Shown: one piece after another, positions 1 through 39,092 of the stretch | Numbering within the stretch: the stretch's first letter is position 1 | How the letters are laid out: every line of letters begins with the position of its first letter | Virus record (IMG/VR): IMGVR_UViG_3300021335_000035 | Location: 1 to 39,092 of that record | Length of the DNA: 39,092 nucleotides | Source: a virus | Reading direction: 5' to 3' (one strand) | Position numbers and translations under genes: made by a program | Notes under the pieces: model-generated | Databases searched by the model: none | Seen by the model: only the letters and a program-made list of their open reading frames with translations | Told to the model about the DNA's origin: nothing

Positions 1-1677
1 CCATCTCATTCACAGAACCCAAAGAAAGACCCTCTTCCACATAATAAGAAGGTCGCATATATGAAAAAGATGTTCCCAAAATACAAGAAGAACATCAAGG
101 TCAGTCGTGCAAGAAACGTATTCGATATCGCAGTTGAATTACATAACAAAGGACATAAAGCAATTGTCATGGTTGTTGGTTCTGACAGAGTAGATGAGTT
201 TGCAAACCTATTAGACAAATATAATGGTGTAGATGGTAGACACGGTTTCTATGGATTTGATGATATCAAAGTTGTATCTGCTGGAGAACGTGACCCAGAC
301 GCAGAAGGTGTAACAGGAATGTCGGCATCTAAGATGCGTGCTGCCGCTGGTGCAAATGAGTTTGACCAATTTAAACTTGGTCTTCCAAAAGGATTTAAGG
401 ATGGTGAAAAACTGTTCAAGGATGTTCGTACCTTTATGGGCATCAAAGAAGAATACAATCTAACACTAGAAGAACTAAATCGTGACCTATACATTCGTGG
501 AGAGATTTGGAATGTCGGTGATGTTGTGAAAACAACTGAAGGTGACGAAGGTACAATTATTCGTAAAGGTACAAACTATGTTGTGTTTGAGGACTTGAGA
601 AGAGTGTGGTTACACAACCTTGAAGAAGTCAAACAGGACAAAGATATCAAAGACAGAGAAGGTACACAACCAGCAAAGTATTATGCAAAAGATGCTGATG
701 GTGACGAAATGTCAACCGCAACTAAAAAGAAACGTGCATCACACTTTGCAAAGAAAAAGTCTGGCCCTGCTCCAGGCGATGCGAATGCAGATACAAAACC
801 ATCTAAACATACTAAGAAATTCAAACAGATGTTTGGTGAAGATGACCCTTGTTGGGATACTCACAAACAAGTCGGAACTAAAATGAAGAACGGTAAAAAA
901 GTTCCTAACTGTGTTCCGAAAGAAGAAGTTTTAGATGAAAAGATTGCTGGGTTAGTCACAAAGGCAGAAAAGTCTGGTATGCCATATGGTATTCTAAAAA
1001 AAGTATATGACAGAGGAATGGCTGCATACAAGACAGGACATAGGCCAGGCACTACTGCACAACAGTGGGCATTTGCAAGAGTCAATTCGTTTGTAACCAA
1101 GTCATCTGGTACTTGGGGTAAAGCAGACGCAGACCTTGCCGCAAAAGTTAGAGGTAGTAGTAAAAAAGAAGTATATGAAATTGGAAAAGATTATGGTGAC
1201 CATACTCGTAAGGTAACACCAGGCCAATCTGCAACTAAAGAATCAGTGAAAGAATGGTACTTGGATGAGAATACGAGAGATAAATATGAAGAAAGATTTG
1301 GTGATAACTGGTTAGTAAAACTAACAGAGACTTATAATAAGATGTTATCAAAACTTCCTTGTTGTGATGACTGCGATGGTTTGTATGAACACACTATTGT
1401 AGAATCTGAGTATCAAGGGAAGAAAGTAAAACTCAACGACCCAATTCGTACAAGCGAAAACCCAAACAAGAAGTTTAAGGTTTACGTTAAAAACGAAAAA
1501 GGTAAGGTTGTTGTAGTTCGTTTTGGTGACCCAAATATGTCTATAAATCGTGATGACCCAAAAGCAAGGAAGTCATTTCGTGCAAGACACGGTTGTGATA
1601 CAGACCCTGGCCCTAAGTGGAAAGCAAAGTATTGGAGTTGCTACCAATGGCGTGGTGGTGCAAAGGTAGATAACTAA
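1..1677 (+). CDS. Multi-domain virion-associated protein with nucleotidyltransferase-like N-terminus (5' partial)
   Basis: The reading frame is open from base 1, so the gene starts upstream; the ATG at 61 is internal. The first ~110 visible residues look like a cytidylyltransferase-fold nucleotidyltransferase, with SHSQNPKKDPLP, a hydrophobic IVMVVGSDR strand and MSASKMR in the place of the usual ISxTxxR signature. Next come a short beta-rich segment (VGDVVKTTEGDEGTII), a lysine-rich linker, and a module with MPYGILKKVYDRGMAAY and AQQWAFARVNSF seen in other marine myophage proteins. The C-terminal module ends in FRARHGCDTDPGPKWKAKYW, also a recurrent phage domain. An LDE site (bases 931-939) lies between modules and could be a prohead-protease site. 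It is followed 11 nt later by another large structural-type gene. The domain reading is fairly safe; a role in the capsid is inferred from context. Confidence 0.75.
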   Translation, partial: PSHSQNPKKDPLPHNKKVAYMKKMFPKYKKNIKVSRARNVFDIAVELHNKGHKAIVMVVGSDRVDEFANLLDKYNGVDGRHGFYGFDDIKVVSAGERDPDAEGVTGMSASKMRAAAGANEFDQFKLGLPKGFKDGEKLFKDVRTFMGIKEEYNLTLEELNRDLYIRGEIWNVGDVVKTTEGDEGTIIRKGTNYVVFEDLRRVWLHNLEEVKQDKDIKDREGTQPAKYYAKDADGDEMSTATKKKRASHFAKKKSGPAPGDANADTKPSKHTKKFKQMFGEDDPCWDTHKQVGTKMKNGKKVPNCVPKEEVLDEKIAGLVTKAEKSGMPYGILKKVYDRGMAAYKTGHRPGTTAQQWAFARVNSFVTKSSGTWGKADADLAAKVRGSSKKEVYEIGKDYGDHTRKVTPGQSATKESVKEWYLDENTRDKYEERFGDNWLVKLTETYNKMLSKLPCCDDCDGLYEHTIVESEYQGKKVKLNDPIRTSENPNKKFKVYVKNEKGKVVVVRFGDPNMSINRDDPKARKSFRARHGCDTDPGPKWKAKYWSCYQWRGGAKVDN

Positions 1678-1688
1678 AGGAAAAAACA

Positions 1689-3803
1689 ATGAGTAAATAT
1701 ACAAAAACCATGAGAGATGCCCTTGCAGAAATGACAGAGGCGTTCTCCACAAAACAAATAAAAATGGCAATCGGTATTGCATCAGATAAAAGATATGCTG
1801 GTGGTAATATGACAGGTGCTGTTAAACAAATTGAGAAACTTAAAAAGGGATTGTCTGACCATCCACAAGTCGCTGCTGTTTTGAAAAGACAAAACGAAAT
1901 GTATGATTCAGATACAGAACATACTAAAGACCCAAAGAGTCATGTCAAACTTAATAAAGAAACTGGTAAATACTGCGTTTACGATATGAAAGATAAGAAG
2001 GTTGCAGAGTTTGATACAAAGGACGAAGCAGAAGCATATTCAATAAAAAATCATGATGCATTGATGAATGAACAACAACTAGATTATGGAAGTATTGATG
2101 AAGGTAGAATGAAAGAACTTCATGGTTACATTGCAAAGGGAATGTCTGCTGAAGACATTGCAAAGAAAATGAAACTTGATTTGAAAACAATCAAAGCACT
2201 TGTGAAAGAAGAAGTTGAACAAGAAGAGTGTGAGTGTTGTGAAGAAACACCATGTGTCTGTGAAGATGATTGTGAGTGTAAGTCACTTGGTGAAAATCGT
2301 GCGGCAAGAGATGCAAAACGAGCAATGTCAAAAGATAAGGATATGCAACAAAGACCATTTGATAAAGATGATAAAGCATCAATGATTGATACTATGAAAG
2401 CTAAAAAGAATATTGTTGTTCAGTTAAAGAAAGCAACGAACTTGGGTGGTAGTAAACCGATTGAATTTGATAGTGGCCCATCTAAAAAGATTGACCCAAA
2501 GTTTGCAAAGGCTGCTTTAGATAAGTTGAACAAAATCAAAAAGTCAGATGATAGGTTGAAGTTCCAAGCAAAACTTTCAAAGTCATACAAAGATATGTTA
2601 CAGGCACTAAAAGAAGACTTTGAACTTGTCGAAGCAAAGTTTAGTGATGATATGATTGATAAACTTAGAAAAGCATATGAACCATTGAAAGGTAAAAAGA
2701 TTCCACCAGGCCCTTTAATGAAAATATTTGATAAAATTGATTCAAATGAAGATGGTTTGAAACAATTGTATAAAGCAGATATACCTTTTGTTAGTGTGAT
2801 GGCAATGTCAAGACTTATGCTAAGACACAATTATAAAGCAACTGACATAAACAAACTTGGTAAAATCAGAAGAGAAGATTTCGTACTTGATAAAGCAATC
2901 AACGAAGCGGTCAATTACAATTTTGCCGCAGTAGATAAAAAGGGTAAAGTCATTGGTTTTTCATCTAAGGAATCTGATGCAAAGGATATGGCAAGAAGAA
3001 ACAAAGGTAGAGTTGTTACTCTAACAAAACCTCTTGCACCAAAAAAGGGTGATATGATGGTTAACAGACCATTCCCAGATGAGATGGATAAGTTTCCAAC
3101 TAATACGAGTGCAACTCAAGGTAAACGTATGGAAGAAGTTGAACTTGATGAAAGAAAGTTTGAAGCTGGTAAGTCTGCATCTGGTTACGATATATTCCAT
3201 AAAGACTTTTCATCTGCAATGCAACACGCAACTGCATTTGCAAAGAAAAAAGGACAACCAATCAAGAAAGATGAGATTGACAATAAAGTTGCAACAGGGC
3301 CTAAAAAACCTAGTTCTGGTAAAGAAAACTCATATACTCTTGAAACTGAAAAAGGTAAGATGTGGTCTGTCCAAGTGTACAACATGGGTAGTAAATTTGA
3401 ACTTAATATGTACTTAACATCATCCCATGTTCCAGAGGGTGAAGAACTTGATGAAATGAAGATGAATGACCCTAAGTTAAACAAAATCTTTGATAAACTA
3501 AAGAAGGGTTCTAAGGTTAAACTAAAAACCAGTTCCACAATTAGTCAAGGTAAAGATTATGTGGAGTACATTGTCAAGTCAAAGAACACAGTAAATAAAG
3601 GTAGAGTGGAAAAGATTACACTTGCAACTGTGGGTAATGAGAAGGCAGTCAAGAAGTTCCTATACAAGAGAGATGGTCAAGTAACATTTGCTATCGGTGA
3701 TATGGGTGCATCTATTGACGATATTAAAGAGAGTACTAATGAAGTACCAGAAAACATGGCTGCGTACCTTGCTGCTATAACAAAACAACTAGGAGAAAGA
3801 TAA
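1689..3803 (+). CDS. Large modular virion-associated protein with cysteine cluster
   Basis: Protein of 704 aa with an AAGGAAAAAAC ribosome site before the ATG. The N-terminal ~70 residues (AIGIASDKRYAGGNMTGAV) form a module common in marine T4-like phages. A helix-turn-helix-like segment (MSAEDIAKKMKLDLKTIKAL, residues 152-171) is followed by seven cysteines in 17 residues (C181-C197), which may bind metal. Later modules are lysine-rich and separated by acidic linkers with LxE or IxE sites: SIDE (~136), ELVEAKF, ELDERKF (bases 3144-3152) and ELDEMK (3447-3455). The pattern suggests a polyprotein-like internal head protein cut by the prohead protease. The stop overlaps the next start by one base (TAATG). 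No enzyme motif was recognised. Confidence 0.7.
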   Translation: MSKYTKTMRDALAEMTEAFSTKQIKMAIGIASDKRYAGGNMTGAVKQIEKLKKGLSDHPQVAAVLKRQNEMYDSDTEHTKDPKSHVKLNKETGKYCVYDMKDKKVAEFDTKDEAEAYSIKNHDALMNEQQLDYGSIDEGRMKELHGYIAKGMSAEDIAKKMKLDLKTIKALVKEEVEQEECECCEETPCVCEDDCECKSLGENRAARDAKRAMSKDKDMQQRPFDKDDKASMIDTMKAKKNIVVQLKKATNLGGSKPIEFDSGPSKKIDPKFAKAALDKLNKIKKSDDRLKFQAKLSKSYKDMLQALKEDFELVEAKFSDDMIDKLRKAYEPLKGKKIPPGPLMKIFDKIDSNEDGLKQLYKADIPFVSVMAMSRLMLRHNYKATDINKLGKIRREDFVLDKAINEAVNYNFAAVDKKGKVIGFSSKESDAKDMARRNKGRVVTLTKPLAPKKGDMMVNRPFPDEMDKFPTNTSATQGKRMEEVELDERKFEAGKSASGYDIFHKDFSSAMQHATAFAKKKGQPIKKDEIDNKVATGPKKPSSGKENSYTLETEKGKMWSVQVYNMGSKFELNMYLTSSHVPEGEELDEMKMNDPKLNKIFDKLKKGSKVKLKTSSTISQGKDYVEYIVKSKNTVNKGRVEKITLATVGNEKAVKKFLYKRDGQVTFAIGDMGASIDDIKESTNEVPENMAAYLAAITKQLGER

Positions 3804-4645
3804 TGTCAAAATATTTTGATACAAAACCTGGCAGTCTTGAAGAAGCAGTAAGTTCTGCACAACAAGCTGCAATCGCCATTTCCAAAAAGGAAAAGGAAAA
3901 AGAAAAGAACGAAGACAAAGGACAGTTTTCATTTGTTGCTGCTCAAGCAAAGAAAAACGGTGACAAACAGTTTACTTTTGCTGGTAAAAAATACGACACG
4001 GAAACTGAAGAGTTAATCAAAGAGGAAACTCTTGACGAAAAGGTTGAGTATGTTGAGTACAAATTCAAAAACAAGAATGATGCAATGGCAGCAAAGAAGA
4101 TGCTTGATGCAGTTCAGTTGATGAAATTTGATATCAATGATGACAACATCTCTGGTGGTGAACTCATGGTTGATGCTGGTTCAAAAGACATGACCAAGTA
4201 TCACAAAGAAATCATGCAGAAATTCAAACCAAAAGTCATGAAGTCTGAAACCAACAAGAACGACAAGTCTGATGACGGTGACGGTCTTGATGCAGTTCAA
4301 CCTAAAGCGGTTAAGAAGAAGTTTGATGACCGTAAGGATAAAGACATTGACAACGATGGTGACGTAGATGACTCTGATAAGTTCTTACATAAAAGACGTA
4401 AGGCAGTTTCAAAGTCAATGGGTGAATCACTAATGTCTGTTGCAGAGTCCGTAAAAGCAATGTGGGATGAAGCTGCAAAGAAAACTGAGTCTCAAGATAT
4501 GGAACAAGACAAAGACGGTGATGGCATGGACGATGACGGAAAGGCAAAGAAGACTGCAAAGAAGACTGACTCTGGTAAAGATATGACAGAAGTTGAAACC
4601 TCTGTTAAAATGCCCAAAGTAAAAAATGAGAAGAATAAAGTCTAG
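3803..4645 (+). CDS. Acidic/lysine-rich virion-associated protein with EF-hand-like calcium loops
   Basis: Protein of 280 aa starting MSKYFDTKPGSLEEAV, the same opening style as the preceding gene. It has a charged linker KKEKEKEKNEDKGQ, then an ETLDEK site (LDE at 4031-4039) ahead of a beta-rich domain. The C-terminal half holds two calcium-loop-like segments, DIDNDGDVDDSDKF and DKDGDGMDDDGK, in an otherwise Lys/Asp-rich tail. Dockerin or EF-hand-like loops of this type are known from marine phage virion proteins; function is unproven. It is translationally coupled on both sides (TAATG before, TAGTG after) and probably belongs to the same particle as the two genes upstream. Confidence 0.65.
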   Translation: MSKYFDTKPGSLEEAVSSAQQAAIAISKKEKEKEKNEDKGQFSFVAAQAKKNGDKQFTFAGKKYDTETEELIKEETLDEKVEYVEYKFKNKNDAMAAKKMLDAVQLMKFDINDDNISGGELMVDAGSKDMTKYHKEIMQKFKPKVMKSETNKNDKSDDGDGLDAVQPKAVKKKFDDRKDKDIDNDGDVDDSDKFLHKRRKAVSKSMGESLMSVAESVKAMWDEAAKKTESQDMEQDKDGDGMDDDGKAKKTAKKTDSGKDMTEVETSVKMPKVKNEKNKV

Positions 4646-5172
4646 TGAAACAATTCGATGAAGTATATAATTTGGTGGCAGAAGAGAACGAAGAACTTCC
4701 AACCATCTATTGTGATATGGATATGGTGCTTTGTAACTTTTTAAAGGGTTCAGAGGAAGTACTTGGAGTACCATTTCCAAAAGCAGACAAAAGGGAGAAG
4801 TGGATTAAGATTTCTTCCACTAAAGACTTTTGGGCAAACCTTGATTGGATGATGGGAGCTCAAAGAATGTGGACATTTATAAACAAATATAATGCACACA
4901 TTTTATCTGCATATTCAACCCAAGACCCAAATAGTCGTAAAGGTAAATATGCATGGTTAAAAAAGAATGCGAAACTAACTAAAAAGTCTCGTATTCATTT
5001 AGTATTGAGAGCAGACAAACAAAAATTCGCAATGATTAATGGTAAATCAAATCTGTTAATTGATGATTATATTAAAAATATTCACGAATGGGAAGCAATG
5101 GGTGGAATAGGGGTACATCATACGTCACCTAGTAATACACTTGCAGAACTGAAAAGATTAGGTTTCAAATAA
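4645..5172 (+). CDS. HAD-superfamily 5'(3')-deoxyribonucleotidase-like protein
   Basis: Protein of 175 aa read from a GTG that shares its first G with the upstream TAG. The segment TIYCDMDMVLCNFL carries the HAD nucleophile motif DxD (D24, D26) at the end of a hydrophobic strand; LLIDDYIKNIHEWE supplies the later acidic motif and SRIHLVLRADKQKFA lies between. This architecture matches phage 5'(3')-deoxyribonucleotidase or polynucleotide-phosphatase-like HAD proteins. A likely role is dephosphorylating nucleotides or nucleic-acid ends in the cytoplasm. It sits inside the virion block, so packaging or an internal-protein role cannot be excluded. The GTG start is forced by the stop just before it. 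Confidence 0.75.
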   Translation: MKQFDEVYNLVAEENEELPTIYCDMDMVLCNFLKGSEEVLGVPFPKADKREKWIKISSTKDFWANLDWMMGAQRMWTFINKYNAHILSAYSTQDPNSRKGKYAWLKKNAKLTKKSRIHLVLRADKQKFAMINGKSNLLIDDYIKNIHEWEAMGGIGVHHTSPSNTLAELKRLGFK

Positions 5173-5173
5173 C

Positions 5174-5180
5174 ATAAATA
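5174..5180 (+). promoter_or_regulatory. Possible late promoter (ATAAATA)
   Basis: ATAAATA begins just after the stop of the HAD gene and lies 34 nt before the ATG of the next structural gene. It resembles the T4 late-promoter core TATAAATA with the first T replaced by C. A second AT-rich element (CTTAAATAA) follows at about 5193. Support is the motif and its position before a virion gene. Confidence 0.4.
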
Positions 5181-5213
5181 GAAGAGATAAACTCTTAAAT
5201 AAGGAGAAAGACT

Positions 5214-6239
5214 ATGGCCCTATGGGGAAAAACGGATGCAGATGAAGCCAAACCAAAGTGGCTCACTGCTGACCAAAAAGCAAATACATTTGCAGATTCC
5301 AGAGGATGGGTTTTCACTCAGCCTGGTGGTGGAGAAGAAATTCTCTGTGCAATTAGTGAATTAAGTGCTGGACTTAATTCTGGTGACATTACTGAAGTTC
5401 GTTTCGTACAGGCTGCATATGCTGCTGGTTCTAGAACAATTGCAGTAGATGTTTCCTTTAACGAAAAGGTAACCGTAACTGGCACACCTAGAATTACTGT
5501 TGCAAACGGTAACCAATCTAGTGCTGGAAATGGTAACTATACATTAGACTATGCAAGTGGTACTGGTACTAATAAACTAAGGTTTAGTAAAGCATCACAA
5601 ACTGTATCTGCAACTGATGTTCTAACAATCGGTGGTGCTGGTTCTGCAGCAGTTACTTTGAATGGTGGAACTATTAAAGATACTGATGCGTCAACATTAG
5701 GTTCAATCACAATTGCTACTGCAACTGCTGGTTCTACAACCTTCCCAACTGCTGCTGTTGAGGCAGATGTGGACTCATTAACTGTAGGTACAGTTAATAC
5801 ACTTGTTGCGAAAGTACATAGTGCAACAGTTGCCGCTGGTGGTTCTAACTATGCAGTGGGTAACGAGATTACTATTGCAAACGGTTTCGGTACAGGAACT
5901 AACGCAGTACTAGTAGTTGCAACAGTCAACTCTGGTGCAGTATTAACTGCAACAGTTAAACCTGCTGCTCCATGCGCATACTCTGCTATCGCTGGTGGTG
6001 TTACAGGAATTGCACAACAATCAGTAAATACTGGTAGTGGTTCTGGTGCAACATTTGACTTGACACTTGCTGTCGCTTCACTTGCAGTGAACGCCGCTGG
6101 TGCTGGTTATGAAGACGCACCAACTATTACACTTGCTGGTACAGGATTGGTACAATCCGCTACTGCTGTAATGGCTGGTTCTTCAATCGGACTTGCAACA
6201 ACTGGTGCAACTGCACAAACACGAACTGTGACTTCATAA
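5214..6239 (+). CDS. Ala/Gly/Thr-rich beta virion structural protein
   Basis: Protein of 341 aa beginning MALWGKTDADEAKPKWL, an opening seen in structural proteins of marine T4-like phages, with an AAGGAGAAAG ribosome site. Residues ~60-170 contain a bacterial Ig-like repeat of the SwmB type (TIAVDVSFNEKVTVTG, then PRITVANG). The rest is low-complexity beta sequence rich in Ala, Gly, Ser, Thr and Val, with VAAGGSNYAVGNEITIANG, typical of decoration or fibre-like surface proteins. The composition is clearly different from its lysine-rich neighbours. The exact place in the particle is unknown. A late-promoter-like element lies just upstream. Confidence 0.7.
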   Translation: MALWGKTDADEAKPKWLTADQKANTFADSRGWVFTQPGGGEEILCAISELSAGLNSGDITEVRFVQAAYAAGSRTIAVDVSFNEKVTVTGTPRITVANGNQSSAGNGNYTLDYASGTGTNKLRFSKASQTVSATDVLTIGGAGSAAVTLNGGTIKDTDASTLGSITIATATAGSTTFPTAAVEADVDSLTVGTVNTLVAKVHSATVAAGGSNYAVGNEITIANGFGTGTNAVLVVATVNSGAVLTATVKPAAPCAYSAIAGGVTGIAQQSVNTGSGSGATFDLTLAVASLAVNAAGAGYEDAPTITLAGTGLVQSATAVMAGSSIGLATTGATAQTRTVTS

Positions 6240-6273
6240 GTAATTACATAATTTTAAATAATGGAGATATAAT

Positions 6274-6543
6274 ATGTCAGCATTGACTGAAACTGAAATT
6301 AATATTAGAAAACAGACATTGGATGCAGAACTTGCTCAACACAAGTCTGCACTCAATGAACTGGAACAAAAGAAGACAAATATCACTGCACAGATTTATG
6401 CCGTAAGTGGTGCAATTCAACAGTGTGATTTGTTCTTACAACAATTAAATGATGGTAACGATAAAAATGTTACCAGTAGCATTCCATCTGCATCTAAAAA
6501 GAAAAAGGGTGCAAACGATGTCGCCGCTGCGGTGATGAGTTGA
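6274..6543 (+). CDS. Small coiled-coil protein
   Basis: Protein of 89 aa with a GGAGATATA ribosome site. Most of it is one predicted helix with heptad-like spacing (LDAELAQHKSALNELEQKKTN), then a Gln/Leu-rich stretch and a basic tail ASKKKKGAND. No family recognised. It lies between two beta-rich structural genes, so a virion assembly or attachment role is possible but only inferred. Confidence 0.6.
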   Translation: MSALTETEINIRKQTLDAELAQHKSALNELEQKKTNITAQIYAVSGAIQQCDLFLQQLNDGNDKNVTSSIPSASKKKKGANDVAAAVMS

Positions 6544-6563
6544 TGGTTTATAGGAGATAAGAA

Positions 6564-7040
6564 ATGGCAGATAAAAAAATTACTGCGTTAAGCGATTTGG
6601 GAAATGCAATTGCATCTGAAGATTTACTTCATGTAATCGACAGTCCATCTGGTACACCAGTTAATAAAAAGATTAGTGTTGCAAACCTGTTCAATAACAT
6701 TCCAACTTATATTGCGTTGGATGGTACTGCACAGACTATTACAGGTAGTGTTTCACCTAATACAACCACTTCAATTACACTCGTTGATTTGAGTGGTGTT
6801 TCAACAAGTACAACGGCAACTGGAACTTTAGGTGACGGTACAAATGGTCAAGTCAAAATTATTGTCATGACTACTGCACCATCGTCTAGTTCTTCATATC
6901 GTGTAACTGTAACTAATTGGGGTAGTACCGCAACTGGAACTGCTCAATTACAATTTAACGCAATTGGAGAATCTGCAACTTGTATCTTTACCAATAATAA
7001 GTGGTATGTGATTGCAAGTAATGGTTCAGTTGTAAACTAA
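6564..7040 (+). CDS. Virion decoration/fibre-type structural protein
   Basis: Protein of 158 aa beginning MADKKITALSDLGNAIASED, then LLHVIDSPSGTPVNKKISVAN; this N-terminal pattern is recurrent in phage tail-fibre or decoration proteins and probably forms an attachment segment. The C-terminal ~110 residues are Thr/Ser/Gly-rich beta structure without charged clusters. AGGAGATAAGAA precedes the ATG. It is likely a surface-exposed particle component; the partner is unknown. Confidence 0.65.
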   Translation: MADKKITALSDLGNAIASEDLLHVIDSPSGTPVNKKISVANLFNNIPTYIALDGTAQTITGSVSPNTTTSITLVDLSGVSTSTTATGTLGDGTNGQVKIIVMTTAPSSSSSYRVTVTNWGSTATGTAQLQFNAIGESATCIFTNNKWYVIASNGSVVN

Positions 7041-7051
7041 GGAGTTAAAAA

Positions 7052-7237
7052 ATGGAAGCAATTAGATACGGAGCTGGTGGAATGCCAATGCCTTCTACAG
7101 AGAAAAAAGTTGAACCTGTAGAACCAGTAGCAGAAACCAAAAACGAAAAACAAGAAACTCTTCAAGAAATTCTTGAAGTCAATCCAAACGAAGATGGTTT
7201 CGGTGAGGAACATGGAGAAGATGATGAAGACGTTTAA
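7052..7237 (+). CDS. Short acidic protein of unknown function
   Basis: Protein of 61 aa with a Pro/Glu-rich middle (EKKVEPVEPVAETKNEKQET) and an acidic tail EDDEDV; probably disordered. TAAGGAG precedes the ATG at good spacing. Its 3' end overlaps the next gene by 14 bases in another frame, so the two are probably co-translated. No family recognised. Confidence 0.55.
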   Translation: MEAIRYGAGGMPMPSTEKKVEPVEPVAETKNEKQETLQEILEVNPNEDGFGEEHGEDDEDV

Positions 7238-7619
7238 TCAGTTCGTAAAAGAACATAAGGGTGCTGAACCTGTAGACGGAGATATGATGCTTGGTGATTT
7301 AACCAGTGATGCAGTTATTGAAAAATTAAATGCATTTGTTGGTGCGGTTGCAGATAGAGAATATCTTAATCCAGAAAAAGCAATTGGTGAGATGAGACAA
7401 AAACTTATGAGAGTTGGTCTTCACTTTGGTGATGTTCAGTTTACTGAGGAAAGTGGAGAAGTATCCGTTCCTCTAATTCAATACGGTGGTGCGTTTGGTA
7501 AAAGTGCAGATACACCAATTGATGAGTTTGATGATATGCCTGAGAGTGGTAGGTCATTAAATTTTGTATACGAAAGAACTAGTGGGGGAACACATAGAAT
7601 TCTAGCAAAGATTATGTAA
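7224..7619 (+). CDS. Conserved phage protein (MKTFNQFV start)
   Basis: An in-frame start exists as early as 7173, but the ATG at 7224 is preferred: GGAG lies six bases upstream and MKTFNQFVKEHKG resembles the MKTFxxF opening of many T4-like marine phage structural genes. The 131-residue product has a helical first half (AVIEKLNAFVGAVADREYLNPE) and a beta-rich second half (VQFTEESGEVSVPLIQYGG). No catalytic motif is visible. It stands in a run of conserved virion-region genes. Confidence 0.6.
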   Translation: MKTFNQFVKEHKGAEPVDGDMMLGDLTSDAVIEKLNAFVGAVADREYLNPEKAIGEMRQKLMRVGLHFGDVQFTEESGEVSVPLIQYGGAFGKSADTPIDEFDDMPESGRSLNFVYERTSGGTHRILAKIM

Positions 7620-7621
7620 TT

Positions 7622-7984
7622 ATGTTTGATAAAATAACTAATGAAAATGTGATGATGTTCGCACTAAAACATTACGATAACCCACAGTGCGAAGGTGAAA
7701 AAGAATTTCACGATGATATGAAGAGGTTCAAGTATATCAAGAGACTCTTGAGAAAATATACTGAACACGGAATATTGAAAGAGAGGTTATTGCTCAATCA
7801 CATAATCGTGCTAAATAATGTGTTCGGGCCAGATGCGTGTTCAACCTTGTTGTTTTTCAAGATTGAACAAGAATATTGGCCTCACTTGAAATCTTTCATG
7901 AATTTTCTGGGTATATTACCAGAAAAGGAGTTACCAAATGTTATGGAAGATTTGTTTATTTCTGGAGTTTTAAGGAAACTATAA
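7622..7984 (+). CDS. Conserved phage protein, helical, 120 aa
   Basis: Predicted all-helical protein (EFHDDMKRFKYIKRLLRKY; LLLNHIIVLNNVFG) with no recognised domain. The segment VLNNVFGPDACSTLLFF recurs in my memory of T4-like marine phage proteins, but I cannot assign a function. The stop overlaps the next ATG by one base (TAATG). No clear ribosome site is visible, so translation may be coupled to the upstream stop three bases away. Confidence 0.6.
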   Translation: MFDKITNENVMMFALKHYDNPQCEGEKEFHDDMKRFKYIKRLLRKYTEHGILKERLLLNHIIVLNNVFGPDACSTLLFFKIEQEYWPHLKSFMNFLGILPEKELPNVMEDLFISGVLRKL

Positions 7985-8622
7985 TGGGTAGAGCGATAGA
8001 TTTATTTGTAACGTATAGGTTTATTAAGTTACTGACAACACCGTTTCAAAAGACGGAAGCGTTCAAACTTGGTATAATTGATAATAAGGGAAACCGTATT
8101 GTTGAGCCAGGTACAAATAAACCAACCACGTTAAGAACAATTGCAGAGAAAAATGCATATACAGTTCTTCACAAATTAGTTTTCAATATTAAGAAACTAT
8201 TTGAGAAGGTGCCTGGATTGCGTACTAAAGTTGGTACATATGCTGCAGCACTATTCTTACTCAAGGATACTTTCAAAGAACAGGTCGATGACCCACAAAT
8301 GTTTGAGAAAGAATTCCTCAAGTATCTAAAAGAAAACGAATACGAACTTGACGATACGATTGCAGAGGAAGTAACACTAGAAGATGGTAAGTTACCGAAA
8401 GGTATATATAAGTTAATAAATGATATTGCATTTGATGAGGAAGATGCAGAAACACCAGATGCGTTAGAAGGTGATGAGGTTCAAACATTTGAAGCAATCG
8501 CACCAGAAGACACAATCTTAGGAGTAGATGTATTCCCTGTAATTCATATGCCAACACAGAGTAAAATCTTTGTCAGTGCAGAAGATATCAAAGCAGTAGG
8601 AATAGAGGATTTAGAGTTATGA
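7984..8622 (+). CDS. Conserved virion-region protein, 212 aa
   Basis: The frame is open from 7876, but the ATG at 7984 overlaps the previous stop in TAATG and gives the natural start MGRAIDLFVTYRFIKLLTTP. The N-terminal part has a basic amphipathic segment and the pattern LVFNIKKLFEKVPGLRTKVG; the C-terminal part is acidic (DDTIAEEVTLED; EEDAETPDALEGDE). The next gene starts four bases before its stop. Its place in a conserved structural cluster suggests a particle protein, but no motif proves it. Confidence 0.6.
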   Translation: MGRAIDLFVTYRFIKLLTTPFQKTEAFKLGIIDNKGNRIVEPGTNKPTTLRTIAEKNAYTVLHKLVFNIKKLFEKVPGLRTKVGTYAAALFLLKDTFKEQVDDPQMFEKEFLKYLKENEYELDDTIAEEVTLEDGKLPKGIYKLINDIAFDEEDAETPDALEGDEVQTFEAIAPEDTILGVDVFPVIHMPTQSKIFVSAEDIKAVGIEDLEL

Positions 8623-9128
8623 GTTTAAAGTTTCAAGATATTATGAAAAACTTTTACAACGATGAAACACTTGGAATCAAAAATGAAGATGCACCAGTGA
8701 ATGCAACAGGTACTTCAGTTGCAGGCACAGGAGATGATGCATCTACAGTTGTTGTTAAGAAGAAAAAGAAAAAGTTGTATGACGGACGTACCAAAGATGC
8801 GAAGTCTTTTATTAAACGTATGGAAACGCTTCGTGCAAAGAGAGAATCCAAACTTGCAAAGAAGGTTCAAGAGAACACTGATAACTTTGGTGTTGAATAT
8901 CTTCTTGCAGAAGACAACATTGCAATTCTAAAGAACATCGTAAAAAACAAACAAAACAACAAAATCAAGATGAAGGATGGTACTATGCGTATTGACCTTT
9001 TCACTGCGTCTGCATTGACACAGGCTCTTGACCAAGTTAAACCAGACACCAAGAAAAAGATGATGGACATTATCAACAAAGGTGGTAAGTCACAATTGAT
9101 GAAACTGGTTTCTGTAGTAATGAAGTAA
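8619..9128 (+). CDS. Conserved lysine-rich protein of the structural cluster
   Basis: Protein of 169 aa. A disordered N-terminus (residues 1-45) ends in VVVKKKKKKLYDGRTKDA, followed by helical segments rich in Lys and Asn and the tail GGKSQLMKLVSVVMK. The ATG overlaps the previous stop (ATGAG). No enzymatic signature. The basic run could contact DNA or an acidic scaffold surface; that is inference. Confidence 0.55.
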   Translation: MSLKFQDIMKNFYNDETLGIKNEDAPVNATGTSVAGTGDDASTVVVKKKKKKLYDGRTKDAKSFIKRMETLRAKRESKLAKKVQENTDNFGVEYLLAEDNIAILKNIVKNKQNNKIKMKDGTMRIDLFTASALTQALDQVKPDTKKKMMDIINKGGKSQLMKLVSVVMK

Positions 9129-9132
9129 TGTT

Positions 9133-9627
9133 ATGCACTCTTTTAAAGAAGTTGCATATAATTTTCAGAAACCGATTGCAGACCTAAGTGCAAATGCGGT
9201 AGGGCCTGGTCTTGGAACAATGAATCCAATTTTCAACCTTCAGGCACAAAAAGAAATTACCAAAACAGATTTAGACCAACTAGAGAAGTACGCAGACAGA
9301 TTGTTTGGTGCTGTTGGTATAGATGTTGAATTCACTCGACACTTCCTTGACAGGGTGAATGACGAAAGAAACAAAAAACAAATTACTACTGCTGAACTTA
9401 CCAGACTTTTCAAACAATCGTTTAAGAAGTATGGAAAGAAGATAGCACAACTTGGGCCTGATGCCGAAGCGGTGTTAAATGATATGCGAACAGATGTAAA
9501 TATGCCGTTCGCATTAAACCTCAAGGGGGGTGAGTTAGAACTTGTTGCGAAAACAATTATGCGTAAGAAGGACTTTAAAACTCGTAATACAAAACTTGCC
9601 TTTGAGCAATATAGGAGACTAAAATGA
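9133..9627 (+). CDS. Conserved phage protein with FTRHFLDRVNDERN motif
   Basis: Protein of 164 aa. The central block VEFTRHFLDRVNDERNKKQI, then a helix with FKQSFKKYGKKIAQLGPDA and the ending TIMRKKDFKTRNTKLAFE form a pattern I recognise from domains of marine phage proteins, sometimes inside larger virion polyproteins. The conserved His/Asp/Arg residues look functional, but the activity is unknown. The stop overlaps the next ATG (ATGATAA). Confidence 0.6.
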   Translation: MHSFKEVAYNFQKPIADLSANAVGPGLGTMNPIFNLQAQKEITKTDLDQLEKYADRLFGAVGIDVEFTRHFLDRVNDERNKKQITTAELTRLFKQSFKKYGKKIAQLGPDAEAVLNDMRTDVNMPFALNLKGGELELVAKTIMRKKDFKTRNTKLAFEQYRRLK

Positions 9628-9785
9628 TAAATTGGATAAAAAACAGAGTTGGTGAAAGAACATCTTGGGATGGTGCAGTATGCATTGGACTAGGACTTAT
9701 GATTCTATTCATGGCACCACTTGCAAAGATTGCTGCTGGTATTGCAATCGCATGGGGTATCTGGACAATTTGGAAATCTGAATGA
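9624..9785 (+). CDS. Small membrane protein, 53 aa
   Basis: Encodes a short amphipathic start (MINWIKNRVGERTSW) and a hydrophobic stretch at residues ~18-50 (AVCIGLGLMILFMAPLAKIA), enough for one or two membrane passes. It overlaps the gene before by four bases and the gene after by four, a typical phage arrangement. Being upstream of the spanin genes makes a holin-like role possible, but nothing in the sequence proves it. Confidence 0.6.
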   Translation: MINWIKNRVGERTSWDGAVCIGLGLMILFMAPLAKIAAGIAIAWGIWTIWKSE

Positions 9786-10006
9786 GTGCTATTCAGTCAG
9801 AAACAGAAAGAACTGCTGTAGAGTTTGATACAGACGGTTCAGTAAAAAGCATTGTCGTTGATGATGCTGGAAACATGGGTGACGTTCAAGCAGGGATAGA
9901 GTTTATATATCATATGCGTGAACACCTATTAGACATTGGAGTTGCAACACTATATGGTATTGTTGTGTATGCTCTAGTCTTATGGATTAAAAGGAAACTA
10001 TCATGA
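9782..10006 (+). CDS. C-terminally anchored membrane protein, 74 aa
   Basis: The first ~48 residues are soluble and acidic; residues ~50-70 form one membrane helix (GVATLYGIVVYALVLWIKRK) with a basic cytoplasmic end. It overlaps its neighbours by four bases on each side. With the preceding small membrane protein it is a holin or antiholin candidate by context only. Confidence 0.55.
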   Translation: MSAIQSETERTAVEFDTDGSVKSIVVDDAGNMGDVQAGIEFIYHMREHLLDIGVATLYGIVVYALVLWIKRKLS

Positions 10007-10344
10007 ATATGAAATTTAGTATTGGTGTATTGATTGCGATTGTATTGCAAGTATCTGCCTTTGTATGGTGGACTGCACAACAGGCGCAGACGATTTCACA
10101 GTTGAATGAACAGGTGTCTGAACTCACAAGTCGAATGACTATGGAGAATGATATCAATATGAAACGTGATATCGCAGACTTAAAACAAAAGTTACAAGAA
10201 ACTGATGAGTTCGTAACACAGAACTATCAAGATATCACTGACTTAATTGACTTTGCAACATTCACTGAAAACAGATGGGCAGATGATTATGCTAATGACC
10301 CATCTTACGAAAGAATGTTTGGAACAAAGGCACCTAAAGAATGA
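10003..10344 (+). CDS. Membrane-anchored coiled-coil protein
   Basis: Protein of 113 aa: an N-terminal membrane helix (FSIGVLIAIVLQVSAFVWW), then a long heptad region (TISQLNEQVSELTSRMTME ... DIADLKQKLQETDEF) and a Trp/Asp-rich end. The topology resembles an inner-membrane spanin, but the next gene has a better claim because it overlaps the lipoprotein gene. It may be a paralogue or a third lysis component. Coupled by ATGA to both neighbours. Confidence 0.55.
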   Translation: MNMKFSIGVLIAIVLQVSAFVWWTAQQAQTISQLNEQVSELTSRMTMENDINMKRDIADLKQKLQETDEFVTQNYQDITDLIDFATFTENRWADDYANDPSYERMFGTKAPKE

Positions 10345-10730
10345 TTAGACTATACGCAATTATATTCGTGGTTGCATTACTTGGCGGTGCAGCTTATGCC
10401 GCCAAGTATTACTATGATACGACACAGGCAACTATTGCACAATTACGAGAGAACACTGCAAAACTAGAGGTTGCAAATGAAGAGAACCAAGCAACTATCA
10501 CGAAAATGACAGAAAACAATGTAAGGTTAAATGAACTCACTGACCAACTGAATAAAGACTTGAGAAAGTCTGAAGAGTATGGAGATGAGTTGCGTGAAAC
10601 TTTAAATAAACACAATCTAACCCACCTTGCAAACAAGAAGCCTGGGTTGATTGAAAAGAGGATGCAAAATGCGACAGATAAACTTTGGGATGACCTTGAG
10701 TCTGTTACTGGCGACAACACTACTGATTAG
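10341..10730 (+). CDS. Inner-membrane spanin (Rz-like)
   Basis: Protein of 129 aa with an N-terminal membrane anchor (LYAIIFVVALLGGAAYAAKY) and a periplasmic coiled coil (TIAQLRENTAKLEVANEEN ... NELTDQLNKDLRKS). The ending LANKKPGLIEKRMQNATDKL is typical of Rz-type proteins in T4-like marine phages. A lipoprotein gene starts inside its 3' end in another frame, the classic overlapping Rz/Rz1 arrangement. It would bridge the periplasm with the lipoprotein to fuse inner and outer membrane at lysis. A 9-bp inverted repeat (10379-10407) lies in the anchor-coding part. Confidence 0.75.
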   Translation: MIRLYAIIFVVALLGGAAYAAKYYYDTTQATIAQLRENTAKLEVANEENQATITKMTENNVRLNELTDQLNKDLRKSEEYGDELRETLNKHNLTHLANKKPGLIEKRMQNATDKLWDDLESVTGDNTTD

Positions 10731-11070
10731 TGGTTGTTCTAGTTTCTATAAACCAGAAAAACAAGTTGTTACAGTAACAAAATTAGTTGAGAGACAGATA
10801 CCAACTGTACCTCATCCTAAACAAGTACGGATGAATGACGTTAAGATATATGTCGTTTCACCAGAAGAAAACTTTGAGGAATTCAAAAAAGAGTTTGAAG
10901 CAAAGAACGGTGCAGATTCGTATATCGCAATATCTGTCAAAGATTATGAAAATCTATCAAAGAACTTTGCAGAACTAAGAAGGTACATTGAACAACAAAA
11001 ACAAATTATACTCTATTATGAGGAGGCGGTCAAACCGTCAGAGGAGAAAATAGATGGAACAGATGATTAA
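10669..11070 (+). CDS. Outer-membrane spanin lipoprotein (Rz1-like)
   Basis: The start is placed at ATG 10669 (AAGAGGA eight bases upstream); a TTG at 10651 is less likely. The product has a signal sequence ending in the lipobox LLISGCSS, so it should be lipidated and exported. The mature part is mostly helical (ENFEEFKKEFEAKNG; NFAELRRYIEQQKQII). It overlaps the Rz-like gene by 62 bases in a different frame, which strongly supports a spanin pair. At ~133 aa it is longer than lambda Rz1. Confidence 0.75.
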   Translation: MRQINFGMTLSLLLATTLLISGCSSFYKPEKQVVTVTKLVERQIPTVPHPKQVRMNDVKIYVVSPEENFEEFKKEFEAKNGADSYIAISVKDYENLSKNFAELRRYIEQQKQIILYYEEAVKPSEEKIDGTDD

Positions 11071-11659
11071 CATCGTTATTGATTTAGCAGTAACATGGTG
11101 GCAGTTTACTGTAGTTGGTATACTAATTGCAGTAGGTTTTATTATCAATATGTTTGGTGTTGATAATAAAACGAAGAAAATAGGATTTGAATATAATGTA
11201 ATGCCACAACTAAGACCAATTCCAATCCCAACCGCAGGCAAAGGATTTTGGAGTGCGATTTGGATGTGGTTAACTGGTACTCGACATTGGGAAGTCGCAG
11301 ATGATTGGTCATTTACTATCATGGGTGAAAAGTATATCATACCACAAGGCTTTAGATTTGATGGTGCATCAATACCTAAATTCTTACACACATGGTTATC
11401 ACCGACAGGTGTTCTTCTCATGGGTGGACTTGTTCATGATTATGCATACAAGTATGCAACTCTACTTAAATCTGGTCAGAAAGAAACTATGGGTAAGATT
11501 ACTCAAAAACAAGCAGACCAAATTTTCAGAGATATCAATATTGAACAAAATGGTTTTCACTTTCTCAACTACTTAGCATACTATGCTTTGAGACTTGGTG
11601 GTTGGGTTGCATGGAACGGACATAGAAAAAGAAACGAAGAGGTTGAGGTAAGTAAGTAA
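11054..11659 (+). CDS. DUF1353-family membrane-anchored protein
   Basis: Protein of 201 aa. Residues ~10-35 form a membrane helix (WWQFTVVGILIAVGFIINM). The soluble domain has the DUF1353 hallmark FRFDGASIP, a GVLLMGGLVHDYAYK segment with a conserved HDY, and a C-terminal hydrophobic helix. DUF1353 proteins are common in tailed phages near lysis genes; their activity is not established. The gene overlaps the spanin lipoprotein gene by 17 bases, so a cell-envelope role at lysis is a reasonable guess. Confidence 0.75.
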   Translation: MEQMINIVIDLAVTWWQFTVVGILIAVGFIINMFGVDNKTKKIGFEYNVMPQLRPIPIPTAGKGFWSAIWMWLTGTRHWEVADDWSFTIMGEKYIIPQGFRFDGASIPKFLHTWLSPTGVLLMGGLVHDYAYKYATLLKSGQKETMGKITQKQADQIFRDINIEQNGFHFLNYLAYYALRLGGWVAWNGHRKRNEEVEVSK

Positions 11660-11660
11660 T

Positions 11661-11709
11661 TTTGACACAGGGCAATGTCAAATTATTACTATTGTCAAAG
11701 TTTTGACAA
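11661..11709 (+). repeat. Two inverted TTTGACA repeats between genes
   Basis: TTTGACA (11661-11667) is inverted as TGTCAAA at 11676-11682, and TTGTCAAA (11692-11699) pairs with TTTGACAA (11702-11709) around a two-base centre. The four copies of the same 7-mer fill the gap in front of a late-promoter-like element. They could form an operator or overlapping -35 elements. There is no T-run, so it is not an intrinsic terminator. Confidence 0.5.
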
Positions 11710-11712
11710 TCC

Positions 11713-11720
11713 CTAAATAG
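11713..11720 (+). promoter_or_regulatory. Late promoter-like element CTAAATAG
   Basis: CTAAATAG directly follows the inverted repeats and lies 16 bases before the next ATG. It matches the CTAAATA variant of the T4-type late promoter, which needs no -35 box. The same octamer occurs before the gene at 36778. Confidence 0.5.
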
Positions 11721-11735
11721 TAATGGAGAAGTGAG

Positions 11736-12161
11736 ATGAGTAAGAATACTACAAATTTATCAGATGATACACAAGTGGCAATGCCCTTGAGAAATATATT
11801 ATCTATTATTGCTGGTGCTGCAATTGCAACTTGGGCGTATTTTGGTATCATTGAGAGAATAAATAATTTAGAAACTGAGCAAACTCTTATGTCCTCTGAT
11901 TTAGAAAAGAATACTGAATTCCGAATCAAATGGCCAAGAGGAGAGATGGGTGCGTTACCAGCAGACGCAGAACAATTTATGCTAATAGAACATATTGCTG
12001 GAGAACTAGAAAAACTGACAGTAGAAATAGAAACAGGAAAAGCACCGTTTGACCAACAACAGAAGTTGACATTAGAATTTTATGAAACAAGAATTCAAAA
12101 GTTAGAAACACAAATTGATGCACTAAAAGATAAACTGGTAAACGGGCAGAAAGCGCACTAA
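11736..12161 (+). CDS. Membrane-anchored coiled-coil protein, 141 aa
   Basis: A short polar start is followed by a membrane helix at residues ~17-37 (PLRNILSIIAGAAIATWAYF) and a long helical region (ERINNLETEQTLMSSDLEKN; ETRIQKLETQIDALKDKL). Between them is a conserved-looking segment RIKWPRGEMGALPADAEQ. No family assigned. A late-promoter element is just upstream, and membrane topology suggests a role at lysis or assembly. Confidence 0.6.
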   Translation: MSKNTTNLSDDTQVAMPLRNILSIIAGAAIATWAYFGIIERINNLETEQTLMSSDLEKNTEFRIKWPRGEMGALPADAEQFMLIEHIAGELEKLTVEIETGKAPFDQQQKLTLEFYETRIQKLETQIDALKDKLVNGQKAH

Positions 12162-12162
12162 T

Positions 12163-12405
12163 ATGAAAGTAGTAGAATTTGTACTTTTATTGTATATGAG
12201 TGGTGGTGAACTAATCGAGTACACGGTTAGAGATGGTTTAAGTGAATGTCTATCGACAAAAAGAACTATGGAAAGAAACATGACAATTGACCCAAATAGT
12301 ATAACAGGTACAAGAATTAGTTGTCAAAAATTAGAAGTCCTAATTGATGAAACTGGAAGTATACTTGAGTTCACTCAAGGACAGCCAGGAAAGGGAGGCA
12401 AATAA
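12163..12405 (+). CDS. Small secreted-like protein, 80 aa
   Basis: Hydrophobic start (MKVVEFVLLLYMSGGELIEY) followed by a compact domain with two cysteines (SECLSTKR and TRISCQKLEVLIDE) that could form a disulphide if exported. Similar short Cys-pair proteins recur in marine phages. It starts one base after the previous stop. Function unknown. Confidence 0.55.
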   Translation: MKVVEFVLLLYMSGGELIEYTVRDGLSECLSTKRTMERNMTIDPNSITGTRISCQKLEVLIDETGSILEFTQGQPGKGGK

Positions 12406-12849
12406 TTGTCTGTGGAAACTGAGATTGCATTGTTAAAAAGAGAGGTGGATGACATGAAAGGCATCTACTCTAGACTTGATACTGCTATTGAAAAAATAGC
12501 AGATGTATCAAGTTCCCTTCATACAATCATGGCGGTACACGAAGAAAAATTAATTAGACAGGAAGAAGCATTGGACGAACAAGAGAAAAAACTTACTGAG
12601 AATATAATGGAGTTACATTCTCGCATTACCTCTAATGCTAAAGAAACCAACAAGGCTATGGGTGATATGGAACGTAGACTTGTTGAACAAATGAATGCAC
12701 ACAGTAAAACAGAAGAAGAACATTTTCGCAAGATGCGTGAAGAATTATCCACCAGAGTGGGTGTTCTTGAGAAGTGGAGATGGCTTATTATTGGTGGTGC
12801 AATAGTAATTGGATTTATTATCCAAAAGGTCTTGACAATCAACCTATAA
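12406..12849 (+). CDS. Coiled-coil protein with C-terminal membrane helix
   Basis: The TTG start directly abuts the previous stop, with GGGAGG about ten bases upstream. The 147-aa product is a long coiled coil (residues ~5-120) ending in one membrane helix (WLIIGGAIVIGFIIQKVLTI). Such tail-anchored coiled coils are frequent in phage envelope-interacting proteins; no specific function is visible. The promoter of the primase gene is embedded in its last 20 bases. Confidence 0.6.
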   Translation: MSVETEIALLKREVDDMKGIYSRLDTAIEKIADVSSSLHTIMAVHEEKLIRQEEALDEQEKKLTENIMELHSRITSNAKETNKAMGDMERRLVEQMNAHSKTEEEHFRKMREELSTRVGVLEKWRWLIIGGAIVIGFIIQKVLTINL

Positions 12850-12860
12850 CTGTATATACT
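12832..12860 (+). promoter_or_regulatory. Sigma70-like promoter for primase
   Basis: TTGACA (12832-12837), 17-bp spacer, TATACT (12855-12860). Start of transcription would fall at 12867-12868, on the A of the primase ATG or one base before it, so the message would be almost leaderless. Confidence 0.7.
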
Positions 12861-12867
12861 CTGTCTT

Positions 12868-13878
12868 ATGAGTATGTACATAGACCTAAAATATCTTAAT
12901 CTAATATCACATAGACTACAACGGTTCAAGAAGAAGAGCGATTATCTCTGGAACTTTCGTTGTCCGTTTTGTGGTGATTCCAAAAAAAGTCAGTCAAAGG
13001 CAAGAGGATTTGTCTTTCGCAAAAAGAGCGACCTATTCTACAAATGTCACAATTGTAGTATGGGAACTAATTTATCTAATTTGATAAAACACATAGACTC
13101 TAAGGTTCATGATGACTATATATTAGAACGGTACAAAGAAGGTCACACCGCAACAGGTAGGGGTGGTCATGTCGAGAATCCAAAATTCGATATACCGAAA
13201 CCTGTTTTTAAACAAAAGGGTATCTTTGAAAATGTCAAATCTTTTAGAGAAATTGGAAAAAAGCATCCTGCTTATCGGTTCATTGAAGACCGAAGAATTC
13301 CTAATGATACTGATATCTTCTTGTGCAATCAGTTTTATTCTTGGACTAACGAGTTAGTTCCAAATAAATTCCCATCTTTGGAGGGCGACCACCCAAGGAT
13401 GGTAATTCCGTTTCGTGATTCCAATGGTGATATATTTGCATATCAAGGTAGAGCGTTTGGAAAAGAAAAACCAAAGTACATTACCATCAGACTTGATGAG
13501 AGTGTACCGAAAATATTTGGACTTGATAGGGTGGACACTTCTAGGGATATTTTTGTCGTGGAAGGCCCTATTGATAGTCTTTTTATACCAAACTGTATTG
13601 CGGTTGCTCAAAGTGATTTGCGTGTACCTCAATACAAAGACAAAGCAGTTCTTGTTCCAGATAATGAACCAAGGAACAGGGAAGTAATTAAACAAATTGA
13701 ACAGGCAGTTGATGAAGGTTATAGGGTTGTTGTGTGGCCAGATTATGTGCGACAGAAAGATATAAATGATATGATTTTATCTGGAATGGACGCTCCAGAG
13801 ATTATGGAACTTATACATAACAATACCCTTCAAGGATTAACAGCAAAGGTTGCCCTTCAAACATGGAAAAAAATATAG
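12868..13878 (+). CDS. 61: DNA primase, T4 gp61-like
   Basis: Protein of 336 aa. The zinc-binding module is visible as CPFCGD (C32, C35) and CHNC (C60, C63). The TOPRIM-type core includes FVVEGPIDSLFIPN with the conserved Glu and DxD-like acidic residues and VLVPDNEPRNREV. It should make RNA primers for lagging-strand synthesis together with the phage helicase, whose loader gp59 is encoded at 33.3 kb. No Shine-Dalgarno precedes the ATG; the predicted transcript starts at the ATG itself. Confidence 0.88.
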   Translation: MSMYIDLKYLNLISHRLQRFKKKSDYLWNFRCPFCGDSKKSQSKARGFVFRKKSDLFYKCHNCSMGTNLSNLIKHIDSKVHDDYILERYKEGHTATGRGGHVENPKFDIPKPVFKQKGIFENVKSFREIGKKHPAYRFIEDRRIPNDTDIFLCNQFYSWTNELVPNKFPSLEGDHPRMVIPFRDSNGDIFAYQGRAFGKEKPKYITIRLDESVPKIFGLDRVDTSRDIFVVEGPIDSLFIPNCIAVAQSDLRVPQYKDKAVLVPDNEPRNREVIKQIEQAVDEGYRVVVWPDYVRQKDINDMILSGMDAPEIMELIHNNTLQGLTAKVALQTWKKI

Positions 13879-13888
13879 GAGTTATTAA

Positions 13889-15712
13889 ATGCAAACAGCA
13901 GAGATTGTGGAGTTCCCAATGGTGAAGGACTCTAAGTACTTGGGTATATCTATTGATTTAGATAGAGACAAAACATTATCAGAACAAGCACAAAAATTGT
14001 TAAAAGATTATTATTGTATTAAAGGTGAAGATAGTCCACAACAAGCATTTGCAAGAGCAGCGGTTGCATATTCCTATGAAGATATGAAACTCGCACAAAG
14101 AATTTATGATTACGTTTCTAAGGGGTGGTTCATGTTTGCATCACCTGTATTATCTAATGCACCAATGCCTGGACAGAAAGTCAAGGCATTACCTATTTCT
14201 TGTTTTTTAACTTATGTACCAGATTCGTTGGAAGGTCTTATTGACCACACAGCGGAACTACGTTGGCTTTCTGTGAAGGGTGGTGGAGTTGGTGGACACT
14301 GGAGCGATATTCGTGCCGTGTCTGACAAAGCACCAGGCCCTATGCCGTTTTTGCATACCGTTGATGCAGACATGACAGCATACAGACAGGGTAAGACAAG
14401 GAAAGGTTCTTATGCAGCTTACATGGATGTTTCTCATCCAGACATCATAGAATTCTTAAACATGAGAGTTCCTACTGGTGATGTAAACCGCAAGAACCTT
14501 AACTTGCACCATGCTATTAACATTACTGATTCGTTTATGCGAGCAGTAGAAAGAAATGAGTGGTGGGATTTAAAAGACCCTAATGATGATACAGTTCGTG
14601 AGACAATGAGAGCAAGGAAGTTGTGGGAACAAATTCTAGAAGTGAGATATCGTACAGGTGAACCATACTTGAACTTTATCGACACTGCTAATCGTGCGAT
14701 GCCACAAACTCAAAAAGACAAGGGATTGAGGATTCACGGTTCAAACTTATGTAACGAAATTCACTTACCAACATCTGAAGACAGAACAGCAGTGTGTTGT
14801 CTTTCTTCAGTCAATGTTGAATTGTTTGACGATTGGAAACATTCAGAAATGATTGCTGACCTTGTTCGATTCTTGGACAATGTGTTACAATTCTTTATTG
14901 ACAATGCGCCAGATGATATCAGTCGTGCAAGATACTCTGCTGAACAAGAGCGTTCACTTGGTCTTGGTGCGATGGGATGGCATTCATTCTTGAATAAGAA
15001 AAGAATTCCATTTGATGGTGGTCAAGCTGACGTATGGAATGCAGTTGTCTTTCAACACATTCAGAAACAAGCAGTTGAAGAAAGTCTTAGATTGGGCGTG
15101 ATAAAGGGTGAGGCACCAGATATGGAAGGTACTGGTAGACGTAATGCACATCTACTTGCAATCGCTCCAAATGCAAACAGTTCTATTATCTGTGGTACTT
15201 CACCATCAATCGAACCGATTAAAGCAAATGCATATACACACAGAACCAGAGCAGGGTCACACCTTGTGAAAAACAAATACCTTGCAGAAGAACTGGAAAA
15301 GGTAGGTAAGAATACTGATAAGGTATGGCAAGATATTATCACCAATGGTGGTTCTGTACAACATCTAAAATTCTTGAAGGATGATGTTAAGGAAGTTTTC
15401 AAAACTGCAATCGAAGTTGACCAAAATGTATTGGTGAGACAGGGTGGAGATAGACAAAGATTCCTATGTCAAGGTCAATCATTAAATCTGTTCTTTCCTG
15501 CTGGTGCAACAAAGAAATATTTACATCAAGTGCATATGAACGCATGGAAAGAGGGTTGTAAAGGTCTTTATTATTTGAGAACTGAAACAGGACAACGTGC
15601 AGAGAATGTATCAGAGAAAGTAGAAAGGAATGCATTGAAAGACTATGAGTCACAAGCTGTTTGTGATATCACTGCACAATCGCAAGATGAGTGTGTAGCG
15701 TGTCAAGGGTAG
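13889..15712 (+). CDS. nrdA: Ribonucleotide reductase class Ia, large subunit
   Basis: Protein of 607 aa reducing NDPs to dNDPs with the NrdB partner. The radical-site motif SNLCNEI gives N286, C288 and E290; the redox cysteine pair is C105 (ISCFLTYVPD) and C303 (AVCCLSSVN). The tyrosine dyad of the radical path is in KGLYYLRTE, and the C-terminal shuttle pair is CVAC (C602, C605). It lacks the N-terminal ATP-cone of long host enzymes, so dATP feedback inhibition at that site should be absent, as in many phage enzymes. AGGAG precedes the ATG. The Fe-S carrier gene overlaps its 3' end. Confidence 0.93.
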   Translation: MQTAEIVEFPMVKDSKYLGISIDLDRDKTLSEQAQKLLKDYYCIKGEDSPQQAFARAAVAYSYEDMKLAQRIYDYVSKGWFMFASPVLSNAPMPGQKVKALPISCFLTYVPDSLEGLIDHTAELRWLSVKGGGVGGHWSDIRAVSDKAPGPMPFLHTVDADMTAYRQGKTRKGSYAAYMDVSHPDIIEFLNMRVPTGDVNRKNLNLHHAINITDSFMRAVERNEWWDLKDPNDDTVRETMRARKLWEQILEVRYRTGEPYLNFIDTANRAMPQTQKDKGLRIHGSNLCNEIHLPTSEDRTAVCCLSSVNVELFDDWKHSEMIADLVRFLDNVLQFFIDNAPDDISRARYSAEQERSLGLGAMGWHSFLNKKRIPFDGGQADVWNAVVFQHIQKQAVEESLRLGVIKGEAPDMEGTGRRNAHLLAIAPNANSSIICGTSPSIEPIKANAYTHRTRAGSHLVKNKYLAEELEKVGKNTDKVWQDIITNGGSVQHLKFLKDDVKEVFKTAIEVDQNVLVRQGGDRQRFLCQGQSLNLFFPAGATKKYLHQVHMNAWKEGCKGLYYLRTETGQRAENVSEKVERNALKDYESQAVCDITAQSQDECVACQG

Positions 15713-15990
15713 TTCAGTTAACAGATAGTGCAAGAGAATATTTAAAACAAGTAGGTAAACCAAATGTTTACTTATCAGTCAAGGGTGGGGGATGTTCTGG
15801 TTTCCAATATGTTTGGGAAGTAACAGAGAAAGAACCTACCGTTGAAAATTTAGTGATTGACCCAGTAGCAGAAATGTTTGTATTGGGTTGCACTGTAGAT
15901 TATGTTACAGAGTTGGGTGGTTCATTTTTAAAAGTGAGTAATCCAAATGCAACTGCATCTTGTGGATGTGGTGAAAGTTTTGCAGTATAG
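15700..15990 (+). CDS. A-type Fe-S carrier (HesB/IscA-like)
   Basis: Small A-type scaffold with the three ligand cysteines: C32 in GGGCSG and C88, C90 in SCGCGESF. Family members bind iron or 2Fe-2S clusters and hand them to apoproteins. The GTG at 15700 is chosen because VSRVVQLTDSA aligns with the start of IscA; GTG 15691 is the alternative. It overlaps the end of nrdA and is followed 11 bases later by a Rieske-oxygenase-like gene and then by the di-iron NrdB gene, so supplying metal to one of these is plausible. Similar genes are known in marine phages. Confidence 0.85.
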   Translation: MSRVVQLTDSAREYLKQVGKPNVYLSVKGGGCSGFQYVWEVTEKEPTVENLVIDPVAEMFVLGCTVDYVTELGGSFLKVSNPNATASCGCGESFAV

Positions 15991-16001
15991 GAGATGGTAT
16001 T

Positions 16002-17066
16002 ATGCCACCAAGAAATCATAAGAATTGGATTAAGACGCCTAACGTAGAATATATCTCTAGTGAATGTTATAATAACAAAGACATTTTTGAGCAAGAACAA
16101 GAACACATTTTCAGTAAGGTATGGATACCTGTTTGTCACAAGAGTGAACTTCCAGATGTTGGATGTTACAGGACATCACAGATTGCCTTTCAGAATGTTA
16201 TAGTATGGAATAAAGGTGATACAATAAAAGCATATTTAAATCACGGCCCACAACAACCTTCTGGTAAGTTATGGAACGATGAGACTTTTGGTAAAGAGTT
16301 GCATTGTGAAGTTAAACATGGTGGAATGGTGTGGACAACACTAAACCCTAATCCTACACAGAGTGTGGATGAGTGGACTGCTGGTGCGTTTGATTGTATT
16401 GCAGATGCAATTGATACTGAAGAGATGGAAGTCTTTCATTATCACAAAGCAATCATAAACACAAATTATAAATTGTGGCATGATACTAACAGTGAATTCT
16501 ATCATGACTTCATGCATTACTTTAACAGAGTAAGTGGATTCAATGATGAGTATTTTGCCCGTAAGAATATACCATTTGATAATGGTCATGTGAATGTAAG
16601 TTCATTCACAGTTAACTACGAGGAGTATGAAGGTTTTGATGACAGGGGTGAACTATCATTCCCAAACCTACCACCAAATCAGTGGTACATGGTTGACCTG
16701 TTTCCTGGCTTCAACTTCAACCTAAGAGGAAGTGCATATCGTTCAGATAGTGTAACACCAATTGGGCCAAACCAAGTTCTGATTGAGTTTAGAGGATATG
16801 GACTCAAGAAGGATACGAAAGAAGAAAGACTTACTCGCATTAAACATCACAATTCTATATGGGGGCCATTTGGTCGTAACCTACATGAAGATTTGATTGG
16901 TGTTGCTGGACAAGGTACAACAATGCGTGAGGGTACAGAGAAAAGAAACATTCTACATGGAAGACATGAGAATGGAACTATCCACGATGAAGTGGGTATG
17001 AGACACTATTATGGTGCATGGGGTGATATGTTGGGGGTAAACCCAGAAAGACCGTTAGCAGCGTAA
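16002..17066 (+). CDS. Rieske-type non-haem iron oxygenase alpha-like protein with degenerate cluster site
   Basis: Protein of 354 aa, shorter than typical ring-hydroxylating alpha subunits (~400-460 aa). The N-terminus fits the family (EQEHIFSKVWIPVCHKSELP). Where C-x-H then C-x2-H are expected, it has AYLNHGPQQPSG and ELHCEVKHGG (C102, H106): the first pair is not recognisable and the second is C-x3-H. The catalytic domain keeps NYKLWHDTNSEFYHDFMH (H168, H172 as iron ligands) and a late acidic candidate in LHEDLIGVAGQGT (E296/D297). It lies between an Fe-S carrier and NrdB. Either it uses iron without a Rieske cluster or it has a new role; the substrate cannot be read. Confidence 0.75.
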   Translation: MPPRNHKNWIKTPNVEYISSECYNNKDIFEQEQEHIFSKVWIPVCHKSELPDVGCYRTSQIAFQNVIVWNKGDTIKAYLNHGPQQPSGKLWNDETFGKELHCEVKHGGMVWTTLNPNPTQSVDEWTAGAFDCIADAIDTEEMEVFHYHKAIINTNYKLWHDTNSEFYHDFMHYFNRVSGFNDEYFARKNIPFDNGHVNVSSFTVNYEEYEGFDDRGELSFPNLPPNQWYMVDLFPGFNFNLRGSAYRSDSVTPIGPNQVLIEFRGYGLKKDTKEERLTRIKHHNSIWGPFGRNLHEDLIGVAGQGTTMREGTEKRNILHGRHENGTIHDEVGMRHYYGAWGDMLGVNPERPLAA

Positions 17067-17099
17067 AAATAAAATAACTAATAGATGGAGAAGTAAGAA

Positions 17100-18350
17100 A
17101 TGGAAATAAGAGTAATAACTAAATCAGATTGCCCATTCTGTGAGATGACCAAGAAGTGGTTTGATGATAATGGATTTGATTATCATGCAGAATTGATGGA
17201 CAACGAAGAAGAGCGTCTAGCATTCTATCAGTCTATTAATGGCATTAAAGAAGTTGTTGGAGCCCCAACTGAAGTACGCAGAGTGAACTCTGTACCACAA
17301 ATTTTTGTGGATGGTGACCGTATTGGTGGATATGATGACTTAATGAAATATGCAGAAACCCTTTTCAAAAAAAGAGGTGGTGGAAGTCTATTAAAATTTA
17401 GTGAAACTTATAAACCATTTTATTATCCTTGGGCAGTTGAAATCACAACAAGACATGAAAAGGTACATTGGATTGAAGATGAACTTGATTTGTCTGAAGA
17501 TGTATCTGATTGGAAGTCTAGTAAAGTTACTGATGCAGAGAAGGATTATATTACCAATATTCTAAGACTGTTTACACAGGCTGATGTTGCAGTTGGACAG
17601 AACTACTATGACCAGTTGATTCCAAAGTTTAAGAATAATGAAGTAAGAAATATGTTAGGTTCATTTGCAAATAGAGAAGCAATCCACCAGAGAGCATATG
17701 CACTACTGAATGAAACTCTTGGATTACCACCAGAAGAATACCATGCATTCCTTGAGTATTCTGAGATGGCAGATAAGATTGACTTCATGATGGATTCAAA
17801 TACATCCACGCATAGAGGTCTTGCACTTGCAATGGCAAAGTCAGTTATGAACGAAGGTATTGCTCTGTTTGCATCATTCGTCATGTTGTTGAACTTCCAA
17901 AGGTTCGGTAAGATGAAAGGAATGGGTAAGGTCGTAGAATGGTCTATTCGTGACGAATCTATCCATGTAGAGGGGATTGCAAAACTATTCCGACAATTCT
18001 GTATAGAATATCCAAAGGTTGTAGATGATGACTTCAAATCTGAAATCTATGAGATGGCAAGACATTCTGTGAAACTGGAAGATAAGTTTGTACAGTTAAC
18101 TTATAAGATGGGTGCTCCAGAGGGTCTTGAAGCGTCTGATGTGAAGACCTATATAAGATATATAACTGATAGAAGATTACTTCAGTTGGGATTGAAACCA
18201 AATTTCAAGGTTAAAGAAAATCCTCTACCGTGGTTAGAATGGGTACTTAACGGTGCAGACCATACTAACTTTTTTGAAAACAGAGTAACCGAATATGAGG
18301 TTGCTGGGTTAACTGGTACTTGGGATGATGCGTATGAGGACGCTGCATAA
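17100..18350 (+). CDS. nrdB: Glutaredoxin-NrdB fusion (ribonucleotide reductase small subunit)
   Basis: Residues 1-90 are a glutaredoxin (CPFC at 11-14, SVPQIFVDG, then GGYDDL); residues ~97-416 are a class Ia small subunit. Di-iron ligands and radical tyrosine are complete: D162, E193, H196, Y200 in REAIHQRAY, E252 in NEGIALF, E286 and H289 in RDESIH. The protein should hold the tyrosyl radical and carry its own reductant for NrdA, replacing a separate NrdC. Such N-terminal fusions are known in other lineages. GGAGAAG precedes the ATG. The RNR genes are split only by the Fe-S carrier and the Rieske-like gene. Confidence 0.92.
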   Translation: MEIRVITKSDCPFCEMTKKWFDDNGFDYHAELMDNEEERLAFYQSINGIKEVVGAPTEVRRVNSVPQIFVDGDRIGGYDDLMKYAETLFKKRGGGSLLKFSETYKPFYYPWAVEITTRHEKVHWIEDELDLSEDVSDWKSSKVTDAEKDYITNILRLFTQADVAVGQNYYDQLIPKFKNNEVRNMLGSFANREAIHQRAYALLNETLGLPPEEYHAFLEYSEMADKIDFMMDSNTSTHRGLALAMAKSVMNEGIALFASFVMLLNFQRFGKMKGMGKVVEWSIRDESIHVEGIAKLFRQFCIEYPKVVDDDFKSEIYEMARHSVKLEDKFVQLTYKMGAPEGLEASDVKTYIRYITDRRLLQLGLKPNFKVKENPLPWLEWVLNGADHTNFFENRVTEYEVAGLTGTWDDAYEDAA

Positions 18351-18352
18351 AT

Positions 18353-18514
18353 ATGAGTAGAAAGATTATCTCCTGTGAGGAATGTGATGCAGAATTTACA
18401 GTACGTCATGGAATGTCAGAACATCACTATGAAATAAAGTACTGTGTTTTCTGTGGCACAGAAATCCCAGAAGATAATGAAGATGACCTATACGATGAGG
18501 AAGAAGAATACTAG
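18353..18514 (+). CDS. Small zinc-ribbon protein, 53 aa
   Basis: Two CxxC pairs (CEEC at residues 8-11 and CVFC at 31-34) form a zinc ribbon, followed by an acidic tail (EDNEDDLYDEEEEY). It starts two bases after nrdB ends, and its stop shares the G of the next GTG start. Such phage zinc ribbons often touch nucleic acid or RNA polymerase; this one has no assigned partner. Confidence 0.7.
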   Translation: MSRKIISCEECDAEFTVRHGMSEHHYEIKYCVFCGTEIPEDNEDDLYDEEEEY

Positions 18515-18858
18515 TGAAGACGCAAAGTGCGAAAGCAAAAGGTAGAAGGTTACAACAGTGGTTTCGTGACCTTCTAATTGAAAATTTAGGAGTCCATCCA
18601 GAAGATGTTGAATCAAGGTCAATGGGCGCTGGTGGTGAAGACTTAATTATGGCAAGGGCTGCGAGAGAGAAGTTCCCTTATTCGATAGAGTGTAAAAACC
18701 AAGAAAAAGTAAACATATGGCAATCATATTCTCAAGCAGTGGAAAATAGTAAAGACTATGAACCAGTGGTGGTAGTTAAAAGAAACAATCACAAACCACT
18801 TGTTATAGTAGATGCTGAATATTTTGTGGGATTGCATAAAGGTGATATATCGACATAA
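18514..18858 (+). CDS. PD-(D/E)XK nuclease-like protein, 114 aa
   Basis: GTG start sharing its G with the preceding TAG. The order SRSMGAGGEDLIM ... FPYSIECKNQEKVNIWQSYS resembles small PD-(D/E)XK resolvase-like nucleases: an acidic residue after a glycine turn, then E-x-K (ECK) and a helix with Gln. The N-terminal basic helix (AKAKGRRLQQWFRDLL) may contact DNA. It may process branched DNA or act in repair. The fold assignment is by motif only. Confidence 0.65.
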   Translation: MKTQSAKAKGRRLQQWFRDLLIENLGVHPEDVESRSMGAGGEDLIMARAAREKFPYSIECKNQEKVNIWQSYSQAVENSKDYEPVVVVKRNNHKPLVIVDAEYFVGLHKGDIST

Positions 18859-18874
18859 CAATTTAGTATTAGAC

Positions 18875-19135
18875 ATGGACAACGGCAAGGGTAAACTCTA
18901 TGTCGCAAATTGTTTACGTTTTATGGGTGACCCATATGTTGCAATACAGATGATGTTGAGATTTTCAGAAAACCATCCAGATGTTAGACAGATGTTTAAA
19001 CAACAATTGGAGATGCGAGAGAAACCACGTTTTACCAAATCTGAAAAACCTGTAGAAACTCCACCAGAACCCCCCAAAAAAGAAAAGGTCATGAGAAGAC
19101 CTAGACAGAACAAGATGGAAAAGTTGTTCAGATAA
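18875..19135 (+). CDS. Unknown protein, 86 aa, Pro/Lys-rich tail
   Basis: The start is uncertain: ATG 18875 (MDNGKGKLYVANCLRF) has no clear ribosome site, and a longer form from 18812 would overlap the nuclease gene deeply. The middle is helical (YVAIQMMLRFSENHPDVRQM) and the tail is basic with a PPEPPKK run. A similar short N-terminal pattern occurs in marine phages. Function unknown. Confidence 0.5.
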   Translation: MDNGKGKLYVANCLRFMGDPYVAIQMMLRFSENHPDVRQMFKQQLEMREKPRFTKSEKPVETPPEPPKKEKVMRRPRQNKMEKLFR

Positions 19136-19205
19136 TGCACCAGACCTATGCAAATTTAACACAGCTGTTTTTCCATAGACGCAACAATTAGGACAGTGTT
19201 ACTGT

Positions 19206-19213
19206 TATAAATA
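19206..19213 (+). promoter_or_regulatory. Late promoter-like TATAAATA
   Basis: An exact T4 late-promoter octamer stands 34 bases before a 20-codon microprotein that is followed at once by a terminator, so the pair would define a short late transcript. The region 19136-19247 otherwise shows nothing recognisable. Confidence 0.5.
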
Positions 19214-19247
19214 TTCGTGTAAATCCCCAGATAAAAGGAATCTTGCC

Positions 19248-19310
19248 ATGTGGCCTTACACCGAAGATGAAGCGGACTATTTAAGTTCGTCTAAACAACC
19301 AAAAAAATAA
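19248..19310 (+). CDS. Microprotein, 20 aa (MWPYTEDEADYL)
   Basis: ATG with AAAGGAA eight bases upstream, product MWPYTEDEADYLSSSKQPKK. The MWPYxxDExxYL pattern resembles tiny conserved proteins of marine T4-like phages and cyanobacteria, which is why this very short frame is listed. A late-promoter octamer lies upstream and a strong terminator begins six bases after the stop, so it may have its own ~130-base transcript. Confidence 0.45.
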   Translation: MWPYTEDEADYLSSSKQPKK

Positions 19311-19315
19311 TCCAA

Positions 19316-19336
19316 GGGTGCATTGCACCCTTTTTT
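19316..19336 (+). terminator. Rho-independent terminator
   Basis: Perfect 6-bp stem GGGTGC/GCACCC with a three-base loop, followed by six T. It ends the unit that includes the 20-codon microprotein. Confidence 0.85.
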
Positions 19337-19354
19337 AATGCGTGGAGTAATAAA

Positions 19355-19519
19355 ATGATACACAAACTACTTAGTTTGTTCCAAAGTGATTATCCAGATG
19401 CCGGAATTGTCAGATATGTACGCACTGAATGGAACAACGAAACTAGACACTTATCTAATGACGATTGCATTAGTTTCTATAACAACTACTTAACTACAAA
19501 AGGAAGAATATCAAAATGA
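19355..19519 (+). CDS. Unknown small protein, 54 aa
   Basis: Starts after GGAGTAATAAA and ends in ATGA overlap with the next gene. The product MIHKLLSLFQSDYPDAGIVR continues with YVRTEWNNETRHLSNDDCIS; it is polar and probably soluble. No family recognised. First gene of a three-gene small operon after a terminator. Confidence 0.5.
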   Translation: MIHKLLSLFQSDYPDAGIVRYVRTEWNNETRHLSNDDCISFYNNYLTTKGRISK

Positions 19520-19725
19520 CTACAGAAGTATTTAAACACACATACGAAGTGACTTGTGAGGTATGCGACAAAGTTGCACACTACATGAGTTCATTAATTA
19601 ACAAAGCTGGTGCTCACTTAGAGATTGTCGGAACTGCAAGAGCAGCAAGTCAACTTGCTGCACAAGGATATCATAAAGAATCAAAAGAACTTATGATGCA
19701 GTTGAAAGAGTTGAAATCTAAATGA
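19516..19725 (+). CDS. Unknown small helical protein, 69 aa
   Basis: Overlaps both neighbours by four bases (ATGA). Helical, with Ala-rich stretches (VGTARAASQLAAQGYHKESK) and one CEVC pair near residues 14-17, which alone is not enough to call a zinc finger. No family recognised. Confidence 0.55.
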   Translation: MTTEVFKHTYEVTCEVCDKVAHYMSSLINKAGAHLEIVGTARAASQLAAQGYHKESKELMMQLKELKSK

Positions 19726-19850
19726 AGAATTTTTTGAACTGGTGGAATACCAGAAAACATCGTGCAATTGATGACTACCTTGCAAAGTCAGTTGACTTGG
19801 TAGACTTAGAACGCAGACAACAGGAACTTGCTCGCAAAGGGATATATTAA
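19722..19850 (+). CDS. DUF3563-like small protein, 42 aa
   Basis: The product contains DDYLAKSVDLVDLERRQQEL, which follows the DUF3563 pattern (YLA...D..DLERR...L) known from short proteobacterial proteins. The N-terminus MKNFLNWWNTRKH is basic and aromatic. DUF3563 has no established function. Coupled by ATGA to the gene before. Confidence 0.6.
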   Translation: MKNFLNWWNTRKHRAIDDYLAKSVDLVDLERRQQELARKGIY

Positions 19851-19867
19851 AGTTTTGTGAAATTTTC

Positions 19868-19896
19868 TTGACATTTCCATTTTAAAGTGGTATTGT
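19868..19896 (+). promoter_or_regulatory. Sigma70-like promoter upstream of Na/Pi-like gene
   Basis: TTGACA (19868-19873), 17-bp spacer, TATTGT (19891-19896, four of six). Predicted start near 19903, only a few bases before a terminator-like hairpin. Confidence 0.55.
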
Positions 19897-19910
19897 GTAT
19901 ATATAAAAAT

Positions 19911-19937
19911 AAGAGGGAAAATCAATTCCCTCTTTTT
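19911..19937 (+). terminator. Terminator-like hairpin in the leader of the Na/Pi-like gene
   Basis: Perfect 9-bp stem AAGAGGGAA/TTCCCTCTT, loop AATCAA, followed by TTT (five T in all from 19933). It lies between a promoter and the GGGGGC ribosome site. It may end the upstream small operon, act as an attenuator, or stabilise the 5' end of the message. Confidence 0.65.
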
Positions 19938-19952
19938 ATATTGGGGGCAATC

Positions 19953-20426
19953 ATGTCTGACCAACTTTGGAGAAAGGTTAAGAAGATGGAACTAGGTAAT
20001 CCAATTATTACAGCACTTGTAGGTCTTGTAGTATTTTATATCGGTCTGAAAATGTTTTCTGGTGGTATGAAATCTATGGGTAATATGGAACACCTTGCAT
20101 TCTTTCTAGGTAATCCAATCTATATGTTTATCGGTGGTATCGTAATGACACTGCTTTGGCAATCATCATCACTATCAACGACAGCAATCATTGCACTAGT
20201 AGCATCTGGTGCATTACCACTACCAGCCGCAATTGCAGCAGTACTTGGTGCAAACATTGGTACAACTGGTACTATCTGGTTAGCAGGACTTCTGGTTTCA
20301 GACGGAATGCCAAAAGGTGATACCTTGAGAATTGCACTAGCACATTCTGGTGCAAATCTATTCATGTCTATCATGTTACTACCTTGGGTACACCATATCG
20401 CAAGGTTCTTAGGTAAAGTAGTATAA
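19953..20426 (+). CDS. Half-length Na+/phosphate cotransporter-like membrane protein
   Basis: The ATG at 19953 follows GGGGGC; an in-frame ORF from 19887 would read through the leader hairpin and is unlikely. The 157-aa protein has four or five hydrophobic segments and the Na/Pi cotransporter (NptA/PF02690-type) repeat: LLWQSSSLSTTAIIALVASG (QSSS at 70-73), then AAVLGANIGTTGT. Full transporters contain two such repeats; only one is present, so it may dimerise or modify a host transporter. A role in phosphate uptake during infection is inferred. A strong terminator follows, so it forms a single-gene unit. Confidence 0.8.
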   Translation: MSDQLWRKVKKMELGNPIITALVGLVVFYIGLKMFSGGMKSMGNMEHLAFFLGNPIYMFIGGIVMTLLWQSSSLSTTAIIALVASGALPLPAAIAAVLGANIGTTGTIWLAGLLVSDGMPKGDTLRIALAHSGANLFMSIMLLPWVHHIARFLGKVV

Positions 20427-20435
20427 CTCTAAGGA

Positions 20436-20478
20436 AACCCACGATTCGCAAGTGATTCGCTCGATTCGTGGGTTTTTT
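20436..20478 (+). terminator. Rho-independent terminator
   Basis: AACCCACGA pairs with TCGTGGGTT (9 bp), extended by a few inner pairs after one mismatch, and followed by a T-run ending at 20478. The loop carries GATTCGC repeats. It ends the Na/Pi-like unit. 20479-20529 holds nothing recognisable. Confidence 0.8.
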
Positions 20479-20529
20479 CTTTTTCCCCTCTCCAAAAAAC
20501 TCAATAAAATCAACCACTTAAAAAAGTCC

Positions 20530-20558
20530 TTGACTTTGTTATCAAAACATCGTATAGT
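20530..20558 (+). promoter_or_regulatory. Sigma70-like promoter, conserved-spacer family
   Basis: TTGACT (20530-20535), 17-bp spacer, TATAGT (20553-20558). The spacer TTGTTATCAAAACA and the downstream GTATAGT are nearly identical to the promoter at 26055. Confidence 0.75.
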
Positions 20559-20591
20559 ATATGTATAGTCAAGAGAGAGAAAGGACTTCAA

Positions 20592-20855
20592 ATGAGTGAG
20601 ACAATTTTTATCGGTGCGAACAACGGCGGACTTGAGATTTACAAGGGGCCTGGTAATTTGATTGCTGGAAATATCCAGACTGCAAAAACTTTCAAATATG
20701 TAATGGATACCCATCATATTGATATCGACAATGATACCATCTACTACACAAGCAGCATGGACTTTGCAGATGAAGAAGGGTTCGCCCACCATGACGATGC
20801 AAAGATACTTGCAGAAGAAGGTTTTAAATTAATGGAAATGACAAAGGCGTATTAG
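20592..20855 (+). CDS. Unknown early protein, 87 aa
   Basis: First gene behind the promoter at 20530, with GAGAGAGAAAGGA before the ATG. The protein MSETIFIGANNGGLEIYKGP is acidic and mixed alpha/beta, with an HHDDAKIL segment. No family recognised. Promoter class and position suggest early expression. Confidence 0.6.
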   Translation: MSETIFIGANNGGLEIYKGPGNLIAGNIQTAKTFKYVMDTHHIDIDNDTIYYTSSMDFADEEGFAHHDDAKILAEEGFKLMEMTKAY

Positions 20856-20856
20856 A

Positions 20857-21024
20857 ATGAATAAAGAAGAATTACAAGAATTGGTTACTGAAATGTATTG
20901 GGATTTTGATAGGTTATCAACTTCTGGTCAAAACACTTTAGAAAAGATTGCAAAATTAGTTGGTGTTCCTACTGAAGAAGAGATGAACGCTATCCCCCTT
21001 GAACAACATATGGAGAATTTATAA
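20857..21024 (+). CDS. Unknown small acidic protein, 55 aa
   Basis: Starts one base after the previous stop and overlaps the next ATG by one base (TAATG). Product MNKEELQELVTEMYWDFDRL, then an LEKIAKLVGVPTEEEM segment: short, helical, acidic. No family recognised. Member of the early small-gene operon. Confidence 0.5.
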   Translation: MNKEELQELVTEMYWDFDRLSTSGQNTLEKIAKLVGVPTEEEMNAIPLEQHMENL

Positions 21025-21260
21025 TGGGTTATTTTTATCAAGATTGGAAAGAAAAGAAGATGTTTGTTGAAAACAGTGAAGGTCAGTTCGTAATGAACTT
21101 TGGTGAGGCTGAAAAGTCTATGATTGAAAATCTTGAAAGAGCAATCATCAATATCACAGAGGGTGCCTCTGATGAAAAAAGAATGGGTGTTGGATACATG
21201 GAGTATCTTGTCGATTGCCTGAAAAAAGGTAAAGTTGAAGTGAAATGGAATATCTCATAG
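21024..21260 (+). CDS. Unknown small protein, 78 aa
   Basis: Starts within TAATG of the previous gene. Sequence MGYFYQDWKEKKMFVENSEG is mixed alpha/beta, with a central helix (EKSMIENLERAIINITEG). No family recognised; third gene of the early operon. Confidence 0.55.
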   Translation: MGYFYQDWKEKKMFVENSEGQFVMNFGEAEKSMIENLERAIINITEGASDEKRMGVGYMEYLVDCLKKGKVEVKWNIS

Positions 21261-21268
21261 GAGAAGAA

Positions 21269-21469
21269 ATGTTTAATAATGTAGGTCACCCCATCGAAGG
21301 TTGGGCAATTCTGAAATGTGAATCAGACAATCAACCAGAGATTGTTTCTTTGCATCAATGTTTGGGTAATGCAGAGGAAGAAAAGATGGTTCTAAATGAG
21401 ATGGCTGAAGGTACAGATACCACTTTTGTGGTAAAAGAAACTTTCGGTTGTATGATAGAAACTGTCTAA
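21269..21469 (+). CDS. Unknown small acidic protein, 66 aa
   Basis: The ATG at 21269 is preferred over 21245 because AGGAGAAGAA stands at ideal distance. The product MFNNVGHPIEGWAILKCESD has three cysteines and is acidic (NAEEEKMVLNEMAEG). Function unknown. Last gene before a new perfect promoter. Confidence 0.55.
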   Translation: MFNNVGHPIEGWAILKCESDNQPEIVSLHQCLGNAEEEKMVLNEMAEGTDTTFVVKETFGCMIETV

Positions 21470-21476
21470 AAACTAC

Positions 21477-21505
21477 TTGACATTCGTTGTTAAAACAAGT
21501 ATAAT
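21477..21505 (+). promoter_or_regulatory. Perfect consensus sigma70 promoter
   Basis: TTGACA (21477-21482), 17-bp spacer, TATAAT (21500-21505): all twelve consensus bases. Its spacer also resembles those at 20530 and 26055 (TTG-T-AAAACA). Confidence 0.85.
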
Positions 21506-21538
21506 GATAATATAAATGAGAAAAAGTGAGGAAATAAT

Positions 21539-21892
21539 ATGAGTATTAAAGTTTTAGAATTTGAAAATGATGATGCATTGAACACCAATGGATTTCATTA
21601 TATCAGCACCATTACAACAACCTATGATAAATTGGTTGAGATTTTTGGTAAACCAACATTCACAGATGCAGACCCATATGAAAAGGTCAATGCAGATTGG
21701 AATATTGAGGCAAGAGTTCTTGAGGATGGTGCCGAAGATGAGGACGATTGGTTCTACAAAGGATTTACTATCTATAATTGGAAAACAGGTAGAATTCCTA
21801 CTGAAGAATATGAATGGCACGTTGGTGGAACTGATTATGAAGCTCATGAGATTGCATCTGAAATCTATGAGAACCATATAAATAATAACTAA
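21539..21892 (+). CDS. Conserved acidic phage protein, 117 aa
   Basis: First gene behind a perfect promoter, with GTGAGGAAATA before the ATG. Sequence TYDKLVEIFGKPTFTDADPY ... YNWKTGRIPTEEYEWHVGGT is a pattern I recognise as conserved across unrelated phages, always small and acidic. No activity is known to me; the strong early promoter suggests a host-interaction role. Confidence 0.65.
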   Translation: MSIKVLEFENDDALNTNGFHYISTITTTYDKLVEIFGKPTFTDADPYEKVNADWNIEARVLEDGAEDEDDWFYKGFTIYNWKTGRIPTEEYEWHVGGTDYEAHEIASEIYENHINNN

Positions 21893-21905
21893 AGGATAGG
21901 ATGTT

Positions 21906-22118
21906 ATGGTAACAACCACAGTCGCAACAACGGTAACAATGATTGCTACAATAATTGCATTTTATTGGGGCAAATACCTTGGCAATAAAGTGAGTGTTGA
22001 ACAGGTCATTGATTCGATGCTTGAAAAGTTAGAAAAAGATGGATTTATTAAGACCAAGAAAAATGGTCTAGGACAAACTGAATTAATTTCAATAAAAGAC
22101 TTGACAAGTGGAAAATAA
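21906..22118 (+). CDS. Small membrane protein, 70 aa
   Basis: N-terminal membrane helix (TTVATTVTMIATIIAFYWGK), then a cytoplasmic helix (VEQVIDSMLEKLEKDGFIKT). AGGATAGG lies a few bases before the ATG. No family recognised. The last codons contain the -35 box of the next promoter. Confidence 0.55.
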   Translation: MVTTTVATTVTMIATIIAFYWGKYLGNKVSVEQVIDSMLEKLEKDGFIKTKKNGLGQTELISIKDLTSGK

Positions 22119-22129
22119 TTTAGTAGAAT
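22101..22129 (+). promoter_or_regulatory. Sigma70-like promoter for structured RNA
   Basis: TTGACA (22101-22106), 17-bp spacer, TAGAAT (22124-22129). The predicted start is about 22136-22137, exactly where the 11-bp stem of the structured RNA begins. Confidence 0.7.
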
Positions 22130-22136
22130 GTAATTT

Positions 22137-22215
22137 GAGAGTCGGAATTAAGGTTGGTTGGCCCAGTTTGAAAGTTCCAAATATTATGGTCTGGGGATGC
22201 AAGTTTCCGACTCTC
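22137..22215 (+). ncRNA. Structured RNA element (~79 nt), new candidate
   Basis: GAGAGTCGGAA (22137-22147) pairs perfectly with TTCCGACTCTC (22205-22215), closing a ~57-base interior. Inside, CCCAG (22162-22166) pairs with CTGGG (22191-22195), and a small TTTG/CAAA hairpin nests within it. The 5' end coincides with the predicted transcription start. The gene downstream has its own ribosome site at 22233-22241, so this can be a 5' leader element (aptamer-like) or a small RNA with weak termination at AATTTT. No tRNA T-arm or known riboswitch signature was found. Confidence 0.6.
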
Positions 22216-22241
22216 AATTTTAAATAATGAAAGAGGTGAAA

Positions 22242-22679
22242 ATGAAATATATAATGATACCAATGATGGTTGCTTTATCTTGTTGTACTCCTGTTCATGC
22301 GATGGATGAGAACCAAGATTGCAAATACACTAAAACGGTAAACCAGAACGGTGGTGAGATTGTCAGTTCAACAACTGATTATAATTGTAAGACCACTCCA
22401 AAGGTTGTGTATAAAGAAAGCACCCCTACTGTTATTTACAGAGAAGGTACGACAGTTAGTAGTCCTGTAACGACAACCAGAGTTGTCTCATCGACTCCTG
22501 TCTACTACAATAATAATCATCAAACAACAAATGTCATTACTGATATTGCAAAAGTAATATTCTTTGGTGGAGCACCACATAGACAAGTGAGTCATAATGG
22601 TTGGGTTATACAAGTTCCTAATAGAAAGAAGGGTGCTTGTTATGCAACTGATGACCTTACAGGAACGGTTTGTTACTAA
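22242..22679 (+). CDS. Secreted protein with Thr/Val-rich middle, 145 aa
   Basis: AGAGGTGA before ATG 22242 decides against the upstream ATG at 22227. A signal peptide (MKYIMIPMMVALSCCTPVHA) probably cleaves after HA; its CC could also suggest lipidation, but no proper lipobox is present. The mature part has a low-complexity region (TVIYREGTTVSSPVTTTRVV) and a C-terminal domain with two cysteines. It is likely periplasmic or surface exposed. A structured RNA precedes it. Confidence 0.6.
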   Translation: MKYIMIPMMVALSCCTPVHAMDENQDCKYTKTVNQNGGEIVSSTTDYNCKTTPKVVYKESTPTVIYREGTTVSSPVTTTRVVSSTPVYYNNNHQTTNVITDIAKVIFFGGAPHRQVSHNGWVIQVPNRKKGACYATDDLTGTVCY

Positions 22680-22819
22680 TGTTTAAGATATTATTCGGAA
22701 TTCTGATGGGAGTAGTAATCGTCACCTATTACCCAAACATTTCAGAAACTGCTGCCAACATATTTGTTGACAGTGGGGCCCGTGACGTAATCATAGAAAA
22801 ATTGGAAGAGGTGAATTGA
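22679..22819 (+). CDS. Small membrane protein, 46 aa
   Basis: Starts in TAATG of the previous gene. One N-terminal membrane helix (FKILFGILMGVVIVTYYPNI) and an acidic tail ending KLEEVN. Possibly an envelope-interacting partner of the two exported proteins on either side. No family recognised. Confidence 0.5.
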   Translation: MFKILFGILMGVVIVTYYPNISETAANIFVDSGARDVIIEKLEEVN

Positions 22820-22821
22820 TT

Positions 22822-23499
22822 ATGATTAAGAATGTAGTTGTGATTGGTGCAATGGGTTTGACCCTTGGTGCCTGTAGTGCAACATCACCATTTAGTAGTG
22901 CGAATACTGCTAATGTTGAATTGGGTACTCCTGTAGGCGTTGTAAAGTCTGCATATGAGTACACAACAAAAAATGTAAAAGAACAGGTAGCAGAAGTACC
23001 TAAATGGTATACTAAGATGCCTGTAAAGGAAGATGCAATCTATGCTGTAGGAACTGCAAATACACCAGACTTACAACTCTCAAATGACATTGCGATTTTG
23101 AGTGCAAAGACAACTCTTGCTGACAGGATTAATGGTAGAGTGAATTCTGTCACTAAGAGTTTTGTAACGAAGGTTGGTTCGACAGATGCCGATGCGTCTA
23201 TCATTAACGAGATTCAAACTGCAACCAAAAACATCATCGCTGATGTTGATGTCGCTGGTTACAATGTTAGTGAATCAAAGGTAGTGTCAAACGGTAATCA
23301 ATATCGTGTGTACGTTCTCTTGGAATATTCTGATGAGAATGCACAGAAGATTTTGTTGAATCGTATCAAGAAGGATAGAATGTTAGTTACGAAACTAAAA
23401 GCGAACGAAGCATTTAAAGAACTTGAGAACGATGTTAGTGATGCAAACAAAGCAGAACTTGACCGTGTTGACCAGATTATTAAAACTGAAACACAATAG
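22822..23499 (+). CDS. LPP20-like lipoprotein
   Basis: ATG 22822 is chosen (GAAGAGGTGA upstream); the in-frame TTG at 22816 is less likely. A lipoprotein signal (VVVIGAMGLTLGACSATSP) places the mature N-terminal cysteine at residue 18. The mature protein has VPKWYTKMP then AIYAVGTANTPDLQLSNDIA and an Ala/Lys-rich helix (ILSAKTTLADRINGRV), the arrangement of LPP20-family lipoproteins of Gram-negative outer membranes. Such a gene in a phage suggests capture from a host. It could alter the outer surface or exclude other phages; both are inference. Confidence 0.65.
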   Translation: MIKNVVVIGAMGLTLGACSATSPFSSANTANVELGTPVGVVKSAYEYTTKNVKEQVAEVPKWYTKMPVKEDAIYAVGTANTPDLQLSNDIAILSAKTTLADRINGRVNSVTKSFVTKVGSTDADASIINEIQTATKNIIADVDVAGYNVSESKVVSNGNQYRVYVLLEYSDENAQKILLNRIKKDRMLVTKLKANEAFKELENDVSDANKAELDRVDQIIKTETQ

Positions 23500-23507
23500 G
23501 AGACTAA

Positions 23508-23726
23508 ATGCACGTTACAGTACGAAAAGGTAGAGATGGTAAACCAGACGTAAACGGTGCTATGCGTGTTCTCAAAAAGAAACTTATGAGAGATGGATTC
23601 TTTCAAGAATTAAGAGCGAGAGAATCCTTCATGAGTAAAGGTGAGAAAGAACGTAAAGCAAAAGCTGCTGGTAAAAGGCGGTACAAACGTAAACAAGAAA
23701 AATTGATGGCAGAAAGAGGTTACTAA
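23508..23726 (+). CDS. rpsU: Ribosomal protein bS21
   Basis: Protein of 72 aa with the bS21 pattern GAMRVLKKKLMRDGFFQELR followed by a basic tail (KAKAAGKRRYKRKQEKLMAE). bS21 sits near the anti-Shine-Dalgarno region of 16S rRNA and helps initiation. Phage copies, including in pelagiphages, are documented and may bias host ribosomes toward phage messages. AGGAGACTAA precedes the ATG. It is co-oriented and tightly packed with the unknown basic protein after it. Confidence 0.88.
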   Translation: MHVTVRKGRDGKPDVNGAMRVLKKKLMRDGFFQELRARESFMSKGEKERKAKAAGKRRYKRKQEKLMAERGY

Positions 23727-23727
23727 A

Positions 23728-24132
23728 ATGCCTAAACGTAAGATGACACCAGAACAGAGAGAAGCAGCATCAGAGAGGTTGCGTCTTGCAAGAGAAAAAA
23801 GGTTGCGTGAAAACCCACCTAAGTATTCTAATATACACCCATCCGTTTTGGCGTTAGCAGATGAACATCCATTTTCAAGAGTGAGTGTTGTAAAATATAT
23901 CAAGACGCAGAAAGACCAATTGTCTTCTTTGCGAGCTGCGGTACGAAACAAGGTAAAGGGTGCGATTGCAGATGAAGCATCTTGTAAAGCGTATATACGA
24001 CACTGTGAAACGTATTTACGAGGTGGTGATTGGTGTGATGACTTCTATGGTGAATACCAAGAGAAGCGAGTCAAGTGGGTGACTGTAGTGCCATCGGCAA
24101 CTACGGTACGGAAGGTGGATGATGGAGAATGA
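23728..24132 (+). CDS. Conserved basic phage protein, 134 aa
   Basis: Starts one base after the bS21 stop. The N-terminus is Arg/Lys-rich (PEQREAASERLRLAREKRLR), followed by NIHPSVLALADEHPFSRVSV and a region with two cysteines (CKAYIRHCETYLRG). It probably binds nucleic acid. I recognise the N-terminal pattern from other marine myophages but know no function. It overlaps the next gene by 14 bases. Confidence 0.55.
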   Translation: MPKRKMTPEQREAASERLRLAREKRLRENPPKYSNIHPSVLALADEHPFSRVSVVKYIKTQKDQLSSLRAAVRNKVKGAIADEASCKAYIRHCETYLRGGDWCDDFYGEYQEKRVKWVTVVPSATTVRKVDDGE

Positions 24133-24526
24133 CGAAAAGACTACAAATATTGTGCAGTTCCCAAAGAAGTATATGGGTATTGCACCTAAAGTAACAAACT
24201 TTGATGCGATGAGACTGAATAAAGAATTACAGTTCGCAGATGAATTGACTGATGGTATAATGGTGTCTATGATACATAATATGGATGAGAATGATATTGA
24301 AATCACAGACCCAGGCTTTATACAGGACATTGCATTTTTATCTGAAGCAATCAAAGCGACAATTTATAGAGACAGAGGGTTTACTCATCCTTTTCAAAAT
24401 TTGATTGAGTTAATTGCAAATGTGACTTATGACGAAAAAGAAAAAAGACACCATGTGGATATGGACATGGATTTGATAAGAGAATTATCAGAAGACTTTG
24501 AGGATGATGGGCCCGAAAAGGCATAG
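24119..24526 (+). CDS. Conserved acidic phage protein, 135 aa
   Basis: Two adjacent ATGs (24119, 24122); the first is given. Sequence MMENDEKTTNIVQFPKKYMG then LNKELQFADELTDGIMVSM and an acidic end (DLIRELSEDFEDDG). The NIVQFPKK motif is common near the start of short phage proteins. Predicted helical, function unknown; overlaps the basic protein gene upstream and lies just before RNase H. Confidence 0.55.
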   Translation: MMENDEKTTNIVQFPKKYMGIAPKVTNFDAMRLNKELQFADELTDGIMVSMIHNMDENDIEITDPGFIQDIAFLSEAIKATIYRDRGFTHPFQNLIELIANVTYDEKEKRHHVDMDMDLIRELSEDFEDDGPEKA

Positions 24527-24533
24527 GTGAAAT

Positions 24534-25388
24534 ATGATTTTAGTTGACATGAACCAAGTGACGCTTTCTAATCTGATGATTCAGATTGGACGTAATGCTG
24601 AGGTTGACCCAGATATGGTTCGACATATGGTTCTTAACTCATTAAGAGGATACCGTAATCGGTTCTGTGAAGAATACGGAGAACTGGTATTATGTTATGA
24701 TAACAAAGGTAATTGGAGAAGAGAATATTTCCCCAACTACAAATACGGTAGACGGAAAGACCGTAGGGCATCCAAGTTAGATTGGGGTTCGATATTCGAT
24801 ACCTTGCATCTAATCAAACAGGAATTGCAAGATAATTTCCCATACAAAGTATTAGAGGTAGAGAATGTAGAGGCAGATGATATCATCGCTTCTGTTGTAT
24901 CCTACGTTGCAGAATCACCATCTCACTATGAGAAGGTATTGATTCTATCTGGTGACAAGGATTTCATTCAACTACAAAAACACAGTTTCGTTACACAGTA
25001 CAGTCCTGTACTGAAGAAGTTTGTCAATGGTATAGACCCAGACGTTTATATCAAAGAACACATTCTGAAGGGTGACCGCAGTGATGGTGTTCCAAACTTC
25101 CTATCCCCAGATAATTGCTTTGTTAATGAGTTGCGTCAGCGTCCTATATCAAAGAAGAAACTGGCGACATGGATTGACTTAGACCCAGAGGATTTCTGTA
25201 ACGAAGAAATGCTGAGAAACTATCAGCGTAACAGGACACTAATAGATTTGACACAAGCACCAGATTGGGTATTAAAAACGTGTGTGGAAGCATATCTAAA
25301 TAGTACGGTAAATGATAGAAGTGGTTTGTTAAACTACTTCATTAAACATAGACTAAAAAACCATATGGAAAATATTGGAGACTTTTAA
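24534..25388 (+). CDS. rnh: T4 RNase H-like 5'-3' exonuclease (FEN family)
   Basis: Protein of 284 aa with the acidic clusters of the 5' nuclease family in order: LVDMNQ, VLCYDNKGNWRREYFPNYKY, VEADDIIASV, LSGDKDFIQLQ and LKGDRSDGVPN (helix-hairpin-helix region). It should remove RNA primers and flaps on the lagging strand with gp32 and the polymerase. AGGTGAAAT precedes the ATG. The product length fits T4 Rnh (~305 aa). Confidence 0.88.
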   Translation: MILVDMNQVTLSNLMIQIGRNAEVDPDMVRHMVLNSLRGYRNRFCEEYGELVLCYDNKGNWRREYFPNYKYGRRKDRRASKLDWGSIFDTLHLIKQELQDNFPYKVLEVENVEADDIIASVVSYVAESPSHYEKVLILSGDKDFIQLQKHSFVTQYSPVLKKFVNGIDPDVYIKEHILKGDRSDGVPNFLSPDNCFVNELRQRPISKKKLATWIDLDPEDFCNEEMLRNYQRNRTLIDLTQAPDWVLKTCVEAYLNSTVNDRSGLLNYFIKHRLKNHMENIGDF

Positions 25389-25389
25389 A

Positions 25390-25848
25390 ATGGCAGTGAA
25401 TACATATACACCTCTTATTCATGAGGTGCTGAAGAAAGTTCATAATGCAAAGACTAAAGAGAAAAAGGTTGAAATCCTTAGAGATAATAATAGTGATGCA
25501 TTAAGAATAATTATAAAGGGTTCGTTTGACCCTAACATCGAATGGATTGTACCAGAAGGTGACGTTCCTTACAATAAGAATGAAGCCCCAGATGGAACTG
25601 AACACACTTTACTCTTTCAAGAGTCAAAGAAGTTGTGGAGATTCATCAAAGGTGCAGACACGAAAACACCCCAATGGAAGAAGGAAAATATGTTCGTTCA
25701 GATGTTGGAAGGTCTGTCTCAAGGTGAGGCAGAAGTGGTGGTTGCCGCTAAAGATAAAAAACTACATCAAGTCTACAAAGGACTTTCAGCGGCTGTTGTA
25801 AAAGAAGCATTTTATTGGAATGATGAATTTTATAATCCAAGTAAGTAA
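25390..25848 (+). CDS. Conserved T4-like phage protein (DUF6433-like)
   Basis: ATG 25390, overlapping nothing and one base after the RNase H stop. Sequence EVLKKVHNAKTKEKKVEILR, RIIIKGSFDPNIEWIVPEG, then FVQMLEGLSQGEAEVVVAAK and KGLSAAVVKEAF is a highly conserved pattern of marine T4-like phages. Mostly helical; function unknown. The gene ends seven bases before the promoter of a candidate small RNA. Confidence 0.7.
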   Translation: MAVNTYTPLIHEVLKKVHNAKTKEKKVEILRDNNSDALRIIIKGSFDPNIEWIVPEGDVPYNKNEAPDGTEHTLLFQESKKLWRFIKGADTKTPQWKKENMFVQMLEGLSQGEAEVVVAAKDKKLHQVYKGLSAAVVKEAFYWNDEFYNPSK

Positions 25849-25854
25849 AACTTC

Positions 25855-25883
25855 TTGACAATACGGTACTTTTAGGGTACTAT
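25855..25883 (+). promoter_or_regulatory. Sigma70-like promoter of the small RNA
   Basis: TTGACA (25855-25860), 17-bp spacer, TACTAT (25878-25883); TATGAT at 25881 is an alternative. No gene follows for 230 bases; a terminator lies ~125 bases downstream. Confidence 0.65.
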
Positions 25884-25889
25884 GATTAA

Positions 25890-26013
25890 AGACTTGGTAA
25901 TGAAGTTGTAATGATGAGAACGGAACACTACTCCTCTCTCTCTCACTTGAAGTGTTCTGATTCGACAGGTGATTCGCTAAAGTCTTAGGGGGGATGAAAA
26001 TCCCCCCTTTTTT
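25890..26013 (+). ncRNA. Candidate trans-acting small RNA (~124 nt)
   Basis: Stand-alone unit between a promoter and a strong terminator without a credible ORF. GAACACT (25923-25929) pairs with AGTGTTC (25951-25957), exposing a 21-base loop with CTCCTCTCTCTCTC, complementary to purine-rich Shine-Dalgarno sites. GACTT near the 5' end can pair with AAGTC before the terminator, giving a closed outer stem. Possible targets seen in the window are GGGAGAGAGAG before 36778, GGAGAGGAG before thyX and GAGAGAGAAAGGA before 20592. The role is inferred from complementarity only. Confidence 0.6.
25988..26013 (+). terminator. Rho-independent terminator
   Basis: Perfect 8-bp stem GGGGGGAT/ATCCCCCC with a GAAA tetraloop and six T. 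It ends the small RNA. 26014-26054 shows nothing else. Confidence 0.9.
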
Positions 26014-26054
26014 ATTGTCCTAACTCCTTGAAATATAAGGGAAATATTTACTCC

Positions 26055-26083
26055 TTGACATTGTTATCAAAACAGAGTATACT
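26055..26083 (+). promoter_or_regulatory. Sigma70-like promoter, conserved-spacer family
   Basis: TTGACA (26055-26060), 17-bp spacer TTGTTATCAAAACAGAG, TATACT (26078-26083). It is nearly identical over ~45 bp to the promoter at 20530. It drives the SprT-like gene and probably the operon after it. Confidence 0.8.
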
Positions 26084-26116
26084 ATAGGTATAGTAATGAT
26101 GAGAAAGAAGGTTTAA

Positions 26117-26545
26117 ATGAATTACGTTACTGCAAATGGAGGCAACAAAGGTCAGAGAAAACTCTGTGAAGATGTTGCTAACTTTATGATTGGTAAATTG
26201 ATGCCTAGAATGAGAACTCTGGATATCGAAATCAATCTACAGAAACTTACAGGTGATGTCGTTGGTTGGTGTCAAATGAATGATACAAACCGTGAGTTTA
26301 CACTTGATATTTCTAAAGATTTAACAATCAAAGAATTGGTTACTACAATTTGTCATGAGATGATTCATGTCAAACAGTATGCCAGAAAAGAAATGACTGA
26401 CAATCTAGTTGAGAATGGTCAGGCAGTTTGGAGAGGTCGTAAGGTCAATCCTAACACAAAGTATTACGATTTACCTTGGGAGAAGGAAGCGTATCGTCTA
26501 CAAGACAAATTTGCAAACCTAGTATGGAATGAGGAGATTATATAA
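26117..26545 (+). CDS. SprT-like zinc metalloprotease
   Basis: Protein of 142 aa with the zinc motif HEMIH (H80, E81, H84) in TTICHEMIHVKQYARKEM and a downstream WEKEAY that can supply the third ligand, as in SprT/Wss1-type peptidases. The fold order fits the minimal SprT domain. It could cleave DNA-bound proteins or a host factor early in infection. GAAAGAAGG precedes the ATG, behind a strong promoter. Confidence 0.75.
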   Translation: MNYVTANGGNKGQRKLCEDVANFMIGKLMPRMRTLDIEINLQKLTGDVVGWCQMNDTNREFTLDISKDLTIKELVTTICHEMIHVKQYARKEMTDNLVENGQAVWRGRKVNPNTKYYDLPWEKEAYRLQDKFANLVWNEEII

Positions 26546-26853
26546 TGGAACAAGTTGCAGTTATTCACACAGCGTTTGAGGACACACCGTCTACAGTCGC
26601 ATTCGTAAATGTACCAGAGGATATGACATTAGGTCAAAAACTTGAATATGCATATCGTTGGACACAAAATATCTTTGACAGTTGGTCACTAAAGATGCCT
26701 GAGGATGGTAACGATGATGTTACTGTTATGGGTGATATCTCTAGTGGTATGGGTCTAAGGTCTACTTCAGTCGGTGACCAAGTTTTGGTTGGTACTGAAA
26801 AGTATCTAGTCGCTGGAATGGGATTTACAACACTTGATGGAGAACCAATATAA
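26545..26853 (+). CDS. Unknown acidic protein, 102 aa
   Basis: Starts inside the last base of the SprT-like stop (TAATGG). Sequence MEQVAVIHTAFEDTPSTVAF, then PEDMTLGQKLEYAYRWTQNI and MGDISSGMGLRSTSVGDQVL; mixed alpha/beta. The YRWTQNIxxSWS element recurs in marine phages. Function unknown. Confidence 0.55.
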   Translation: MEQVAVIHTAFEDTPSTVAFVNVPEDMTLGQKLEYAYRWTQNIFDSWSLKMPEDGNDDVTVMGDISSGMGLRSTSVGDQVLVGTEKYLVAGMGFTTLDGEPI

Positions 26854-27095
26854 TGATGAAACAAAAAGAAAACAAGGCATTGACAATAGACCTTGATGGC
26901 CCAAATGGTAATGCGTTTTACCTTTTAGGTACTGCACAACAACTCGCAAAACAATGTGGGTTAGATGATGTTACGATAACAAATGAAATGCAGTCTGGTG
27001 ACTATATGAATCTAGTAAAGACAATGGACAAGTATTTTCCTTTTGTTATTTTTGAAACAGATAACCCAGAATACATGGAGGCGTTTAATGCTTAA
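26853..27095 (+). CDS. Unknown small protein, 80 aa
   Basis: Begins in TAATGATG; ATG 26853 or 26856 may be used. Sequence KALTIDLDGPNGNAFYLLGT then QQLAKQCGLDDVTITNEMQS; compact alpha/beta. No family recognised. Overlaps the hydrolase gene by eight bases. Confidence 0.55.
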   Translation: MMKQKENKALTIDLDGPNGNAFYLLGTAQQLAKQCGLDDVTITNEMQSGDYMNLVKTMDKYFPFVIFETDNPEYMEAFNA

Positions 27096-27615
27096 AGAAC
27101 TTGTTCTAGGAACAATGATGTCGTTGACTCCATCTGCAAGTGCAGATACAGTACCGACACAAAAACAATTCATGATTGATGAATCGTTTTGTCTTGCACA
27201 GAATGTATATTTTGAAGCACGAAACCAACCACTCGCTGGTCAGATGGCAGTTATATCTGTTACAGTAAATCGTATGAATGATAAACGATTTCCTAATACA
27301 ATCTGTGGAGTGGTTTATGAAGGCCCACATCGTCCTAGTTGGAAAGACCAAACAGTTATGATACCTGTAAAGAATCGTTGTCAGTTCAGTTGGTACTGTG
27401 ATGGTAAATCAGATAGAGTACACGACATGGAAACCTTTAATCAAATTTTTGAGTTGACTACAGGTGTAGTGGATGGTAGTTATACGATTGCAGATATCAC
27501 CGAAGGTGCAACACACTATCATGCAGACTATGTAGAACCAGCATGGGCAAAGACCAAGACTAAGACAATAGAGATTGAAGACCATATCTTTTATCGTTGG
27601 GAAATTCAAGAATGA
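27088..27615 (+). CDS. SleB/Hydrolase_2-type cell-wall hydrolase with signal peptide
   Basis: ATG 27088 (GGAGG seven bases upstream). A signal peptide (MLKELVLGTMMSLTPSASA) suggests export by Sec. The catalytic domain has LAQNVYFEARNQPLAGQMAV with E43 as the likely catalytic Glu, followed by NRMNDKRFPNTICGVVY and CQFSWYCDGKSD, all diagnostic of the SleB family of peptidoglycan lytic enzymes. It may loosen the wall at infection or lysis and adds to the GH108 lysozyme at 29767. Its stop overlaps a small lipoprotein gene. Confidence 0.82.
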   Translation: MLKELVLGTMMSLTPSASADTVPTQKQFMIDESFCLAQNVYFEARNQPLAGQMAVISVTVNRMNDKRFPNTICGVVYEGPHRPSWKDQTVMIPVKNRCQFSWYCDGKSDRVHDMETFNQIFELTTGVVDGSYTIADITEGATHYHADYVEPAWAKTKTKTIEIEDHIFYRWEIQE

Positions 27616-27725
27616 AGTCCTTGACAATTCTGATTTTTCTTAGTATAATGTTATCTGGTTGTATGCAAACAGTTGAACTAGGTTCGACATTGTATAAGAA
27701 ATATTGGTTGGAGACTATTGGATGA
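27612..27725 (+). CDS. Small lipoprotein, 37 aa
   Basis: Overlaps the hydrolase stop (ATGA). Signal sequence with lipobox (MKSLTILIFLSIMLSGCMQT), then a 20-residue mature peptide. A perfect sigma70 promoter is embedded in the signal-peptide codons. Being next to an exported hydrolase it may be an extra lysis lipoprotein, but the spanin pair is elsewhere. Confidence 0.6.
   Translation: MKSLTILIFLSIMLSGCMQTVELGSTLYKKYWLETIG
27621..27649 (+). promoter_or_regulatory. Perfect sigma70 promoter inside a coding region
   Basis: TTGACA (27621-27626), 17-bp spacer, TATAAT (27644-27649), lying wholly within the lipoprotein reading frame. It would drive the gene at 27722 and those after it. Confidence 0.7.
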
Positions 27726-28273
27726 ATATATTCTATCTTAACAATGACCCAAAAGTTTGTGCTCAGATGCACAACGACAGTCATTGCAGTAAAATGATTA
27801 TTGAGTACGCACAGTTGATGTCCACTGCACACCGTTATCTTGACGGTGAGTTTTACTATGGTAAGACTGCGAATGGACGTAAGATACAACGGTGGCGATT
27901 AAACAGTGACCTTGAACACATTCTGTACAAAGCATCTCATGTCAAACACCCTAGTGGTATTTGGGTACGACATTCAAAACAAAATTATATGTGGTTGTAT
28001 CAGATGTGGACTGAACTGAATACAGAGTTCATGTATCGTTACAACAAAGATGTACCTCATGAGAGTTATCGTAAACTGAATGATGCACTGAAAGAACCAC
28101 CAAACAATATGTATGAGTTGGGTTTCTGTGAACCGTATCAAGCAATGTTCGATGATGTAAAGAATCCAAACAGTTCAATTCGTGCATATCACGACTACTA
28201 TATAAAGTATAAGCAACATTTAGCGAAGTGGACGAAAAGAGGAATGCCTTACTGGTACGAACAAGCAGCATGA
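27722..28273 (+). CDS. Conserved phage protein (MNIFYLNNDP), 183 aa
   Basis: ATG 27722 overlaps the lipoprotein stop in ATGA. The order MNIFYLNNDPKVCAQMHNDS, KMIIEYAQLMSTAHRYLDG, HPSGIWVRHSKQNYMWLYQM and PHESYRKLNDAL is a well-conserved family in T4-like and other phages, rich in His, Trp and Tyr; it may be a nucleic-acid enzyme, but no activity is known to me. It stands behind a perfect promoter. Confidence 0.7.
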   Translation: MNIFYLNNDPKVCAQMHNDSHCSKMIIEYAQLMSTAHRYLDGEFYYGKTANGRKIQRWRLNSDLEHILYKASHVKHPSGIWVRHSKQNYMWLYQMWTELNTEFMYRYNKDVPHESYRKLNDALKEPPNNMYELGFCEPYQAMFDDVKNPNSSIRAYHDYYIKYKQHLAKWTKRGMPYWYEQAA

Positions 28274-28524
28274 GTAATTTAGTTGATAAAGAACCAGAGC
28301 GTTATTATGATTGGATGTTATGGAAGATGAGGCAGGAGGCAGATATGGAAGACCCTGTTGATGATGTAACAACACACAATAATCTTAGAGGGTGGACACA
28401 AAGTACAAGTACCATTACAAGGGAAGAGATGTATCAAAGAGAAATTGCAGAAATGCAAAAGAGTATACATCACTTGCAAATGAGAGTAAAAGAATTACAG
28501 GAAAAATTGGATGCCATATTATAA
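28270..28524 (+). CDS. Small coiled-coil protein, 84 aa
   Basis: ATG 28270 in ATGA overlap. N-terminal region MSNLVDKEPERYYDWMLWKM, C-terminal heptad helix (EIAEMQKSIHHLQMRVKELQ). It overlaps the next gene by 14 bases. No family recognised; possibly dimeric. Confidence 0.55.
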   Translation: MSNLVDKEPERYYDWMLWKMRQEADMEDPVDDVTTHNNLRGWTQSTSTITREEMYQREIAEMQKSIHHLQMRVKELQEKLDAIL

Positions 28525-28804
28525 TTTTAAAAACAAAGAAACAGGTGAAGAATTTGAAGAGTTTTTTACTATGTCTGGTCGTGAGGAATATCTAAAAGAT
28601 AATCCACACATTCAACAAACCCCATCAATATTTGCAATGTCTGGTGGTACAGGTGACCGCATCAAGAACGATTCTGGTTGGACAGAGAACCTACAACGTA
28701 TCGCAGAAGCACACCCATCATCTAGTTTGGCAGATAGATACGGTAAAAAGTCAACAAAGGAAATTAAGACTAGAGAAGTATTAAAGAAACACAAAGTGAT
28801 ATAA
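28511..28804 (+). CDS. FmdB-like protein lacking zinc cysteines, 97 aa
   Basis: The start MPYYNFKNKETGEEFEEFFT has the shape of FmdB-type zinc-ribbon proteins (MPxYxFxCxxCGxxF), but both cysteine pairs are missing. The rest includes NPHIQQTPSIFAMSGGTGDR and a basic end. Similar proteins occur in T4-like marine phages. It ends just before the late-promoter octamer of the phoH leader RNA. Confidence 0.6.
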   Translation: MPYYNFKNKETGEEFEEFFTMSGREEYLKDNPHIQQTPSIFAMSGGTGDRIKNDSGWTENLQRIAEAHPSSSLADRYGKKSTKEIKTREVLKKHKVI

Positions 28805-28807
28805 ATA
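28800..28807 (+). promoter_or_regulatory. Late promoter TATAAATA before the phoH leader
   Basis: Exact T4 late-promoter octamer overlapping the stop of the gene before. With usual late spacing transcription would start near 28811-28813, at the first strand of the structured leader. Confidence 0.6.
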
Positions 28808-28810
28808 GAA

Positions 28811-28906
28811 CTGTGCCGGTGAGATACCACAGCACCCTCGCAAAGAGATTGGAAGCTGAGTGGTCAATCCACCATTGCACAGGAGCGATAGTAAACCTAT
28901 CGCTCC
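28811..28906 (+). ncRNA. Structured RNA in front of phoH (~96 nt), candidate
   Basis: CTGTGC (28811-28816) pairs with GCACAG (28877-28882), enclosing three small hairpins: GGT/ACC, CTC/GAG and GTGG/CCAC. A strong hairpin follows, GGAGCGATAG/CTATCGCTCC (28882-28906), with no good T-run. No credible ORF lies in 28805-28931. The shape recalls a cloverleaf, but tRNA signature loops are missing. It could be a leader that controls phoH or a separate late RNA. Confidence 0.55.
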
Positions 28907-28931
28907 GACTTTAATTATAGTGAGTAAAAAC

Positions 28932-29633
28932 ATGGCAAAGAAAAAAGATGTGACAATTGATAGTTTGGTGAAAGTCAAACCAATTACAGATAATCAAAAA
29001 CTCGTATTTAGCGAGTATGGAAGTGGAAAGAATTTATTTCTACATGGTGCTGCTGGTACAGGTAAAACATTTATCTCACTGTATCTTGCACTACAAGAAG
29101 TTTTAGACACATCAACCCCATATGAATGTGTATACATTGTAAGAAGTGCAGTTCCCACTAGGGAAATTGGATTCTTGCCAGGCGATGAAGAAGATAAGAC
29201 TGCATTGTTCCAAGTACCATATCAGAACATGGTACAGTTTATGTTTGAACAAGCGTCCGATAGTGCGTTTAGTATGTTGTATGACAGACTAAAAGTACAG
29301 GGTAGTGTTATGTTCCTCACCACCTCATTCTTGCGTGGTATCACATTAGATAATGCTATCATCATAGTCGATGAATGTCAGAATCTAAACTTCCACGAAT
29401 TGGATACTATCATGACCAGAGTAGGACAGGATAGTAAGATTATATTCTCTGGTGATTATTTCCAGACCGATTTACAGAAGAATGGTGAGAAAGAAGGACT
29501 AGGTTCATTCATGGCAATTCTAGAAGCGATGGAAGAATTTTCTACGATTGAATTTACTATCGGAGACATTGTACGTTCTGGTTTGGTTCGTAGTTATCTA
29601 ATCAACAAAATCAAACAGGGAGTTGAAATATAA
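28932..29633 (+). CDS. phoH: PhoH-like ATPase
   Basis: ATG 28932; an in-frame start at 28860 would lie inside the structured leader. The 233-aa protein has Walker A GAAGTGKT (39-46), the segment VRSAVPTREIGFLPGD, the conserved FLRGITLDNA and Walker B IIIVDECQN, then SGDYFQTDL, all typical of PhoH. It is common in marine phages and linked to phosphate stress or RNA metabolism, though its reaction in infection is unsettled. The phage also carries a Na/Pi-transporter-like gene. Confidence 0.9.
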   Translation: MAKKKDVTIDSLVKVKPITDNQKLVFSEYGSGKNLFLHGAAGTGKTFISLYLALQEVLDTSTPYECVYIVRSAVPTREIGFLPGDEEDKTALFQVPYQNMVQFMFEQASDSAFSMLYDRLKVQGSVMFLTTSFLRGITLDNAIIIVDECQNLNFHELDTIMTRVGQDSKIIFSGDYFQTDLQKNGEKEGLGSFMAILEAMEEFSTIEFTIGDIVRSGLVRSYLINKIKQGVEI

Positions 29634-29770
29634 TGGCAAAGATGTACAGTAGTCCAATCGCTCATGAAGGAACTTCAAAGGGTACTTCTATGGGAAAGAA
29701 ACCAATTACGTCCACAATGAATAAACACAAAAGACGTAGTTACAAAAAATACAGAGGACAAGGTAAATGA
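29633..29770 (+). CDS. Small basic protein, 45 aa
   Basis: Shares its ATG with the phoH stop (TAATGG) and ends in ATGA overlap with the lysozyme gene. Sequence MAKMYSSPIAHEGTSKGTSM, then KHKRRSYKKYRGQGK. I recognise this as a conserved tiny protein of T4-like marine phages; its basic end suggests nucleic-acid binding. Function unknown. Confidence 0.6.
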   Translation: MAKMYSSPIAHEGTSKGTSMGKKPITSTMNKHKRRSYKKYRGQGK

Positions 29771-30306
29771 GTAATTTTGATGAATGTTTGAAACTCATAC
29801 TCCACCACGAAGGCGGATATGTAAATCATCCTAAAGACCCAGGCGGCGAAACTAACATGGGTGTCACCAAGAGGGTCTACGAAAAGTGGTGTATGGACAA
29901 TGACCTTAACCAGAAGGATATGAAAGACTTAGAATTTGAAGATGTCGCTCCTATCTACAAAAAGAATTATTGGGATAGAGTAAAAGCAGACCAACTTCCA
30001 GAAGGTTTAGACCTTTGCGTTTTTGACTGGGCCGTTAATTCTGGTACAGGAAGAGCTGCAAAGAAACTTCAGTCAATGATTGGTACAGTTGCAGATGGTG
30101 GCATCGGGCCAAACACTCTTAAAAAACTAGATGAGTATATTGACAAAGAAGGTGTTGAGGGTGCGATTGCCAACTACACTGAAATCAGACAAGACTTTTA
30201 TGAAAGTCTAAGTACATTCGATACCTTTGGTAAGGGGTGGACTAGAAGAAATACAGAAACAGAAACAGAAGCGTTCAAGATGGCAGGGGTTTATTTACCA
30301 AATTAA
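29767..30306 (+). CDS. GH108-family lysozyme (endolysin)
   Basis: Protein of 179 aa with LHHEGGYVNHPKDPGGETNM; E15 in HEGGY is the catalytic Glu of GH108 muramidases. KKNYWDRVKADQLPEGLDLC and FDWAVNSGTGRAAKKLQSMI follow, then a peptidoglycan-binding-type end (VADGGIGPNTLKKL). No signal peptide, so it needs a holin to reach the wall. It is the main endolysin candidate; spanins are 19 kb away at 10.3 kb. Confidence 0.85.
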   Translation: MSNFDECLKLILHHEGGYVNHPKDPGGETNMGVTKRVYEKWCMDNDLNQKDMKDLEFEDVAPIYKKNYWDRVKADQLPEGLDLCVFDWAVNSGTGRAAKKLQSMIGTVADGGIGPNTLKKLDEYIDKEGVEGAIANYTEIRQDFYESLSTFDTFGKGWTRRNTETETEAFKMAGVYLPN

Positions 30307-30308
30307 CC

Positions 30309-30337
30309 TTGACAAATCTGTTTTACTTTGATATAAT
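30309..30337 (+). promoter_or_regulatory. Perfect consensus sigma70 promoter
   Basis: TTGACA (30309-30314), 17-bp spacer, TATAAT (30332-30337), in front of the PD-(D/E)XK nuclease gene; GAGGAAAT precedes its ATG. Confidence 0.85.
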
Positions 30338-30363
30338 AATGAAATACAACTTGAGGAAATATT

Positions 30364-31068
30364 ATGTTTACACACAAACCTGTAGAAATACCAGAACTAC
30401 AAACTAAAACCGTTAACCGAAAACGGTTCTATCTAATACCAGATGGTAAAATGTATCCATCTATTACAACTGTCTTGGGAAACCGCAAGGCAGAAGGTCT
30501 TCATGCATGGCGTAAAAGAGTTGGTGATGATGTTGCAAATTATATTGCACGAACTGCTGCTGCAAGGGGTACGAAAGTACACCATATGTGTGAGGACTTC
30601 TTAAATAATAAAGAAGTAAATAGAGAACCATTTCTCGCTGCAGCGTTGTTTAGTCAATTGGAAAAGACTATCAGTGAAAAGGTAGATAATATCTATTCAC
30701 AAGAATGTGGTCTTTATTCTGATAAATACATGGTTGCTGGTCGAGTAGACTGTATTGCAGAATACAATGGTGAACTATCCATTATAGATTTTAAGACTTC
30801 TCGTTCAGAACGTAATGACGATTGGAACGAGAATTACTACATTCAAGCATCTGCATATGCAGAGATGTTTGAAGAACGCACTGGTCATGCAATCAATCAG
30901 ATTGTCATTCTGGTGGTAACAGAGGATGGAGTTGTCCAAGAATTCATCAAAGATAAGAAGGATTATCTGGGGATGTTGATTGAAGCAGTTGACGATTTCA
31001 CCCAAGCATGGGAAAAAGAAAATGAAAAATTGGATGAAAGTCCTGCCATTATCGGCGCTCCTGTTTAG
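30364..31068 (+). CDS. PD-(D/E)XK exonuclease (RecB/Cas4-like)
   Basis: Protein of 234 aa with the core motifs GRVDCIAEYNGELSIIDFKT (D of GRVD, then D-x-K) and QASAYAEMFEE helix, as in RecB/Cas4/MGME1-type nucleases. An N-terminal helix (TAAARGTKVHHMCEDFL) carries the RGTxVH motif of that group. It should degrade DNA ends or host DNA, early because of its perfect promoter. No Fe-S cysteine quartet of Cas4 is present. Confidence 0.82.
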   Translation: MFTHKPVEIPELQTKTVNRKRFYLIPDGKMYPSITTVLGNRKAEGLHAWRKRVGDDVANYIARTAAARGTKVHHMCEDFLNNKEVNREPFLAAALFSQLEKTISEKVDNIYSQECGLYSDKYMVAGRVDCIAEYNGELSIIDFKTSRSERNDDWNENYYIQASAYAEMFEERTGHAINQIVILVVTEDGVVQEFIKDKKDYLGMLIEAVDDFTQAWEKENEKLDESPAIIGAPV

Positions 31069-31438
31069 TGGTGTTGCATCGACAGCAATGTTGTCATCAG
31101 CATTCGCACAAGAAAAGGACACACAAACAGAACTAGAAAAAAAAGGAATGTTTTACTGGGCTCAAAAACCAGCACAATGTTCTAGTAGTGATGCAGTAGT
31201 TGAACAACTAAAAAAACATGGTGAACTTCCTACCGTATGGATGGAAGGTCTTACTGGAATGCCAAATGGTTCTTTTAACAACTCAAAATTTGTTATTGCA
31301 ATCAATCCAAAAGCAGACCCTGTAACATGGACATTACTTGAATTTGTGGATAATGGAAAACAGGCTTGTATTCTTGGATTTGGTCAAGGAATGATAAATA
31401 TCAGTACACCAGAAAAACAAGATGGTGTGAAAACATGA
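31022..31438 (+). CDS. Exported protein, 138 aa
   Basis: Starts inside the nuclease gene in another frame (ATG 31022; 31034 is possible). The signal peptide ends ...TAMLSSAFA-QEKD. The mature domain has KGMFYWAQKPAQCSSSDAVV and VTWTLLEFVDNGKQACILGF, two cysteines, and a pattern recurring in T4-like marine phages. Likely periplasmic; function unknown. Confidence 0.6.
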   Translation: MKNWMKVLPLSALLFSGVASTAMLSSAFAQEKDTQTELEKKGMFYWAQKPAQCSSSDAVVEQLKKHGELPTVWMEGLTGMPNGSFNNSKFVIAINPKADPVTWTLLEFVDNGKQACILGFGQGMINISTPEKQDGVKT

Positions 31439-31623
31439 ACATAGTCTGGCACCTATTATTGACAGTGTGCCTTGGAAGTACCTGTGTAGAACAGGATGTT
31501 CAGTGGTTTGATGAAGAAGAACAGTGTAAAGAACTATTACCAGTGTACGCTGGTATTCCTACTGATGGTGATTGGGATACAGTCGAATATATCTGCAAAC
31601 CTGTAGGAAGTAGAGGAGTATAG
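31435..31623 (+). CDS. Small exported protein, 62 aa
   Basis: ATGA overlap with the previous gene. Short signal-like start (MNIVWHLLLTVCLGS) and then CVEQDVQWFDEEEQCKELLP and a last CKP; cysteines could pair after export. The QWFDxxxQC pattern recurs in small proteins of marine phages. Function unknown. Confidence 0.6.
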   Translation: MNIVWHLLLTVCLGSTCVEQDVQWFDEEEQCKELLPVYAGIPTDGDWDTVEYICKPVGSRGV

Positions 31624-31624
31624 A

Positions 31625-32035
31625 ATGTACGAATATAAATGTAAACTAGTCAAGGTCGTTGATGGTGACACAATTGATGTTGACATTGATTTGGGTTTTG
31701 GTGTATGGATGCAAAATCAAAGAATCAGAATGTATGGAATTGATACGCCTGAATCTAGAACATCTGACCCAATTGAAAAAGTGTATGGTAAAGCTGCATC
31801 TGCATTTCTAACTAAATGGACAAATGCTGGTGACCTTACTTTGAAAACATTCAAAGATGGTAAGGGTAAGTATGGACGTATTCTAGGAGAGATTTGGTTT
31901 GGTGGTGAACACAATATCAATCAACTTTTAGTAGACAATCATCATGCAGTACGCTACTATGGTCAATCTAAAGATGAGATTGCAGAAGAACATATTGCAA
32001 ATCGTTCTATTTTGTCCTTGACAAATGAAGAGTAA
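31625..32035 (+). CDS. SNase-like thermonuclease
   Basis: Protein of 136 aa with staphylococcal-nuclease active-site residues: R35, D40 and E43 in RIRMYGIDTPESR and an Arg in GKYGRILGEIW (R85). No signal peptide, so it acts in the cytoplasm, probably degrading host nucleic acid or recycling nucleotides. The start follows the previous stop by one base. The -35 box of the tmRNA promoter lies in its last codons. Confidence 0.82.
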   Translation: MYEYKCKLVKVVDGDTIDVDIDLGFGVWMQNQRIRMYGIDTPESRTSDPIEKVYGKAASAFLTKWTNAGDLTLKTFKDGKGKYGRILGEIWFGGEHNINQLLVDNHHAVRYYGQSKDEIAEEHIANRSILSLTNEE

Positions 32036-32046
32036 TTTGGTATAAA
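32018..32046 (+). promoter_or_regulatory. Overlapping early and late promoter of the tmRNA
   Basis: TTGACA (32018-32023), 17-bp spacer, TATAAA (32041-32046); the same bases form the late octamer TATAAATA (32041-32048). The tmRNA could therefore be made both early and late. Confidence 0.65.
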
Positions 32047-32049
32047 TAT

Positions 32050-32338
32050 AATACAATTTGATGATACAAATCAAATACTGGACAGGACATGGGGGCAGTA
32101 CCCATCGCCTCCACCATAATCTCACTTCTAGATGAGATATTGAATCACTGCTTGGGAGTGGGATTATGATGGGGGCGAACTAGGTTCGACTGACAGGGAT
32201 AGAGGCGAGTAGAATTGTCGGATGACTGCGTAATAGGTCAAAACTCGTAAATGCAAACGATAACAATGCATATGTAGATTACGCTATCGCAGCTTAATCG
32301 TACTGAGTTTCGGTGGTGTACTTGGAAACAGAAACACC
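32050..32338 (+). ncRNA. ssrA: Permuted (two-piece) tmRNA
   Basis: Acceptor piece: T-arm ATGGG-GGCAGTA-CCCAT, then acceptor strand CGCCTCC, discriminator A and encoded CCA (32114-32116). A spacer hairpin (32117-32170) follows. Coding piece: GGGGGCG (32171-32177) pairs with CGCCTCC across the permutation, then the D-like segment with GGTTCGAC, and a tag ORF starting GCA at 32253 that reads ANDNNAYVDYAIAA and stops at 32295-32297. A last hairpin GTGGTGT/ACACCAC closes the region. The order and tag start match alphaproteobacterial two-piece tmRNA. It may rescue ribosomes during infection and tag products for host proteases. Exact mature ends are not known. Confidence 0.88.
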
Positions 32339-32360
32339 ACCACTTAATTTTGGAGATAGT

Positions 32361-32855
32361 ATGTACAAGGTGACAGGATATTTTAAAGACCACAAAGTAG
32401 TTAGACACTTTGTTGACCTGTACGATGCTATTGATTTTAAGGATAGTGTGGATGCACATTATCCAGTGAAACTGACGATGAAAAAGGTAATTGATATGCG
32501 AGAATTTATATATGATGCATGGAATGGTGTTATGAATATGGATAAAAATCCATTGAGACATATTCCAGATACATCAACCAGACACATGGTATTGCAAGTA
32601 TTAGCATGGATGTGGTGTATAGTGTTTTCTTTTTACGTTGGTAGTTTCTGGGTATTTGGTATTAGTGCAGTCGCACACATTTTTTTACTTGGTGCAATCG
32701 TAATCACAGTCGCAACCTTTGAAACCGCAAAACGTAGACCTACATTCTTTCAAGACTTCCCAACATCTACACCAAGTCGTAGTAGAATGTATATGTGGAT
32801 GAATGGACAAAAGATTAAATTAGACCCACAGGATAAGGGTGGCGAACATGAATAA
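32361..32855 (+). CDS. Membrane protein, 164 aa
   Basis: ATG 32361 after TTGGAGATAGT; an earlier in-frame start at 32313 would lie in the tmRNA. The N-terminal ~85 residues are soluble (YKVTGYFKDHKVVRHFVDLY), then two membrane helices (VLQVLAWMWCIVFSFYVGSF; GISAVAHIFLLGAIVITVAT) and a basic cytoplasmic end. Found next to gp33 in this window; function unknown. Confidence 0.6.
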   Translation: MYKVTGYFKDHKVVRHFVDLYDAIDFKDSVDAHYPVKLTMKKVIDMREFIYDAWNGVMNMDKNPLRHIPDTSTRHMVLQVLAWMWCIVFSFYVGSFWVFGISAVAHIFLLGAIVITVATFETAKRRPTFFQDFPTSTPSRSRMYMWMNGQKIKLDPQDKGGEHE

Positions 32856-32979
32856 GTTCAAACAGTGGTGGCATGAGACTGATAGTATTGAAATGGTTCT
32901 ATTTGCAACCATCTGGAGTCTATTTGGTTACGGTGCATATGTAGTAATACTTGAACTAGTAGATATGGTGATGCCTTAA
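32848..32979 (+). CDS. Small membrane protein, 43 aa
   Basis: Overlaps the gene before by eight bases. Sequence MNKFKQWWHETDSIEMVLFA then a single membrane helix (IWSLFGYGAYVVILELVDM). No family recognised; it may be a partner of the membrane protein upstream. Confidence 0.5.
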   Translation: MNKFKQWWHETDSIEMVLFATIWSLFGYGAYVVILELVDMVMP

Positions 32980-32984
32980 TACAT

Positions 32985-33009
32985 CCGTGTGGGGTCACGG
33001 TTAATCCCA
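32985..33009 (+). promoter_or_regulatory. Possible pseudoknot in the gp33 leader
   Basis: CCGTG (32985-32989) pairs with CACGG (32996-33000); the loop GGG (32991-32993) can pair with CCC (33006-33008), giving an H-type pseudoknot. A competing hairpin GTGGG/CCCAC uses the same bases. It lies 26 bases before the gp33 ATG and may control translation. Confidence 0.4.
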
Positions 33010-33034
33010 CTTCTTTAATTTAATAGGAAAGATT

Positions 33035-33262
33035 ATGAATATGGAAAAGTTGATGACCCCTAAGAAATTCTCTCTTGCAGTAGAACAGGTAGTACAGGAA
33101 TGTGGTTGTTCTCACATGGAAGCAGTACTAGATTATTGTGAGAAGAATAATATTGAACCAGATACAGTAAAACCCCTTATCACAAAATCTCTCAAAGAGA
33201 AGATTGAGTGTAATGCAAGGGATTTACATTATTTACCCAAAGTCGCACAGTTACCAATATAA
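33035..33262 (+). CDS. 33: Late transcription coactivator, gp33-like
   Basis: Protein of 75 aa: MNMEKLMTPKKFSLAVEQVV, a helix with DYCEKNNIEPDTVKPLI and the ending YLPKVAQLPI, matching gp33 of T4-like marine phages. gp33 links RNA polymerase and the sliding clamp to activate late promoters, which fits the TATAAATA elements in the window. It overlaps gp59 by one base, as expected from the conserved 33-59-32 neighbourhood. Confidence 0.8.
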   Translation: MNMEKLMTPKKFSLAVEQVVQECGCSHMEAVLDYCEKNNIEPDTVKPLITKSLKEKIECNARDLHYLPKVAQLPI

Positions 33263-33846
33263 TGGAAGCGTATGACGCATACAAAGTATATCATGCGTTG
33301 AAACTTCACTTTACTAGTAACTACGACTATGCAAAATATAATGGTAAGGCGAATGTGAGTGTGGACTCGTTCTTGAAACGAAAGGACAGACCCTTCTTTG
33401 GTCGTGTTGCACGAAAGTACAAAGACGATACCAAGGACTTCTTCATATCCAACTTTATAGTTAATCCCAAAGGCTGGGTTGGAAATTTTAACGATGAGAA
33501 TTATTTGAACTGGAAGAAAAGAAATCAATCCCTCAAGTATAATTACAAATCAGAACTTACAGAGTTATTCAACAAGGTTGAAACCTTTGATGATATCTTT
33601 GCTAGTGATGGACAACATCCCTTGTTGTTAAAACAATTCATGTCTAAGAAGACTTCAATGGAGACAGTAGCGATACTGGAATCACTTCTTGGATTTTGTA
33701 GTAGATTCGATAAACAGATACAGGAAACGATAATATGGCCCGATAGAAAAAAACTGATAAAAAATTATAGTAACCTCTTGACAAATGACGTAAATGAGTA
33801 TAGGATAATAACAATGCAGTTAGTAAAGGAGCATTTCAATGACTGA
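33262..33846 (+). CDS. 59: Helicase loader gp59-like
   Basis: Protein of 194 aa, all helical, beginning MEAYDAYKVYHALKLHFTSN and with NGKANVSVDSFLKRKDRPFF and FISNFIVNPKGWVGNF, a typical gp59 order. It loads the gp41-type helicase onto gp32-coated forks. Start in TAATGG of gp33. A promoter for the following small genes lies in its end. Confidence 0.82.
   Translation: MEAYDAYKVYHALKLHFTSNYDYAKYNGKANVSVDSFLKRKDRPFFGRVARKYKDDTKDFFISNFIVNPKGWVGNFNDENYLNWKKRNQSLKYNYKSELTELFNKVETFDDIFASDGQHPLLLKQFMSKKTSMETVAILESLLGFCSRFDKQIQETIIWPDRKKLIKNYSNLLTNDVNEYRIITMQLVKEHFND
33778..33806 (+). promoter_or_regulatory. Sigma70-like promoter inside gp59
   Basis: TTGACA (33778-33783), 17-bp spacer, TAGGAT (33801-33806; four of six). 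It could drive the small genes and thyX that follow. Confidence 0.5.
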
Positions 33847-34027
33847 TTCAGTCGTAAAAGAACGAGACTTCTATCGTGCGAAGCTCGAACAAGCCCAAGG
33901 TCGTATCCGTAGTCTGGAACATGACTTGGCAGAACTTCAGACAAGGGATAAAACCCTTACTGAAAGGGTGAAGCATCTTGCTTCTAACCCACCTCGTAGA
34001 CCAAGGAGTCGCTATGCCCGACACTAG
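33839..34027 (+). CDS. Small coiled-coil basic protein, 62 aa
   Basis: Starts eight bases before the gp59 stop (AAAGGAG upstream). A helix MTDSVVKERDFYRAKLEQAQ ... EHDLAELQTRDKTLTERVK is followed by a basic tail NPPRRPRSRYARH. Possibly a DNA- or RNA-binding dimer. No family recognised. Confidence 0.5.
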   Translation: MTDSVVKERDFYRAKLEQAQGRIRSLEHDLAELQTRDKTLTERVKHLASNPPRRPRSRYARH

Positions 34028-34220
34028 GTCTTACAAAATATTCCAAGGCGGTTATGTCATCCCAGCAAAGGATGACAGGCCTGCCGACTATGTGAAAGCA
34101 AAACCACCTGTATTTCATTGTCAAGTATTTAATGGAAAACAGACTACCGCTTTCTTTACTAGAAAAACATATGCTGAAGCAAAACAAGAAGGAGAGGAGT
34201 CAATGAAACTTGGAAGTTGA
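34014..34220 (+). CDS. Unknown small protein, 68 aa
   Basis: ATG 34014 with AAGGAG seven bases upstream, overlapping the previous gene by 14 bases. Sequence MPDTRSYKIFQGGYVIPAKD and FHCQVFNGKQTTAFFTRKTY; compact beta-rich. Its last codons run over the likely original start region of thyX, so its 3' end may be affected by a frame change there. Confidence 0.5.
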   Translation: MPDTRSYKIFQGGYVIPAKDDRPADYVKAKPPVFHCQVFNGKQTTAFFTRKTYAEAKQEGEESMKLGS

Positions 34221-34833
34221 ACTTGTAGACCACATGGGTGATGACCTCTCTGTAGTAAATGCAGCGAGGGTATCATTTGGTAAAAAGAAAACACAGTTTG
34301 AACACGGTGACCTCAAACTGATTAGGTTTCTCGCAAGAGAAGACCACTGGAGTCCTTTTGGACACGCATCTATGCAGTTCCATATTAAGGCACCAATTTT
34401 TGTCGCAAGACAATTAGTTAAACACCAAGTAGGTTTGGTGTGGAACGAAATATCCAGAAGGTATGTAGATGACGAACCAGAATTCTACACACCGATAGAG
34501 TGGAGACTAAGAGCAGAAGACAAGAAACAAGGTAGTAGTGAAGAGACTGTTGAATACAACATTGATAGTGCAATTCAGTTCGTGACACAGACATATAAGA
34601 ATTTGTTGAACGCCAACATCGCACCAGAGATGGCAAGAATGGTTCTGCCACAAAACCTTTATACAGAATGGTACTGGTCTGGTACACTGATGGCATTTGC
34701 AAGAGTATGTAATTTACGTTGTGCAAAGGACACTCAATACGAGACACAGATAATCGCAAATAAGATAGATGAATATGGACACACACTTTTCCCAGCATCC
34801 TGGCCTGAACTCAGAAATATTGATTCAGAATAG
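34210..34833 (+). CDS. thyX: Flavin-dependent thymidylate synthase
   Basis: Makes dTMP from dUMP with FAD and methylene-THF. The ThyX motif is seen as RQLVKHQVGLVWNEISRRY (K71-H72-Q73 ... N79-E80-I81-S82), the variant of phage enzymes; NAARVSFGKKKTQFEHGD at the N-terminus and LPQNLYTEWYWSGTLMAFAR toward the end also fit. The only in-frame start after the stop at 34204 is TTG 34210. The ATG at 34203 with an ideal GGAGAGGAG site is in the wrong frame by one base. Confidence 0.88.
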   Translation: MEVELVDHMGDDLSVVNAARVSFGKKKTQFEHGDLKLIRFLAREDHWSPFGHASMQFHIKAPIFVARQLVKHQVGLVWNEISRRYVDDEPEFYTPIEWRLRAEDKKQGSSEETVEYNIDSAIQFVTQTYKNLLNANIAPEMARMVLPQNLYTEWYWSGTLMAFARVCNLRCAKDTQYETQIIANKIDEYGHTLFPASWPELRNIDSE

Positions 34834-34834
34834 A

Positions 34835-35656
34835 ATGACATTAGAGAACGCTTTTTGTTTTGGTAACGGAAAGTCAAGACTTGATTTTGATATGAATATC
34901 ATCGAAGGTCGAGGCACTACGTTTGGATGCAATGCAATCTATCGTGATATGAAGGTTGACCATCTGGTAACAGTGGACAATGAAATCACTCATGAGATAT
35001 ACAGGAGTGGTTACTGCATGGACAATCATACTCACATTCGTGATTGGAATGTGTTGCCTATGTACTTCTTAGACGATATGAAGAATGACTATACAGATGC
35101 AGACATTCATGTTGAGAAGGATGATATTGGATTTGTGATACACGGTTCTAATACTGCTGATGTTGAATCACACTTCCAGAAGATTGTACAAGAGAATCCA
35201 GACATTGATATTAAGAAACTGGAATGGGAACGCAAACAGGTTAAGACCTTTATCACTGGTGTGAAAGAGAATGACCTTGCAAAGAGTATTGAGAATGATA
35301 GGATGCAGAGTTGTGGTGTTCTGTCCATACAAATCGCTTGTGAGATGGGTGCAAGGAATGTGTTTATAATTGGACACGACTTGTATTCAAATAACATGAA
35401 GTTAAACAATGTCTATGGTGGTACAACTGGATATCTACCAGAGACTTCAAATTATGTGAAGCCTGACAATTGGATTGTCGGTCACAAAACAAATTTTGAC
35501 AAGTACCCAGAGGTTCAATTTTACAAGGTGAATAAAGATGTTCTAGGAACAAATGACACCTGTTGTTTTGTTGAAGGATGGCGTGATTGTCAAAATCTAC
35601 AGTATATTACTCAAGAAGAAGTCCAAAGACTCCTTGACTTTGGGTGGATGATGTAG
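34835..35656 (+). CDS. Conserved phage protein with Rossmann-like N-terminus, 273 aa
   Basis: ATG 34835, two bases after the thyX stop. The start AFCFGNGKSRLDFDMNIIEG then GTTFGCNAIYRDMKVDHLVT recalls MAF/DUF115-type proteins that bind a nucleotide or sugar phosphate through a glycine turn. Later VFIIGHDLYSNN is a second strand with Asp. Its position near gp32 suggests it belongs to the core cluster; function unknown. Confidence 0.6.
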   Translation: MTLENAFCFGNGKSRLDFDMNIIEGRGTTFGCNAIYRDMKVDHLVTVDNEITHEIYRSGYCMDNHTHIRDWNVLPMYFLDDMKNDYTDADIHVEKDDIGFVIHGSNTADVESHFQKIVQENPDIDIKKLEWERKQVKTFITGVKENDLAKSIENDRMQSCGVLSIQIACEMGARNVFIIGHDLYSNNMKLNNVYGGTTGYLPETSNYVKPDNWIVGHKTNFDKYPEVQFYKVNKDVLGTNDTCCFVEGWRDCQNLQYITQEEVQRLLDFGWMM

Positions 35657-35668
35657 TATACTAAATAC
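35634..35668 (+). promoter_or_regulatory. Overlapping early and late promoter of gp32
   Basis: TTGACT (35634-35639), 17-bp spacer, TATACT (35657-35662) for host RNA polymerase. The last two bases overlap the late-type element CTAAATAC (35661-35668). GGAGAAAATT precedes the gp32 ATG 60 bases later. The leader 35669-35730 shows no strong structure. Confidence 0.65.
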
Positions 35669-35730
35669 TATTATATAATGAAAGAACGTGAAATAAATCA
35701 ACATACGATAACATACAATAGGAGAAAATT

Positions 35731-36624
35731 ATGTCGTTAGATACCCTAAGACGAGCAAATACGCTCGATAAACTACTCTCTCAAGTTCAAGCAGAGAGTG
35801 CCCCCCAAGAGAAGAAGTCTTATGTAGACGAAAGACTGTGGAAACCAGAACTGGATAAGTCTGGTAACGGTTATGCAGTTATTCGTTTCCTACCAGCACC
35901 AACAGGCGAGGAATTGCCTTGGGTGAAACTTTGGAAACACGCTTTCCAAGGGCCAACTGGTAAGTGGTACATTGAGAATTCTTTGACTACTTTGAACGGT
36001 GGTAAAGACCCTGTATCTGAGTACAACTCCTCACTCTGGAATTCTGGTCTTGAATCAGATAAGGAGATTGCGAGGAAGCAGAAACGTAAACTTGAGTACT
36101 ACTCAAATATCTACGTTGTTGCAGACTCCAAACACCCAGAAAATGAAGGGAAGGTATTCCTCTTTAGGTTTGGTAAGAAAATCTTTGATAAAATGATGGC
36201 TGCAATGCAACCAGAATTTGAAGATGAGACTCCTATCAATCCTTTCGATTTTTGGGAAGGTGCGAACTTCAAACTGAAGATTCGTAAGGTAGATGGTTAC
36301 TGGAACTATGATGCGTCCTCTTTTGAGGCAGTGTCACCATTGTCAGATGACGATGCAGTTCTAGAGGAAATCTATAACAAGCAGTACTCATTGCAAGAGT
36401 TCCTTGCACCAACCAACTTCAAGTCATATGATGAGTTGAAGAAAAGATTGGACGATGTTCTATCTGGTACGGTGACTGCAAGTGCTGCTGCAATGATGGA
36501 TGAGGCGGTTGTTGAGACACCTGTAATGAAGAGTGAACCAGCACCGACTATGCCTTCAATGGCAAGTCCTACTGAAGATGAAGACGATACAATGTCTTAC
36601 TTTCAGAAACTTGCTCAACAGTAG
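35731..36624 (+). CDS. 32: Single-stranded DNA-binding protein gp32
   Basis: Protein of 297 aa: basic start MSLDTLRRANTLDKLLSQ (cooperativity region), core with NGYAVIRFLPAPTGEELPWV and WYIENSLTTLNGGKDPVSEY, and an acidic C-terminal tail (PTEDEDDTMSYFQKLAQQ) that recruits replication proteins. The T4 zinc-site cysteines are absent, a feature I associate with marine gp32 proteins. It coats lagging-strand DNA and works with gp59, gp61 and RNase H. Confidence 0.92.
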   Translation: MSLDTLRRANTLDKLLSQVQAESAPQEKKSYVDERLWKPELDKSGNGYAVIRFLPAPTGEELPWVKLWKHAFQGPTGKWYIENSLTTLNGGKDPVSEYNSSLWNSGLESDKEIARKQKRKLEYYSNIYVVADSKHPENEGKVFLFRFGKKIFDKMMAAMQPEFEDETPINPFDFWEGANFKLKIRKVDGYWNYDASSFEAVSPLSDDDAVLEEIYNKQYSLQEFLAPTNFKSYDELKKRLDDVLSGTVTASAAAMMDEAVVETPVMKSEPAPTMPSMASPTEDEDDTMSYFQKLAQQ

Positions 36625-36708
36625 AGGGTAGGTTATCCATCCCTGTGCAGAAAGTCTCTTACCAGAGTCGTAACACCACAAAAAGATAACACTTAGTAGA
36701 AGAAGATG

Positions 36709-36740
36709 GAGAGGCAGGGGCAACCCTGTCTCTCTTTTTT
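36709..36740 (+). terminator. Rho-independent terminator after gp32
   Basis: GAGAGGCAGGG/CCCTGTCTCTC forms an 11-bp stem (one G-T pair) with a GCAA tetraloop and six T. The gap 36625-36708 has no ORF or clear signal. Confidence 0.9.
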
Positions 36741-36741
36741 A

Positions 36742-36748
36742 CTAAATA
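36742..36748 (+). promoter_or_regulatory. Late promoter-like CTAAATA
   Basis: CTAAATAG directly follows the gp32 terminator and lies ~30 bases before the next ATG. It is identical to the element before 11736, and its place after a strong terminator makes a real promoter likely. Confidence 0.55.
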
Positions 36749-36777
36749 GTGGTGTAAGTCGTCAATGGGAGAGAGAG

Positions 36778-37257
36778 ATGATTGAGATTGTTGCTGCCGT
36801 TTCGGCAGCGTCTAGTGCGTTCAACGCCATCAAAAAAGGTTTTGAGGTCGGCCGTGATATTGAATCTATGGCCGGAGATATGGGTCGATGGATGGGTGCA
36901 GTATCAGATATTAGAAAAGCAGAAGAATACAATAAGAAGCCACCCCTCTTTAAAAAGATATTTCAGGCAGGGTCAGTGGAAGAAGAAGCTATGCAAATCT
37001 TTATGGCAAAAAAGAAGGCCGAAGATATGCGTGGACAACTAAAACAGATTATTACATTTAGTAGGGGCCCAAGTGCATGGGAAGAACTCTTGAAAACTGA
37101 GGGCGAAATTCGTAAGAAACGTCAAGCAATGATATATGCACAAAAAGAACGACAACGATTTTGGGTAGAGGCATTCTTTGGTACAATATTAATTAGTGGA
37201 ATGTTATTTTTAGGTTATCTATTCATACTATGGTTAATGTCAGTAAAGGGTGTTTAA
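36778..37257 (+). CDS. Membrane-anchored helical protein, 159 aa
   Basis: ATG 36778 right after GGGAGAGAGAG; the frame from 36706 runs through the terminator and is rejected. The N-terminal part (IVAAVSAASSAFNAIKKGFE) looks like a small-residue helix, the middle is basic (EEEAMQIFMAKKKAEDMRGQ) and the end is one membrane helix (ILISGMLFLGYLFILWLMSV). Conserved in marine T4-like phages, function unknown. A 7-bp hairpin (36793-36809) lies in the first codons. Confidence 0.65.
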   Translation: MIEIVAAVSAASSAFNAIKKGFEVGRDIESMAGDMGRWMGAVSDIRKAEEYNKKPPLFKKIFQAGSVEEEAMQIFMAKKKAEDMRGQLKQIITFSRGPSAWEELLKTEGEIRKKRQAMIYAQKERQRFWVEAFFGTILISGMLFLGYLFILWLMSVKGV

Positions 37258-37570
37258 GTATATATTTGCGTTACTGGTAATCGCATTTGCTTTACCATCG
37301 ACATCTGCATTATCAATAGGAAGAACATACAACGCTGAAGAAAAGGCAAAAGATAAAGTACTCGTTACTTGTAGACTTGCAAAAAAGAAAATAGTATTAA
37401 CCCAGAAGATTTGTATATATCTAGGCCCAAACAAAACTACCGACACAGTTTTTATCGACAGATTTGAATACTGTCCTAGAGAAATAAAGTGTGTATACGA
37501 ACCAAATAAAAGTACACCCATGATTGAAGAAATGATGAAAAGCATGGAAGAAAGTTTGAAAAAGAGATGA
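37250..37570 (+). CDS. Exported Cys-containing protein, 106 aa
   Basis: GTG start 37250 overlapping the gene before by eight bases; AAAGG is just adjacent. Signal peptide MFKYIFALLVIAFALPSTSA, mature part with four cysteines (VTCRLAKKKIV, QKICIYLG, EYCPREIKCVYEP) that could form two disulphides. Likely periplasmic. Conserved in T4-like marine phages; function unknown. Confidence 0.6.
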   Translation: MFKYIFALLVIAFALPSTSALSIGRTYNAEEKAKDKVLVTCRLAKKKIVLTQKICIYLGPNKTTDTVFIDRFEYCPREIKCVYEPNKSTPMIEEMMKSMEESLKKR

Positions 37571-37755
37571 CCGCAATTATTCTCACAATAACTCTTATAC
37601 TGTTAATCGTATTGATAGCCTGGTGTACATGGATGTATGAAGTTCATGTTCCACACATTCCAGAATCAGAAAGTGAACGACACGTTAGAGAGATGAAACT
37701 GCGTATCGCAGATGCAGAGTGGAAGTTCAATAATGAACTTGCTAAGTACCGATGA
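37567..37755 (+). CDS. Small membrane protein, 62 aa
   Basis: ATGA overlap. N-terminal membrane helix (AIILTITLILLIVLIAWCTW) and a cytoplasmic or periplasmic helix (SESERHVREMKLRIADAEWK). No family recognised; between two exported proteins. Confidence 0.55.
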   Translation: MTAIILTITLILLIVLIAWCTWMYEVHVPHIPESESERHVREMKLRIADAEWKFNNELAKYR

Positions 37756-37982
37756 TACACGCATTTATGTTAGTAGTTGTTATGGGAACAGGTGAGTTTC
37801 GACAGATACAACCCAATGCAATGATATTCAGAAGTATTGATGTGTGTCAGTATTATGCAAAACGCATTCCCAGACAATACGGTAATTACTCATACAATTC
37901 GTATGTAGACCCCAAAGATAGAGTCACTGCATATTGTAAACCTGTCAAAGTTCAAGATGGGCCAAATGTCTATGACCACTAA
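37752..37982 (+). CDS. Small exported-type protein, 76 aa
   Basis: ATGA overlap. Short hydrophobic start (MIHAFMLVVVMGTGEFRQIQ), then FRSIDVCQYYAKRIPRQYGN and a last CKPVKVQ; a Cys-pair protein type frequent in T4-like marine phages. Its stop overlaps by four bases the stop of the converging tail gene on the other strand. Confidence 0.6.
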   Translation: MIHAFMLVVVMGTGEFRQIQPNAMIFRSIDVCQYYAKRIPRQYGNYSYNSYVDPKDRVTAYCKPVKVQDGPNVYDH

Positions 37983-39092
37983 AGTGCTGGTACTGTTCCT
38001 GCTGGTGGAGAAGTGTCTCTCAACGGTGCGATAGTAGTTGTACTTGCGTTAGAAGTTCTCTGTGCATTAACCACGTTGTTGTTATTGACTATCTGTACTT
38101 GTTGTTGTTCAGTTTGAAGTCTCTGCAATTCTGCAATTTTTTCGTTAAGGTCTGCAACCTTACGTTTTTCATCTCTATCTGAAATACCAACAGAACCAAA
38201 GTTTCCTTTATCAATTTTTGATTGAAACCTGTCACGTTCCATTTCGGCACTCATAATTTGGTCTTCATAATCTACGGTATTACCAGTAGGTTTTACTTCA
38301 GAAGACTCATCACCAAATCCAAAGAAACTTAATATTTTACCAGCGCCTGGAATAGACTTAACCAGACCCATGATGTCAATATCAAATAATCCTTTGAAGA
38401 AGTCAATAATATCAGTGACAACACCAACAATTAATCCACCAAGTGAGAATGGTTCAACATTACCCTGTTCATCTTCACCAAATCCAAAGATACCTCTGAG
38501 GAAGTTGATTGCAAGGTTATATGGTGCAAAAACGATATCAATTAACTTGGTTGCAATACCAGCAACAGATGCATCCTCATCAGAGAATGTAAATAATCCA
38601 ACAACCCAATCCTTTGCAGCAGTAAAACCACTAGTGACTGCTGTTGCAATACCAGAGAATACTGCACTCATCTTTTCTTTTACAGCACCGATTGCATCTG
38701 ACAATTTTGGTGCATTACGGAAGTCTTCAAGTGCTTGTTGTGCGTTTGCAGTTCTTTCTGCGGCAAGACGTTCTAATTCAGCTCTTTGTTCTGGTGATGC
38801 AACTTCAAATCCAGATGCTCTGAGAGATGATTCGGAACGTGCAACATCTGTGATACCATTTACTGTAGATGTTGACAAGTTATTACCATCAGTAGACACC
38901 GCACCAGCCTGTTTTAGTTTTGCTTCCTGTTCTGCCGCCTTTGCAACTTCTTCTTCTGCATCGTCACCACCAAATCCAAAGAAACTAAACAAACCCTTAA
39001 CCTTGTCTTTGACAAAATTTATGGCAGCTGCAACACCATCTTTGATAGTTTGAACAAGGTCAAAGTCTGGTAATTCAAATCCAGCAAAACTA
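37979..39092 (-). CDS. Large tail-type structural protein, tape-measure-like (5' partial)
   Basis: The minus-strand frame is open to the window edge, so the gene starts outside; a TTG at 38992 is internal. Hydrophobic helices alternate with Phe/Gly turns: LFSFFGFGGDD, LFTFSDEDA, IFGFGEDEQG and ILSFFGFGDES, spaced as repeats. The segment AVFSGIATAVTSGFTAAKDW is membrane-like. The C-terminus is a coiled coil (KVADLNEKIAELQRLQTEQQ) then Asn/Thr-rich sequence. This build fits a tape measure or baseplate-hub protein; exact identity is unproven. Only minus-strand gene in the window. Confidence 0.6.
   Translation of the reverse strand, partial: SFAGFELPDFDLVQTIKDGVAAAINFVKDKVKGLFSFFGFGGDDAEEEVAKAAEQEAKLKQAGAVSTDGNNLSTSTVNGITDVARSESSLRASGFEVASPEQRAELERLAAERTANAQQALEDFRNAPKLSDAIGAVKEKMSAVFSGIATAVTSGFTAAKDWVVGLFTFSDEDASVAGIATKLIDIVFAPYNLAINFLRGIFGFGEDEQGNVEPFSLGGLIVGVVTDIIDFFKGLFDIDIMGLVKSIPGAGKILSFFGFGDESSEVKPTGNTVDYEDQIMSAEMERDRFQSKIDKGNFGSVGISDRDEKRKVADLNEKIAELQRLQTEQQQVQIVNNNNVVNAQRTSNASTTTIAPLRDTSPPAGTVPAL

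Follow-up and report, generated by a model that had tools for sequence, protein, structure and literature searches.

A Family of Putative Antisense Small RNAs Directed at Ribosome Sites of Marine T4-Like Phages

Anatomy of the Small RNA Gene

The window, that is the whole stretch of 39,092 nucleotides of viral DNA analysed here, contains a small RNA gene at positions 25889–26014. Like all the features positioned below, it lies on the plus strand; it was delimited from its promoter, its terminator, its predicted fold and the alignment of relatives, and was assigned to class A of the family described in the next section. The gene is flanked by a DUF6433 gene (25390–25848) and by a SprT-like protease gene (26117–26545, a call made from a weak Pfam match under the curated cut-off). 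A good sigma70-type promoter was recognised in the sequence at 25855–25883, with TTGACA at 25855–25860, a 17-nt spacer and TACTAT at 25878–25883. A strong intrinsic terminator with a T-run occupies positions 25987–26014, its hairpin AGGGGGGAT-GAAA-ATCCCCCCT covering 25987–26008. The stand-alone gene with its own promoter and terminator described in an earlier note on this DNA was thus found. The GNRA cap which that note gave to the terminator is real in the window, but it is not kept in relatives and is therefore incidental. The note also saw no ORF, which is nearly right: one same-strand ORF of 25 codons exists (25911–25988), but it is disrupted by indels of 1–2 nt among relatives. Judged by sequence, the gene is non-coding and has its own promoter and terminator, which are features of an sRNA gene.

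In the predicted fold, an outer stem encloses an apical hairpin whose loop is CU-rich, and the terminator hairpin follows. The arms of the outer stem, AAGACTT at 25889–25895 and AAGTCTT at 25980–25986, are nearly invariant among relatives. The apical hairpin (25921–25959), which matches our hairpin descriptor and shows a compensatory change among relatives, has a 9-bp stem with arms at 25921–25929 and 25951–25959 and a 21-nt loop, ACTCCTCTCTCTCTCACTTGA, at 25930–25950. Conservation, accessibility and complementarity to targets all point to this loop as the pairing element. The folding energy was lower than that of shuffled sequences (z -2.5), and the CU stretch was largely unpaired (computed mean unpaired probability 0.71). 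At the gathering threshold, an Rfam scan of the window listed the tmRNA alone and left the RNA gene without a family. The best match of a permissive Rfam search, sraA, was rejected, being on the opposite strand and reflecting the terminator.

An inverted repeat, GGTACTT/TTA/GGGTACT (25865–25881, within 25861–25883), extends into the -10 element of the promoter. Such a repeat was present in 43 of 51 RNA promoters compared with 18% of spacer-shuffled controls. It differs from TGTT-N5-AACA, an element present in many other early promoters, which suggests a separate control of the RNA. The arms of the repeat co-vary between phages (AGTAAC/GTTACT, GTGTCC/GGATAC, TGATAC/GTATCA). Many early promoters of these phages, among them the one at 26055–26083 in the window and similar ones in relatives, contain an operator-like inverted repeat, TTGTTnTnAnAACA.

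The RNA Family in Marine T4-Like Phages

Some 30 viral contigs carry the class A RNA, flanked there too by orthologs of the DUF6433 and SprT-like genes. The earlier note had staked its reading on the conservation of the loop in related phages, and the CU loop ACTCCTCTCTCTCTCACTT was indeed kept in 17 aligned class A copies, with a slight variation in repeat number. In the same copies, a stem switch from AACAC/GTGTT to AACTC/GAGTT represents a compensatory change. More distant marine T4-like contigs carry a like type of loop on wholly unrelated stems: GTTGGGGG in class B, ATGGTGAGGGCAAC and many others in class C, ATAATATGGT in class D, ACGACCTATATGAC in class E and TGTGATACC in class F. The isolate Melnitz carries an RNA of the family with the stem ATGGATGGGAATTC. 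These distant RNAs are mostly close to the protease gene, and a tRNA-Gly often comes after them. With the hairpin descriptor, 69 distinct hairpins were obtained, about 60 of them judged genuine; the descriptor matched once in the window and about 0.0–0.8 times per strand in most shuffled contigs, with up to 1.8 matches per strand in shuffled Mosig.

The alignment of 28 class C sequences showed compensatory changes in 12 of the 14 pairs of the stem. The covariation score was 0.421 compared with 0.187 ± 0.017 after shuffling (0 of 500 shuffles reached the observed value) and with 0.05–0.15 for slid partners, and the invariant columns were all located inside the CU loop. The stem sequence varies while the loop persists, and the number of CU repeats drifts. 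A conserved and accessible pairing element is here carried by a conserved structure, as in other sRNAs. The free stem, the persistent loop and the drifting repeat number would also suit a loop that binds or sequesters a pyrimidine-tract protein such as Rho or ribosomal protein S1, and YC repeats are typical of Rho ligands. We consider it very unlikely that the loop serves in this way instead of as an antisense element, since the loop covaries with its targets at letters other than C and U (see below), which is unexpected for a protein ligand.

A class C covariance model, R1, matched Melnitz with E = 9.1e-15 and gave nothing convincing in HTVC008M, Mosig, P-SSM2, S-SM2, S-H9-1, Cr30, phiN3 and phage C48C1; as this model recognises class C specifically and gives poor scores on class A, these negative results cover class C-like RNAs. 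Mosig was negative with the general hairpin descriptor too. The contigs being fragments, the absence of the RNA from one of them is weak evidence. A search for hosts through the Fe-S protein gene led to distant bacteria only.

In Melnitz, the annotated CDS_66 (MZ577097.1 38547–38726; L002 5015–5194) spans the RNA hairpin and the terminator; this CDS is probably spurious and not a gene. The words “sRNA” and “ncRNA” are absent from the main text of the Melnitz paper. Directly after the class C RNA (L045, L052, L071 and other loci), and ahead of the terminator, there is often a tRNA-Gly(TCC) or a tRNA-like sequence, which suggests that the RNA and this neighbour are co-transcribed and processed. 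In L049, L051 and L062, relatives without the RNA at the usual locus, GACTCCTCTCTCTCAACACTAG was seen around position 3575 inside a small membrane-protein gene. The CTCTCTCTC stretch in this coding DNA has neither the family promoter nor the hairpin and was not accepted as a family member. The loop-like motif is probably due to chance, and possibly a relic.

Complementary Ribosome Sites in the Window and the Main Predicted Target

Complements were searched on both strands of each contig with its own loop as the query, ignoring gene positions. The best complement in the window outside the RNA gene was GGGAGAGAGAG at 36767–36777, directly 5' of the ATG at 36778. Of eight contigs scored, seven (the window, G003, G004, G008, G010, G017 and G028) had the ribosome site of gene 36778 or its ortholog in first rank, and the eighth, G001, had it in third. 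The site put first by this unbiased scan is one that the earlier note had listed. G041, in which a class D RNA occurs together with a class D site, was left out of this count as its automatic rank rested on a wrong hairpin.

Gene 36778 (36778–37257) encodes a protein of 159 aa (phrog_32327), predicted to be all-helical with a hydrophobic C-terminal helix. The predicted structure had a pLDDT of 75.5, a moderate confidence that does not warrant a fold search. All orthologs start at the codon corresponding to 36778. The sequence CTAAATAG at 36742–36749 (TATAAATA in relatives) is presumably a T4-type late promoter, judged by the general T4 late-promoter consensus. Most orthologs have such a promoter (TATAAATA or CTAAATAG) 15–30 nt upstream, so that the target site would be close to the 5' terminus of a late mRNA. 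The interval that separates the gp32-like gene from the late promoter of gene 36778 contains a terminator-like hairpin with a T-run (36706–36740), in the stem of which GGAGAGG and CTCTC also occur.

Five of the six perfect 9-nt complements of the loop on the plus strand were located at the starts 20592, 31625, 34203/34210 and 36778. These four genes compare with 0.94 ± 1.03 genes for pyrimidine-permuted loops (p = 0.03, in the window). The sites reported by the earlier note before 20592, 34203/34210 (thyX) and 36778 are thus real, and a fourth precedes the nuclease gene 31625. The candidate second site, AGAGAGAGAAAGGA at 20572–20585, stands before the promoter-led gene 20592, TAGAGGAGT at 31612–31620 before the nuclease gene and GAGAGGAGT at 34192–34200 before thyX at 34210. 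Across relatives, the 36778 site is kept and the 20592 site is GA-rich in several, while the thyX and nuclease sites vary.

Covariation of Loop and Site

The site GGGAGAGAGAG of class A faces the loop CUCUCUCUC. In class D, the site GAGAGAGUGAGAGGU and the loop ACCUCUCACUCUCUC match over 14–15 nt, and in class E the match between UUGCGAGUUAGAGAGAGGUACGU and ACGUACCUCUCUCAAACUCGCAA extends over 22 of 23 nt. A table of every site against every loop was strongly diagonal for classes C, D and E. The class D sites scored 35–38 with D loops compared with 20–26 with other loops, the class E site 54.7 with its own loop compared with 20–27, and the class C site 51 with its own loop compared with 22–31. 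The table was not diagonal for class A, the sites of which are plain GA repeats with a similar fit to most class loops. Site–loop matches were better than those of pyrimidine-permuted loops (p 0.0005–0.027). The covarying letters go beyond C and U, with CAC/GUG in class D, CUCGC/GCGAG in class E and UCAACU/AGUUGA in class C. The contigs of classes A, D and E share ancestry. Complementarity to a start site with covariation, a further feature of sRNAs, was found for classes A, D and E and in one class C contig, and was lacking in Melnitz and G006. The computed duplex energies were -24 kcal/mol for class A, -28 and -30 for D, -41.5 for E and -42 for C. Where both were computed, the duplexes with the 16S tail amounted to -12 to -15 kcal/mol compared with -24 to -42 for the loops.

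The sequence of the loop is similar to that of the 16S tail (ACUCCUC/ACCUCUC vs ACCUCCU), and the sole complete genome with the RNA, Melnitz, has no strong ribosome-site target of its own. Both observations would fit an RNA acting mainly as a broad anti-Shine-Dalgarno blocker of host mRNAs in host shut-off, with the sites in the phage as mere by-products. Such a role appears unlikely, as it has no need of the class-specific covariation with single phage genes in D, E and C, and as the CU repeat suits GAGAG better than the common AGGAG. The other proposal of the earlier note, a decoy binding the 3' tail of the host 16S rRNA, has next to no credibility. All that speaks for it is the relation of the loop to the Shine-Dalgarno sequence; loop and tail are of the same sense and cannot pair with each other. 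The loop can compete with the tail for mRNA, and the decoy then merges into the antisense explanation.

Ribosome Sites in Contigs with and without the RNA

Gene starts in the bulk counts came from a simple ORF caller. Among the sigma70-type promoter-led genes of genomes with the RNA, 43 of 107 had GAGAG-type sites and 11 of 107 had AGGAG, compared with 53 and 181, respectively, of 1014 other genes. In a larger set, GA-type sites preceded 52 of 149 early-promoter genes in contigs with the RNA and three of 44 in relatives without it (p = 1e-4), an association confounded by relatedness since the two groups of contigs differ in ancestry. The genes without early promoters showed no clear difference (5% and 4%, respectively).

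The pairing control used loops in which the C/T order alone was permuted. With promoter-led leaders, the true loops were better than the permuted ones in classes B, C, D and E (p 0.013–0.020) and marginally so in class A (p 0.066); the Melnitz loop was no better (p 0.48). With genes without such promoters, no clear advantage was seen (p = 0.10 in class A, the other classes falling below the permuted loops). The 16S rRNA tail, taken in its generally known sequence, was a poorer partner than the loops for the leaders of classes A, C, D and E and of Melnitz. Over all promoter-led genes, the co-variation between loop class and counts of ribosome-site motifs was weak. Double GA sites before an ATG, searched for by pattern, turned out to be mostly GA microsatellites in unrelated phages.

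Apparent Change of Target between Lineages

The class C contig G066 (51.8 kb) carries the RNA (CM E = 1.6e-16). Its best site, a 20-nt perfect complement, coincides with the ribosome site of a gene other than the 36778 ortholog, one that encodes an exported protein of 138 aa. Two orthologs of this gene were found on contigs of 35–37 kb that lack the RNA, and their sites are plain GGAG. In G006, the RNA has an aberrant class C loop and the 36778 ortholog has an unrelated site. The scan of the complete Melnitz genome showed no outstanding ribosome-site target. From these three cases, the target set appears to change between lineages, or else targets were missed or are in the host. GA sites are present in G002, a partial genome, and in G052, yet no RNA was found on either contig.

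Proposed Mechanism

We propose that the family RNA, encoded by the phage, acts in trans as an antisense small RNA and blocks ribosome sites on phage mRNAs, an interpretation which the gene anatomy, the conserved loop, the compensated stem and the co-varying targets make quite probable. The regulatory RNA blocking ribosome sites imagined in the earlier note is to this extent well supported. In this model, the sigma70-type promoter and the intrinsic terminator would delimit a transcript of about 125 nt, in which a stem of free sequence would present the CU-rich loop. The loop would pair with purine-rich (GAGAG-type) ribosome sites of phage mRNAs, chiefly the leader of gene 36778 and its orthologs. 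The duplex would cover the Shine-Dalgarno sequence and the spacer, keep off the 30S subunit and repress translation. Every site includes or abuts the Shine-Dalgarno sequence, and 30S occlusion is thus the simplest reading. We infer expression of the RNA, repression rather than activation, and the timing. The RNA would be made before or during late transcription, and late and some early leaders would remain silent until it is titrated. As an example, the late gene would be held down until its mRNA is abundant, and promoter-led early genes would be damped.

The phage thus probably relies on RNA pairing for the timing of its protein synthesis. More tentatively, the RNA may be a fast-evolving regulator in an abundant clade of ocean phages, with a free stem and a loop that co-evolves with its targets and is re-aimed at different phage genes by lineage (the late membrane-anchored protein in A, D and E, the exported protein in C). 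With matching sites on a wider set of early genes, one RNA could perhaps time the whole infection programme.

Relation to Known RNAs

Most of the known antisense RNAs of phages come from temperate phages that infect enterobacteria. Neither Rfam nor the literature searched, a collection with few subscription papers and preprints, had a record of the present RNA. The c4 RNA of phages P1 and P7 pairs, probably via loops, with a phage mRNA in the region of its ribosome site and blocks translation (PMC12197685). The RNA described here is likewise a phage RNA with predicted pairing at the ribosome site of phage mRNAs. However, c4 silences one antirepressor gene in temperate phages, whereas the family RNA is a separate small gene of marine T4-like phages with targets varying by lineage; the gathering-threshold Rfam scan of the window gave no c4 match.

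Among cyanobacterial sRNAs, Yfr1 carries a conserved 11-mer, ACUCCUCACAC (PMC2190773), and Yfr10 has a conserved motif in the loop atop a stem (PMC6778093); both act by pairing with mRNAs (PMC6778093, PMC2190773, PMC6974561). The Yfr1 11-mer and the loop of the window have ACUCCUC in common, but the motif of the family is ACUCCUCUCUC or (A)CCUCUCUCUCAACUCUCUC, and the 11-mer itself is absent from the window loop ACUCCUCUCUCUCUC and from ACCUCUCUCUC of the other classes. The motif is located in an apical loop and not unpaired between two stem-loops as in Yfr1. The Yfr1 covariance model RF01116 gave no match at the gathering score or with E up to 10. Failing on motif, architecture and Rfam model, the RNA was not filed as a member of Yfr1. 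The architecture is like that of Yfr10, with a motif that diverges after ACUCCUC. Unlike Yfr1 and Yfr10, the family RNA is phage-encoded, is directed at phage genes and has a stem of non-conserved sequence. SisA–D of Caulobacter are sibling sRNAs with a common anti-Shine-Dalgarno-like 10-mer, thought to repress many mRNAs (PMC12559287). They are encoded by the host whereas the family RNA is encoded by the phage.

The RNA, its target and their co-evolution were derived from comparative data alone, in widespread and mostly uncultured marine T4-like phages. The group includes one isolate, Melnitz, with a named host (Methylophilales H5P1), and the loop/target pairs, with their built-in compensatory changes, are available for direct testing. 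The results suggest a post-transcriptional timing of late genes, atop the T4-like transcriptional cascade. The tmRNA listed by Rfam (32014–32344) is of the permuted, two-piece alphaproteobacterial type with the tag ANDNNAYVDYAIAA, as reported for Melnitz.

Follow-up and report, generated by a model that had tools for sequence, protein, structure and literature searches.

A permuted tmRNA gene in a T4-like marine virus, with overlapping early- and late-type promoter sequences and a spacer that is apparently a swappable slot

The DNA analyzed here (the window) is a 39-kb virus fragment (39,092 nucleotides; IMG/VR record IMGVR_UViG_3300021335_000035) with a G+C content of 38% and a T4-like gene set, as identified with Pfam and PHROG: PhoH, endolysin, exonuclease, SNase, gp33, gp59, ThyX, and gp32. 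Covariance models and ARAGORN place a complete circularly permuted tmRNA gene on the plus strand at positions 32053 to 32344. By synteny, its conserved neighbors on the same strand are an SNase-type nuclease gene upstream (31625 to 32035; PF00565, 3.8e-14) and, downstream, a membrane protein gene (32361 to 32855) without a Pfam or PHROG match. These are followed by the gene for gp33, the late-transcription coactivator needed for T4-type late promoters (33035 to 33262, plus strand; PF16805, 7.9e-21; phrog_254, 4.7e-22). Two ORFs located between RNR genes resemble, by eye only, a ring-hydroxylating oxygenase (16002 to 17066) and a HesB-like iron-sulphur assembly protein (15691 to 15990).

Two Rfam models matched the gene over the whole model and far above their gathering scores in cmscan: RF04321 at 32053 to 32297 (121.9 bits, E value of 1.7e-23; gathering score, 47) and RF01849 at 32014 to 32344 (121 bits, E value of 1.1e-32; gathering score, 50). 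ARAGORN also called a permuted tmRNA, with the tag ANDNNAYVDYAIAA, and the RNA folded better than 200 shuffles did (z-score, −5.2). The covariance search proposed in a preliminary description, made from the window alone, therefore confirms its identification of a phage-borne, permuted, alphaproteobacterial-type tmRNA. The span given there, 32050 to 32338, had the right location, but the 3′ end lies at about 32344.

The acceptor (3′ TLD) piece precedes the coding piece and occupies 32053 to 32116, its start being that of the RF04321 match and its 5′ end being placed from the model and the late promoter box. It contains the T-arm ATGGG-GGCAGTA-CCCAT (32089 to 32105), the acceptor 3′ strand CGCCTCC (32106 to 32112), a discriminator A (32113), and an encoded CCA (32114 to 32116). 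An intervening spacer, which is removed in two-piece tmRNAs, follows at 32117 to 32170. The coding piece (5′ TLD and mRNA-like part; 32171 to 32344, the end of the RF01849 match) opens with the acceptor 5′ strand GGGGGCG (32171 to 32177), fully complementary to CGCCTCC in a 7-bp stem that includes G3-U70. The tag ORF (32253 to 32297, GCA...TAA) has an alanine resume codon, a hydrophobic end with two alanines, and a stop codon; the hairpin GCU-AUCGC-AGC lies within its end. A further hairpin, GGTGGTGT...ACACCACC, is predicted by folding at the 3′ end of the coding piece (32312 to 32341). All of these elements are on the plus strand, and direct reading found the order of the pieces, the T-arm, the acceptor pairing, and the tag as first described.

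Comparison with relatives indicates that the gene is maintained. A pattern scan for tmRNA retrieved at least 120 viral stretches, and neighbor searches retrieved dozens of syntenic tmRNA loci. The T-arm stem is paired in all 84 distinct viral sequences (shuffled, 38 and 48%), and two of its positions each show four pair types; the few acceptor-stem mismatches in the same 84-sequence comparison probably stem from shifted parsing of where the coding piece starts. In the tag-end hairpin, the third positions of the Ala(−4) and Ala(−2) codons covary, 64 of 80 being Watson-Crick pairs versus 27.6 expected, a level reached by none of 5,000 shuffles. In sister phages, the 194 nt from 32163 to 32356 are 97 to 99% identical. 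One tmRNA (locus L170, 5421 to 5782) has an odd tag, AIVNNAYVDYAIAA, and a broken tag-end hairpin and may be a decaying copy or a sequence error. Sister phages have about 217 additional nt between the tmRNA and the membrane protein gene (in L123, between 5540 and 5758; window positions 32356 to 32362).

Upstream of the gene, a sigma70-type −35 hexamer, TTGACA (32018 to 32023, plus strand), is separated by 17 nt from TATAAA, and this −10 element is overlapped by a T4-type late promoter box, TATAAATA (32041 to 32048, plus strand), just before the tmRNA start. By reading, the sigma70 promoter has 11 of 12 matches to TTGACA-17-TATAAT; the automatic promoter scan demands a final T in the −10 element and hence did not list it. 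When upstream regions were clustered, TATAAATA was found 64 to 73 nt upstream of CCTCCACCA in 55 of 73 viral tmRNA clusters. TTGACA, with at least five of six matches, accompanies the late box in 43 of these 55, the spacing being exactly 17 nt in 41 of the 43, versus 11 of 105 for other TATAAATA sites in the same loci (Fisher's exact test, P = 6e-18). The window itself has four TATAAATA sites, and only that of the tmRNA has a −35 element. In the lineage of the window, TTGACA lies within the end of the nuclease ORF, and it is also kept in other gene neighborhoods. The overlapping early and late promoters noted previously thus hold up well. The Melnitz tmRNA likewise has TTGACA-17-TATAAATA, and the arrangement is not universal, since it is absent before the tmRNAs of Mosig and HTVC008M. 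Among the fetched loci, the 11 other late boxes have TTGACA at a spacing of exactly 17 nt, and composite early/late promoters may therefore serve further phage genes. The authors of the Melnitz paper describe an early promoter and conclude that the tmRNA is used early (PMC9004378). Because the early promoter overlaps the late box, the sequence argues for expression in both phases of infection, as opposed to this early-only idea.

The unusual part of the gene is the spacer, which the preliminary description missed. In the window, it forms a hairpin that prolongs the acceptor stem, and its stem covaries: 98.2% of cells are paired, versus 73.4% when shuffled and 36 to 57% when slid, and 38 cells are double changed, versus 11 in shuffles. 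The 26-nt loop, TAGATGAGATATTGAATCACTGCTTG (32129 to 32154), is near-invariant while the stem varies freely, although some of this invariance reflects the exact pattern by which copies were retrieved. A loop scan found 73 viral stretches, and nearly all viral copies sit in tmRNA spacers: among 28 distinct contexts in fetched loci, 26 lie between the CCA and the GGGG strand, one runs into an edge, and in the last, L669 (11289 to 11338), the same hairpin stands where no tmRNA was found, followed by another strongly structured stretch. It is quite possible, at somewhat less than an even chance, that the hairpin is a mere processing aid bringing the two cuts together and that the loop by itself does nothing. 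The closing stem TAA..CAC/GTG..TTATGAT is common to all longer spacers, as such an aid would lead one to expect, and some close relatives have a spacer of only 16 nt without the loop, so the spacer cargo is dispensable. Conservation of the loop against a freely changing stem speaks for a role beyond processing, as do the persistence of the hairpin in L669 and the outcome of a covariance search with the spacer hairpin, which gave matches of >70 bits or almost nothing.

Sister phage L123 is 92 to 95% identical to the window over about 7.5 kb, but the alignment stops at window position 32120 and restarts at 32163, i.e., exactly at the spacer, and the coding piece is 98.5% identical. In place of the hairpin, the spacer of the L123 lineage, 120 nt long, contains an ORF (MFDRLTEFFIKLF...) and a Shine-Dalgarno site. 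In the syntenic set, the hairpin was found at 35 loci (6 distinct), the L123-type ORF at 14 loci (6 distinct), and the 16-nt spacer at 15 loci, alongside other types. Among 32 distinct spacers of at least 90 nt, a set not selected for ORFs, 12 have at least 55% of their length taken up by an ORF with a Shine-Dalgarno site before it (shuffles: mean, 1.8; maximum, 5). The spacer ORFs in relatives show coding conservation, with dN/dS values of ~0.05 to 0.2 for spacer-borne DUF2061-like copies and near kin, 0.15 to 0.50 for the MLDRL ORF, 0.10 to 0.35 for the MKNPLVKK ORF, and 0.12 to 0.24 for the MDEVILW ORF. Apart from a subthreshold Pfam match to DUF2061 (1.8e-4), most spacer ORFs had no Pfam or PHROG identity, and the MKNPLVKK and DUF2061-like proteins had no homologues among isolate phages. 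The DUF2061-like ORF occurs both in tmRNA spacers and free-standing in other phages. Of 50 MKNPLVKK copies inspected, 40 are flanked by clear CCA and GGGG strands, and another 4 have only a GGGG strand after them; in 3 of the remaining 6 (L592, L594, and L596), the ORF pair persists with no tmRNA halves seen around it, and there it sits behind promoter-like sequence. In Melnitz (MZ577097, 45984 to 46436; L391, 2974 to 3426), the tmRNA spacer contains a 54-amino-acid ORF with a Shine-Dalgarno site; this ORF is unannotated in GenBank and extends across the expected cut site.

These observations make it likely that the tmRNA spacer of T4-like marine phages is an exchangeable cassette, released at tmRNA processing, that holds either a small protein gene or, as in the window, a conserved hairpin RNA. 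The protein genes would belong to at least five families, among them one for a membrane protein that occurs almost exclusively within tmRNA genes and one for the DUF2061-like protein. An ORF that crosses the cut site would give a non-stop mRNA, its expression being coupled to trans-translation, although this coupling is speculative. The spacer as a swappable slot for a conserved RNA hairpin or a small protein gene is apparently new: the paper on the tmRNA database describes a single tRNA gene within an intervening sequence and makes no mention of ORFs (PMC11915505), and no earlier report of ORFs in permuted tmRNA spacers was found in the literature searched, although one may exist elsewhere. 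Since the window has the hairpin allele and lacks a nested ORF, the share of this novelty that rests on the window is limited.

The tmRNA locus, between a PDDEXK nuclease and gp33, is shared with Melnitz and Mosig and recurs in dozens of contigs and in HTVC008M, which has an unannotated permuted tmRNA (NC_020484, about 145120 to 145461; L404, 47121 to 47462) with the tag ANFNEYALAA. In a tree of the tRNA-like parts, 71 phage tmRNAs fall on one side of a branch (support, 96/93) and 79 alphaproteobacterial, 21 SAR11, and 20 betaproteobacterial sequences on the other; the tree rests on ~159 columns, its bootstrap is not fully settled, its phages were drawn by pattern and synteny, and its root is unfixed. 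A tree of these parts was also run on a smaller sequence set. A clade of window/Melnitz-like sequences with SAR11 was rejected (p-AU, 0.036), and the whole phage clade as sister of SAR11 was not (P = 0.45). The Melnitz tmRNA was published as being of SAR11 affinity (PMC9004378), and this the present data do not support. Nor do they support a recent acquisition of the window's tmRNA from SAR11, since it does not group with SAR11 tmRNAs apart from the remaining phages. Among isolates, Melnitz is the nearest for most proteins (gp32, 68%; RNR, 79%), and its tmRNA is 81% identical to that of the window. Since Melnitz infects OM43 (PMC9004378), the SAR11 host assumed at first is not established.

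It is highly probable that the window encodes a functional phage two-piece tmRNA, expressed early and late and rescuing ribosomes with host SmpB, with the spacer as a separate module. Gene anatomy, promoter conservation, covariation, the coding conservation of spacer ORFs in relatives, and the allelic swap, all read from sequence comparison, argue for this explanation; from them we infer early and late transcription, cutting, alanylation, use of host SmpB, ribosome rescue, and release of a spacer RNA. As soon as infection begins, host sigma70 polymerase would use TTGACA-17-TATAAA to make the precursor. After takeover by gp33, gp55, and gp45, the overlapping TATAAATA would keep the tmRNA on late, a use suggested by the promoter together with the gp33 gene in the window. 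The acceptor and spacer stems could fold into one long hairpin, and tRNA-processing enzymes would release two paired RNAs by cutting after CCA32116 and before G32171, as happens in known permuted tmRNAs. Alanylation would proceed via G3-U70, and the tmRNA would work with EF-Tu and host SmpB, on which it would depend, as no SmpB was found among the proteins scanned. Ribosomes stalled on broken host and phage mRNAs would thus be rescued, with ANDNNAYVDYAIAA added for proteolysis. The phage would most likely benefit from a rescue capacity that lasts even as the host's own gene is shut off or destroyed. As a module in its own right, the released spacer would be a conserved hairpin in the window, possibly acting as a small RNA, and a small protein gene in near-identical phages.

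An alternative places the benefit in the fate of tagged proteins, the longer and different tag redirecting them to, or sparing them from, host ClpXP and adaptors. The window tag has 14 amino acids; all 34 sampled SAR11 tags have 9 (ANDELALAA, ANNKLALAA, ANESYALAA, etc.), and nearly all sampled betaproteobacterial tags are ANDERFALAA-like with 10, so the earlier suggestion of a tag different from the host's holds against the SAR11 sample. Phage tags are also diverse, with -LAA, -IAA, -QAA, and -NAA ends. However, most end in the canonical LAA, and the -IAA and -QAA ends occur in bacteria too, which together leave this alternative unlikely. Because of those bacterial occurrences, the -AIAA ending is no phage peculiarity, and an -IAA or -QAA end was rejected as a phage-specific protease signal. 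Nor does the ANDN start point to a SAR11 source: none of the sampled SAR11 tags begins with ANDN, and the 71 phage tmRNAs form one clade.

The RNA might instead act as a decoy that competes for SmpB or AlaRS with the tmRNA of the host. This role has been proposed for the TLD-only RNA of mycobacteriophage DS6A, and an RNA of that type is reported to inhibit tmRNA (cited in PMC4131195 and PMC11915505). Retention of a full tag ORF, stop codon, and mRNA-like domain, with a hairpin under selection within the tag ORF, makes a decoy in the window very improbable. Still less probable, and already disfavored, is the idea that recombination with a host ssrA gene left the phage with a passenger or a copy in decay. 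In general, phages commonly integrate at ssrA (PMC9004378), but compensatory changes, a single viral clade, a conserved locus, and a conserved promoter are at odds with decay, and the published SAR11 origin needs Melnitz-like sequences beside SAR11, the placement rejected above.

Comparison with hundreds of relatives shows, at the level of sequence, what appears to be one old viral tmRNA lineage with a conserved early-plus-late promoter. If so, phage ribosome-rescue RNA would change from a published curiosity into a widespread and old viral lineage expressed in both infection phases, contrary to published ideas of early-only use and a SAR11 origin. Split tmRNA genes would hold further genes in a spacer that the mature RNA lacks, a gene within a gene, and such nested genes escape automatic annotation, as in Melnitz. 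A conserved hairpin RNA of small size and a number of small proteins would become directly testable in cultured phages.

The tmRNA gene of the window is itself not a new kind, because two-piece tmRNAs at the same locus have been published for Methylophilales phage Melnitz (MZ577097) and Pelagibacter phage Mosig (PMC9004378). Theirs are likewise permuted and of the alphaproteobacterial type, in the order PDDEXK nuclease, tmRNA, gp33, gp59, ThyX, and gp32. Melnitz differs in its tag, in having its spacer ORF instead of the hairpin, and in a glutamine riboswitch (52.8 bits; MZ577097; L724, 699 to 747), for which no match was found near the tmRNA of the window; this riboswitch lies past the tmRNA 3′ end and before gp33 and thus more likely controls downstream genes than the tmRNA. 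Caulobacter-type permuted tmRNAs of alphaproteobacteria share the inverted order, the CCA-ending acceptor piece, the T-loop GGCAGTA, and an ANDN...AA tag, whereas that of the window belongs to its own viral clade. Spacers reach 239 nt in phages, compared with 6 to 12 nt in SAR11 and mostly <80 nt in other alphaproteobacteria. The tmRNAs of mycobacteriophages Bxz1 and Wildcat and Bacillus phage G are one-piece RNAs with genes of the standard form; they are phage carried like that of the window, but the latter is permuted. All three are listed among phages with ssrA (PMC4131195). A tRNA-Ala gene lies within the intervening sequence of one permuted tmRNA (PMC11915505). These phage spacers likewise place a second gene inside a tmRNA gene but differ in holding several unrelated small ORF families or a conserved hairpin, in a permuted gene. 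LAGLIDADG ORFs, which occur in intron-type tmRNAs, are similarly nested and differ from the phage spacers in the same respects. The spacer cassette and the composite promoter are what sets this lineage apart within the known kind.
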